Virus record (IMG/VR): IMGVR_UViG_3300046522_000730
Coordinates: 1-43,610 of that record
Reading direction: 5' to 3' (one strand)
Length of the DNA: 43,610 nt
DNA from: a virus
Shown: positions 1 to 43,610 of the stretch, in pieces
Layout: every line of letters starts with the position of its first letter
Numbering within the stretch: the stretch's first letter is position 1
Translations under genes and position numbers: made by a program
Notes under the pieces: model-generated
Databases searched by the model: none
What the model was told of the DNA's origin: nothing
Seen by the model: only the letters and a program-made list of their open reading frames with translations

Positions 1-1659
1 TCAGGCACGCCGGGCCAGCGGCGCTTCGGCGCGAGCGAGCGGTATCGCCTTGCCTGGCTTCGTCGGCACCAGGCTGGCGTGGGCCTTGCCCTGCGCGCCG
101 GCCTGCGGCGGCAGCTTGAATACGGCCAGCGCCTTGGCCATCGCCTGCGCCTGCACATCCAGTACCCCGGTGGCGGCCGACGCCTCCTCGACCATCTGCG
201 CGTTCTGGCGGGTCACCTCGTCCAGTTGCATGATGGCGTCCTTGACCTGTTTGACGCCGCTGCTCTGCTCGCGCGTCGAACCGCTGATTTCACCCATGAT
301 GGAGGCGACGCGGCCGATGGCCTCGATCACCGCATCCATATCCTGCCCGGCCGTGCCGGCCATGCCGGCGCCGACCTCGATCTTGCCGGCCGAGGTGTCG
401 ATCAAGGCTTTGATCTCCTTGGCGGCGGCCGCGCTGCGCTGGGCCAGGTTGCGCACTTCGCTGGCGACGACGGCGAAGCCGCGGCCTTGTTCACCGGCGC
501 GGGCCGCTTCGACGGCGGCGTTCAGCGCCAGGATATTGGTCTGGAAGGCGATGCCTTCAATCAGGCTGATGATGTCGACGATCTGGCGCGAGGAATTGCT
601 GATGTCGTTCATGGCCGTCACCACTTGCGCCACCGCCACGCCGGTGCGTTCGGCCAGCGCGGTCGCCTCGCTCGCTACGCCGCTGGCGGTGTTGACGTTG
701 TCGGCGGTCTGGCTGACCGTGTCGGTGATCTGGCCCATGTTCGCCGAGGTCTGTTCCAGGTTGGCCGCCTGTGCCTCGGTGCGTGCCGACAGGTCGACAT
801 TGGCGGTGCGCACCAGCGTGGTGGTGCTGCGGGTCAGCGTGAAATTGCTGCGGATGTCGACCAGGATGGAGGCCAGGTTCAGGTTCAGCTGGCGCACGAA
901 GGCTTGCAGCTGGCCCAGCTCGTCGTGACGGTCGACCGCCATGCGCGTGGTCAGGTCGCCGCCGGCCAGGATGCGGGCGGCATTGATGCTGGCCTGGATA
1001 GGCGCGACCACGGCCCGGTGCAGGTTGCGCCAGCCGTACAGGGCCAGCGCCGCCATCAGCAGTGCCTGCACATGCAGGGCGCTGTCGGAATAGGGCAGCA
1101 CGGCATGGGCCGCCATGGACAGCGCCAGCGCCGCCATGCTGCCGAAGCACAGGGCCAGTCGCTGCGCCAGCGTGATGTCGCGCAAGGCGTTGGCCAATCT
1201 GCGCCAGCCGCGCGCGGCGGCGGCGCCGCGCAGGATGCGGATGCCTTCCGGGTTGCTGCCCTTGACGGTGCGGTAGAGCTGCTCGGCTTCCTGGATCTGT
1301 TCGCGCTTGGGCTTGGTGCACACCGACATGAAGCCGGTCGTCCTGCCCTTTTCGATCACCGGCGTGACGTTCGCAATGCACCAGAAGAAACCGCCATCCT
1401 TGCGGCTGTACTTGACCAGGCCGCGCCATGGTTCTCCCGACAGCACCGTGCGCCACATGTCGGCGTCCAGCTCGGGCGGCATGTCGGCGTGGTATAGCAC
1501 ATTTTGCTTGCGTCCGTTCAGTTCCTGGTCCGCGAAACCGCTGGCCTCGATGAAGGTGGCGTTGGCGTAGGTCAGATGACCCTGGAGGTCACTTGTGGTG
1601 ACGATGGGCTTGCCGTCTTCAAGGACGGTTTCGCTGCTGGTCGCATGGGTGGTGCGCAT
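1..1659 (-). CDS. PAS-domain methyl-accepting chemotaxis protein (Aer-like)
   Basis: A 552-residue receptor that would signal to CheA/CheW at the inner membrane. Seen in the sequence: an N-terminal PAS domain (about residues 15-118, with the N/A-T-F-I-E and GGFFWC segments typical of Aer-type sensors), two close hydrophobic stretches at about 167-210, a HAMP-like linker, and a long MCP signalling domain at about 275-510. That domain contains the near-invariant hairpin around [20 protein letters not shown]. There is no large periplasmic ligand domain, so it probably senses redox or energy state through the PAS fold, as Aer does. The ATG at 1659 has AGGA just upstream. This is host chromosome outside the prophage. 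The ligand is unknown. Confidence 0.93.
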
Positions 1660-1785
1660 GGATGGTCCTGTGCATGGGATTGACGAATGTGGTCTGCATA
1701 CTAACAGAGTTAAGTGTCAAGTAATTTCCCAATAGTATGATTTTTGCACGGGCGCAACACTGTTTGTTACAGTCGGGACTTACCG

Positions 1786-3234
1786 CTAGTGGTCGTCGGG
1801 ATCGGTCCACAATTCCATGTACTGTTCCGACCGGTTCAGCAGGTCCTGGTCCATGTTTGCCAGGCGGTCCACGGGAGGATGAATTGGGTGCTGGTTGAAG
1901 GCGCTGTAGCCCAGGCCCATGCGTCCGTCCGGGATCGCATAGCCGGTGAATTCCAGGATCGTCGGCATCAGGTCGAAGTGCAGCAACTGCTTGCGGTTCG
2001 GCGCCGGCGCGTCTTTCGAGATGAAGCTGTTGAAGATGGTCCGCTCGGAGAGCTGCGACAGCTGTGGCGTCAGCGGGTTCTTGCGTGACAGGTGGTCGCC
2101 GAGGATGACGATGTTGGTGTTTTCCAGATAGCCGTTGTCCTTGGCATAGCGCACGAACTCGGCCACCTCTTGCGCGGTGCAGGACACCACGCCGTCGAAC
2201 CCGGAAAACCCTTTCTTCGCGCAGCTGTCCGACAGGTGGCCTTCCGGTTCGTGCGTGTCGACGGTGAGCAGCGTCAGGTTGAATTTCTGGCCCGAGCCCG
2301 ACAGCTCACGCAGCTTGGTTTTCGCGCGCGCAAACAGGTCGGCGTCGTACAAGCCCCAGCCGTTCATGTCGCTGGCCGCCACGCCGCTCTTGAGCCACTC
2401 GTCGCGGCCGTAGACTTCATGGTAGTGATGCTGGTTGAGGAACTTGTCCTTGCCGGCGAAGTTGGTCGAGGCACCGCCCATGAAAACGTTGCGATAGCCG
2501 CGCTGCTCCAGCAAGTCGGTCAGGCAGACCGCGTTCTTGAGGAAGGAGCTGAGCGCCTGGCCCTGCGTGTTGCCGTCGAAGATGGTCACCCGTTCCAGCG
2601 GCACGCCGCATTGCGTCGCCACGATGGCGGCGATGGTCCAGCCGGTGCCCGGCGCTTGCTGATAGTCGGCGAAACTGATTCCGTTCAGCGCGGTGAGCGG
2701 CGCCAGTAGATCGCGCTTGAAGGCGGACTTGGCGGAATAACCCTGCTCCAGGCTTTCGACATAGATCAGCACCAGGTTCTTCGGCTTTTGCGCCGCCACG
2801 GCGACCGACGCCGGCTGAACGTAATTGGCGCCGAAATAATCCGGGCCGAAATCGGAGGACAGGTATTTGAAGGCGGAGACGTCGCAGACCCAGAAGGTCG
2901 TCGCGCCCAGTACCAGCAGTTGCGGGAACCAGCGATGGATGCGGTAGCACAGCACGCGGCAACACTGCGGCGCCCGGGCGATGGCATGCCGCACCTTGGG
3001 CTCAACGTAAAACAGCAGCGCCAGGAAGACCAGCGGCGCCAGTACGCACCAGCGGATGAAGCGCCATGTGACCGCAGGGTCCACGGTGTCCATCAGCTCG
3101 ATGCCAAAATTGACATGGTAGGCAATCTGGTTCAGGTCGGGCTGGCCGAACGAACGGTGCAGCCAGTAGCTGAAGCAAAGGGGAAAAAGCGCCAGCAAGT
3201 ACAGGCTGCTGCGTATCAGACGGGGACCGGTCAT
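1786..3234 (-). CDS. sulfatase-fold membrane transferase, OpgB/LTA-synthase-like
   Basis: An integral membrane protein of 482 residues, counting from the ATG at 3234 (an upstream in-frame TTG at 3246 is possible; neither has a clear ribosome site). The N-terminal third has three or four hydrophobic segments. The rest is an alkaline-phosphatase-superfamily domain. The segment GTGWTIAAIVATQCGVPL matches the nucleophile region of phosphoglycerol transferase I (OpgB), with the Thr as the likely nucleophile. The later VDTHEPEGH and ILGDHLSR segments supply metal-binding Asp and His. Such enzymes move phosphoglycerol or phosphoethanolamine from a lipid to periplasmic glucans or lipopolysaccharide; the acceptor cannot be told here. 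Host gene next to the prophage insertion site. Confidence 0.85.
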   Translation of the reverse strand: MTGPRLIRSSLYLLALFPLCFSYWLHRSFGQPDLNQIAYHVNFGIELMDTVDPAVTWRFIRWCVLAPLVFLALLFYVEPKVRHAIARAPQCCRVLCYRIHRWFPQLLVLGATTFWVCDVSAFKYLSSDFGPDYFGANYVQPASVAVAAQKPKNLVLIYVESLEQGYSAKSAFKRDLLAPLTALNGISFADYQQAPGTGWTIAAIVATQCGVPLERVTIFDGNTQGQALSSFLKNAVCLTDLLEQRGYRNVFMGGASTNFAGKDKFLNQHHYHEVYGRDEWLKSGVAASDMNGWGLYDADLFARAKTKLRELSGSGQKFNLTLLTVDTHEPEGHLSDSCAKKGFSGFDGVVSCTAQEVAEFVRYAKDNGYLENTNIVILGDHLSRKNPLTPQLSQLSERTIFNSFISKDAPAPNRKQLLHFDLMPTILEFTGYAIPDGRMGLGYSAFNQHPIHPPVDRLANMDQDLLNRSEQYMELWTDPDDH

Positions 3235-3454
3235 TTTTTGGGACAAGTAGGTGGATCAAGTACCTATCTTCCCAATTGCAATTGTCTGCAACATTGCCGG
3301 CGGCCACCGTTTTGTATCGAAGTGTTGTGTCGCGCTTACATGGATTTACGTCCGGGGATTTGGACGGCGTCGGTTTGCGCGAAATCGCCCACGGCAACCG
3401 CTCCGGCGCCGGCATTTGTCAACCACGTGCAAAGCCGCGTAGAATGCGTGGCAC

Positions 3455-3528
3455 GCGGGTGTAGCTCAATGGTAGAGCAGAAGCTTCCCAAGCTTACGAC
3501 GAGGGTTCGATTCCCTTCACCCGCTCCA
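3455..3528 (+). tRNA. tRNA-Gly(CCC)
   Basis: A full cloverleaf can be folded by hand: acceptor GCGGGTG with CACCCGC, D-stem GCTC with GAGC, anticodon arm AAGC-TTCCCAA-GCTT, T-arm GAGGG-TTCGATT-CCCTT, and an encoded TCCA end. The seven-base loop TTCCCAA places CCC at positions 34-36. The 27-43 pair at the base of the anticodon stem is G-A, a mismatch. The gene points into the prophage, so the 3' end of the tRNA is at the junction, as expected when a tyrosine integrase uses a tRNA as attB and restores its 3' end. Confidence 0.95.
3490..3528. other. probable attL in the 3' half of the tRNA-Gly gene
   Basis: Inferred: everything to the right is phage-like, everything to the left is host-like, and the nearest integrase lies at 5277-6308. 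I searched the right end by eye for a second copy of the T-arm and acceptor sequence and found none, so attR is probably beyond 43610. The exact core cannot be set without the other copy. Confidence 0.5.
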
Positions 3529-3628
3529 TAGGTATCTTTATTGATATTCGTCATTCGCGCACCTCCCCAAAATCTGGTCTTCTCCCCAATATCATCGCAA
3601 GCTAGGAATTCGTTCGTTGGTTGAGGCG

Positions 3629-3651
3629 AAAAAAAGGCCGCAATGGCGGCC
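3629..3651 (-). terminator. rho-independent terminator of the toxin-antitoxin-chaperone operon
   Basis: Read on the minus strand, a six-base-pair GC stem (GGCCGC/GCGGCC, four-base loop) is followed by seven T residues. It lies 28 bases after the stop of the SecB-like gene, so it ends that operon before the tRNA gene. Confidence 0.85.
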
Positions 3652-3678
3652 AAAATTGTCGAGTCTGAAACTCACTCG

Positions 3679-4146
3679 CTAGTTAGATTTATCGGACGAT
3701 TGCTTTTGCTCTGCATCGGCAACAGGGGCGGTAACTCTGAACGTTGGAATCTCCAACAAAGGCAACAATGCCTGGCTAAAGCCCGCACGATTTGTCAGGG
3801 AATAGACATTCTCCCGAACGTACGGGTAGAGGATGAGAGGGGCGTTGTGGTCCGCCCAGTGGGTAATTTTATCGACAGGGAAGGCGCTTTCGTCGACCTT
3901 GAATACACCCACCACTTCAACTTTCAGTTGAAGTGGACCATTATCATCGTCTTCGCCGGAGACGACTCGCATCTTCACATTGATTCGCTGTTTCTCAGAA
4001 TTGTAGTTAGACGAAGCTGTTTCGATAGAAAACTCGCCTAGCTCTGTGTCCTGCGGAGCGGTTACGTCAACCTTAATGGCGAGCTCAACCACACGCAAAC
4101 TCACCAATTGAATTGCGTGTGGCTTATATTGGCCGTTATTAGACAT
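3679..4146 (-). CDS. SecB-like chaperone of a toxin-antitoxin-chaperone (CmdTAC-like) system
   Basis: A 155-residue protein with the SecB fold signature near its C-terminus: ILYPYVRENVYSLTNRAGF at about 105-123, then LLPLLEIPTF. This corresponds to the LFPYxRE...G-F-P...L-x-P-x-N-F region of SecB. The N-terminal half has the alternating beta pattern of SecB, and the last 15 residues are polar. Its ATG overlaps the antitoxin stop (TAATG), so the two are translationally coupled. In TAC systems the SecB-like partner binds the antitoxin C-terminus and keeps it from being degraded. This is probably a dedicated chaperone, not the export SecB, because it sits third in a T-A-C operon within a prophage. 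Confidence 0.85.
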   Translation of the reverse strand: MSNNGQYKPHAIQLVSLRVVELAIKVDVTAPQDTELGEFSIETASSNYNSEKQRINVKMRVVSGEDDDNGPLQLKVEVVGVFKVDESAFPVDKITHWADHNAPLILYPYVRENVYSLTNRAGFSQALLPLLEIPTFRVTAPVADAEQKQSSDKSN

Positions 4147-4448
4147 TAAGCCGCCAGCGCGTAAGAATTATCGTTTACTGCCAACGTCACATATTCAAAC
4201 GAATCCGGCGAGTGACTCTTCGATTCAGTGTATTGCTCTTTATCGCTCTTAAAAGCAAAATGAGCGTGAATAAAAAAGTAGCCGCGCGACAGAGTCCAGT
4301 GCGAAAGAAATTCCCGTGCAGTTCGCATAGCTACGGCAAGAGGACCGTCCTTATGCTTCTCCAAATCTGCACGAAGTTCAGCGGCAGACAGGGTTTCCAT
4401 TTCATCGAGCGCTATTGCCAATGCTTCTCTTACCGAGAGCGTACTCAT
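4146..4448 (-). CDS. antitoxin of a CmdTAC-like system, with SsrA-like C-terminal degron
   Basis: A 100-residue protein lying between toxin and chaperone. The N-terminal half is helical and charged (REALAIALDEMETLSAAELRA). The middle is aromatic and could contact the toxin. It ends in AVNDNSYALAA, closely similar to the E. coli SsrA proteolysis tag AANDENYALAA, including the terminal YALAA that ClpX and ClpA read. GAGGAG, seven bases before the ATG, overlaps the last codons of the toxin; the gap to the toxin is three bases. Known for TAC modules: the antitoxin C-terminus is a chaperone-addiction segment exposed to ClpXP when the chaperone is absent. The function is assigned from operon position and this tail; I recognise no DNA-binding domain. 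Confidence 0.75.
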   Translation of the reverse strand: MSTLSVREALAIALDEMETLSAAELRADLEKHKDGPLAVAMRTAREFLSHWTLSRGYFFIHAHFAFKSDKEQYTESKSHSPDSFEYVTLAVNDNSYALAA

Positions 4449-4451
4449 TTT

Positions 4452-4976
4452 CTACTCCTCAAGAGTCATCAAATTTACTTCAATTTTTACTGCCTTATTC
4501 CTCACGACCAAAATCGGAGGATAAGGCATAACATTCTTTGTCGGGAAGCTTATGCGCGGCGGAGAAACGGTTGCCTTAGCCAATAATATTGGAGTACCCC
4601 GCAATAATTCAATCCGCCCAATCAGTGACTCGTAAGCCTTGCCGATATCGTCTTCCTTACGATCCTCCAGCTTTGATAGCATGATCGAGACCTGCTCTAA
4701 AATCTCTTCAGTGCAGTCCAGGGTATCCTGCTCAGCCACCCGGAAGCATGCATCTAACACTGCACATGCTGAGGTATCTGCCCCATATCCCATCCGCTTT
4801 GCTTGGCTACCGTGCCACCCAACTGCAAGTGAAACTGCAATTTGTGGATTTGAGTAATATTGCCAAAAATACACTCCAGAACCGACTCGGCCCGACGCAG
4901 AGAGTTCGAACCCCTCTTTCATGATGCGCTCAGCGCGCGTCATAGTTGTGCCGTGAGTCCCTCTATATTGCGGCAT
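4452..4976 (-). CDS. ADP-ribosyltransferase-like toxin (CmdT-like)
   Basis: 174 residues from the ATG at 4976, which has AAAGGTG about eight bases upstream; a longer frame begins at a TTG at 5018 without a ribosome site and is less likely. The N-terminus reads YRGTHGTT (residues 4-11), followed by a helix ending in GF, then SGVYFW (33-38). This is the H-G-T ... G-F ... G-x-Y-F arrangement of PARP/ART-fold enzymes, with H8 and Y36 as the likely NAD-binding pair (R5 is an alternative). A catalytic Glu is not obvious by eye. CmdT of E. coli ADP-ribosylates mRNA and stops translation during phage infection; that this homologue does the same is inferred from operon layout and fold. Confidence 0.72.
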   Translation of the reverse strand: MPQYRGTHGTTMTRAERIMKEGFELSASGRVGSGVYFWQYYSNPQIAVSLAVGWHGSQAKRMGYGADTSACAVLDACFRVAEQDTLDCTEEILEQVSIMLSKLEDRKEDDIGKAYESLIGRIELLRGTPILLAKATVSPPRISFPTKNVMPYPPILVVRNKAVKIEVNLMTLEE

Positions 4977-5093
4977 CAAAAGAACACCTTTAGATTTTTT
5001 GGGGAAACCTGTGCTCAATGAGTAGACGGTAACATAGCTATGAAAATTTCGCTGTGGCCCAACTCACTTACAGGATCACCCTATCGTTTTAGC

Positions 5094-5107
5094 TTGCGAA
5101 ATCGCAA
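5094..5107. promoter_or_regulatory. inverted repeat upstream of the toxin operon, possible operator
   Basis: TTGCGA-AA-TCGCAA is a perfect six-base inverted repeat 118 bases upstream of the toxin ATG. It lies in the roughly 300-base stretch (4977-5276) between the integrase stop and the toxin, which has no gene I can support and should hold the operon promoter. I could not choose one promoter with confidence. Confidence 0.3.
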
Positions 5108-5276
5108 CACTTTTACATATTAGGCCAAATCTTCACGGTCGGGCATTATGCCTGTTGTGAGGAGCGCTTGGCAAATAGGCTATCACTATGATCCTCATCG
5201 ATTGCGAATGTGCAAGTATTCTAACTAGTAATCATTGGCAAATTCTATCCAATTGTTGCATGCTGCGTTTGCGACA

Positions 5277-6308
5277 TTACTTGGTCGGATCAACCACCTT
5301 CCCCCGACGAAGATAATGCCGCTGCGTCGTCTTGACGCTGTCGTGGCCGAGCAAATCACTTGCCGCCTGGTCGCCGCGCAGGTCACTCGTGTCATCGGCA
5401 GCCTTGGCACGCAGGTCGTAGAAGTGGAATCCCTCGATCGCTTTCTTCATGGTCGGCGCCGCAGCGGCGGCCGCCTTTCGGGCCGCGTCGAAATGGTTGC
5501 GCAGCACCGGCGCCGTCAGCCGTTTCCCGTTCGTATTCGTCAACAGTGCACCAGTGACGATCTTGTGTGTCGCCTTTCTCGCGCGGATTCGTTCTACCAA
5601 CTCGTCCAGCTTGCCGGCGATAACGATCCTCAGAGGCTGCTGCGTTTTCGCCTGGGTCACTATGAGGTGCCCGTCGATGATGTCGTGCTCGGTCATGCGC
5701 AGCGTATCAGCGGGCCGCTGGCCAGTGAGATAGGCTAGATCCATTGCGTCGCGCAGCGGTGCGCTGGCCTGCGCGTACACAGCGGCGTACATCGCGTCGG
5801 TGATGTAGACGGTGCGCTTGGCCAGCGCGTGCCCCCTGATGCCCTCGCAGGGGTTGGGGAGGTCGGTATAACCCCAGCCGCGCGCCTGGTTCCACATGGT
5901 CGAAAATAGGCGCTTGCACCTATTGGCCGTCGTTGGCTTGTCCGCATGATCGTCGAGGAATATGCGGATGTTCATCGGCTTTATCTGGTCTAGCGGCGCG
6001 TCCTGAAAGGACGCCATCAAGTGCTTGATGTCCGATGCGTACATGCGAGCGGTACTGCTGGCCAGCTTTGGTACCGCAGCGGTGAGATACTTTTTCTGGA
6101 CGTCGGAGAAGGTGGCGCTACGGTGCGGCGCGTCGACGACATTGAGGTCTGCGTACTTGCGCAGCGCCAGGATAAAGTCGCTGCCGAGCGGGATTTCCTT
6201 GCGCTTGCCGTCGACGGTGCTGCGGAGATAATAATAGGTCTTGCTACCCCATGTGCGCTTGCGCATGTGGGGTGGGAGATTCAAATTAACGGTTGGCTTT
6301 CGACCCAT
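5277..6308 (-). CDS. int: tyrosine-recombinase phage integrase
   Basis: A 343-residue integrase that would carry out site-specific recombination at the tRNA-Gly gene. N-terminal arm-binding region about 1-65, core-binding SAM-like domain about 66-155 (SSTARMYASDIKHLM), catalytic domain about 165-343. Catalytic residues visible: R198 (TGQRPADTL), K221, R300 (FYDLRAKAA), H322 (LLGHDS) and the nucleophile Y332 (TQRHYLRRG). At the usual first-His position of the HxxR box there is Y297. Its start overlaps the DUF4224 gene by 23 bases. Unusually, the toxin-antitoxin-chaperone operon lies between it and the attachment site. Confidence 0.95.
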   Translation of the reverse strand: MGRKPTVNLNLPPHMRKRTWGSKTYYYLRSTVDGKRKEIPLGSDFILALRKYADLNVVDAPHRSATFSDVQKKYLTAAVPKLASSTARMYASDIKHLMASFQDAPLDQIKPMNIRIFLDDHADKPTTANRCKRLFSTMWNQARGWGYTDLPNPCEGIRGHALAKRTVYITDAMYAAVYAQASAPLRDAMDLAYLTGQRPADTLRMTEHDIIDGHLIVTQAKTQQPLRIVIAGKLDELVERIRARKATHKIVTGALLTNTNGKRLTAPVLRNHFDAARKAAAAAAPTMKKAIEGFHFYDLRAKAADDTSDLRGDQAASDLLGHDSVKTTQRHYLRRGKVVDPTK

Positions 6309-6507
6309 GATTCACTCTCGGTTGTATCCATGTTTTCTGTTGCGGGGCTTCTTTGCGCCCCTCGACGGCGGCCACTGTGACCACCGGCCGGCCGATTGCG
6401 TTCACCCAGAACGCGATGCCCATCGTACGCAGTTGCTCAACCTGCTTCGATTTTACGCGGCGCCCGGTAAGGATGGCGACTTCGTCAAGTGTGAGGAATG
6501 TGCTCAT
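6286..6507 (-). CDS. DUF4224 protein, probable excisionase / recombination directionality factor
   Basis: 73 residues from the ATG at 6507; longer frames extend upstream into the next gene and are not supported. It begins STFLTLDEVAILTGR, then KQVEQLRTMGIAFWVNAIGRPVV, the signature of DUF4224, a small winged-helix-like family found just upstream of short tyrosine integrases. The overlap with the integrase start means the two are made together. By position it probably controls excision; this has not been shown for this family member. Confidence 0.8.
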   Translation of the reverse strand: MSTFLTLDEVAILTGRRVKSKQVEQLRTMGIAFWVNAIGRPVVTVAAVEGRKEAPQQKTWIQPRVNHGSKANR

Positions 6508-6512
6508 GGAGC

Positions 6513-7169
6513 TCACCACCAGGTCCAGACCGCCATGCCGATGAAGAACGCGTACGCCAGAAAGATGTGCCGCCACGCTTTGCATCGAGCGTTGTGGCTA
6601 GGTTCGGCCAGCGCCGGCGCCGCCACTTTTTCGGGAATACCTGTGTAGGACCGCCAAGGGACCTTGGCGCCGTTAACGCTAAATCCCCAGCTACCGCGAT
6701 ACTTGCCAGTGATGAACATGGTCCAGACGCCACCATCTGAAATTTCTGTGATGCGATGGTATTCGCCGAAGCCGAGCGCGGCAGTGTCGCCGGCTTGGCG
6801 CATGTGCGTGACCTCCTGTTTGGTGAAGTCCCAAAGCGCCTTGTACGGCCGCTCAAGGCGATCCTCGCGATACCAGCCGCGCAGGATGACTGTGCGGGCA
6901 TTCCATGGATGATCATGCATGTCGCGGTCTTGGTCCGGCAGCACGATGTGATGGATGCGGACCGAGATCGGGAATTGCCAGCGCTGGCGGTCCGCGCCGC
7001 TGGCGCCGGTGTCTGGATACGGGTTGAACAGCCAATAGCGGTCCATGTACAGGTCGCCATCCTTAATGATCGGGCTGTACGGGCGCCGCAGGGCACGGCG
7101 GATGAGCCATTCGGCGACTGCGGGACGAGCCGCGAACCGGGCGATGGTGCTCCAGATAATTGATGTCAT
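6513..7169 (-). CDS. cupin-like phage protein with a C-terminal membrane anchor
   Basis: A 218-residue protein. The middle shows a cupin-type metal motif: HDHPWNARTVILRGWYRE at about 85-102, then a second beta stretch with YHRITEISDGGVWTMFITG. The last 21 residues or so are hydrophobic and aromatic (HIFLAYAFFIGMAVWTWW), which looks like a membrane anchor. It overlaps the upstream gene by four bases (ATGA). Homologues of this type occur as hypothetical proteins in early regions of phages of Burkholderiales; the substrate is unknown. I infer a small-molecule-binding or oxygenase-like fold only. Confidence 0.6.
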   Translation of the reverse strand: MTSIIWSTIARFAARPAVAEWLIRRALRRPYSPIIKDGDLYMDRYWLFNPYPDTGASGADRQRWQFPISVRIHHIVLPDQDRDMHDHPWNARTVILRGWYREDRLERPYKALWDFTKQEVTHMRQAGDTAALGFGEYHRITEISDGGVWTMFITGKYRGSWGFSVNGAKVPWRSYTGIPEKVAAPALAEPSHNARCKAWRHIFLAYAFFIGMAVWTWW

Positions 7170-7558
7170 ACGGCGCCTGCTTCCTGTTCGCGCAACTTAT
7201 CCCGGATTCGGCCGAGCTCGGCAGACGCATGCGTGCGCCAGCCGGCGCCGTGCTGGATCACGAAGCGAACCAGCTTGTCGATGACGAAGGCTTGCTCCGC
7301 TTCCGCCTTGTGCGGAATGGTGGCTTCGCCGACGTCGCGGTATGCGTGCGCGATTGGAGCGCACCGGAAGTTCGGCATGCCCAGCACCTCGTGGAGATCC
7401 TCGGTCAACGACCCGGGGTAAGTGCTGGTGGTGGCCATCAACGTGGCGTGGCCCTGGGCGACAGCGCGGTTGAAGGCCTCTTCCTCGGTGAATTCCGGGG
7501 CTTCTTCGCCGGAGCGGCGCTGGTCGCGCAGCAGGCAAAATTCACGGTATGCGGTCAT
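7166..7558 (-). CDS. phage early protein of unknown function
   Basis: A 130-residue soluble protein, rich in charged residues, with no motif I recognise. It has four-base overlaps with both neighbours (ATGA on each side), so it is translated as part of the leftward early operon. The segment EEEAFNRAVAQGHATLMATTSTYPGSL looks helical and then loops; no membrane segment or Cys cluster is present. The coding call rests on the operon layout and frame continuity. Confidence 0.6.
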   Translation of the reverse strand: MTAYREFCLLRDQRRSGEEAPEFTEEEAFNRAVAQGHATLMATTSTYPGSLTEDLHEVLGMPNFRCAPIAHAYRDVGEATIPHKAEAEQAFVIDKLVRFVIQHGAGWRTHASAELGRIRDKLREQEAGAV

Positions 7559-7947
7559 TGGGTATCCTCGGCGGTGATGAAGTCGGCGTTGGTGAGTGTG
7601 TACGGCTCCACGCTCTCGACTTGGAAGAAATGCGGCGGTGCGTACTTATCGATCCAGTCGGAAAGCAACTGGTCGAGTTCGGCGCGCGCGTCGTCGCTGA
7701 CCGCTGGGTAATCTTCGGCGTGCTCGCCGGCGAAGTCGCACGCGCGATCGGCCATCGTATCGATCACGTCGTTGCCATCGCACAAGTGCGTGTTGTTCGG
7801 GTGCACGGCGATGCCGCGCCATACGATCACGCCCGGTGTCAACTCGCTGTGGTTGCTGAGCAGGTCGACCAGCGTGCCGGATTGGAAGTGCTCTTGATCC
7901 ACCGACCAGCATTCGTGCGCAACTGGCATTTGTTGGGCGGGATTCAT
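7555..7947 (-). CDS. phage early protein of unknown function
   Basis: A 130-residue acidic protein (VSDDARAELDQLLSDWIDKYAPP near 85-108, a short helical acidic stretch). No known domain is recognised. It overlaps the genes on both sides by four bases, which is strong evidence of coding within the leftward operon. High acidity and small size are compatible with a host-factor-binding phage early protein, but nothing in the sequence proves that. Confidence 0.6.
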   Translation of the reverse strand: MNPAQQMPVAHECWSVDQEHFQSGTLVDLLSNHSELTPGVIVWRGIAVHPNNTHLCDGNDVIDTMADRACDFAGEHAEDYPAVSDDARAELDQLLSDWIDKYAPPHFFQVESVEPYTLTNADFITAEDTQ

Positions 7948-8642
7948 GCGGCCTCCAGGTTCGCTTCTTTAGCCGCCGGAGCGCGAGGCGCGTCCTTTTT
8001 GCCGAAGGCCGCGCCCCAATAGATATGTGGCGCCGGGTCCTTGGCGTGGGACATCAGCGGCATGATGATCAGCATGAATTCCCGCGCGTCGCAAAATTCT
8101 ACGACCAGGGATGCGGTGGGTCCGGCCTGCCAAAAACGGATGGCGCGCGCCGTGCCTTTGCCGAGCGGATGCGCCTTCGCTGCCAGTTCGTGGTAGCGCA
8201 CGTCGATGGCGTCGGCGCCGCCGGGCAGCAGGCGGTCGAAGGGCGGCATCACCTTGCGCCAGTCGACATAGCCGTTGGCGAGGCCAGTTGAATTCTCGAT
8301 GAGGCATTTTCCCGGCTGCAGGTATAGCTCTTCGAACGTCTGGCCGTCGGAGATGGTGAGGCGTTGCGTCTTCTCGTCAAGGGTGGCTACGGCATCGACA
8401 CTCCCGCGCTTTTTCGCGCCGTGCCGCGCAGCGTCAGCATGCACACTGAACGTCGTCGGCGCCTCGCAGACGGCGGAAACGTCGCGCACGCACATCATGG
8501 TGTGGCCGTTGCAGGCGATCAGCACGGCGCCGCCGTCTTCGTGTGGGGCGATGTGGACGGCATTAAGGTAATATCGAATATCGTGCTTCTGTGCCTTGAA
8601 CGGCAGTAGGTGTTTCAGGTAGGTTGCATTGAACTGGATCAT
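7944..8642 (-). CDS. sliding-clamp (DnaN)-like phage protein
   Basis: 232 residues from the ATG at 8642 (GAGGA seven bases upstream; the frame is open for 48 codons further up but that lies inside the ThiF gene). It begins FNATYLKHLLPF, then LNAVHIAPHEDGGAVLIACNGHTMM, like the beta-clamp repeat N-G-V-x(n)-A-T-D-G-H-R. Later parts resemble clamp features: GYVDWRKVMP (clamps have a Y-P-x-Y-x-x-V-I-P box) and a C-terminus with FMLIIMPL. It is shorter than DnaN (about 366), so probably two domains, not three. It lies next to the PRTRC genes. A role at the replication fork, or as a decoy clamp, is inference. Confidence 0.6.
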   Translation of the reverse strand: MIQFNATYLKHLLPFKAQKHDIRYYLNAVHIAPHEDGGAVLIACNGHTMMCVRDVSAVCEAPTTFSVHADAARHGAKKRGSVDAVATLDEKTQRLTISDGQTFEELYLQPGKCLIENSTGLANGYVDWRKVMPPFDRLLPGGADAIDVRYHELAAKAHPLGKGTARAIRFWQAGPTASLVVEFCDAREFMLIIMPLMSHAKDPAPHIYWGAAFGKKDAPRAPAAKEANLEAA

Positions 8643-8650
8643 GATTATCC

Positions 8651-9421
8651 TCAAACGGTGATACGAATTTGCTCGGCCGGCGGCTGGTCGGCCGTCTCCT
8701 TGACCTGCATCGCCCGCATGCTGCCGGTGCGCAGGTTCACGAACGCGCCGTGCCAAGTGAGCCGGCCGTGCCGGAAGAACTCCCAAAGGATATGCAGCGC
8801 TGGTGTCACGATCGACTGATTGACGAACAGTTCCTGACGCTCCAGCGCCTCGGCCAGTCCGCAGCTGGGGGTGTCGTCCTCGACGGCCGTCGCGTCGACC
8901 AGCTCGGGCAGCAGGTCGTAGGGGCTGGGTAGGCGCGCGCTGCCGACCGGGCTGGCGCTGACGGCGCGCAGTTCGCCGAACAGTACCTGGCCGTCGGCCG
9001 CGCGGTTGCCCAAGTCCATCAGGTACATCGGGCAGTTGCGCTTGAACGTACGCATGATCTCGTGCCGCGACTTAGCGCTGTCGACGCAAACAATGACGAT
9101 GTCCGCGTTGAGCTTTTGCCAGTCGTAGCGGCCGAAGTACGCCTTCCAGGTCAGACCGAAATACGCGTTGACGCGATTGACCAGGGTGTGCGCCTTGCTC
9201 GCGCCGATGTCGAATGCGCCGAATAGCTGGCGGCCGATGTTGGCCTCGCTCACGGTGTCCGGATCGAAGGCGCAAACGGTCAGGCCCGGGTGGTCCAGCG
9301 CGACCATGGCATGGTTCAGACGCGCGAGGCCTGTGAGCATTTGGGAGCCGTTGCCGCCGCAGCCGACGAGGGCAATCTTGACCTGGTTCTGCAGCAGCTT
9401 GGCGGGAATAAGGTGTGGCAT
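8651..9421 (-). CDS. PRTRC system ThiF-family (E1-like adenylating) protein
   Basis: 256 residues from the ATG at 9421. E1/ThiF nucleotide-binding loop VGCGGNGS (19-26), acidic AFDPD (51-55) for ribose binding, the arginine-finger region NIGRQLF (61-67), and a late cysteine in DDTPSCGLAEALERQ, C187, at the position expected for the thioester Cys. This proline-Ser-Cys-x-Leu-Ala-Glu block is typical of the PRTRC ThiF family. E1-like enzymes adenylate the C-terminal Gly of a ubiquitin-like protein and pass it to an E2. Genes for candidate Ubl (12206-12601), E2 (10238-10978) and JAMM protease (9445-10224) are in the same operon. The reaction has not, to my knowledge, been shown for PRTRC. Confidence 0.85.
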   Translation of the reverse strand: MPHLIPAKLLQNQVKIALVGCGGNGSQMLTGLARLNHAMVALDHPGLTVCAFDPDTVSEANIGRQLFGAFDIGASKAHTLVNRVNAYFGLTWKAYFGRYDWQKLNADIVIVCVDSAKSRHEIMRTFKRNCPMYLMDLGNRAADGQVLFGELRAVSASPVGSARLPSPYDLLPELVDATAVEDDTPSCGLAEALERQELFVNQSIVTPALHILWEFFRHGRLTWHGAFVNLRTGSMRAMQVKETADQPPAEQIRITV

Positions 9422-9444
9422 GAAATTTTCCGTGATCGCGATGG

Positions 9445-10224
9445 TTAGCCGAAGATCTTTTCCGCCGGCACCTGGATGGGCAGGTACAGGCCCAGCACGC
9501 ACAGGCGGAACGCTACCGTCGGCATGTTCTGGTCAAGATTACCGAATACGCCGGCGATCTTCACGGTGCCGGCGTCGTCGCCGTCATCGGTCTCGCTGAA
9601 GAACGCGGGCCCGTGGCCATGACTGTGCAGATCAATCGCGACGCTCTCACTGCCGTCCTCGGCCAGCTCGACCTGTTCATAGCGGATGCTGCTCGCTGTC
9701 GCCTCGCCAATGACCTTGGGCAACTTGATCGACCACTGTTTCAGGTTGCTGTTCCAGATCAGGCTTGCTGCGGATTCGAGCGGCGCCGCCTCCATGGCGT
9801 GCACGGCGAACTCGCGCATCTGCTCAAGTGCGGTGCCCAGCTGGCCGAACGCCAGCTCCACCTTGTTCGCAAGCAGGCCATAGGGGATGCGCACCGAAGT
9901 ATGCTCGGCCAAGCGGTGGATGAAGTGGAGCCATGGCCGGCGCACTTCCAGATAGAGGCCGTCGGCGGCCAGCAGGAAGCGGTGGCCAGCATCCTGCAGC
10001 GGGTGGAACGCACTGTGCGCTGGTACCGCCGCGATAGGGGCGGCCTTCAGCAGCGCCACGTCCAGCTGGAATTTCTCGGCATCGATGTTCTGTTCGTCGA
10101 CCGCCAGCACCATTGGGCGCTGTTCTGCGATCGCGCGCTCGGTTTGTTCCGCGAAGGCGGCATACGATGCGCGCGTGATGTCGAGCAGCTCGTCAAATTT
10201 CATGATCAGGTCTTGGCCGTTCAT
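9445..10224 (-). CDS. PRTRC system protein A (JAMM/JAB metalloprotease-like)
   Basis: 259 residues from the ATG at 10224, preceded by GAGGA. The C-terminal half has an exact JAMM motif: H200-S-H202, then seven residues, S210, two residues, D213 (HSHGHGPAFFSETD). This binds zinc in deubiquitinases such as Rpn11 and in bacterial JAB proteases. The N-terminal half has no recognised fold. Protein A of PRTRC cassettes is known as the Mov34/MPN/JAB member. With E1-, E2- and Ubl-like neighbours it is the expected peptidase that would mature or remove the Ubl tag. All metal ligands of the HxH-S-D core are present, so it is probably an active enzyme. Confidence 0.82.
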   Translation of the reverse strand: MNGQDLIMKFDELLDITRASYAAFAEQTERAIAEQRPMVLAVDEQNIDAEKFQLDVALLKAAPIAAVPAHSAFHPLQDAGHRFLLAADGLYLEVRRPWLHFIHRLAEHTSVRIPYGLLANKVELAFGQLGTALEQMREFAVHAMEAAPLESAASLIWNSNLKQWSIKLPKVIGEATASSIRYEQVELAEDGSESVAIDLHSHGHGPAFFSETDDGDDAGTVKIAGVFGNLDQNMPTVAFRLCVLGLYLPIQVPAEKIFG

Positions 10225-10237
10225 ACTGGATCCTCGG

Positions 10238-10978
10238 TTAAATTTCGTTGCGGTTGGATGAAGCGATCCGTTCGATCGCAGTTTTCAAAGTGGCTTTGGC
10301 CTGCTTCAGCGCGCGGCGCATAGCCACGGCATCGGCGTTTTCGAGCTGATCGAGCCACAGCTGGCGCATGCCGCCGCGATACTTCACGGCGCTGGCGTGA
10401 TTCGGATGGGTGAAGTGGCTGCGGTAGAACGCATCCTCGTATTGCCCGATAGCGTCGCTGCTCGGCGCCGCCGGCATCTTGATATTCCCGACGCAGATCC
10501 TTCCGTCCGGGCTGACGTTGAAATGGGGCGAGTGGAACAGGGGCGTGCTCAAATCGGGGCGCACCGAATCGCGCAGCGCGAAGACGTGCCAGCTGTACGG
10601 CTGCGCGACGAACACGAGCGCCGGGTGCGCGACAAGTCCATCCTGGTCGCCGATGCCGCCGTCGTCGCCCTTGAACCACGCTTTGCGCACCACGGCCGGT
10701 GCCCACCAGGCCATCATGTTCGGCGCCGTGTACAGGAGGTTTTCCGGCACGAAGCCAGCGTAGGCGGTAGCGGCATCGACGGCCTTCGCGAACTTGCTCA
10801 GACTCGCGCGGCTCAGCGGCACACCGGCGCCGATGATCGAGCGGCTCGGCATTTCGGCGTCGACCTCCACGGCATGCGTCGTTGCGTACACGCTGCCGCG
10901 GTCCGACTCATACAGCAGCACGGCGGTCTTCAGCTGCAGCGTTTCCTCGCTGCTGGATAGCAAGCGGACCTTACTCAT
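10238..10978 (-). CDS. PRTRC system protein B (E2-like)
   Basis: 246 residues, start overlapping the stop of protein F by four bases (ATGA). The segment LFHSPHFNVSPDGRICVGNI at about 147-166 resembles the active-site region of ubiquitin-conjugating enzymes (HPNV...G-x-I-C-L), with C162 as candidate catalytic Cys. A following aromatic helix (YEDAFYRSHFTHP) is conserved in PRTRC protein B. Known: protein B always sits with ThiF and protein A in PRTRC cassettes. The E2-like reading comes from the motif and the gene context, and needs a structural model to settle. Confidence 0.78.
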   Translation of the reverse strand: MSKVRLLSSSEETLQLKTAVLLYESDRGSVYATTHAVEVDAEMPSRSIIGAGVPLSRASLSKFAKAVDAATAYAGFVPENLLYTAPNMMAWWAPAVVRKAWFKGDDGGIGDQDGLVAHPALVFVAQPYSWHVFALRDSVRPDLSTPLFHSPHFNVSPDGRICVGNIKMPAAPSSDAIGQYEDAFYRSHFTHPNHASAVKYRGGMRQLWLDQLENADAVAMRRALKQAKATLKTAIERIASSNRNEI

Positions 10979-12006
10979 ACTGGTTCTCCAATCAATTCAA
11001 TAAGTCGCTCGGCCAGAGCCGCCAGCTGGAGGATCTGCTCGGTGCGCGCCGCGTATTTCTGGAACGCGGCACCGTTAAGTTCTAGCGGATAGCTGTCGAT
11101 GAATTCGACGCACTCACCACCCTGATAGGCGAGATCGACCGCTTCGTCGATCGCTTTCCCGATCACGCCGGGGCATGTCCAAAGCAGCACCATGCAGCCG
11201 CCGACCATCTCGTGACCGGTGCGGTGCGCGCCGACTTCCGGTGGCCGAAGCGTGAAGGTGCTGCAGGACGCGAAGGCGGACAGGGAATCGCACGCTGCAA
11301 TCACGTCTCGGGCGAACGGCGTCGTGGCCGCCGCCACTAGGGAGGCCTTGGGCAAGGCTTGACGTGGGGTGGTTACCCATCGCGGCATGTGCTCATAGAA
11401 TCGCTCACGGGTCATGATATCGCTGTCGCGCAGCACTTCCTCGGCCGTCTCGTAACCGTTGTCCACGCGGAATTGCTCGATCAGATCCGCATCGTTTTCC
11501 GAATGGTTCCACCAGAGCCACTCCGCCCATTCCACGGCGCGCCACGGGTCCAGCGCGTTTGGCAGATGCATGCAGGTGTGCAGCAAAACCGCGAGGACCT
11601 CCTGACCGAAGCCTGGCAGGAGGCCCTCCAGTTCGAGGAGGCGGCGCTGCAGCGTCCAGCGCGGCACCTCGAAATCGCTGTGCTGGCTGATGCAGAACCA
11701 TGCGACTGGCGGGGAGTCCTTTTGCTCGTGGCGGCCGGTGAGGTCATCCAGCTCCTGCACGTGCAACGTCCACCGGAAGTACTTCATCGGGTTCCGTTCG
11801 TTCAGCTCGGTCCACCAGGTGCCGAGCGCCTGTTCTACCAGCTTGTGTTCGTGCGCGCCCGGCTCCGCAAACATGCTGTCGGTGATCAGCTCCGCATCAA
11901 TCAGAGCGATCGCCAGCGGCGTCGCCAAAATCGCCTCACCGGGGATGTGGTAGCGCGTCGGCACCTCCCTGGTGATTGCTGGGAGGGACAGGGCATGCGA
12001 CATCAT
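10975..12006 (-). CDS. PRTRC system protein F
   Basis: 343 residues from the ATG-ATG at 12006/12003, which overlaps the stop of the small upstream gene (ATGA); the longer open frame to 12330 overlaps the protein C gene and is not used. The N-terminus SLPAITREVPTRYHIP is the usual start of PRTRC protein F, and the length fits. It is a soluble protein with many Trp residues (for example EWAEWLWWNHSEND) and no catalytic motif I recognise. Function unknown. Its place between the Ubl-like and E2-like genes ties it to the same pathway. Confidence 0.75.
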   Translation of the reverse strand: MMSHALSLPAITREVPTRYHIPGEAILATPLAIALIDAELITDSMFAEPGAHEHKLVEQALGTWWTELNERNPMKYFRWTLHVQELDDLTGRHEQKDSPPVAWFCISQHSDFEVPRWTLQRRLLELEGLLPGFGQEVLAVLLHTCMHLPNALDPWRAVEWAEWLWWNHSENDADLIEQFRVDNGYETAEEVLRDSDIMTRERFYEHMPRWVTTPRQALPKASLVAAATTPFARDVIAACDSLSAFASCSTFTLRPPEVGAHRTGHEMVGGCMVLLWTCPGVIGKAIDEAVDLAYQGGECVEFIDSYPLELNGAAFQKYAARTEQILQLAALAERLIELIGEPV

Positions 12007-12203
12007 GGGAGCACCCCTTGTGTTGCTGCCGGCGCGAGCAGGCGAGCGCCGTCGTGAAAGCTGTCCATCGCGACGATGCGCTGAATAGCGCGCGCGGTCG
12101 CATCGGTCGCTTGGGCGCGCGTGATCACGTTGAGCCGCTTCTTCCCAGGTGCGAGCGTGCCCGCTGTGCGCAGGCGGGCGAGGGCGGTTTCGCGGGTCAG
12201 CAT
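12003..12203 (-). CDS. small PRTRC-operon protein of unknown function
   Basis: 66 residues, basic N-terminal half (ETALARLRTAGTLAPGKKRL) and no recognised domain. It starts three bases after the protein C stop and ends in an ATGA overlap with protein F, so it is almost certainly translated in line with them. It is not one of the named PRTRC proteins that I know. It might be a small partner of protein F. Confidence 0.6.
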   Translation of the reverse strand: MLTRETALARLRTAGTLAPGKKRLNVITRAQATDATARAIQRIVAMDSFHDGARLLAPAATQGVLP

Positions 12204-12205
12204 GA

Positions 12206-12601
12206 TCAGGCGGCCGACGCGGTGCAGTGCTTGCTGTGCAGGCCCAGCAGGCGCATGCGGGCGTCGCAGTCGATCTTGACGACTTCGTTCCGCGCCAGCG
12301 ATTCCTGCAGGTCCTTGATGAATTCCGCATCGCCCGTGTCCAGCCAGTTCGCGTGCAGCAGCTCGGCGACGTCGCTGATCATGTCGGCCAGGTTGGCGCC
12401 GCCCTTGGTGCCCACCGCGCGGCGGAAGGTGTAGATGGTCTTGTTGCCGATCTGCTTCGGACCCTCGATATCGGCGCTGACGATCTCGGGATAGACGTTC
12501 GCGTAGAAGTCGCGCACCTGGATCAGGGGCATGGACGGCATCGGGTCGGCCAGGCGTACGCCGTTGTAGCTGAATTCGCGTTCGAGTTGGTGGATTTCCA
12601 T
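12206..12601 (-). CDS. PRTRC system protein C (ubiquitin-like) with a C-terminal extension
   Basis: 131 residues, AAGGAG upstream of the ATG. Residues 1-67 match PRTRC protein C well: REFSYNGVRLADPMP, QVRDFYANVYPEIVSA, IEGPKQIGNKTIYTFRRAVG, then TKGG. Aravind and co-workers relate this family to ubiquitin-like beta-grasp proteins. Known members usually end just after this TKG. Here about 63 residues follow G67-G68: a helical, partly acidic segment (LADMISDVAELLHANW) and a Cys/His tail. So this is either a fusion or a pro-form needing cleavage after the Gly pair. The JAMM protease-like protein A gene is in the same operon. Confidence 0.8.
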   Translation of the reverse strand: MEIHQLEREFSYNGVRLADPMPSMPLIQVRDFYANVYPEIVSADIEGPKQIGNKTIYTFRRAVGTKGGANLADMISDVAELLHANWLDTGDAEFIKDLQESLARNEVVKIDCDARMRLLGLHSKHCTASAA

Positions 12602-12611
12602 GCGAGGCTCC

Positions 12612-13121
12612 TTAGAAAAGGTCGAGGGTCACGGTGTCGACGGCCGGTGCGGACGCCGGTGCTGGCGTCGGGGCTGGGGAGGGTGCTGGTGCAGGAGCGT
12701 CCGTCGCTGCTGCCGCTGCGGGCGTCGGGGCGGCGCCGCTGCCGGCCGGTGCGGATGCCGGCGCTGACGCATTGCGCGGCTTGCGCGGGGGCTTGTCTTC
12801 TTTTGGCTTGGCCTGGTTGGCGCGCGCTTTGCGGCCCGGCGCGCCTTCGCCTTCGCTCTCGTCGTCATCGTTGTCTGCAGCTGCTTGCGCCTGCTCGATC
12901 AGGGAGCGCTTCGGCGCTTGCCAGATGCCGATGGCCGCGGCGAAATCGGCGTCCAGCTCGTCGGCAGAGCCGGTCAGCACCAGAGGCTTGAGGGCGTGAG
13001 CTTTGGGCTTGTCTCCGGCATAGGTGGGGGTGATGCTGACGCGCAGCTGGTCGTCGTCCGTGCCGGCGATGACGATCATCAGCGTGGCATTTTGCGCGAG
13101 CGCATTCAATGCTTTGAACAT
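12612..13121 (-). CDS. PRTRC system protein E
   Basis: 169 residues from the ATG at 13121, with AGAAGGA upstream. The start MFKALNALAQNATLMIVIAG and the later LVLTGSADELDADF are characteristic of PRTRC protein E. Residues about 85-160 are low-complexity, rich in Ala and Pro and with a charged KARANQAKPKEDKPPRKPR patch, probably disordered. The protein ends VTLDLF, close to the bacterial sliding-clamp-binding consensus QL(S/D)LF. Function of the family is unknown. Confidence 0.78.
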   Translation of the reverse strand: MFKALNALAQNATLMIVIAGTDDDQLRVSITPTYAGDKPKAHALKPLVLTGSADELDADFAAAIGIWQAPKRSLIEQAQAAADNDDDESEGEGAPGRKARANQAKPKEDKPPRKPRNASAPASAPAGSGAAPTPAAAAATDAPAPAPSPAPTPAPASAPAVDTVTLDLF

Positions 13122-13159
13122 GGCGGTCCTTCTAAGGTTGGTGGTGGGTGGTGCGGGTC

Positions 13160-13348
13160 TTAATCGTTGTCGTTCGCTTGCAGCTTCTTCGGATCGAACC
13201 TGGACCGGTTGCGCATGTGCTTCCGCGCCACCGCGTACAGCGTCGCCTTCAGGTTCGGCACCTTGAGCATGTCGTCCAGGGACATCGCGTTGCGGCATTG
13301 GCGGTGCGCTATCTCCAGCGCGGCGCGGTCGGGTTCGATGCGGGCCAT
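13160..13348 (-). CDS. small basic phage protein of unknown function
   Basis: 62 residues from the ATG at 13348, two bases after the stop of the gene upstream. The sequence is basic and helical (LEIAHRQCRNAMSLDDML, then VARKHMRNRSRFDPKKLQ). It could bind nucleic acid, but there is no clear helix-turn-helix. The longer open frame to 13495 overlaps two better-supported small genes, so I used the internal ATG. Confidence 0.55.
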   Translation of the reverse strand: MARIEPDRAALEIAHRQCRNAMSLDDMLKVPNLKATLYAVARKHMRNRSRFDPKKLQANDND

Positions 13349-13350
13349 GG

Positions 13351-13452
13351 TCAAAATCCTTGCGTCGTCACCCGGACGGCGTGGGCGAAGGCGCGCGCAA
13401 TGCCGAAGCCGCAGCGTCGGAAGTGGAGATAGCAGTGATAGATGGTGGTCAT
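13351..13452 (-). CDS. 33-residue phage micro-protein
   Basis: Starts in an ATGA overlap with the gene upstream and ends two bases before the next ATG. Begins MTTIYHCYLHFRRCGFGIAR, with two Cys. Such tight chaining in the leftward operon argues for translation, but the protein is too short to recognise, and the call rests on spacing alone. Confidence 0.4.
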   Translation of the reverse strand: MTTIYHCYLHFRRCGFGIARAFAHAVRVTTQGF

Positions 13453-13601
13453 TTCGCACCTGGGTATGGCTTGACCGAAATACCGCAGGCGCCATACTTG
13501 CGGGCGGCCTGCTCGGCTACCGCTGCGCTGGTGGTGCCGACCGCGAAGTAGTCCAGATCCGGCTTGCCGAGGCGGCGAATAGTCACGGTGTAGGCGCTCA
13601 T
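13449..13601 (-). CDS. 50-residue phage protein of unknown function
   Basis: Translated by hand: starts MSAYTVTIRRLGKPDLDYFA, continues through an Ala-rich helix (SAAVAEQAARKYGACG) and ends ISVKPYPGAK. It looks like a short beta-beta-alpha-beta unit. The start shares one base with the preceding stop (TGATG) and the end overlaps the next start (ATGA). Small proteins of this type are common at the start of early operons in phages of Burkholderiales; no function is known to me. Confidence 0.55.
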   Translation of the reverse strand: MSAYTVTIRRLGKPDLDYFAVGTTSAAVAEQAARKYGACGISVKPYPGAK

Positions 13602-13798
13602 CACGCCGCCCGGATGTTGATGACGCGCTCAAAGGCACCCTTTGCAGCATTGAGCTTTGGCTGCCAATATTCGACGTTCTTGCTATCGGCCATCGACTTC
13701 GACATCGCATCGATATGCGATCGCAGGGCGACGCAAATCTCGAACGTGTCTTCTTCGGTCAGGGCATTGAGTGCTGCGGCGCGGCTGGTGTCCGGCAT
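13601..13798 (-). CDS. first gene of the leftward early operon, unknown function
   Basis: 65 residues from the ATG at 13798, which has GGAG six bases upstream; an ATG four codons earlier (13810) has no ribosome site. Helical, with LTEEDTFEICVALRSHIDAM and an Ala-rich C-terminus. The predicted leftward promoter would start transcription near 13826, about 28 bases before this ATG. First-gene position suggests immediate-early expression. No family recognised. Confidence 0.6.
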   Translation of the reverse strand: MPDTSRAAALNALTEEDTFEICVALRSHIDAMSKSMADSKNVEYWQPKLNAAKGAFERVINIRAA

Positions 13799-13832
13799 TT
13801 GGATCTCCATCGATTGTTGCTGCGATGGATGA

Positions 13833-13861
13833 ATATTAAGCTGACTTCAGTTTTAAATCAA
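13833..13861 (-). promoter_or_regulatory. leftward early promoter (PL-like)
   Basis: On the minus strand: TTGATT (13856-13861), 17-base spacer, TAATAT (13833-13838). It faces the accessory/PRTRC/integrase operon. Two operator-like sites overlap the -10 and -35 elements, in the same way as at the rightward promoter. Confidence 0.75.
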
Positions 13862-13892
13862 GCTGTCTTGTATAAATAAATTAAGTCAACTT
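13838..13892. promoter_or_regulatory. left operator cluster (OL-like), three AAG-N4-CTT sites
   Basis: AAGCTGACTT (13838-13847), AAGCTGTCTT (13860-13869) and AAGTCAACTT (13883-13892). Their starts are 22 and 23 bases apart, about two helical turns. The first touches the -10 of the leftward promoter and the second touches its -35. The same motif recurs at the rightward promoter, so these are the probable sites for the CI-like and Cro-like proteins. Confidence 0.65.
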
Positions 13893-13926
13893 TTTTCTTC
13901 AGTTGGGAATCTATTGTTATGGACGT

Positions 13927-13949
13927 AAAAAAGCCCGCAGAGCGGGCTT
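13927..13949 (-). terminator. rho-independent terminator after the repressor gene
   Basis: On the minus strand an eight-base-pair stem (AAGCCCGC/GCGGGCTT, three-base loop) runs into a T tract. It is 54 bases past the repressor stop and shields the leftward promoter from repressor transcription. Confidence 0.85.
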
Positions 13950-14002
13950 GGAAGGAGGGAGTGGAGTTGGTCAGCTATAGGCTATTTTCCGTCCGATAGC
14001 GT

Positions 14003-14731
14003 CTAGAAGTGATCTCCCTCGCGCCGCACGACGCGACCGACAATAATGCATTCTGCACCTTGGCAAACGCGTCGGTAGAAGCGTCGTTGGTCTGCGTTGT
14101 CCGAAAGAAGCCACCATTTTCCTTCATCGCGCGACAGGCGTTTAACGACAGCCTCTCCATCGTAGTTCACGGCGAAAACGCCGTTATCGGTTGGACTTTT
14201 ATCTGCAAGATTTATCACCACTGTGTCGTCTTCGTAAAATGTCGGCTCCATGCTTTCTCCCCGCACCTGCATGGCGATGAGATGAGCCGGGTCTAGGCCG
14301 CGACGCTCCACCCATTTGCGCGAAAGGCCTACTGTCCCCCCATCTCGCGAATCTGACTCCGCCTGAAATCCTGTAATGCCGGCTTGTAGACGTAGTTTTA
14401 CCATTGGAATCAGGTACTGGCCAGGCGTCTCCTCATCTGTGAGAACAATCGTCCGCGCGCTGGCAAGGCTTGAGTCACCTGGCCTACCAGGTACAGGCTC
14501 TCCTACTCCTTTCTCCAGCCAGACTGGGTCGACGCTGAGAAACGCGCCAACCTTTCGTGCCTGCTCCGCGCTAATTCCGTTGGTGTCCGCAAGCCAATAC
14601 CCAACAGCAGTTGGAGATACCTCCGCCACCTTGGCAATTGCTGCCTGCGTGATTTTTTCTTTCGTTGCCCGCGAGGTACGTTTTCGCTCGATGGCCCATC
14701 GAAGTCGGTCTGATAAGAGAGATGTATTCAT
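14003..14731 (-). CDS. CI-like phage repressor (HTH plus S24 peptidase)
   Basis: 242 residues. N-terminal helix-turn-helix of the XRE/CI type (about 25-70: TQAAIAKVAEVSPTAVGYWL). C-terminal LexA/CI-type autoprotease: cleavage site A117-G118 in LQAGITGF, nucleophile S160 in RGESMEPT, general base K197 in AVVKRL. RecA-stimulated self-cleavage and SOS induction are expected from these residues. It is divergent from the Cro-like gene, with operators between. No ribosome site is visible before its ATG, which is also common for CI made from a maintenance promoter. Followed by its own terminator. Confidence 0.92.
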   Translation of the reverse strand: MNTSLLSDRLRWAIERKRTSRATKEKITQAAIAKVAEVSPTAVGYWLADTNGISAEQARKVGAFLSVDPVWLEKGVGEPVPGRPGDSSLASARTIVLTDEETPGQYLIPMVKLRLQAGITGFQAESDSRDGGTVGLSRKWVERRGLDPAHLIAMQVRGESMEPTFYEDDTVVINLADKSPTDNGVFAVNYDGEAVVKRLSRDEGKWWLLSDNADQRRFYRRVCQGAECIIVGRVVRREGDHF

Positions 14732-14757
14732 TTAGGTAGCTTAACAATTTAGCCGTC

Positions 14758-14789
14758 AAGTTGGCTTGACATTTAAGTGAAGTGAACTT
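14758..14789. promoter_or_regulatory. right operator cluster (OR-like), two AAG-N4-CTT sites
   Basis: AAGTTGGCTT (14758-14767, within the longer repeat GTCAAG-N4-CTTGAC) and AAGTGAACTT (14780-14789), 22 bases apart. One overlaps the -35 and one the -10 of the rightward promoter. A weaker version, TAGGTAGCTT, lies at 14733-14742 next to the repressor start. Confidence 0.65.
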
Positions 14790-14794
14790 AATCT
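14766..14794 (+). promoter_or_regulatory. rightward early promoter (PR-like)
   Basis: TTGACA (14766-14771), 17-base spacer, TAATCT (14789-14794). Only six bases separate the -10 from the Cro-like ATG at 14801, so the transcript would begin at or next to the start codon. Confidence 0.8.
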
Positions 14795-14800
14795 TCGGGT

Positions 14801-15034
14801 ATGGATACGAAAACCATCATCAAAAAACTTGGGGGCGGCGTAAAGACCGCAGCGCTTTGTGAGGTAACACCAGCAGCAGTTTCCCAATGGATTGGGAATG
14901 GCATTCCTCCTGCTCGGTTGATGTTCCTGAAGCTGGCGCGACCTGAGGTGTTCGATGAAGGCCCCGCGTTATCGCGTTCCGAGGTTGCGCACATGGTGAC
15001 TTCGGAAGCTGCCGAGCCGAGTTCGCAGGCATAA
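14801..15034 (+). CDS. Cro/YdaS-like DNA-binding regulator
   Basis: 77 residues. Starts DTKTIIKKLGGGVKTAALC, then EVTPAAVSQWIGNGIPPARL, a helix-turn-helix of the Cro/YdaS type (about 5-45). The C-terminal 30 residues are polar. As in lambda, it is the first gene rightward of the CI-like gene and would compete for the same operators. No ribosome site is present and the promoter abuts the ATG, so a leaderless message is likely. A rho-independent terminator follows. Confidence 0.82.
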   Translation: MDTKTIIKKLGGGVKTAALCEVTPAAVSQWIGNGIPPARLMFLKLARPEVFDEGPALSRSEVAHMVTSEAAEPSSQA

Positions 15035-15059
15035 AACCAAATGGATTCTCATGATATTC

Positions 15060-15088
15060 GCCGGCAAAAGCATGCCGGCTCTTTTTTT
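15060..15088 (+). terminator. rho-independent terminator after the Cro-like gene
   Basis: Stem GCCGGC/GCCGGC with an eight-base loop, then TC and seven T residues. It would stop early rightward transcription right after cro, like tR1 of lambda, unless antitermination occurs. No N-like antiterminator gene was recognised. Confidence 0.8.
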
Positions 15089-15133
15089 GCTCCCGTTGTT
15101 GCGTACAGGAAATTGATTTCACGAAGGAACGAT

Positions 15134-15484
15134 ATGCACCCAATAAAACCCAATGCTTGGCGCGGTAAAACGTCGCGGGTGAAGTTCCGTGGCGCGGTCT
15201 CCGTGCGGCGCATTAAACGAGCACGCGAAACCATGATCGCCTGCTCGATGATTTCGTTTTCGGGCCCGAGCAACGGCATCGTCGAAATCTGGTGTTGCGA
15301 GACCAGGTCGCGGCTTCTGTTGCCAATGCGCTGGGCCCAGTCCGTAATCGACCGGTTGGCTGCGACGGTGGCCGCTGAAGCTGCACCGGCTGTGGATGGC
15401 CTTGCTCCGCCTATAGCAATGCTATCGAGTCGTGATCGAACGACGTCAGAACCTGAAATAGCTTGCCCTGGTCCTTCTTCGTGA
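15134..15484 (+). CDS. weakly supported open frame in the stretch after cro
   Basis: 116 residues from an ATG with GAAGGAA upstream, beginning HPIKPNAWRGKTSRVKFRGA. It overlaps the end of the minus-strand gene at 15411-15611 by 74 bases, and the opposite strand is also open over most of this interval. I recognise no domain. The region 15089-15410 has no other gene I can support; this frame could be real or chance. Confidence 0.25.
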   Translation: MHPIKPNAWRGKTSRVKFRGAVSVRRIKRARETMIACSMISFSGPSNGIVEIWCCETRSRLLLPMRWAQSVIDRLAATVAAEAAPAVDGLAPPIAMLSSRDRTTSEPEIACPGPSS

Positions 15485-15611
15485 ACTTCCGCGTGCGGTA
15501 GAAGCGCATCGCGACCTTCGCTGCCTGCTGGTCGGTGAGCGTGATTTGGGCGACGACCTGAAAGCGCATGCCGCTGATTGTAAAAACTGTTGGATGCACT
15601 ACAGATTGCAT
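15411..15611 (-). CDS. small phage protein of unknown function
   Basis: 66 residues from the ATG at 15611, with AAGGAG upstream; a longer frame to 15674 lacks a ribosome site. Starts QSVVHPTVFTISGMRFQVVA, then a basic helix (MRFYRTRKFTKKDQGK). It may form a short beta hairpin plus helix. It lies downstream of the 176-residue zinc-ribbon gene on the same strand, as a two-gene unit that opposes the rightward early genes. Confidence 0.55.
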   Translation of the reverse strand: MQSVVHPTVFTISGMRFQVVAQITLTDQQAAKVAMRFYRTRKFTKKDQGKLFQVLTSFDHDSIALL

Positions 15612-15689
15612 TGCCCACTCCTTGAAAGATCGAAATGAAAAAACGGATGGCGAGGCTTTCCCACTGGAGCGCAAAGGCGCGGTCGCTCT

Positions 15690-16220
15690 TTAGTAATTGG
15701 TTATCCAGCGTGTGGGTCCGGTCCGGTTCGTGGCGGCTTGGCCACTGGGCTTCTTCTCTTCTAGATAGGTTTGTTTGCAATCGGAGCAGTAATGGCTGAT
15801 CGAACGATAGTTGTCGATGCGTTTCAGCACGACTTTGATCCCCTTGTCGAAGCACGGCTGGCAAATGTAGTGCTGCGGCTCCGTCGCGATTGGATCGCCC
15901 ACATGGCTGTCCACTGGGGGGACATTCACCCGATACACGAAGACGCCGTCGGAGAGCGCGAAAAGCGCATAGCGGCCGCGCTCCGCGAGGGCTTTCTCGG
16001 CTTTGGCCAGCTTCTCTGTGGCCTCGAAGTGTTGCTGCTGCAGCGTAAGCAACTGGGCTTGGTGACTGAACAAAGCATCCTGGGCCTTGAGCAACTGGTC
16101 GTTCAACTGCGCGACAACCGGAGCAATTTCGTTGAAGTCCCGAACACCGATGACGACTTTGACCAGTTCCTTGGCAACAGTGATAGAGGACGCGGCCGCA
16201 CTGATCATTGAGAAGTCCAT
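15690..16220 (-). CDS. coiled-coil and zinc-ribbon phage protein, unknown function
   Basis: 176 residues from the ATG at 16220 (AGGA upstream). The N-terminus (DFSMISAAASSITVAKELVK) is helical. About 35-85 is a probable coiled coil (LNDQLLKAQDALFSHQAQLL...EATEKLAKAEKAL). Then comes a beta segment RYALFALSDGVFVYRVN and a C-terminal four-Cys zinc ribbon (YICQPCF ... HYCSDCK). Proteins of this layout are scattered in proteobacterial prophages and genomic islands as hypothetical proteins. Its minus-strand place in an otherwise rightward early segment suggests expression from the lysogen, as for a moron; that is inference. Confidence 0.65.
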   Translation of the reverse strand: MDFSMISAAASSITVAKELVKVVIGVRDFNEIAPVVAQLNDQLLKAQDALFSHQAQLLTLQQQHFEATEKLAKAEKALAERGRYALFALSDGVFVYRVNVPPVDSHVGDPIATEPQHYICQPCFDKGIKVVLKRIDNYRSISHYCSDCKQTYLEEKKPSGQAATNRTGPTRWITNY

Positions 16221-16288
16221 AGTTGTTCCTATGCTCGATTGAAGTTGAGGTAGGGAAATAGTAGCGCATTTCGTGACCGGTTTCGTTT

Positions 16289-16318
16289 TTGCAATTATCA
16301 ATGCGGCAATCGTATAGA
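16289..16318 (+). promoter_or_regulatory. possible promoter for the YmfL/replication genes
   Basis: TTGCAA (16289-16294), 18-base spacer, TATAGA (16313-16318), 43 bases before the GTG start at 16362. Read by eye; a promoter here would make up for the terminator after cro. Confidence 0.4.
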
Positions 16319-16361
16319 GCGGCGGTCGTGTTTACAACGTAGGGAATGGAGGGAAATACCT

Positions 16362-16832
16362 GTGAGCGATTTCACAAAGTCCTATCAGGACATGATCACC
16401 GTGCATGGATGGAATGGCACGGCAGCGACGATGGGTATGAAGCGCTCGTCGCTGGAGGCGCGCGTGTACGAGCTTAACGGTCACGGCATGCGCGTCGACA
16501 CCGCGATGATGGTGCAGGCGTATTCGGGCACGACGCTTTTCGCCCAGGCCGTCGCGGCAGCATCGGGTGGCGTGTTCATTGAGCTGCCTCCAGCCGGCCC
16601 GCTGGATGGAATTGAGTTGGAGGGCAAGTTCCACGAGCTGTACGCCGAGATCGGCGATCTGTCGCGGGAATATCGCGCCGCCATCGAGGACGGCGAGATA
16701 GATGCCCGAGAGCGCGTCAAGCTGCAGCGCATCGAGGGAGCCATGCACAAGACGGTGAAGGAGCTGATGACAACGATGTTCCGCGTCTACTGCCGCGCGC
16801 CGGCGGCCAAGCCCTCTTTGAATCAAGACTAA
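16362..16832 (+). CDS. YmfL-family (CII-like) phage regulator
   Basis: 156 residues, GTG start with GGAGG upstream. The N-terminal part KSYQDMITVHGWNGTAATMG...LEARVYELNG is the YmfL helix-turn-helix pattern, followed by MVQAYSGTTLFAQAVAAASGG and a C-terminal helical region with EDGEIDARERVKLQRIEGAM. YmfL proteins sit between cro and replication genes in lambdoid prophages, in the position of CII. Likely a transcription regulator of the lysis-lysogeny choice or of replication; direct targets are not visible. Confidence 0.8.
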   Translation: MSDFTKSYQDMITVHGWNGTAATMGMKRSSLEARVYELNGHGMRVDTAMMVQAYSGTTLFAQAVAAASGGVFIELPPAGPLDGIELEGKFHELYAEIGDLSREYRAAIEDGEIDARERVKLQRIEGAMHKTVKELMTTMFRVYCRAPAAKPSLNQD

Positions 16833-16851
16833 TCGTCGCGCGCGCTCACGA

Positions 16852-17763
<912 letters not shown>

Positions 17764-18414
17764 AGCGGCGATTCCGCACGATTGGATCGAAAGCTTGTTT
17801 CAGAAAATGACCTACACCTACGGCGTCAAGTTCGCCGATCAGTGGGTTGGCATCGACACGTCGGCCGTGAAGCGGCATTGGGCGCTGGAGCTGGGCGCGC
17901 TGACGGACGAGCAGCTGCGCACCGGCGTGCTGGCGCTGAAGACGCGCAACTGGCCGCCCACGCTGCCGGAGTTCATTGCCCTTTGCCGGCCGCCGCTGGA
18001 TCCCGTCGTCGCCTTCCATGAAGCGGTGGAACAAGGTGGCCGCCGTGACCGTGGCGAGCCGGATGAATGGTCGACCCCGGCCATCTACTGGGCATGGGTT
18101 CGGGTCGGCCGGCGCGAGGTGGCCACGCAGCCATACGCTGCGCTCAAGTCACGCTGGGAGGCGGCGCTGGTCGCCGAGCTGGGTAAGTCCGTGATGCCGC
18201 CCGTGCCCGCGCCGGCGCCGGCACTTCCGGCGCCTGGCAAGTCCGCGACGGCGCCTGCCCAGGCCAAGGCGCTGCTCGCACAGCTGAAGATCAAGGACCA
18301 GAATACGAGACCTGAGGGCGATGGCCGCCAGTGGGCGCGCGATGTGCTGGCGCGTGGAAACGCTGCATCCCTCCACTGCATGAAGCTGGCGCAGCAGGCG
18401 CTGGGGCTGAGCTG

Positions 18415-19167
18415 ATGGGCATCGACGTACGGGAGGCTATCGCGGCACTGTCCGCCATCGGTACCGCCGGCCAGAAGCAAGTGCGGTTCGCCACCAGGGT
18501 GGCGCTGACGCGCACGGCCAAGGCTGCGGCAGAGGCCGAGGTGCGCGAGATGCGTGACGTGTTCAGGAGCCCGACGCCGTACACCCTGAACAGTGTGTAC
18601 GTACGGCCTGCTACCAGCACCAGGCTGGAGGCCGAGGTCAAACTCAAGGACGATGCGACCAAGGCGGTGCCGGCATCGAAGTTCCTCGCCGCCCAGGTGA
18701 GCGGGGGCCAGCGCGGGCTGAAGCGTTTCGAGCGCGCGCTCACCGCTGCAGGCGTCATGCCGGTGGGCTACCGCGCCGTGCCGGGCAAGGGCGCCAAGCT
18801 GGACGCCTACGGCAACATGAGCAGGGGGCAGATCGTGCAGATCCTCGCCTTCTTCCGCGCCTTCCCTGAGATGGGCTACAAGGCCAACATGACCGACAAG
18901 GGCAAGGCCCGGCTGGCGCGCGGCAGCAAGCGCGTGCAGGGCTTCGTCTACTTCGTCGGCTCGCCGGGCGATCGCCTGCCGTTGGGCGTCTACCAGCGCG
19001 TCAGCTTCCACGGCGGCACGGCCATCAAGCCGGTGCTGCTGTTCGTGCGCTCGGCCGTCTACCAGCCCGTCTTCGACTTTCAGTACGTGGTCGAGCAGAC
19101 GGTTAACACCGAGTTCGGGGGCGAGTTCGCCAAGGCCTACATCGAGGCACAGGAGACCGCGCGATGA
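18415..19167 (+). CDS. phage protein of unknown function between replication and packaging genes
   Basis: 250 residues from the ATG that shares a base with the preceding stop. Basic, with RFATRVALTRTAKAAAEAEV (helix) early and a beta-rich C-terminal half (VQGFVYFVGSPG, VYQRVSFHGG, AIKPVLLFVRSAVYQP). The layout recalls minor structural proteins of the HK97 gp10/lambda Z type: a helical N-terminus, a basic middle and VLLFV strands. Placed before the terminase it would be out of the usual order for such a protein. I leave the function open. Confidence 0.55.
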   Translation: MGIDVREAIAALSAIGTAGQKQVRFATRVALTRTAKAAAEAEVREMRDVFRSPTPYTLNSVYVRPATSTRLEAEVKLKDDATKAVPASKFLAAQVSGGQRGLKRFERALTAAGVMPVGYRAVPGKGAKLDAYGNMSRGQIVQILAFFRAFPEMGYKANMTDKGKARLARGSKRVQGFVYFVGSPGDRLPLGVYQRVSFHGGTAIKPVLLFVRSAVYQPVFDFQYVVEQTVNTEFGGEFAKAYIEAQETAR

Positions 19168-19323
19168 CCGCCGCGACGACCGCGCCAGGGCGCGATTTAA
19201 TGCATCCGTGGAAACAAGTGCCATGTCACAACATTTCCCCAAGGTACTCCCTAGCCTCGGGTGTCAGGGGTAATTCGAACCCTGACTTCGCGCTAGTCAC
19301 AGGGCCATTGCTAGGGGGTTGTA
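19168..19323. other. noncoding stretch before the terminase, candidate cos region
   Basis: 156 bases without a gene. Contains an inverted repeat GTCAGGG (19263-19269) / CCCTGAC (19280-19286) with a ten-base loop and no T tract. In lambdoid phages cos lies just upstream of the small terminase gene, so this is where it would be expected; no cohesive-end sequence can be recognised by eye. Confidence 0.35.
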
Positions 19324-19848
19324 TTGTCAGATCATGACCTGACCAAGCCTATGACCCAAGCTGATTTCGGTTCGCTGGTCGGCATCAGCCAGCAGGCCGT
19401 CGGCAACCTGGTCGGACGTGGCGTGCTCGACACCGGCGCGCCGGGCTTGCAGATGCTGCACGCCTACTGCTCGCACCTACGCGAGCAGGCCGCCGGCCGC
19501 GCCGCCAACGGCGATCTGGATTTGGCGACCGAGCGGGCAGGCCTGGCGCGCGAGCAGCGCATCCGCGTCGCGCTGCAGAACGCCGTCACGCAGAAAGAGC
19601 TGGCCCCCGTGGCGCTGCTGGAGGAGGTGTTGTCGAAAGCCGGCGCGCGCATCGCCGGCATGCTCGAAGCAATACCCGGCGGCGTCCGCCGGCGCGTGCC
19701 GGCGCTGTCGGCTGAGGAAATCACAACGATCGGCGCCGAGATCGCGCGCGTGCGCAACATCGTGGCCGCCATGTCCCTGGCCGACCTGCGGGATGAAGAG
19801 GCCGGCAAGGATGCCGACGAGCTGGTCGACGAGGAGATCGAGCCGTGA
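19324..19848 (+). CDS. terminase small subunit, Nu1-like
   Basis: 174 residues from a TTG with AGGGGG six bases upstream; an ATG at 19351 is the alternative. The N-terminal KPMTQADFGSLVGISQQAVG is a winged-helix/HTH DNA-binding motif of the Nu1 type. Then come a helical middle (TERAGLAREQRIRVALQNAV) and an acidic C-terminus (ADELVDEEIEP) that would contact the large subunit. Nu1 binds cos and brings the large subunit to the DNA. Overlaps the large subunit start by four bases. Confidence 0.82.
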   Translation: MSDHDLTKPMTQADFGSLVGISQQAVGNLVGRGVLDTGAPGLQMLHAYCSHLREQAAGRAANGDLDLATERAGLAREQRIRVALQNAVTQKELAPVALLEEVLSKAGARIAGMLEAIPGGVRRRVPALSAEEITTIGAEIARVRNIVAAMSLADLRDEEAGKDADELVDEEIEP

Positions 19849-21929
19849 GCAACATGTACGAGGTCGTCAACTGGCGGTCGCCGGAACTCGCTTCCACGCT
19901 GGCGCGCGGGCTGGGCACCTTCGGCGTGCCGGAGCCGATGACGTTGGAGGAGTGGTCGCGCGAGCACTTCTATTTGTCCAAAGAATCCTCGTATGTCGAG
20001 CAGGACTGGCGGCCGTGGCCGTTCCAGCGCGCCATCATGGCCTGCATCAGCAACGACGACATCCGCTTCATCGATTTCATGAAGTCGGCCCGCGTGGGCT
20101 ACACGAAAATCCTCCTGGCCGCGATCGGCTACTTCGCCGAGCACAAGCGCCGCAACCAGGCGCTCTGGCAGCCGACGGACGGCGACAACGACGAGTTCGT
20201 CAAGACCGAGCTCGACACCATGTTGCGCGACGTCAAGGTGATGGCCAAGGCGATGCCGGCCCATATGGCGCGCCACAAGGACAACACGCTGGCGCAGAAG
20301 AAGTTCCTCGGCTGCCTGCTGCACACGCGCGGTGGCACGGCGGCGCGCGCCTACCGCCGCATCTCGGTGGACGTCGCGTTCCTGGACGAGCTGGATGCTT
20401 TCCTGCGGGACATCGAGAAAGAGGGCTCGCCGGACAAGCTGGCCGCCAAGCGCGTCGAAGGCGCCACCTTCCCGAAGATGGTCACCGGATCCACGCCGAA
20501 GCTGTCCGGCTTCTCGCTGATCGAGGACCGCTACAACGGGGCCGACGAGCGCTTCAAATACGCCATCCCGTGCCCGGGCTGCTGCCTGTTCCATCCGCTG
20601 GCATGGGGCAAAAAGGACGAGACGACCGGGTTCAAATGGGTCAACGGTGATCCGGCGTCGGTGCGGCACCTCTGCCCGAATCAGGAATGCAGTTTGCTGA
20701 TCACCCAGGCCGAGTATCTGGCGGTAGCGGAGCAGGGCCGCTGGCAAAACAGCGACGGCAGCATCACGATCGACAGCGCCGGCGTATTCCGCAACGGTGC
20801 CGGCGCGGTGATCGCGCCGCTCCAGCACATCGCCTTCCACGTCTGGACCGCATATAGCCCGGTGGCGACGTGGGCCAACCTGGTCGACGAATTCCTGGAA
20901 GCGTTCGAGAAGGCGCAAAGCGGCGACATCACCAAGCTGAAGACGTTCACCAATACCACGCTGGGCCTGCCGTGGGCGCTGGAGATGGAAAAGACCGACG
21001 CCGAGCAGCTGAAGGAGCGCGCCGAGCCGCACACCTTCGGCACCGTGCCGCGCGGCGGCCTGCTGTTGCTCGCCGGCGGCGACACCCAGGACAACCGCAT
21101 CGAGATCACGGTGCGCGCCTACGGTCGCGGGTGCGAGACCTGGCAGGTCGATTACAAAATCTTCTACGGCAACCCTTCCGAGGACCAGGTCTGGCAGGAC
21201 ATCGCCGAGTACCTGTTCGAAACCGAATTCCAGCACGCCGCCGGCAGCAAGCTGAAGATCCACGCCACTTCGATCGACACGCAGGGCCACCACACGCAAG
21301 CCGTCTACAACTTCGTGCACACGCACGCGGACAAGAAGGTCTTCGCGGTGCGTGGCAGCTCCGGCCGGGAGAAGCACATCAAGGACGGGGTCTCCCGAGT
21401 CGACATCGACTGGCGCGGCAAGGTTCGCAAGCGCGGGCTGATGTTGTGGCGGGTCGGCACCAACATGGCGAAGGACCTCATCTATGGCCGCCTCAGCATC
21501 GAGCGGCCAGGAGCGGGCTACATGCATTTTTCAAAGGACGCGACCGATGAATTCTTCAAGCAAATGGCAGGCGAGGCTCGCGTTGAGCGAGCTACCGCCC
21601 ACGGAAAGGAATCGCGCTGGACGGCGATGCGTAAGCGCGTTGAAGCATGGGATTGCACGGTCTACCTGGTATGGCTCGAAACCCACCTGGAGCTGGCGAA
21701 GAAGGCCGCGAAGTTCTGGGACCAGTTGGAGGCGGAAGTACAGCCGGCCATCGGCGATCTGTTCAACACGCCGATGACGATCACCACCCCGACCGCTGCG
21801 GCGCCGGCGCGGCCCGATGCCCCAGCGCCGGAGCCAGCGGCCGCGCGCCCAGCTGCAGCATCGCAGCAGTCACACAGCACAAGCAGCCCCTTCGCATCGG
21901 ACGATTGGGCAAGTAGAGGATTTAGATGA
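19845..21929 (+). CDS. terminase large subunit, lambda GpA family
   Basis: 694 residues. The N-terminal ATPase has MTLEEWSREHFYLS early, a Walker-A-type segment KSARVGYTK (about 80-88) and a Walker B VDVAFLDELDAF with D181-E182. Cys pairs at about 243-285 (CPGC...CPNQEC) are also seen in GpA proteins. The nuclease half includes LLLAGGDTQDNRIEI, where the Asp would be a metal ligand, and IDTQGHHTQAVYNF. The last 60 residues are Ala/Pro-rich and variable. Drives ATP-dependent DNA packaging and cuts cos. Confidence 0.95.
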   Translation: MSNMYEVVNWRSPELASTLARGLGTFGVPEPMTLEEWSREHFYLSKESSYVEQDWRPWPFQRAIMACISNDDIRFIDFMKSARVGYTKILLAAIGYFAEHKRRNQALWQPTDGDNDEFVKTELDTMLRDVKVMAKAMPAHMARHKDNTLAQKKFLGCLLHTRGGTAARAYRRISVDVAFLDELDAFLRDIEKEGSPDKLAAKRVEGATFPKMVTGSTPKLSGFSLIEDRYNGADERFKYAIPCPGCCLFHPLAWGKKDETTGFKWVNGDPASVRHLCPNQECSLLITQAEYLAVAEQGRWQNSDGSITIDSAGVFRNGAGAVIAPLQHIAFHVWTAYSPVATWANLVDEFLEAFEKAQSGDITKLKTFTNTTLGLPWALEMEKTDAEQLKERAEPHTFGTVPRGGLLLLAGGDTQDNRIEITVRAYGRGCETWQVDYKIFYGNPSEDQVWQDIAEYLFETEFQHAAGSKLKIHATSIDTQGHHTQAVYNFVHTHADKKVFAVRGSSGREKHIKDGVSRVDIDWRGKVRKRGLMLWRVGTNMAKDLIYGRLSIERPGAGYMHFSKDATDEFFKQMAGEARVERATAHGKESRWTAMRKRVEAWDCTVYLVWLETHLELAKKAAKFWDQLEAEVQPAIGDLFNTPMTITTPTAAAPARPDAPAPEPAAARPAAASQQSHSTSSPFASDDWASRGFR

Positions 21930-22285
21930 GTCAAGAACAACAGTACGACATCATCAGCGCGATGATCCACGAGGCGCGGACATTGCTGGGCGCAGAGGTG
22001 TTCGCCGAGGACGTGGTGAACAAGCTGGAGGCCCGGCTGAGGCTTGATTGGGGCGGCCAGGCGGTCTACGTCAAAAAGATCGCCGTCGATGTCGAGGCCC
22101 GCCGTCAAGCGATCCGCGCGCGCTACAACATGACCAACCGGCGCGAACTACAGGCGGAATTCGGCATCAGCCGTGGTCAGTTCTATAAGGATTTGCGCAG
22201 CGCGGACGAGGCTGCGGGTGTCTCCTCTTTCCGTAGAAAAGAGACTCGGCACACGGTAACTTCAGGCGTCCATACCGAGGAATGA
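21926..22285 (+). CDS. Mor-family-like transcription regulator
   Basis: 119 residues, overlapping the terminase stop by four bases. WGGQAVYVKK at about 42-51 followed by ARRQAIRARYNMTNRRELQA and EFGISRGQFYKDLR is the Mor/C-type pattern: a G-G-x-x-x-Y dimer strand and a C-terminal helix-turn-helix. Mor proteins activate middle and late genes in Mu-like phages. A Mor-type gene between terminase and gpW in a lambdoid head cluster is unusual. Its 3' end contains one copy of a 27-base repeat that recurs at 26497. Confidence 0.72.
   Translation: MSQEQQYDIISAMIHEARTLLGAEVFAEDVVNKLEARLRLDWGGQAVYVKKIAVDVEARRQAIRARYNMTNRRELQAEFGISRGQFYKDLRSADEAAGVSSFRRKETRHTVTSGVHTEE
22220..22246 (+). repeat. 27-base repeat, copy 1 (inside the Mor-like gene)
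   Basis: Matches the copy at 26497-26523 in 24 of 27 positions. It is an imperfect inverted repeat beginning GTCTCCTCTTT and ending AAAAGAGACT, and here codes for part of VSSFRRKET. Confidence 0.85.
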
Positions 22286-22288
22286 CTT

Positions 22289-22519
22289 ATGACCGCCGCC
22301 ACCACAATGCTCGCCAAGTACATGACCGCCGAAACCGCCATCCTCGAAGGAAAGGAAGTCCGCTTCGGCGATCGGACCCTTCGCATGGAGGATCTGAAGG
22401 AAGTGCGCGCCGGCCGGATTGAGTGGGAGCAGCGTGTCGCCGCCGAGACGGCATTGGGCGCTGGTCGGCCGACCTTTGGCGGCGTCGGCTTTTCGCTTGC
22501 GAACTTCCGAGGCGAATGA
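22289..22519 (+). CDS. gpW-like head-tail joining protein
   Basis: 76 residues. Typical gpW layout: an N-terminal helix (LAKYMTAETAILEGKEVRFG), a beta hairpin (RFGDRTLRM) and a second helix (EDLKEVRAGRIEWEQRVAAE). It lies between terminase and portal, as W does in lambda. It fits in the head after DNA packaging and makes the site for the FII-like protein. Its stop overlaps the portal start. Confidence 0.88.
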   Translation: MTAATTMLAKYMTAETAILEGKEVRFGDRTLRMEDLKEVRAGRIEWEQRVAAETALGAGRPTFGGVGFSLANFRGE

Positions 22520-24075
22520 TGATGCCGTCGGCCCCGAAAGTTCAGCTTAACCTGCTGGACCGCATCATCTCCTTCGTCGCGCCAAACGCCGGCTTGCGGC
22601 GCTTGCACTCCCGGCACGTCCTGAACCAGTATGAGGCGGCCAAGCCTTCACGCCTGCGCAAGGCCGCGCGCGACAACCGCTCTCCGGATGCGCAGGTGCA
22701 GCAGGGGGCCGTCGCGCTGCGCGGTCTGGCGCGCAACCTGGAGCAGAACCATGATATCGCTCGCGGCGCGTTGCGGACGATGGTCAACAACGTCATCGGC
22801 CCAGGCGGCATCGGCATCGAGCCGCAGCCGCGCCGCCGGGATGGCACGATCCACGAAGAATATGCGCTGGCCTTGCGCGAGGGCTGGCGCAACTGGTGCC
22901 TGAACCCCGAAGTGACGCAAAAGCACCACTGGGCAAAGGTGCAGCGCCTGGTCTGCAATACCTGGTTCCGCGACGGCGAGTGCTTCAGCCAGCGCCTCAA
23001 GGGCACCGTGCCGCTGCTGGATCACGCCACGCGCGTACCGTATTCGCTGGAGCTGATGGAGCCTGACCTCGTCCCGATGGATTATTTCGACGAATCGAAG
23101 GGCATCCAGCAGGGCATCGAACGCAACACATGGGGCCGCGCCGTCGGCTACTGGTGCTATAAGGCATTCCCGGACGGGCTCGGCTGGTCGAAGCGAAGCT
23201 ATGACGTCAAGCGCATCGCCGCCGCCAACATGCACCATATCGCGTCGGTCGATCGCATCGGCCAGATTCGCGGCGTCTCGATCTTTGCCAGCGTCATCAC
23301 GCGGCTGGAAGACATCAAGGATTACGAGGAGTCGGAACGCATTGCCGCCAAGGTGGCCGCCTCGTTGACCGCGTACGTCAAGCGCGGCGCTCCGGATATG
23401 TACGGCGATTCGAGCGTGGCTGGCCCGGCCGACGCCGCGCCGCCGCAGATCGGCATGTCGCCCGGGATGATCATCCAGGGACTAAAGGTGGGCGAAGAAA
23501 TCGGCATGATCGATTCGAATCGTCCCAACCCGAACCTGATCACGTTCCGCAGTGGCCAGCTGCGTGCCGCCGTCGCTGGTATCGGCGCCAGCTATTCCAG
23601 CGTCGCCCGCGACTACGGCGGCACCTATTCTGCACAGCGCCAGGAGCTGGTGGAGCAGTGGATCAATTATGCAGTCCTCACCGACGACTTCGTCGGTCAG
23701 TACGTGCAGCCGGTCTGGCAGGATTTTGTGCAGATCGCGCACATCTCCGGCGTCATCAAGGCGCCGAAGGACGTGGACCCGGACACGATGGACGACGCAC
23801 TCTTCGTCGGCCAATCCATGCCGTGGATCGACCCGCTGAAAGAGGCGTTGGCGTGGACGGCGCTGGTGCAGGCTGGTTTCGCCAGCGAGGTAGAAGTCAT
23901 GCGCAAGCGCGGAGCCAACCCGCGTGACGTGCTGGAACAGATCAACGCACACCGGACGGCTGCCGGGAAGATGGGGCTGTACTTTTCCTCCGACTTCGCA
24001 AACGTCATGAAACAACCGGCAGCGCCGGCCGAACCGGCGTCGCCACCTCCTCAAACCGAAGAACAGGCCGAGTAG
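22516..24075 (+). CDS. portal protein, lambda gpB family
   Basis: 519 residues from the ATG at 22516 (ATGA overlap with gpW; two more ATGs follow at once). Features of the lambda-B portal family: LRRLHSRHVLNQYEAAKPSR at the start, DNRSPDAQVQQGAVALRGLAR, HDIARGALRTMVNNVIGPGG, and a long stem/wing region (IGASYSSVARDYGGTYSAQR). Forms the dodecameric ring through which DNA enters. The C-terminal 30 residues are Pro/Glu-rich. Followed after 17 bases by an 84-residue gene that is not part of the standard order. Confidence 0.93.
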   Translation: MMMPSAPKVQLNLLDRIISFVAPNAGLRRLHSRHVLNQYEAAKPSRLRKAARDNRSPDAQVQQGAVALRGLARNLEQNHDIARGALRTMVNNVIGPGGIGIEPQPRRRDGTIHEEYALALREGWRNWCLNPEVTQKHHWAKVQRLVCNTWFRDGECFSQRLKGTVPLLDHATRVPYSLELMEPDLVPMDYFDESKGIQQGIERNTWGRAVGYWCYKAFPDGLGWSKRSYDVKRIAAANMHHIASVDRIGQIRGVSIFASVITRLEDIKDYEESERIAAKVAASLTAYVKRGAPDMYGDSSVAGPADAAPPQIGMSPGMIIQGLKVGEEIGMIDSNRPNPNLITFRSGQLRAAVAGIGASYSSVARDYGGTYSAQRQELVEQWINYAVLTDDFVGQYVQPVWQDFVQIAHISGVIKAPKDVDPDTMDDALFVGQSMPWIDPLKEALAWTALVQAGFASEVEVMRKRGANPRDVLEQINAHRTAAGKMGLYFSSDFANVMKQPAAPAEPASPPPQTEEQAE

Positions 24076-24092
24076 CCTGCAGGAAGGACACC

Positions 24093-24347
24093 ATGATCAA
24101 ATCAGTAGTAGCAAATACGGCGGCGGGCTTGCCACATCCGGAAGATCCAACCCTTCGGATTCAGCAGATCACGGTCGTCGATCCGAACGGACTGCCGGCA
24201 GCGGGCGGCGGCTCGCACGCCTACGGCTACGACGCGTCTGATAATCTGATCACCGACACCTGGACGATTGGTGACAAGGTGTTTGTGAAAAACTACATCT
24301 ACACCAGCGGAAAGCTGACCAGCTCGACAGATTGGGTAAAGCAATGA
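24093..24347 (+). CDS. 84-residue protein paired with the SGNH gene, unknown function
   Basis: A good AGGAAGGA site precedes the ATG. It begins IKSVVANTAAGLPHPEDPTL, later has DNLITDTWTIGDKVFVKNYI and ends SSTDWVKQ. The pattern is beta-rich, with no recognised domain. The stop overlaps the start of the SGNH gene (ATGA), so the two are co-translated. It is probably a partner, or a small structural or adaptor protein, for that gene. Confidence 0.6.
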   Translation: MIKSVVANTAAGLPHPEDPTLRIQQITVVDPNGLPAAGGGSHAYGYDASDNLITDTWTIGDKVFVKNYIYTSGKLTSSTDWVKQ

Positions 24348-26416
24348 TCGATCTCGGCGAATTCCAGGCGCTTGTCGCCGCGACCAAGCTCGCCGCGTCG
24401 GACCTTCGTGTGACCGGCAATAATGCCGTCGGCAGTCTGGTCAAGGCGGCGTATCGCCTGGGGAGCGGTACCATCCAGTTTACGCGCGCGCCCGATGCCG
24501 GCGGCCCAGCTGTCGACGTCGGCGCGGTCGTAGCCAGCGGCTCGACCTACACGATCCAGCTCAGCGACCGTGGCTATGTGATCGGCGCCCGTCCGATCAC
24601 ATACTTGCCGGGCGCGGCGGTTGGCGTCCAGGTGCCCATCACGGCGCCGCTTGCGCCGACGATGGGCGCGGCCAGCTCGGGCAACGGATCGGTTTCAACG
24701 ACGTTCACCGCACCTGGGGACAATGGCGGCTCGGCGATCACAGGTTACGTCGTCTACGCATACCGCGCTGCGGATGATTACCAGCTCGGTCTTGCCACTG
24801 GCGCCGCATCGCCTATCAACATCAGTGGCCTGCCGAACGGTGTGGCGATGTACTCCAAGGTGGCGGCGCAGAACGTGAAAGGAACGGGCCCGCAATCAAA
24901 CGCGTCGTTGGTGGTGACACCAAGCGCATCTGTTTCCCGCGTCTTCGGGAACCGCACGCGTTCGCCGATGGCATCGGCTTCCGTCGGCGCAAGCCTGGAG
25001 CAGGGCAACTGGCTCTATCTCGGATATTGCCCATTTGTGCCGTATGGCTGGAAGGCGCGTTTCCCGCTGCATTGGACGAACGCGGCCAACCTCGAAAGCG
25101 CCGCTCCGAACAACATTACACATCGTGGCTGGTGGATCGCCCATAGCGCGACTAAAGACATCAATACGACAACGCGCGTGCGCGGGACTGTGGCCGGTTC
25201 AACGAATGCGATCACCTACGATCCGACTGTGAATTCGGTCGGTTTCGTGACCGATTTGCTGGCTACGAACGGGGATATCCCTGCCGGCCGTCACATATGG
25301 ATCATGAACGCCTATGCGGTGCCTAGCGGCGGCGCCGTACCGGCAAACTACGACTTCGGGCCAAACTCCACGCTGGAAGGTTCCGTCGGCTCGGCGGCCA
25401 CCTCGCAGGTCGCGACGCTGAACAGTGGAGTGCTGCCGGCTACCGGCGCGAATGGTGTTGGCGGCCAGTGGAACGCTAGCACCGTTGAGTGCTACGGGAA
25501 TGACGGCAAGGTCGTAATGGTGTTTGGCGGGGACAGTGTAGGCGAGGGGCAGAACGAAACCTCTTTCACGCAGACGGACGGCGTGTTCGGGTTCATCAGT
25601 CGTGGCATGGCGATGGGAACCCCGATGTACTGCGCAAACATGTGCATCCCGGGATCCAGCCTCGGTTACTGGGTCGACACCGGCCGCGTCGCGGTAGCCA
25701 AGAAGCTCGACTTGCTGCAAATGGGTACACCGGTCGGCTTTGACTCGCTCGTCAGCCAACACAGTACCAACGGCTTCGGCTCCGGCGGAACTAGCGCCGC
25801 AAATATCGAGGCTAAGTATAGAGCGTACATCGCACTGTTGAAAGCCGAATTCCCGGGTAAGCCGATTCATCAGGTGGGGATTGTGTGCAAGGCATCTGCA
25901 ACTACTGACGGCTTGAGCACGGCAGCCAATCAAACGGCCGCATACCCTGCGGGCAGTGGAGTTCAGCAATTGATGGACAAGTTGCGGCTGGATCACCTGG
26001 GCGGCTTGGTGCAAGGTTTTATTGACGTGGCTCCATATCTCAGCGCACCAGGCGACAGCAGTAAATGGCCACCAAATTCCTGGACCGGCACCATTGCGGC
26101 CGGCTTCGACTACGTGTCCGGGGCAAATACGATCCGCGTGACGGGGGCGACCCCGCCACCAGACGACGGCGGTTTCATTCTCGATCCGCTTGGCTTCGGC
26201 GCCACTCTTTCCGGCGCCGCTGCGGGGCGGAGCATCAAGAAGGTAACCGACAACGGCGACGGCACCTGGACCATCCTGATGCCATTCGGTTTCGCGACCG
26301 ACAAGCCGGCCGGCACCGCCGTCGCCGTCGGCGACACGATCGACATGGTCCACCCTGCAGCGAGCGGACACAAGAAGCTAGCCGTGGGGATAGACGCCTA
26401 CAAGCCGAACATCTGA
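24344..26416 (+). CDS. virion-associated protein with FnIII and SGNH/GDSL-hydrolase domains
   Basis: 690 residues. The N-terminal 95 residues are beta-rich. About 98-193 is a fibronectin type III domain (APTMGAASSGNGSVSTTFTA, GSAITGYVVYAYR). A central region has many Trp. From about 385 on there is an SGNH-type esterase: VFGGDSVGEG with nucleophile S398, and a C-terminal D667-M-V-H670 (the DxxH box) next to HPAASGHKKLA. A beta-rich insert of about 70 residues splits the hydrolase before the DxxH. Such domains deacetylate or de-esterify surface sugars in phage tailspikes. It sits between portal and capsid-protease genes, with its own terminator. Confidence 0.72.
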   Translation: MIDLGEFQALVAATKLAASDLRVTGNNAVGSLVKAAYRLGSGTIQFTRAPDAGGPAVDVGAVVASGSTYTIQLSDRGYVIGARPITYLPGAAVGVQVPITAPLAPTMGAASSGNGSVSTTFTAPGDNGGSAITGYVVYAYRAADDYQLGLATGAASPINISGLPNGVAMYSKVAAQNVKGTGPQSNASLVVTPSASVSRVFGNRTRSPMASASVGASLEQGNWLYLGYCPFVPYGWKARFPLHWTNAANLESAAPNNITHRGWWIAHSATKDINTTTRVRGTVAGSTNAITYDPTVNSVGFVTDLLATNGDIPAGRHIWIMNAYAVPSGGAVPANYDFGPNSTLEGSVGSAATSQVATLNSGVLPATGANGVGGQWNASTVECYGNDGKVVMVFGGDSVGEGQNETSFTQTDGVFGFISRGMAMGTPMYCANMCIPGSSLGYWVDTGRVAVAKKLDLLQMGTPVGFDSLVSQHSTNGFGSGGTSAANIEAKYRAYIALLKAEFPGKPIHQVGIVCKASATTDGLSTAANQTAAYPAGSGVQQLMDKLRLDHLGGLVQGFIDVAPYLSAPGDSSKWPPNSWTGTIAAGFDYVSGANTIRVTGATPPPDDGGFILDPLGFGATLSGAAAGRSIKKVTDNGDGTWTILMPFGFATDKPAGTAVAVGDTIDMVHPAASGHKKLAVGIDAYKPNI

Positions 26417-26441
26417 CCTAGCGCATCGCGAACGTGATCAC

Positions 26442-26463
26442 CGCCGCCTCCGGGCGGCGTTTT
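26442..26463 (+). terminator. probable rho-independent terminator after the SGNH gene
   Basis: Seven-base-pair stem CGCCGCC/GGCGGCG with a TCCG loop, followed by TTTTCGTTT. It lies 25 bases past the stop and would separate the SGNH pair from the capsid genes. Confidence 0.7.
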
Positions 26464-26495
26464 CGTTTCATGACATTTGCAAAGGGCGATGGAAA

Positions 26496-26523
26496 AGTCT
26501 CCTTTTTACGTAGAAAGGAGACT
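26496..26523 (+). repeat. 27-base repeat, copy 2, a near-perfect 28-base palindrome
   Basis: Arms AGTCTCCTTT and AAAGGAGACT around TTACGTAG, whose core TACGTA is also palindromic; only one pair is mismatched. The last 27 bases match copy 1 at 22220-22246 in 24 positions. In one frame it reads VSFLRRKETA and then a stop, like the tail of the Mor-like protein. Confidence 0.85.
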
Positions 26524-26563
26524 GCGTAAATCAGAAACTGTGCGAACTGATTAAGGAACGCAC

Positions 26564-28639
26564 ATGCCAGCACCTACCGCAATAACGAAAGAACCGGCCA
26601 AGTGGTACACGATCCGCGCATCCGCGAAGCCGGTTGCCGGCGCCGTGCAGGCCGCCTCCAGCGCCGAGATCCTGATCTACGGCGATATTGGCGAGAGCTG
26701 GTACGACGACACCATCGCCGCCAAGGACTTCGTACGCGAGGTGGCGGCGCTGGACGTCGATGCGATCACGGTGCGCATCAACAGCTTCGGCGGCTCGGTC
26801 ACCGACGGCATCGCCATCTTCAACGCATTGAAACGCCACAAGGCCACCGTCACCACCGTGGTTGATGCCATCGCCGCGTCGGTCGCCAGCCTGATCGCGA
26901 TGGCCGGCGACTCGATCGAGATGGCGGAGAACGCGCTGCTGATGATCCATGCCCCGTGGATGCAATGGGTATCCGGCAATGCCGTCGTTCTGCGCGAATA
27001 CGCGGACATGCTCGACACCTATTCAGACGCCATGGCGACCAGCTACGCGTCGCGTTCGAACGACAAGGCCGGCGCACTGGCCCTGCTGCAGGACGGCAAG
27101 GACCACTGGTACACCGCCGATGAGGCGCTGGCGAGCAAGTTCATCGACAAGGTGGTCGCCAGCCTGCCGCTGGCGGCATCCGCCCACATCAAACAATCCA
27201 TCCAGGCACGCTACGCCTCATTCCCTGAGCAGCAGGAACTGGCGGCGCTTGCTGTAGCAGCTTTACCAACCCCCAAGAAGGAGAACATGACCATGTCCAC
27301 CCCAGCTCCAGCGGCACCAGCTGCTCCAGCCGTCGACGCCATCCAGGCCGCAGCGAGTGCCGCAGCAGTTTCCGCACTGGCAGCGGACAAGGCTCGCCGC
27401 ACCGATATCACCGCCGCATTCGCCAAGTTCTCGGCGCATGAAGGCATGGCGGCCATTCAAACCGCCTGTCTGGACGATCAGAACTGCACCGTGGACAACG
27501 CGAACGCAAAAATCCTGGCCCAACTGGGCAAGGACTCGGCACCGATCGCCGGCACCCATATCATCACGCTGGAAGACTCCCGCGACAAGTTCCGCGCCGG
27601 TGTCAGCGCGGCACTGCTGGCCAAGGCCAAGCTGGGCAAGGATGACGGCGCCAACAACTTCCGCAGCTATGGCCTGATGGACTTGGCTCGCGAATGCCTG
27701 GCGCATGCCGGCGTCAGCGCGCGCGGCATGGACAAGATGGCGCTGGTGGCCGCGGCCTTTACCCACACCGGCAGCGACTTCCCCTTGCTGCTGCAAAACG
27801 TGGCAGACAAGGCCATGCTGAAGGGGTACGAAGAAGCCGACGAAACCTTCCAGAAATGGACTTCCAAGGGCGTGCTGGGCGACTTTAAGCCAGGCAAGCG
27901 TGTTGACCTGAATACGTTCCCAACCCTGGCCAAGATCCAGGATGGCGGCGAGTACACCTACGCGACCGTCGGTGATCGCGGCGAGACCGTACAGCTGGCC
28001 ACCTACGGCAAGAAGTTTTCCATCACTCGCCAGACGATCATCAATGACGACCTGGACGCGTTCTCGAAAATCCCGCGCCGCATGGGGCGCGCGGCGATCC
28101 GCACCATCGGCGACCTGGTGTACGCCATTCTGACCAGCAATCCGGCCATGCGCGATAACGTCGCCCTGTTCCACGCCACCCACAAGAATCTGATGGCCGG
28201 TTCGGGCATTAGCACCGGTTCGGTCGATGCGATGCGCGTCCTGATGGGCCGGCAGACCGACGGCAATGCTGTGCTGAATATCCGTCTGGCGCAGCTGCTG
28301 GTACCGCTGGCACTGGAAGGCACCGCCAGCGTCGTGCGCGACAGCGAATTCGAGGTTGGCGCTGCAACCAAGAACAACACCACGCCGAACTTCGTGCGCG
28401 GCACGTTCGAGGTCATTTCCGATGCCCGCCTGGATGTCGCGTCCGCGACAGGCTGGTACGGCACCGCGAACTCCAATACCACCGACACCGTCGAAGTGAG
28501 CTACCTGGACGGTGTCGAAACGCCAACCCTGGAGCAGCAGGACGGCTGGAACGTCGATGGCGTCGAGTTCAAGGTCCGTATGGACGCCGGCGTGGCGCCG
28601 CTGGACTTCCGCACGATGGCGGCCAACCCCGGCGCCTAA
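26564..28639 (+). CDS. prohead protease/major capsid protein fusion
   Basis: 691 residues. Residues 1-230 or so are a ClpP-type prohead protease: INSFGGSV (72-79), nucleophile S106 in DAIAASVASL, H129 in LLMIHAPW. Then a Pro/Ala linker with an internal ATG (about 243-262), a scaffold-like helical stretch (AFAKFSAHEGMAAIQ), and from about 350 a major head protein domain with FPLLLQNVADKAMLKGYEE, GKKFSITRQTIINDDLDAF and ALFHATHKNL. Such fusions are known in some phages. Cleavage by the protease during prohead maturation would release the capsid protein. The internal AAGGAGAAC-ATG at about 27290 could also allow a separate capsid product. Confidence 0.9.
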   Translation: MPAPTAITKEPAKWYTIRASAKPVAGAVQAASSAEILIYGDIGESWYDDTIAAKDFVREVAALDVDAITVRINSFGGSVTDGIAIFNALKRHKATVTTVVDAIAASVASLIAMAGDSIEMAENALLMIHAPWMQWVSGNAVVLREYADMLDTYSDAMATSYASRSNDKAGALALLQDGKDHWYTADEALASKFIDKVVASLPLAASAHIKQSIQARYASFPEQQELAALAVAALPTPKKENMTMSTPAPAAPAAPAVDAIQAAASAAAVSALAADKARRTDITAAFAKFSAHEGMAAIQTACLDDQNCTVDNANAKILAQLGKDSAPIAGTHIITLEDSRDKFRAGVSAALLAKAKLGKDDGANNFRSYGLMDLARECLAHAGVSARGMDKMALVAAAFTHTGSDFPLLLQNVADKAMLKGYEEADETFQKWTSKGVLGDFKPGKRVDLNTFPTLAKIQDGGEYTYATVGDRGETVQLATYGKKFSITRQTIINDDLDAFSKIPRRMGRAAIRTIGDLVYAILTSNPAMRDNVALFHATHKNLMAGSGISTGSVDAMRVLMGRQTDGNAVLNIRLAQLLVPLALEGTASVVRDSEFEVGAATKNNTTPNFVRGTFEVISDARLDVASATGWYGTANSNTTDTVEVSYLDGVETPTLEQQDGWNVDGVEFKVRMDAGVAPLDFRTMAANPGA

Positions 28640-28654
28640 TCCCTTCGCTTCCTT

Positions 28655-28676
28655 GCCGTCCGCGCTTGCGGGCGGC
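28655..28676 (+). other. stem-loop between capsid and decoration genes
   Basis: Nine-base-pair stem (GCCGTCCGC/GCGGGCGGC with one G-T pair, four-base loop) with no T tract. It may attenuate transcription or protect the capsid message. Confidence 0.5.
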
Positions 28677-28698
28677 ATAACTTCCTTAGGAGCCATTC

Positions 28699-29028
28699 AT
28701 GGCAAAGAACTTCGTTCAAGACGGTGATGTACTGACCTACACCGCCGGCGGCGCCGCAATCGCCAGCGGCGCGGTGGTACTGATCGGCGCACGTATTGGC
28801 ATCTCGCTGGCCGACATCGCGGCCAACGCCGCCGGCACCATCGCCGTCACTGATGTTTGGCAGATCGCAAAGCTTGCTACCGACGTCGTCGCTCAAGGCG
28901 CTGACCTGTATTGGGACGCGGCCAACAGCCGCCTGACCACCACCGCTGGCGGCAACACCAAGGCGGGTTACGCCGCAGCGGCTGCCGGCAACGGCGTGAC
29001 CACGGTCAGCATCAAGATCAACGCCTGA
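28699..29028 (+). CDS. DUF2190 capsid decoration-like protein
   Basis: 109 residues, AGGAGCC upstream. Starts AKNFVQDGDVLTYTAGGAAI and goes on with ASGAVVLIGARIGISLADIA; this is the DUF2190 pattern, a small beta-barrel protein coded right after the capsid gene in many phages. Members act as head cement or decoration. The position directly after the capsid gene fits. Confidence 0.85.
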   Translation: MAKNFVQDGDVLTYTAGGAAIASGAVVLIGARIGISLADIAANAAGTIAVTDVWQIAKLATDVVAQGADLYWDAANSRLTTTAGGNTKAGYAAAAAGNGVTTVSIKINA

Positions 29029-29030
29029 CC

Positions 29031-29333
29031 ATGTTCGACGTACTCGAAGCCCGGGTCAACCAGGCCGCAATGAAGAAGCTGGCCAATGCGCTCGCTCGGA
29101 TTGACGGCGTGGATGTGCCGGTAATCTTCGACGCCGAATACAAGGTCGGCTTGGTGGGCGTGGTGGGCATGGGCGCATCGGAGCCGCAGATGGTGATGTC
29201 GAACTCGGACGTGCCGGCCGACTTCATCGGAATGCAGACCGAGGTGAACGGCGCGCTGTGGACCGTTGCCGAGCGTAAGCCCGACAGCAAGCTTCCCTCC
29301 GGCCTCACCGTCGTCATTCTGGAGAAGGCATGA
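29031..29333 (+). CDS. head-tail connector, lambda FII-like (Phage_attach family)
   Basis: 100 residues from the ATG two bases after the DUF2190 stop. Pattern FDAEYKVGLVGVVGMG, PQMVMSNSDVPA, GALWTVAERKPD, GLTVVILEKA; it is a compact beta protein like gpFII, which sits at the end of the filled head and binds the tail. The order W-portal-capsid-FII-U agrees with lambda. The end overlaps the next start by four bases. Confidence 0.72.
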   Translation: MFDVLEARVNQAAMKKLANALARIDGVDVPVIFDAEYKVGLVGVVGMGASEPQMVMSNSDVPADFIGMQTEVNGALWTVAERKPDSKLPSGLTVVILEKA

Positions 29334-29773
29334 CGACGGCGCACCGCCAGCTGCTGACCGAAGTCGTCGCCGTACTCACTGCGGCTGACGTCGCCGGCGG
29401 TCGCGTCTACAGCGCGCGCACGCGCGCGATCAGCTCCGACTCTCCGCATGGCGTGGTAGTGCGGCTGGCGCGCAGTGCGTCGCTGCTCGCATCGGTGGTT
29501 GGTGGCCGCACAGGGTGGCGCACGCTGATTCAGATCGAGTGCTATGGCCGGATGGTCGGCGGCACACCGGATGAGGCGTCGGATTTTCTGGTCGAGCAGG
29601 TCTTTGCCGTGTTGGCGGTGAATCCAACGCTGAACAACCTGGCGCAAGGCGTCGAGCCCCTGGAGGGCGACACGCTGGACTGGGACTACGACGAGATGGA
29701 CACAAGCCTGGCGTGCACCACCGCCAAATTTATCGTATCGCACAAAACAATTGGAAGGACTTTGACGTCATGA
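29330..29773 (+). CDS. tail terminator-like protein (gpU-like)
   Basis: 147 residues. N-terminal helix (RQLLTEVVAVLTAADVAGGR), a central beta region (GVVVRLARSAS, WRTLIQIECYGR) and an alpha-beta end (DFLVEQVFAVLAVNPTLNNL, CTTAKFIVSH), in line with tail terminator proteins that cap the tail tube next to the head. Position between the FII-like and tube genes supports this. Ends with an ATGA overlap. Confidence 0.68.
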   Translation: MTTAHRQLLTEVVAVLTAADVAGGRVYSARTRAISSDSPHGVVVRLARSASLLASVVGGRTGWRTLIQIECYGRMVGGTPDEASDFLVEQVFAVLAVNPTLNNLAQGVEPLEGDTLDWDYDEMDTSLACTTAKFIVSHKTIGRTLTS

Positions 29774-29952
29774 ACACCACGGACAACAACACTGACGCCG
29801 CACCTGCGGCGCCGGCTATCAAGCGCGATCGCGGCGCTGCCGCTACGGCCGTGACGCACGCAGAGCCGCAGCGCGGCGGTAGCTACACCCGCAATCTGGA
29901 GACCGGCGCCCTGGTGTCCGCCCAACCAGATCCAGACCAACCCGCTGAATAA
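29770..29952 (+). CDS. 60-residue tail-cluster protein of unknown function
   Basis: Starts at an ATG overlapping the previous stop; GGAAGGAC lies upstream. Low complexity, rich in Ala, Asn, Asp and Pro (TTDNNTDAAPAAPAIKRDRG), with no predicted fold. The last part, GSYTRNLETGALV, could be a short beta segment. A small gene often sits here before the tube gene in related phages. Confidence 0.55.
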   Translation: MNTTDNNTDAAPAAPAIKRDRGAAATAVTHAEPQRGGSYTRNLETGALVSAQPDPDQPAE

Positions 29953-29968
29953 CCTGTCGGAGATACTC

Positions 29969-30940
29969 ATGAGTCGCCTCATTCGCAACACGGCCATCCT
30001 GGCCGCCCTGGAAACGATGTACGCGGTAGATGCGGGACCTACTGGCGCAGCCAATGCGCTGGAGGTCAGCAATGTGTCGATCAACCCGCTCAACGCCCAG
30101 GACGTTGACCGCAACGTCATCCGCTCCTATCTGGGTAATTCCGAATCGCTGGTCGGTGTCCACTACAAGGAGGTTGGCTTCGACGTCGAGATGGTCGGCT
30201 CTGGCGATCCTGGTGTGCCGCCGGCCTGGGGCAAGCTGCTGCGCGCCTGCGGCTTCGCCGAGACGATCACGGTCGACGTGCGCGTCGACTACACCCCGAT
30301 CTCCACTGCGTTCGAATCGTTGACCGTGCACTACTTCGACGACGGCGTGGTGCACAAGCTGGTTGGTGCGCGTGGCACCGCCACGCTTAAGCTGACGGCC
30401 GGCGAAGCGCCGATGCTGAGCTTCAAGTTCGTCGGGAAAGATGGCGGCGATGCCGTGGCCAGCCTGCCGACGACGGACCTGGAAGATTGGCAAATCCCCG
30501 AGGTGGTGATGGACTCCACCAGCGGCATGCTGACCTTCAACGCAACGCATTCGCCGACCGTGGCGCCGGCGCTGACGGGCGGGACTCCCTACCCGAGCGA
30601 AGGCATCACCATCGACTTTGGCGTCCAAACCCCGTTCAACGCGCTGATCGGTGGCGAGACTGTGCCAATCACCGAGCGCAAGGTCACCGGCGCGATCAAG
30701 TTGGATTTGACTGCGACGCAAGAGATTGCCTTCCTGAGTGACGTCAAGGCGACGGCGCTGACCAGCATCGGCATGCGGCACGGCACGGTCGAAGGCTCGA
30801 AGACGATGGTGTTCATGCCCAGCGTTCAACGCATTCAACCGACGAAGGAAGAGAAGAACGGTATGCGCATGCTCGGCTACAAGCTGAACATCAATCCGAA
30901 AAATGGTAACGACGAAATCCGTATCGCTACCAGTTTCTAA
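29969..30940 (+). CDS. major tail tube protein
   Basis: 323 residues. Start SRLIRNTAILAALETMYAVD, later GFAETITVDVRVDYTP, FVGKDGGDAVASLP and a C-terminal region LGYKLNINPKNGNDEIRI. This is the pattern of phage tail tube proteins of the gpV/Tube-related family (beta-sandwich subunits forming hexameric rings). It is followed by the tail assembly chaperones and tape measure, the normal order. Confidence 0.85.
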   Translation: MSRLIRNTAILAALETMYAVDAGPTGAANALEVSNVSINPLNAQDVDRNVIRSYLGNSESLVGVHYKEVGFDVEMVGSGDPGVPPAWGKLLRACGFAETITVDVRVDYTPISTAFESLTVHYFDDGVVHKLVGARGTATLKLTAGEAPMLSFKFVGKDGGDAVASLPTTDLEDWQIPEVVMDSTSGMLTFNATHSPTVAPALTGGTPYPSEGITIDFGVQTPFNALIGGETVPITERKVTGAIKLDLTATQEIAFLSDVKATALTSIGMRHGTVEGSKTMVFMPSVQRIQPTKEEKNGMRMLGYKLNINPKNGNDEIRIATSF

Positions 30941-30977
30941 CCAGGCGCAAGCCTATCAATCAAGGATCGAATATCAA

Positions 30978-31328
30978 ATGAGCACCAAGAAAAAATACAA
31001 AGTCATCGTCAGCGATGCTGTGATCGTCCCGGTTTCCGGAAGTATCAAAAACGCCGAACGCCGCCCGGTACGCTTCAAATTCGAGCTCGACTGCAAGCGC
31101 ATGACTGCGGAAGAGCTCAAGGACGCGCTGGAGGGCGGCACCATGGTCAAGGACGTGATGCGCAACGTCACTACCGGCTGGCGCGATCAGCGACTGGTGC
31201 TGGAGGACGACGATACGCCGGCCGACTTCTGCGCCGATTCCTTCGACGCGCTGCTGGACATCGCGGGCCTGGCGCTGCTCTGCTTCAACAGCTACGTGAA
31301 AGAAAACGGCGCTGCGGAAAAAAACTAG
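30978..31328 (+). CDS. tail assembly chaperone (gpG-like)
   Basis: 116 residues from the ATG at 30978. Begins STKKKYKVIVSDAVIVPVSG, then RRPVRFKFELDCKRMTAEEL and a helical end, ALLDIAGLALLCFNSYVKEN. Lies between tube and tape measure, as gpG does. It ends GAA AAA AAC TAG, a canonical slippery site right at the stop, so a fraction of ribosomes would go on in the -1 frame to make the G-T fusion. Chaperones of this kind coat the tape measure during tail assembly. Confidence 0.85.
   Translation: MSTKKKYKVIVSDAVIVPVSGSIKNAERRPVRFKFELDCKRMTAEELKDALEGGTMVKDVMRNVTTGWRDQRLVLEDDDTPADFCADSFDALLDIAGLALLCFNSYVKENGAAEKN
31319..31325 (+). other. -1 ribosomal frameshift slippery site
   Basis: A_AAA_AAC in the zero frame (GAA AAA AAC), immediately before the TAG stop of the G gene. 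The -1 frame is open from here to 31693 and joins the DUF1799-like frame. Confidence 0.85.
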
Positions 31329-31390
31329 CCGCGCTCGCCCGGCTGTCCGCGCTTGGACTCTTCTATTCGGAGGAGGAGGAGCAGGGTCGG

Positions 31391-31693
31391 GTGAGTAGGG
31401 TTGACGACGCCGCAGCAGCGTTTGGCTTGCGTGCGGTTCGCGCTCCGGGCAGCGCCGAGCCGCCGGAGATCTATTTGTGGCCGGAGAACGTCCCGGTCTG
31501 GCGGTTGTTTCAGGCGGTGCGGACGCAGTGGAATGTCGGAATGGGCGGGCCGGTGGGTTTGCGCTACGAAGGCGTCGCGCTGGTCATGCGGATGCATCGC
31601 GTGAAGCGCTCGGAAGAGCAGAATATTTTTGCAAAAATTCAAGTAATGGAGAGAGCGATGCTGGAAGCCTGGAGTGAGAAACGCGATGGCTGA
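31391..31693 (+). CDS. DUF1799-like T-domain of the tail chaperone, reached by -1 frameshift
   Basis: 100 residues if started at the GTG at 31391; more probably made as the C-terminal part of a G-T fusion (30978-31693) through the slippery site, because the same frame is open upstream to the G stop (reading LAALARLSALGLFYSEEEEQ). Features: AFGLRAVR, EIYLWPENVPVWRLFQAV, then QWNVGMGGPVGLRYEG, the DUF1799 pattern. A GAGGAGGAG run precedes the GTG, so independent initiation cannot be excluded. In lambda the fusion recruits the tape measure protein and tube subunits. Confidence 0.78.
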   Translation: MSRVDDAAAAFGLRAVRAPGSAEPPEIYLWPENVPVWRLFQAVRTQWNVGMGGPVGLRYEGVALVMRMHRVKRSEEQNIFAKIQVMERAMLEAWSEKRDG

Positions 31694-34600
31694 AACGCGA
31701 GTCATCATCACGGCCGAAGCAAACCAAGCCATCCAGGAGTTCACGCGCCTGCGGGCCGAGGCGACGGGCGCTCTTGGTCAAATCGGCCGCGCTGGCGCCC
31801 ATCTGGATCAGATAGGGATGTCGGCTGGGCAAGTGGCACAGGCGCTGCGCCAGGTTCCCGCACAGTTTACGGACATCGTGGTCAGCCTCCAGGCCGGTCA
31901 AAGCCCTCTCACGGTCTTTCTGCAGCAGGGCGGCCAGCTGCGCGATATGTTCGGCAGCAGTGGTGCCGCAGCACGCGCGCTCGGCGGCTATGTCCTCGGA
32001 TTGATCAACCCATTTACATTGCTGGCCGCCGGAGTTGGCGTAGTCGCGCTCGCTTACTACCAGGGTAGTAAGGAGGCTGACGCTTACACGCGGGCCATCG
32101 TCATGAACGGCAACGCCGCCGGCGTCTCCAAGGGGCAGCTAGCGGACATGGCGCGGGAGATTGGCAAGGGCGATTCCACGCAGGGTGATGCCGCTGCGGC
32201 GTTGGCGGCTCTCGCCGGTACCGGCAAGGTGGCGGTTGCCAACATGCGCGCTTTCGCCTTGACCGCCGTGAACGCCGAAAAATCGATCGGGACGGCCGTA
32301 TCGGATACCGTGAAGGACTTCGATGAGCTGGGAAAATCGCCGTTGCAGGTCACGCTTCGCCTCAACGAAAAATACAATTATCTGACGGCTGCTGTATATG
32401 AGCAGATCCGTGCGCTGGAGAAGCGCGGTGACGTGGACGCCGCTGGCGAGGTTGCGCAAAAGGCCTACTCGTCCGCGATGGACAGTAGGGCGGCCGCGTT
32501 GAAAGCGAACTTGGGCTCGCTGGAGTCGGCTTGGGAATGGGTGGGGCTGAAGGCAAAAAAAGCATGGGACTGGATGCTGAACATTGGCCGCGAGGATACG
32601 CTGACCCAAAAAATCGAAGATATCAAAGGCAAGATCAAAAGCGTTCAGCTTGAGCAAATGACGTTCGTCGGCAGCAGTAGGGAAAATAAGGCCGAGTCGA
32701 ATGTGCGGATGGACAATCTCAAGAAAGAGCTTGCCGGCTTGCAGGCCACCAAGGCAGCGGAGGAGCAGGCCAACGCCGCGAAGAAAACGGCGAACGATCT
32801 TGAACAGGCGAAAATAAAATGGTCGCAGGACGGGGAGAAGTACCTGACGCGCCAGGTGCAACTGCAAGAGGCCATCACTAAGGCGCGCTTTGAGGGTGCT
32901 GCCGCCGGCAAGAGCGAGCAGGAAATCAACGCGCGTATCGCGCAAATCCAGCAGAGTTATAGCGACATCGCCAATGATGCGATCGGCGCGCAGATCGAAG
33001 CCATCAAACGCCGTGGGGCGGTTGAGGATGTCGTGACGCGGCGATCGATGGATCTGTTGGTGTCGAAGAACAGCGTCGGCTTGGTCAGCGAGGAGGATTA
33101 CATCAATGCAGTCGCGCAACTGGATGATGTTGCGTTTGTAAAGCAAAAGGCGAGACTCGTTGAAGAATTGGCGTTGACAGCCAAGAAGCAAAATAGCCAG
33201 AAGGAGCAGGCTTCACTTCTAGGCCGAATTGCGGAGCTCACAGAGCAGCAGGCTAGTCGCGCGTTGAAGACTGAGAATGAGCTGTTCGAGCTCGAGGTTC
33301 GTAGAACCCGCACGGCAGCTGGGAGCTACGCGGAGCTCATTGAGAAGCAGCAAGGCGTTACGCAGTCTCTCGTGGGGCAGATCACGGCGCAGCGGGATGC
33401 AAATGCACAGATCGGACTAACTAAAGAGGGAATTGCCCAGTTGGCGGTGGCCCGGCTGGAAGAGCGCGCTGCGCTGGCGGACCAGAACGCGGAAATCGCC
33501 GAAGGTGTGGACTTCAGTGGTCGGCTGTCTGAGCAGTACCGGAATCAGGCTAGCGACCTGCGCGCCTTGGCGAAGGCGCGGCAGGAGGGCGCTGCTGCTC
33601 AGGCGATTTCCGATAAATTCAGTCCTAAGGATTTGGAGGACTTCCTGGATCCGGCCAAGGCCAAGTCGTTCGGCGAGGCGCTGAAAGATGCGTTCGGCGG
33701 CGCTGGCGATGCGCTGAGTAAATTGCAATCGTCCCTTAAAGACTACGGGATTGCTCAGACAACAATCGAGCGTGCGCGCGGTGCTGCGGCGATTGCGTAT
33801 AAGAACGATTCGACCAAGTTGGCTGCCGCCAATTTGGCGATTGCCAAAAAAGAAACGCAAGTCCGATTGGCTGCCTATGGCGATATGGCTGGCGCCGCCG
33901 CCGGCTTTTTTGGCGAGCAAAGCCGTGGCTACCAGGCGCTGTCGGCTGTATCAAGAGTTTTCCATGCCGCTGAGCTGGCGATGACGCTGGCTGAATTGGT
34001 GCCGAAAGGTATCAGCGCGGTGCTAAACCAGGCGCAGGGCGATCCCTACTCGGCGTTCGCTCGCATGGCCGCGATGGCGGCTATCGTGACCGGACTCGGC
34101 GTCGCCATTGGCGGTGTTGGCGGTAGCGGTGGCGGAAAGACCGCTGCTGAGGTCCAGAAGGGGCAGGGCACCGGATCGGTGTTCGGGGATATCGGCGTGG
34201 TTCAAAAAAATGGCGAAGTCACCTATTCGGATAAATCCGATTCGATCCGCCGTGCGATAGAGCAACTGAAGGACAACTCGGACAATATGCTGCCGATCAA
34301 TCTAGGCATGCTGTCCGCGCTGCAGGCTATCGAATCGGCCATGACAGGCCTGACCAACCTGGTGGTGCGTACGACCGGGCTGACCGCTGGTACGAACATG
34401 GGCATCACCGAAGGTCAGCTCAATGCCAAGGGTTCGGCCACGGACTTCGTGTCCAACTTCATGACGCAGATGCAGTATGTGTTTGCAGGCCCCATCCTCG
34501 GCGGAAAACTTGCTTCGATCGGCAACAATCTCTGGGGAAAAGTCACGCAGGAAATTGTCGACTCGGGCATTCAGTATGCGGGCGGCATTCGCGATCTCCA

Positions 34601-36572
34601 GGCCGGGACCGGCTTTGACCAGTATGCGACCGTCAATACCACGAAATCGAGCTGGTTCGGCCTGTCGAAGAAAACCAGCAGCTCTGTGAAGACCCAAGGC
34701 CTGAGCGACGAGCTTGCTGATCAACTTGGATTGATCTTCACCAACCTGGACAAGTCGCTTCAAGCCGCTTCGGTTGCGCTCGGCGGCTCAGCCGCAGACG
34801 TGACCAAGGTGCTTGACACCCTGACCTTGGCAGAGACCAAGATCTCACTGAAAGGGCTGACCGGGACCGCGTTGACGGACGCGCTGAACTCGGTCATTTC
34901 GAAGTCGATGGACGAGATCGCGCAGGCGGCATTCCCGCAGTTCGAATCGTTCCGTCAGGTGGGTGAGGGCTACGCCGAAACGGTTATGCGCCTTGCCGGC
35001 GACTACGCCAAGCTCGACGCCGTCCTGTCCGCAAGCAGCACCACTTTCGGCGCCACCGGCATCGCCAGCGTCGCCGCGCGAGAAAACCTGATCAAACTGG
35101 CAGGTGGTATCGATCAGCTGGCCAGTCAGAGCAATTCGTTCGCCGAAAATTTCCTGTCGAAGGCCGAGCAGCTGGCGCCGATGCAGAAATATGTTACCGA
35201 CCAGCTGGCCGCGATGGGGCTGCAAAGCCTGACCACGCGGGACCAGTTTAAAGAATACCTTCTTGATTTGGCGAACTCGGGCGCGCTGCTCAACACGACC
35301 GGCGACATCACCACGCGCAGCCAAGCGCAATACGCCGCGCTGTTGGCCTTGAATGAGGCATACGCCAAGACGCACGCCGCGACCGAGGATTTGACAAAAT
35401 CTGAGCAGGAGATTGCCGACGAGCGCAAGGATTTGCAGAAGCAGTACAACGAATTGATGATGACGTCCGTGCAGCTACTGGCGAAGGAACGCGACGGGAT
35501 CGCCGCCGTCAATCTGGTTCTGTACGACCAGATCAAGGCTGTGCAGGCCTTCAACGCAGTCGGAGAGGCGCAATCCAATCTGGAAACCGCCTACTACAAC
35601 CAGCGGAGCGCGCTGCAGGAAATCGTTGATTTGCGCTTGAAGGAAGCAGATGCGACCCAGAAGCAGATTGATGCTCTCAAACTAAGCGATCTGTCGACGC
35701 TGAGCCCGGAGCAAAAGTACTTCGAAGCCCAGCGGCAGTTCGATACCGCCACTTCTGGCGAGGCGAAGAACGCTGCAGCGCAGACCCTGCTGACGGCATC
35801 TCGAAGCTACAACGGGGCGACCGAGTCCTACGCCCGCGACTATGCCAAGGTGCAGGCGATTCTGGCGCTGCAGATGGTATCGCAGAAGTCCAGTGCGGAG
35901 ATCGCGCAACAGCAGTTGGATGCGCTCGACAAGCAGGTCAGCTCGCTGATCGATATCAATAAGGGCGTAAGCAAGCTCGACAGCACCATGGTCGAGACGC
36001 AAAAGGCCATTCTCGGCGTGGGATCGGCGATGCTGACCCTGGCCGGCGCCAACACTGCGGCGGGCAAGCCGAACGTCGGCAATGGCGCTACGCAGGGCCA
36101 GAGCGCAGTCGACGGTGTGCTGACCGGTCTGTACAAGGATTTATTGGGCCGCACGCCCGACGCGGAAGGGCTGAAGTTCTGGGCGGCGGTGGTGGCCAGT
36201 GGCCAGTCCTACGATCAGATCGTCGCCGGCATCAAGGGATCGGCTGAATACATCAAGCTGAACGGCGCGCACGCGAACGGCGGGATTGCATCCGGCTGGT
36301 CGCTGGTTGGCGAGCAGGGTCCGGAGGTGGTTAATTTCAGTCAGCCTGCGCGTGTCTACACAGCCAGTCAGAGCCGTGAAATGTTCGGTGGCGGCAATGG
36401 TGGCGATGGTCCTGCCGCGCGCGAATCGGCGCAACTGCTTCGCGAGGTGCTGGTTGAACTGCGCGCTGATAAGACGCAGCGCGGTGCCGTGGCCAAAGAA
36501 ACGATCGCCAAGCTGTCGAACCTTGAGCAACGTTTTGCAAAGCAATCGCGTGTACTGGAGAGGGCAGAATGA
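31686..36572 (+). CDS. tail length tape measure protein, lambda H-like, with DUF4214 segment
   Basis: 1628 residues from the ATG at 31686 (a GTG at 31674 is in frame). N-terminus with AEANQAIQEFTRLRAEATGA and the phage-specific QVPAQFTDIVVSLQAGQSPL, then a hydrophobic segment (LGGYVLGLINPFTLLAAGVG) of the lambda-H type. Long helical and coiled-coil parts follow (AAEEQANAAKKTANDLEQAK and others), as well as a second hydrophobic stretch near 790. At about 1476-1525 lies a DUF4214 unit (LYKDLLGRTPDAEGLKFW). The C-terminus contains NGGIASGWSLVGEQGPEVVN, a common tape-measure end. Sets tail length and takes part in DNA entry. Confidence 0.93.
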   Translation: MAETRVIITAEANQAIQEFTRLRAEATGALGQIGRAGAHLDQIGMSAGQVAQALRQVPAQFTDIVVSLQAGQSPLTVFLQQGGQLRDMFGSSGAAARALGGYVLGLINPFTLLAAGVGVVALAYYQGSKEADAYTRAIVMNGNAAGVSKGQLADMAREIGKGDSTQGDAAAALAALAGTGKVAVANMRAFALTAVNAEKSIGTAVSDTVKDFDELGKSPLQVTLRLNEKYNYLTAAVYEQIRALEKRGDVDAAGEVAQKAYSSAMDSRAAALKANLGSLESAWEWVGLKAKKAWDWMLNIGREDTLTQKIEDIKGKIKSVQLEQMTFVGSSRENKAESNVRMDNLKKELAGLQATKAAEEQANAAKKTANDLEQAKIKWSQDGEKYLTRQVQLQEAITKARFEGAAAGKSEQEINARIAQIQQSYSDIANDAIGAQIEAIKRRGAVEDVVTRRSMDLLVSKNSVGLVSEEDYINAVAQLDDVAFVKQKARLVEELALTAKKQNSQKEQASLLGRIAELTEQQASRALKTENELFELEVRRTRTAAGSYAELIEKQQGVTQSLVGQITAQRDANAQIGLTKEGIAQLAVARLEERAALADQNAEIAEGVDFSGRLSEQYRNQASDLRALAKARQEGAAAQAISDKFSPKDLEDFLDPAKAKSFGEALKDAFGGAGDALSKLQSSLKDYGIAQTTIERARGAAAIAYKNDSTKLAAANLAIAKKETQVRLAAYGDMAGAAAGFFGEQSRGYQALSAVSRVFHAAELAMTLAELVPKGISAVLNQAQGDPYSAFARMAAMAAIVTGLGVAIGGVGGSGGGKTAAEVQKGQGTGSVFGDIGVVQKNGEVTYSDKSDSIRRAIEQLKDNSDNMLPINLGMLSALQAIESAMTGLTNLVVRTTGLTAGTNMGITEGQLNAKGSATDFVSNFMTQMQYVFAGPILGGKLASIGNNLWGKVTQEIVDSGIQYAGGIRDLQAGTGFDQYATVNTTKSSWFGLSKKTSSSVKTQGLSDELADQLGLIFTNLDKSLQAASVALGGSAADVTKVLDTLTLAETKISLKGLTGTALTDALNSVISKSMDEIAQAAFPQFESFRQVGEGYAETVMRLAGDYAKLDAVLSASSTTFGATGIASVAARENLIKLAGGIDQLASQSNSFAENFLSKAEQLAPMQKYVTDQLAAMGLQSLTTRDQFKEYLLDLANSGALLNTTGDITTRSQAQYAALLALNEAYAKTHAATEDLTKSEQEIADERKDLQKQYNELMMTSVQLLAKERDGIAAVNLVLYDQIKAVQAFNAVGEAQSNLETAYYNQRSALQEIVDLRLKEADATQKQIDALKLSDLSTLSPEQKYFEAQRQFDTATSGEAKNAAAQTLLTASRSYNGATESYARDYAKVQAILALQMVSQKSSAEIAQQQLDALDKQVSSLIDINKGVSKLDSTMVETQKAILGVGSAMLTLAGANTAAGKPNVGNGATQGQSAVDGVLTGLYKDLLGRTPDAEGLKFWAAVVASGQSYDQIVAGIKGSAEYIKLNGAHANGGIASGWSLVGEQGPEVVNFSQPARVYTASQSREMFGGGNGGDGPAARESAQLLREVLVELRADKTQRGAVAKETIAKLSNLEQRFAKQSRVLERAE

Positions 36573-38095
36573 TCCTGATCGAAATGGTGGGCGCCATCGA
36601 CGCCGCTGGCACCGTCCGGACGTTCTTCCTGTCCGACTCGTCGTTCTGCACCGCGCCGACCGATACGCCGCCGAACACGGCTTTCAGCCAGGTGCTGCTT
36701 GATCCGGGCAGCATCGGCGTCCACGCCTATTCCGACGGCCGTACCACGGGCGGCGCCGCCAAGCTCGAAACGGGCGAGGTGGTGGTCATCAACGTCGATG
36801 GCCAGTTCGATGGCTGGCTGGACTTCGCTTTCGACGGCCGACCCATCACCATCAGACAGGGCGAAGGCGATGTCTATCCAGCCGATTTTCCGGTGATTTT
36901 CAACGGCACCGTTGAGAGCATCGAAGCGAACAAGGACAGCATCATTATCCGTCTGCGCGACAAGCTGTACGTGCTGACGGTGCCGATCCTGAAAAATCGC
37001 TACGCCGGCACGAACGTGCTGCCGAATGGGCTTGAGGGCGGTCCAGACGATATCAAGGGGAAGCTGAAATCAGGGGTATGGGGCGCGGTATTGAACATGG
37101 CGCCGGTTCTGGTGAATGCGTCGAAACTGACCTACCAGGTCAACGACGGCGCGGTCGCCGATGTCTCGGCCGTCTATGACCGGGCGGCGTCGGTGACCAA
37201 GGGCGCCAACTATGCGACCAGCGCACTGTTGCAGGCGGCCACGCCCGGCGCAGGGACCTACGCCACGTGTTTCGCTGAAGGCTTGTTCCGGCTCGGCACC
37301 AGCCCATCTGGCCAGATCACCGCGGACGTCACCGAGGGCGCCAACGCGGCGGCGCGCACGGCTGGCCAGATACTGAAGCGCATGGCGATCGCGACCGGCT
37401 TGCCGGCTGGCGAGATCAACGCGGCGGACCTGGCCGCGCTCGACGCGCTCAATTCGTCGGTGGTCGGGATCGTCATCGATGGGGACAGCACCGGCCAGGC
37501 CGCGATGGATCTGGTCGCAGCCAGCGTGGGCGCGTGGTATGGATTCGACGGGCTGGGCATGCTCCGCATGGGCGTGCTGGCGGCACCGACCGGTACGCCG
37601 GTGCTGGAGCTGTTCGAATTCGATATCGGCGCCGATATCGAGCGCCGGCCAGCGCGCGACAACGGCATCCCCGCCTGGCGCGTGGTGGTGAACTATGCGC
37701 GCAACTGGACTGTGCAGAACTCGGATATCGCCGGTGTCGTGATGCCGGCACGCCGCAGCTTCCTGGGCCTGGCCAACCGTTCTGCCAACTCGGCCAATCC
37801 AGCCGTGAAGGTCAAGTACCTGCTGTCGGACGAGTTGGCCGTCGATACCTTGCTGGCCACGGCGGCGGACGCGCAGACCGAGGCCGACCGCCTTGAAGCG
37901 CTGTATGGCGTCCGCCGCGACATCTTTGATGTGCCGGTCGACGCGCGCCTGCTCCAGAAATCGCCACTGTTCTTCATGGACGCGGTCCGTGTGACCTACT
38001 CGCGCTTTGGTCTCGACGCCGGAAAGCTGTTCCGGGTCATCGGGATCCGTCCGGAGCTCAAAGATCAAAAAGTAACTTTATCACTATGGGGATGA
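36569..38095 (+). CDS. tail tip/baseplate protein, non-lambda type
   Basis: 508 residues; the ATG overlaps the tape-measure stop. Beta-rich, with WLDFAFDGRPITIRQGEGD, FPVIFNGTVESIEANKD and a C-terminal half with the repeated G-F-D-G-L-G-x-L-x-x-G. Not similar by eye to lambda M, L, K, I or J, and no NlpC/P60 peptidase follows. Proteins of this size occur right after the tape measure in some betaproteobacterial siphophages, where they are annotated as tail proteins. Probably the hub below the tape measure. Confidence 0.6.
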   Translation: MILIEMVGAIDAAGTVRTFFLSDSSFCTAPTDTPPNTAFSQVLLDPGSIGVHAYSDGRTTGGAAKLETGEVVVINVDGQFDGWLDFAFDGRPITIRQGEGDVYPADFPVIFNGTVESIEANKDSIIIRLRDKLYVLTVPILKNRYAGTNVLPNGLEGGPDDIKGKLKSGVWGAVLNMAPVLVNASKLTYQVNDGAVADVSAVYDRAASVTKGANYATSALLQAATPGAGTYATCFAEGLFRLGTSPSGQITADVTEGANAAARTAGQILKRMAIATGLPAGEINAADLAALDALNSSVVGIVIDGDSTGQAAMDLVAASVGAWYGFDGLGMLRMGVLAAPTGTPVLELFEFDIGADIERRPARDNGIPAWRVVVNYARNWTVQNSDIAGVVMPARRSFLGLANRSANSANPAVKVKYLLSDELAVDTLLATAADAQTEADRLEALYGVRRDIFDVPVDARLLQKSPLFFMDAVRVTYSRFGLDAGKLFRVIGIRPELKDQKVTLSLWG

Positions 38096-38098
38096 TGA

Positions 38099-38971
38099 AT
38101 GGCTAATTGCATGATGGGATTCCCCAACCGGGCCGATAAGGCCGTGCTGAGCGGTGGCACCTGGACGATAGGCCTGCCGCGCGCGAATCTGCAAGACAGG
38201 GTGATCGGGCGCGTGGCGAGGACCGCGAGCGCTGCGCTGGCCAGCACCAAGTTCGACATGGATATGGGGCCTTCCGGCAAGGCGCGCGCGCTCAGCTTCA
38301 GGAAACATAATCTTTCGCTTGCAGCCCGGTATCGGGTGAGGGCAACGAGCAACCCAGCGAACATTGATTTTTCAGCGCCCGCCTCGTATGACAGTGGCTG
38401 GAAGGATGTCTGGTCGGTCGTATACCCGTTCGGCACCTTGGAGTGGGGTGACGAGAACTGGTGGAGCGGGAAATATACGGTCGATGAGGCCGAAGGCTAC
38501 ATCGCCGAACTGGTTCACATCCTGCCGGAAGACCGGTATGAGCGCTGGTGGCGCGTCGAGTTTGACGACCAGGCCAACGCCGCCGGCTTCATCGAGATTG
38601 GTCGCCTGTTCATCGGCCCGGCGTGGCAGCCAAAGATGAACATGAATTACGACGGCGCCTCGATCGGCTGGGAAACCACCACCGAGGCGCGCCAGGCGAT
38701 CAGCGGCGCCGAGTATTTCAGCGACGGTATCAACTTCCGCGTGCAGCGCTTCACGCTGGGCCACATGGATCAGGACGAGGCATTTTCTCAAGCGTTTGAA
38801 CTGCAGCGGCGCGCCGGCATCTCGGGCGAGATCCTCTGGATTCATGATCCCGACGACACCGTCCATGCACTGCGGCGCCGCTACCTCGCGCGCCTGCGCC
38901 AGCTCAGTCCAATCGACTACCCATATTACGGCGCGAACAGCACCGCCTTTGAACTCAAGGAGCTCCTCTAG
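38099..38971 (+). CDS. tail protein of unknown detail
   Basis: 290 residues, start three bases after the previous stop. Begins ANCMMGFPNRADKAVLSGGT and has many Trp and Tyr (SGWKDVWSVVYPFGTLEWGD), a beta-sandwich or carbohydrate-binding look, and a final part LRRRYLARLRQLSPIDYPYY. Position between tip protein and fibres argues for a tip or distal tail component. No exact family can be named. Confidence 0.6.
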   Translation: MANCMMGFPNRADKAVLSGGTWTIGLPRANLQDRVIGRVARTASAALASTKFDMDMGPSGKARALSFRKHNLSLAARYRVRATSNPANIDFSAPASYDSGWKDVWSVVYPFGTLEWGDENWWSGKYTVDEAEGYIAELVHILPEDRYERWWRVEFDDQANAAGFIEIGRLFIGPAWQPKMNMNYDGASIGWETTTEARQAISGAEYFSDGINFRVQRFTLGHMDQDEAFSQAFELQRRAGISGEILWIHDPDDTVHALRRRYLARLRQLSPIDYPYYGANSTAFELKELL

Positions 38972-39787
38972 ATGACCCAAGTGAACGCGAACGGCAGCAC
39001 CTATTCGGACGACGGGACGACGGACAAGGACATGGTCGTCAATGGCGGCTATCGCACCTGGTTCTTTATGATGGTCAGCGACGTCATGACGGAAATCTCG
39101 GCGAAGCTTGCCTCGCTTGCCGCAGCTGTGGCTGCAGCGGCGGCCAGTGCGGCCAGCGCGGTGAGCGCGCCGGGCACGTCGGCCACGTCCACCACCTCGA
39201 TGCTGGTGGGCTACGGCACGAAGAACTTTGCTCTGCAGGCGGGCAAGATCATTCCGCCCGGCGTGCCGGTGATGGTCGCCAGCACGGCCGCGCCGTCGAC
39301 GGTGTCGATGCACGGTTTCATCATCAGCTATGACCCCGCCACCGGCGCTACGGTCGCGGATATCGTCGCCATTCGTGGCCTGGGCACCACGGCCGCCAGC
39401 TGGTCGGTCGGCCTGTGTGGCCCCGGCGGCGCGGGCCTCGGCTTCAACCAGTACACCGGTAGCCAGTTCTATGCAGCCGGAATATTCGAGGGCGCCGTCG
39501 ACATGGCCGCCAGCAATACGGTCGATCTGGGCACCGGTACGCTGTTCCAGAAAATCGCCACGGCAAACTGGGCGCTGACGGTCACCGGCATCCCGGCGGG
39601 CGCTGCTGCCTGCTTCATCATGGAACTGACCAACGGCGGGCAGTGGACGTTTACCCCTCCGGCGGGAACGACGTATGCAAAGGGTGTCACGCCCGTGCTC
39701 AGCTACACCGGTACCGACGCGATCGCGCTCTATAAATTCCCGGGCGGTTCGTGGCGCCTGCTTGTGTTGGCGCCGGGTGTCGCATGA
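38972..39787 (+). CDS. tail fibre-like protein with Ala-rich helix
   Basis: 271 residues, directly after the previous stop. N-terminal part has KDMVVNGGYRTWFFMMVSDV, then a long Ala-rich helix (KLASLAAAVAAAAASAASAV) that could form a trimeric coiled coil, then a Gly-rich beta region ending TGTDAIALYKFPGGSWRLLV. This layout fits a trimeric tail fibre or its shaft. The stop overlaps the next start by four bases. No receptor domain is recognised. Confidence 0.55.
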   Translation: MTQVNANGSTYSDDGTTDKDMVVNGGYRTWFFMMVSDVMTEISAKLASLAAAVAAAAASAASAVSAPGTSATSTTSMLVGYGTKNFALQAGKIIPPGVPVMVASTAAPSTVSMHGFIISYDPATGATVADIVAIRGLGTTAASWSVGLCGPGGAGLGFNQYTGSQFYAAGIFEGAVDMAASNTVDLGTGTLFQKIATANWALTVTGIPAGAAACFIMELTNGGQWTFTPPAGTTYAKGVTPVLSYTGTDAIALYKFPGGSWRLLVLAPGVA

Positions 39788-41079
39788 CGGCTCGCTTCCT
39801 GCGATATGCGGCGGCCACGGCCAAGCAGTTCAATATCCTCGCATATGATCACCCGCCAGCGTTGCTACCGCCCAACTTGGGGAGTGGCCGATTCGTCTGG
39901 TTCGCCGATATCACGGGGTATGGGTATCCCGGGTTGTCGAATGGAGGCAAGCAGCTTGTCTTGTTCGACTTCAACGCCGCCACCAACGAATACGAGCCAT
40001 CGAATGCGATCAGCGGCGTTAGCGGTGGCGACTATCGCCCCAGCAATGGTGGCCGCGTTTGCATGGTGGATGCGACCACGCTAGAAATCATCACGTCCAG
40101 CGCGACGGCCGGCTCCTGCGACCGAAACATCATTACTATCGGCGCCGCTCCAGCCATCTCCATGGCTTACACGAGCCGGACGGTCGCTGCCTACGCGGAG
40201 GTTGGTGCATTGAACAACTTTCATGTTCGCAGCACGCCGACAGCCTACGCGGGCAGCATGCTCTATGGATTTTGGGTCAATGGGTTCGCCGCAACGTATC
40301 CGGCAACGAATGGCTACGTGCAGAAGGTGTCGCCGTCGGCAGCGTCTCACAACGCGACAGCTCTTCGCAGCTCACTTCCACTGGATGGCACCCAAGGCCA
40401 ACCTGTTAAGTCGATTGCCGCGCTTGGCGGCGCCGCGCCGAATGGGTACATCGTTGCCGAAGTTTCTGATTTTGTCGCATCAGGCGGCGTGGGTACCTGC
40501 CGGTACCGATTGGTGAACTGCACAGGCACGCCCGTTGCCGTGGGAACTGAGCTCACGTTCGTAGGCAATGCGGGGAGCGGTAGTCGTGATCGGCTTTTGG
40601 CCCTCAGTGCGACGCAGGTTGTAGCAATCGATCGCGAGCTCCTCAGCACAGTGAGTGCGCGGATCTCGCTATTGAACACAAATTCCACAACTGCTCCGAC
40701 CACCCTGACAAAAGGCGCAGAGGTGGTGATGCCGCCGCCGGTTGGATATACCGCCGCCCAGGTGGACTACGTCGCTGTATTGGCGGAAGAAGTCGCGAGC
40801 AATAACTTCATTGTTTCCGGAAAAGCGGTCGTGTGGGTGCGGTGGTACATGGTGGCGGGCGGCGCGATCTATCGCCCCGTCGTGATCGCATCTACCGGGC
40901 CGGCGAATTTGACGATCACGCAGTTGCCAGCAACCGACTTGCGAGGGCATCCGCTGGACGCGCTTGGCGGCGGCATCAGCGGCGCTGGGCCCGTGGTGGC
41001 CGCGCCGGGCGGCAAGGTCGTGGTGTTCGCGCAGCGCGCCCGTGACGGGCAGTACGAGCAGCTTTGCTATCAACTATAA
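39784..41079 (+). CDS. putative distal tail/receptor-binding protein
   Basis: 431 residues from the ATG that overlaps the stop upstream. Repeated short beta blades are suggested by recurring segments (RFVWFADITGYG, KQLVLFDFNAATN, NGRVCMVDATTLEIITSS and later RLLALSATQVVAIDRE), which looks like a beta-propeller or solenoid. It lies downstream of the fibre-like gene and before a small tail gene, the normal place for a receptor-binding protein. The family is not recognised; the role is inferred. Confidence 0.55.
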   Translation: MTARFLRYAAATAKQFNILAYDHPPALLPPNLGSGRFVWFADITGYGYPGLSNGGKQLVLFDFNAATNEYEPSNAISGVSGGDYRPSNGGRVCMVDATTLEIITSSATAGSCDRNIITIGAAPAISMAYTSRTVAAYAEVGALNNFHVRSTPTAYAGSMLYGFWVNGFAATYPATNGYVQKVSPSAASHNATALRSSLPLDGTQGQPVKSIAALGGAAPNGYIVAEVSDFVASGGVGTCRYRLVNCTGTPVAVGTELTFVGNAGSGSRDRLLALSATQVVAIDRELLSTVSARISLLNTNSTTAPTTLTKGAEVVMPPPVGYTAAQVDYVAVLAEEVASNNFIVSGKAVVWVRWYMVAGGAIYRPVVIASTGPANLTITQLPATDLRGHPLDALGGGISGAGPVVAAPGGKVVVFAQRARDGQYEQLCYQL

Positions 41080-41088
41080 GGAAAATCA

Positions 41089-41646
41089 ATGAAACTTCTC
41101 AAGCTCACAGACACGTCCACGGTTCTCGCACTCGTGAATTTCTTTGCTGACGTGCGCGGCCCGATCTGGCCGGTCGATGCCGAGCGCATCGACTTCGCCG
41201 AGTACGGCTACGCGCGGATCAGCGAGCTGCCGGCGCCGCTGTACGACGCCAGCACGCAGTACCTGGTGCCGGGGCCCGTCGAGCAGGTCGACGACGGGTG
41301 GTCGCAGGGCTTCGTCGTGGTGAACTACACGTCGGCCGAACGGGCCGAGCAGCGCGCGGAAGCGGCGCGCGGCGCGGCCATGACGCTGCTATCCGGCCTG
41401 CAGGGCTACATGAACGGCCGCGCTGCCGAGCGGCTGTACGACAGCATCCACAGTGCCGCTCTCCGCGCGTCCTATCCCGGTCCGTACCGCGAGGAGGGGA
41501 TCGCCTACGGCACCTGGATGGATACCTGCCTTGCGCATGCCTACTCGGTGATCGCCGAGGCCGCGGCGAACGACGTCGACGTGCCGACGCTGGATGACCT
41601 GATCGGCGGCGACGAGTTCCCCGAACTTGTTCTGCCGATCCGCTAA
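41089..41646 (+). CDS. tail-fibre-cluster protein, possible fibre assembly chaperone
   Basis: 185 residues, AAGGAAAAT upstream. Starts KLLKLTDTSTVLALVNFFAD, has a Pro-rich centre (ISELPAPLYDAS, YLVPGPVEQVDDGWSQGFVV) and a helical C-terminal half beginning SAERAEQRAEAARGAAMTLL. That N-beta/C-helical form resembles small proteins coded after fibres, such as tail fibre assembly proteins. The sequence is not close enough for a firm name. Confidence 0.5.
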   Translation: MKLLKLTDTSTVLALVNFFADVRGPIWPVDAERIDFAEYGYARISELPAPLYDASTQYLVPGPVEQVDDGWSQGFVVVNYTSAERAEQRAEAARGAAMTLLSGLQGYMNGRAAERLYDSIHSAALRASYPGPYREEGIAYGTWMDTCLAHAYSVIAEAAANDVDVPTLDDLIGGDEFPELVLPIR

Positions 41647-41681
41647 AAGCCCTTTCTACTTTTATTTATTCCAAGGCCAAC

Positions 41682-42050
41682 ATGACCGAACCAGTCACCA
41701 CCACTGCCGCAATCCTCACCGCTCTCGTCAGAACCTCAGTCGAATACCTGCCCGGCGCGGCCGGCGCGGCCCTGTCGCTCAAGTTTCTCGGCGGCGCGCT
41801 GGGCATTGGCCAGAAATTAACGTCGTTCGCCGTTGGCCTGACCTGCGCCGTCTATCTGGCGCCGGCGGCGATCGAGCTGTGCGGCATCCAGGGCGAGCGC
41901 GTGCACGCCGGCATCCAGTTCCTGGTCGGCTTGTTCGCGCTGGCCACCTGCCGCGAGCTGTTCGTCGAGATCAATAACGCCGACTTGATCGGATCGCTGA
42001 AGCGGCGCTTCCTGGGCGCGGATGCGGCGCCTCCAGGAGATCGTTCATGA
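41682..42050 (+). CDS. putative holin
   Basis: 122 residues. Three hydrophobic stretches: about 25-45 (GAAGAALSLKFLGGALGIG), 46-65 (LTSFAVGLTCAVYLAPAAI) and 78-95 (GIQFLVGLFALATCRELF). A charged tail follows. First gene of the lysis group, with the stop overlapping the next start. Three membrane segments and position suggest a class I holin, which makes inner-membrane holes for the endolysin. Confidence 0.6.
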   Translation: MTEPVTTTAAILTALVRTSVEYLPGAAGAALSLKFLGGALGIGQKLTSFAVGLTCAVYLAPAAIELCGIQGERVHAGIQFLVGLFALATCRELFVEINNADLIGSLKRRFLGADAAPPGDRS

Positions 42051-42196
42051 GCGCCCTGACCGTGCAGCAGCTGTTGGCTAGCGGCGTGCTCGGCGCTTGC
42101 ATCTGGGGCGTGTTGAACCCGCGCCTCCCCACACGCACCAGCGGCACGCTGGCGCTTTCCTTGATCGGTATTCTTGCCTTTGTGAGTCTGATATGA
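42047..42196 (+). CDS. 49-residue membrane protein, second holin or antiholin candidate
   Basis: Translated by hand: begins SALTVQQLLASGVLGACIWG, has a short polar turn (NPRLPTRTS) and a second hydrophobic segment GTLALSLIGILAFVSLI. Starts in an ATGA overlap with the holin candidate and ends in an ATGA overlap with the endolysin. Two membrane segments with a short basic loop fit a class II holin or an antiholin. Overlaps on both sides make chance unlikely. Confidence 0.6.
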   Translation: MSALTVQQLLASGVLGACIWGVLNPRLPTRTSGTLALSLIGILAFVSLI

Positions 42197-42684
42197 AAAC
42201 TAGTACCAACCTGAAAGCGTTCCTCGACATGCTGGCGTTCTCCGAGGGTACCTCGACCAGTCCGGCGACACGCTGCAATGGATACGATGTCATCGTCACA
42301 GGCGCCGATGGCCGCCGGGAAGTCTTCAGCGATTTTGGCGATCATCCATTCGCCGCCGGTCGTCCGTCGAAGCGAATCAATTCGAAGGGGCTGACGTCCA
42401 ATGCATCTGGCCGCTACCAGTTCATGCTCCGAGATTGGGCACACTACCGTTCTACGCTCTCGCTGCCTGATTTCGGTCCGGACTCCCAGGATTTGTGGGC
42501 TATTCAGCTGATCCGCGAGCGGCGGGCGCTGTCGCTGGTCGAGGCGGGTCGGTTTGCTGAGGCCGTGGCCGCTGTGTGCAACCTGTGGGCCAGTCTACCG
42601 GGCGCGGGCTACAAGGATCAGCCCATGCGGAAGATCGAGCAGCTGGCTGCAGTCTATGTCGCTAGCGGCGGGGTGATCGCGTGA
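42193..42684 (+). CDS. endolysin, lambda R-like lytic transglycosylase
   Basis: 163 residues from the ATG at 42193. Close to lambda R throughout: LKAFLDMLAFSEGT with catalytic E18, NGYDVIVTGADG, SDFGDHPF, GRYQFMLRDW, DLWAIQLIRERRAL and CNLWASLPGAGYK. Lambda R is a transglycosylase that cuts glycan strands without hydrolysis. No signal peptide or SAR segment is present, so it depends on a holin. Overlaps the Rz start by four bases. Confidence 0.93.
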   Translation: MKTSTNLKAFLDMLAFSEGTSTSPATRCNGYDVIVTGADGRREVFSDFGDHPFAAGRPSKRINSKGLTSNASGRYQFMLRDWAHYRSTLSLPDFGPDSQDLWAIQLIRERRALSLVEAGRFAEAVAAVCNLWASLPGAGYKDQPMRKIEQLAAVYVASGGVIA

Positions 42685-43247
42685 ATCTCAATCTAATCCC
42701 CTGGTGGTGGAAACTCATCGGCGCAGGTCTGGCGTTTGCTGCACTATTCGCCGCCGAGCAGGTCTACGAGGCCCATCTGATCGGCAAGGCCGACACGGCT
42801 GGGTATGCACGCGCGAACGGCGAATGGATAGCGAAAGAAGCCAAGATCGAATCTGCCGCTGTGCGCCAGGCGGCGGCCGACACCAAGAAGGCGCGCGAGG
42901 AAACCGCCGCGCTACAACTGAAGTTTGACCAGCTGGGCGACTTCCAGCAGAAAGCCAGGATCGATCATGAAAACGATATTCGTATTGCTGTTGCTGGCGT
43001 CCTCGCTGGCACTGAGCGCCTGTCAATCCCTACCGCCCCCGGATCCGGTGGTGCGCTACCTGAAATCGGAGCGGTCGAAGGTGCCGCAACTGGAACCGGC
43101 GCTGCGCCAGAAACGCGCGCCGACATCTTGCCGGGAACTGCTGCAGCTATTTTCCGCTTCGCAGGCGACTACGGACAGCTTGTGCGGGACTATAACAGCG
43201 TCGTCGAACGATTCGATGCCGCGCGCGCCAGTTGCAACGCCGAATAA
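42681..43247 (+). CDS. Rz-like inner-membrane spanin
   Basis: 188 residues. One N-terminal membrane helix (WWWKLIGAGLAFAALFAAEQ), followed by a periplasmic helical part with heptads (WIAKEAKIESAAVRQAAADT, KKAREETAALQLKFDQL) and a C-terminal region. This is the Rz plan; with Rz1 it fuses inner and outer membranes at the end of lysis. The reading frame contains Rz1 in the +1 frame. Confidence 0.82.
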   Translation: MNLNLIPWWWKLIGAGLAFAALFAAEQVYEAHLIGKADTAGYARANGEWIAKEAKIESAAVRQAAADTKKAREETAALQLKFDQLGDFQQKARIDHENDIRIAVAGVLAGTERLSIPTAPGSGGALPEIGAVEGAATGTGAAPETRADILPGTAAAIFRFAGDYGQLVRDYNSVVERFDAARASCNAE

Positions 43248-43257
43248 ATGGCGCTAA
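42967..43257 (+). CDS. Rz1-like outer-membrane lipoprotein spanin, nested in Rz
   Basis: 96 residues from the ATG at 42967. Begins MKTIFVLLLLASSLALSAC, a lipoprotein signal with lipobox L-S-A-C and acylated C19. Next comes the Pro-rich stretch QSLPPPDPVV typical of Rz1. Reads +1 relative to Rz over 281 bases and ends ten bases past its stop. It is longer than lambda Rz1 (60). The C-terminal part may form the coil that meets Rz. Confidence 0.82.
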   Translation: MKTIFVLLLLASSLALSACQSLPPPDPVVRYLKSERSKVPQLEPALRQKRAPTSCRELLQLFSASQATTDSLCGTITASSNDSMPRAPVATPNKWR

Positions 43258-43361
43258 CAATGGACTGTTCGAGGTCGTGTATTGCCGGAGAGTGGGCTAG
43301 CTCAGCTATGTCAGATTGTGGATAGCCAGCGGCTGCGTCATCGTACCTGCGATTCTTTTTG

Positions 43362-43610
43362 TTAGTCGTTGGCTGGCGCGTAGTCGCCGAGTAGCCCCGC
43401 GCTGCGTGCAACAAGATGCTTATGTTTTAAATCAAGGTAGAGAACAGCCTCAGCTGAGGCATGACCGACACCGGGATCTTTCTCCCATCTCACAAAGAAC
43501 TGTGATTCTGCGAGGGTTAGGCCCGCGTACACCTCTTCACCATCTTGGTCGACAACCAGAGCACCAGATGCGCGCAGTCTTGCGCGGGTCGCATCATCAA
43601 TGTCCAGCAT
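43362..43610 (-). CDS. right-edge protein of unknown function, possibly partial
   Basis: 82 residues, ATG at the very last bases of the window; a start further right is possible. Begins LDIDDATRARLRASGALVVD, with VYAGLTLAESQFFVRWEKD in the middle. No recognised domain. It faces left, opposite to the lysis genes, which suggests an accessory gene expressed from the lysogen. The roughly 100 bases between it and Rz1 have no gene. Confidence 0.55.
   Translation of the reverse strand: MLDIDDATRARLRASGALVVDQDGEEVYAGLTLAESQFFVRWEKDPGVGHASAEAVLYLDLKHKHLVARSAGLLGDYAPAND

Follow-up and report, generated by a model that had tools for sequence, protein, structure and literature searches.

A prophage antitoxin ending in a near-complete copy of its host clade's SsrA tag: a putative CmdTAC-like toxin-antitoxin-chaperone module from Burkholderiales

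The antitoxin of a toxin-antitoxin-chaperone (TAC) module on a Burkholderiales prophage ends in AVNDNSYALAA, a nearly complete match to the tmRNA-encoded (SsrA) tag of the host clade. The prophage lies in IMG/VR virus record IMGVR_UViG_3300046522_000730, whose whole stretch of 43,610 nucleotides is called the window here. The module is probably an anti-phage system of CmdTAC type, in which the tail would act as a host-tag degron that is masked by the chaperone until phage infection triggers release of the toxin. The antitoxin would restrain a PARP-like ADP-ribosyltransferase toxin, and its flexible C-terminus, by copying the host tag, would mark it for the host's SsrA disposal route, carried out by ClpXP and probably the adaptor SspB. 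A SecB-like chaperone from the neighbouring gene would spare the antitoxin by covering the tail, until occupation of the chaperone by a phage protein uncovers the tail; degradation of the antitoxin would then release the toxin. An antitoxin with an LAA end and ClpP-dependent loss is already known in CmdA; what the sequence adds is a near-complete, host-matched tag with the putative ClpX half and most of the putative SspB half.

By its sequence, the module is a TAC, comprising a predicted PARP-like toxin, an antitoxin, and a SecB-like chaperone of CmdTAC type (Table 1). The three genes are adjacent on the minus strand in the order toxin-antitoxin-chaperone (4976–3679), an order that recurs in plasmid, phage, and genome relatives, and the chaperone start overlaps the antitoxin stop (TAATG). 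The Pfam SecB score of the chaperone exceeds the curated cut-off, and searches against the PDB return weak matches to SecB and to Rv1957, the M. tuberculosis TAC chaperone. Since a SecB-like chaperone overlaps its stop and a PARP-like toxin precedes it, the middle gene is well supported as the antitoxin. TAC systems are further defined by toxicity that is neutralised solely when the chaperone is present.

The toxin length is counted from an ATG; starting at the TTG at 5018 would give 188 residues. Direct searches give the toxin no family match. Among 18 toxin relatives, His8 and Tyr36 are invariant and Glu123 is nearly so, and in a PDB profile search the profile of these relatives matches PARP3 (E 0.0077) and PARP10 over the same region. 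The nearest Foldseek matches of the AlphaFold2 model (pLDDT 89) are weak ones to NAD-using toxins, cholix, and PARPs, none below E 0.001; the modelled fold looks like that of an ADP-ribosyltransferase.

Phage structural genes are present in the window, and the module lies between a tRNA-Gly gene and a tyrosine integrase gene; it is therefore carried as cargo near an end of the integrated prophage, which is of tailed-phage type. No attR, the second copy of the tRNA end, was found within the window. Elsewhere, the prophage carries PRTRC-system genes (ThiF family protein and protein A; 8651–10224, minus strand), a system usually described from plasmids, and a major capsid protein fused to a ClpP-like prohead protease (26564–28639, plus strand).

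Table 1. Features of the module and its surroundings, in window positions.
Feature	Positions	Strand	Evidence
tRNA-Gly (CCC), probable attachment site next to module	3455..3528	+	ARAGORN, Rfam
SecB-like chaperone, 155 aa	3679..4146	-	Pfam SecB 6.4e-9; PADLOC PD-T4-9_C (CmdC) 1.5e-12, PDLC04072
TAC antitoxin, 100 aa	4146..4448	-	translation; N-terminal body homologous in relatives
SsrA-tag mimic AVNDNSYALAA, eleven codons	4149..4181	-	translation; TAA stop at 4146-4148
Toxin, PARP-like ADP-ribosyltransferase (predicted), 174 aa	4452..4976	-	relatives' conserved residues, PDB profile, model
Tyrosine integrase	5277..6308	-	Pfam Phage_integrase 1.6e-12

Translation of the antitoxin gene gives the C-terminal end TLAVNDNSYALAA. 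A sequence-only reading had placed AVNDNSYALAA at this terminus and counted eight matches to the E. coli tag AANDENYALAA; translation and codon coordinates agree with the placement, and a recount gives the same 8/11 (positions 1, 3, 4, and 7–11). SspB contacts residues A1–D4 and Y7 of the tag, and ClpX contacts the final three. Set against the E. coli tag, the window tail departs only at positions 2, 5, and 6: A1, N3, D4, and Y7 of the SspB-binding AANDENY are retained with Val rather than Ala at position 2, and the terminal Leu-Ala-Ala carries the free carboxylate of an SsrA-type degron. In the AlphaFold2 model of the antitoxin, the N-terminal half (about residues 1–50) is helical with pLDDT above 75, and the C-terminal half, which holds the putative degron, is of low confidence, falling below 50 at residues 82–100, as expected for an exposed tail.

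The E. coli count was correct, but the tag of the host clade is the closer comparison. Positions 1–3420 of the window are bacterial flank, with best matches to genomes G470 and G558 of one Burkholderiales family; the left flank (chemotaxis gene, sulfatase) has 83%/80% and 81%/78% DNA identity to them. This family-level search with the flank is the sole basis of the host placement; when 300 Burkholderiales were searched at the DNA level with the flank plus the tRNA, matches fell chiefly on the tRNA, and searching 30 genomes for the sulfatase protein found nothing. The tmRNA tag is AANDNSYALAA, counting the first Ala as the one tmRNA carries, in 16/16 near relatives (G470, G558, and 14 others), and an SspB gene is present in G470 and G558. 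Because this is the tag of the flank relatives, the window tail matches the host-clade tag at 10/11 positions, sharing N5 and S6 where E. coli differs, the tag being that of the 16 near relatives. The comparison with a host tag that the sequence-only reading had proposed therefore strengthens the likeness.

Although LAA endings alone are common, chance or compositional artefact is next to impossible as the source of the resemblance and was rejected. The pattern N-D-x-x-[YF]-A-L-A-A-stop has a single match in the window and none in 100 dinucleotide-preserving shuffles. With independent residues and assumed amino-acid frequencies, a random C-terminus would reach 8/11 against the E. coli tag with a chance of ~1e-7 and 10/11 against the host tag with a chance of ~3e-11. 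An independent ortholog, moreover, carries all eleven residues: the antitoxin of G450, the nearest chromosomal ortholog (toxin 51%, antitoxin body 45%, and chaperone 59% identical), ends AANDNSYALAA, 11/11 against the host-clade tag, which was taken from the 16 near relatives without G450.

Such near-exact identity with host-clade tags could also be the scar of recombination with a tmRNA gene, for example after integration at ssrA, with no selected role, and integrating elements do often use tRNA or tmRNA genes. This origin is very unlikely. Synonymous codons differ at most positions of the tail, and the serine codon, which is TCT in the window, AGT in G450, and TCG in tmRNA, differs even in codon family, which indicates that what has been retained is the peptide, and these codons were the ground for rejecting a recent copying of DNA from tmRNA. 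Rfam detects no tmRNA-like sequence nearby, and the element sits at tRNA-Gly. The tails also persist while the antitoxin bodies diverge, and are lacking in relatives that have no chaperone gene.

Toxin relatives on plasmids, in phages, and in genomes mostly sit in the same triad, and the toxin is found in 4/262 genomes of the host family. Antitoxins of other Proteobacteria end AANDERFALAA, PANDERFALAA, or SANDDNYALAA. The first of these ends is carried by a Polaromonas plasmid antitoxin and by those of L280 and L564, and, with L067 and L091 counted as one genome, it is the tmRNA tag of five among 30 sampled Burkholderiales genomes. Further tails are SANDDEYLLAA and PANDDEYLLAA in Acinetobacter, AANEEPFPLAAS in Thiodictyon, AANDVSYLMAA in G513, and AANDHLYLMAA in a Burkholderiaceae MAG; the last is the end of L009, whose host tag is AANDNSYALAA. 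Host matching of the tail is clear in the window's group and probable in the ERF group, and it does not hold generally, as L009 illustrates. Plasmid modules have further defence genes as neighbours: an 'abortive infection family protein' in Acinetobacter (L003/L004) and a type ISP restriction enzyme in Polaromonas (L002). In the triads L118 and L597 the toxin is a different and more distantly related one; the L118 antitoxin ends SANDSWYQISEAA.

These relatives were reached mainly through toxin, chaperone, or tail. On viral contigs, neither the window antitoxin alone nor the toxin alone retrieved anything as a query, the antitoxin because its body is too variable; the antitoxin gave only chance matches on plasmids and phages, and divergence in the chaperone alignment was too great for a pattern scan. 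In E. coli genomes searched with L141, a TAC was reached in 2/5,426 through a weak 39-base DNA match, and CmdA of ECOR22 was not recovered. In one E. coli (L586; NZ_CP073589), a CmdTAC-like triad is flanked by a replication endonuclease gene on one side and a prophage portal gene on the other.

The sequence-only reading had proposed aligning homologues to see whether the end is conserved; AA is the only pair invariant across the antitoxins, and the full mimic is not universal. It is accordingly possible, though distinctly less probable than the host-tag degron, that only the final hydrophobic-Ala-Ala matters, as a generic ClpX degron closing the chaperone-addiction segment, with AND..Y owed to common descent or chaperone binding and SspB uninvolved. 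Simpler ends speak for this: Psychrobacter KKYLLAA, Pseudomonas QSCLAA, Azotobacter YFAAAA, and an E. coli TAC DDTELDLAA, the E. coli, Pseudomonas, and Psychrobacter modules using LAA or similar despite SspB in their hosts. The published work on CmdA, likewise, names only LAA as the ending (PMC11618068). On the other side, antitoxin bodies are ~19% identical on average, and positions 5–7, where free to vary, follow the host-clade tag (NSY in the window and G450, ERF in the Burkholderiales group); the average by which tails outlast bodies is partly circular because the tail was what led to 4/9 of the sequences (L141, L280, L537, and L564). In addition, where no SspB gene was detected, the ends are hydrophobic-AA only (PWPLAA and LSFAA; modules of hosts G003 and G005).

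The AND motif is also found in two distant chaperone clades. In the chaperone tree, AND..Y tails belong both to the window's group and, separately, to L141 of the true CmdTAC group, with well-supported branches between them; the antitoxin of L141's sister ends YQYQIAA. Separate clades together with differing codons make selection on the peptide a better explanation of these tails than DNA copying.

The distribution of tails relative to chaperone genes bears on the masking step of the host-tag degron. Tails end AA in 15/18 antitoxins with a separate chaperone gene, these 18 having been found through toxin or chaperone, versus 0/5 relatives without one (Fisher p 0.0017, kinship ignored). Among the three chaperone-linked exceptions, L005 carries an extra Ser; L021, which has a chaperone and ends LVA, is outside this count. 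The chaperone-less count is not independent, since these relatives are mostly one lineage (Thiomargarita-type bacteria), and it includes L020, whose antitoxin homology is unsure. In Thiotrichaceae/Thiomargarita (L012, L014, L015, and L016), the same PARP-like toxin accompanies a homologous antitoxin that lacks the AA tail, and no SecB-like gene was detected; in L014 the toxin-antitoxin pair is repeated in tandem. A Desulfobacterales MAG (L008:3507–4112) joins the antitoxin N-terminal domain and a SecB-like domain in one protein without an AA tail, next to the same type of PARP-like toxin, a natural tail-less, chaperone-fused TAC. Tail-less homologues, which the sequence-only reading had named beforehand as speaking against the idea, thus do exist, but mostly without a separate chaperone gene, and a tail that is present with the chaperone gene and missing without it is what a chaperone-covered degron predicts.

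Scans of IMG/VR, in several forms, for DNA coding N-D-x-x-[YF]-x-L-A-A-stop approached the tail from the opposite direction. Among at least 466 loci listed, at least 324 lie in tmRNA genes and at least 133 in no 50-aa ORF; among the matches listed, at least 10 form the 3' end of an ORF that is 50 aa or longer. Two of these 10 are permuted tmRNAs, and four have neither an Ala before Asn-Asp nor a SecB-like neighbour. The other four (L141, L280, L537, and L564) are real proteins ending AND..[YF]ALAA, and among the matches listed all four (4/4) adjoin a SecB-like gene; therefore, a full SsrA ending on a protein would mark a TAC antitoxin. Permuted/alpha-type tmRNA genes occur on the viral contigs L353 and L486, the former also bearing many tRNAs and a GOLLD RNA.

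Taken from its sequence, the antitoxin suggests a protein built for destruction once its protecting chaperone is lured away. A near-complete host-clade tag, kept amid change of the body and present almost only on TAC antitoxins, probably steers this antitoxin into a specific, adaptor-assisted disposal route. Phage defence and ribosome rescue would thereby be linked in a way open to test, with SspB predicted to be a defence factor. The tail may limit which hosts suit a given TAC, and it gives an easy sequence mark by which to recognise TAC antitoxins, proteins that are short and variable and that often lack annotation. A further and rather doubtful idea is that the antitoxin poses as one of the host's trans-translated proteins, tying the module to how heavily the SsrA disposal route is burdened: SsrA-tagged products, their amount shifting as phage wrecks mRNAs, would compete for SspB-ClpXP or for the SecB-like chaperone. 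If so, the module would sense failed translation as well as phage structural proteins, and the tail would adjust to each host's tag.

The closest known system is CmdTAC (PD-T4-9) of E. coli ECOR22, which has the same order of toxin, antitoxin, and SecB-like chaperone (Vassallo et al. 2024, PMC11618068). Its antitoxin CmdA ends LAA and undergoes ClpP-dependent loss if CmdC is absent or has bound the T4 capsid protein, which displaces CmdA from CmdC; loss of CmdA frees CmdT (PMC11618068). An SsrA-type degron on a TAC antitoxin, a SecB-like cover, and a phage product as trigger, as the sequence-only reading had proposed, agree with this mechanism and with the comparative evidence above (PMC11618068). 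The two modules share an ADP-ribosyltransferase-type toxin, predicted in the window, and an antitoxin ending LAA. The window chaperone matches the CmdC model PD-T4-9_C (1.5e-12), and its toxin matches none of the PD-T4-9_A (CmdT) models, which L141 matches at 1.5e-39; the module is therefore classed as CmdTAC-like rather than CmdTAC, though the predicted fold of the toxin looks like that of an ADP-ribosyltransferase. CmdTAC is further characterised by ADP-ribosylation of mRNA at GA dinucleotides. The E. coli TAC antitoxin found here ends DDTELDLAA, against ten of eleven host-clade residues in the window, and no report of a host-matched full SsrA tag on a TAC antitoxin was found in the open-access literature.

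The M. tuberculosis HigB1-HigA1-Rv1957 TAC, with its chaperone-addiction segment (ChAD), also relies on a SecB-like chaperone; its toxin is an mRNA endoribonuclease, unlike the predicted PARP-like toxin of the window. The ClpX degron and the chaperone site of HigA1 share a C-terminal segment (PMC8165232). The higBAC system of E. coli C496 is activated by the lambda major tail protein, which disrupts antitoxin-chaperone binding and leads to abortive infection (summary in PMC11980606); its toxin is of RelE type, as against the PARP-like toxin here. The SsrA tag of E. coli combines an SspB-binding motif with end residues bound by ClpX (PMC8138137). The window tail has nearly the same eleven residues, including the ClpX end together with most of the putative SspB-binding segment; the tag is added to failed products, whereas the tail is encoded in the gene of a regulated protein.
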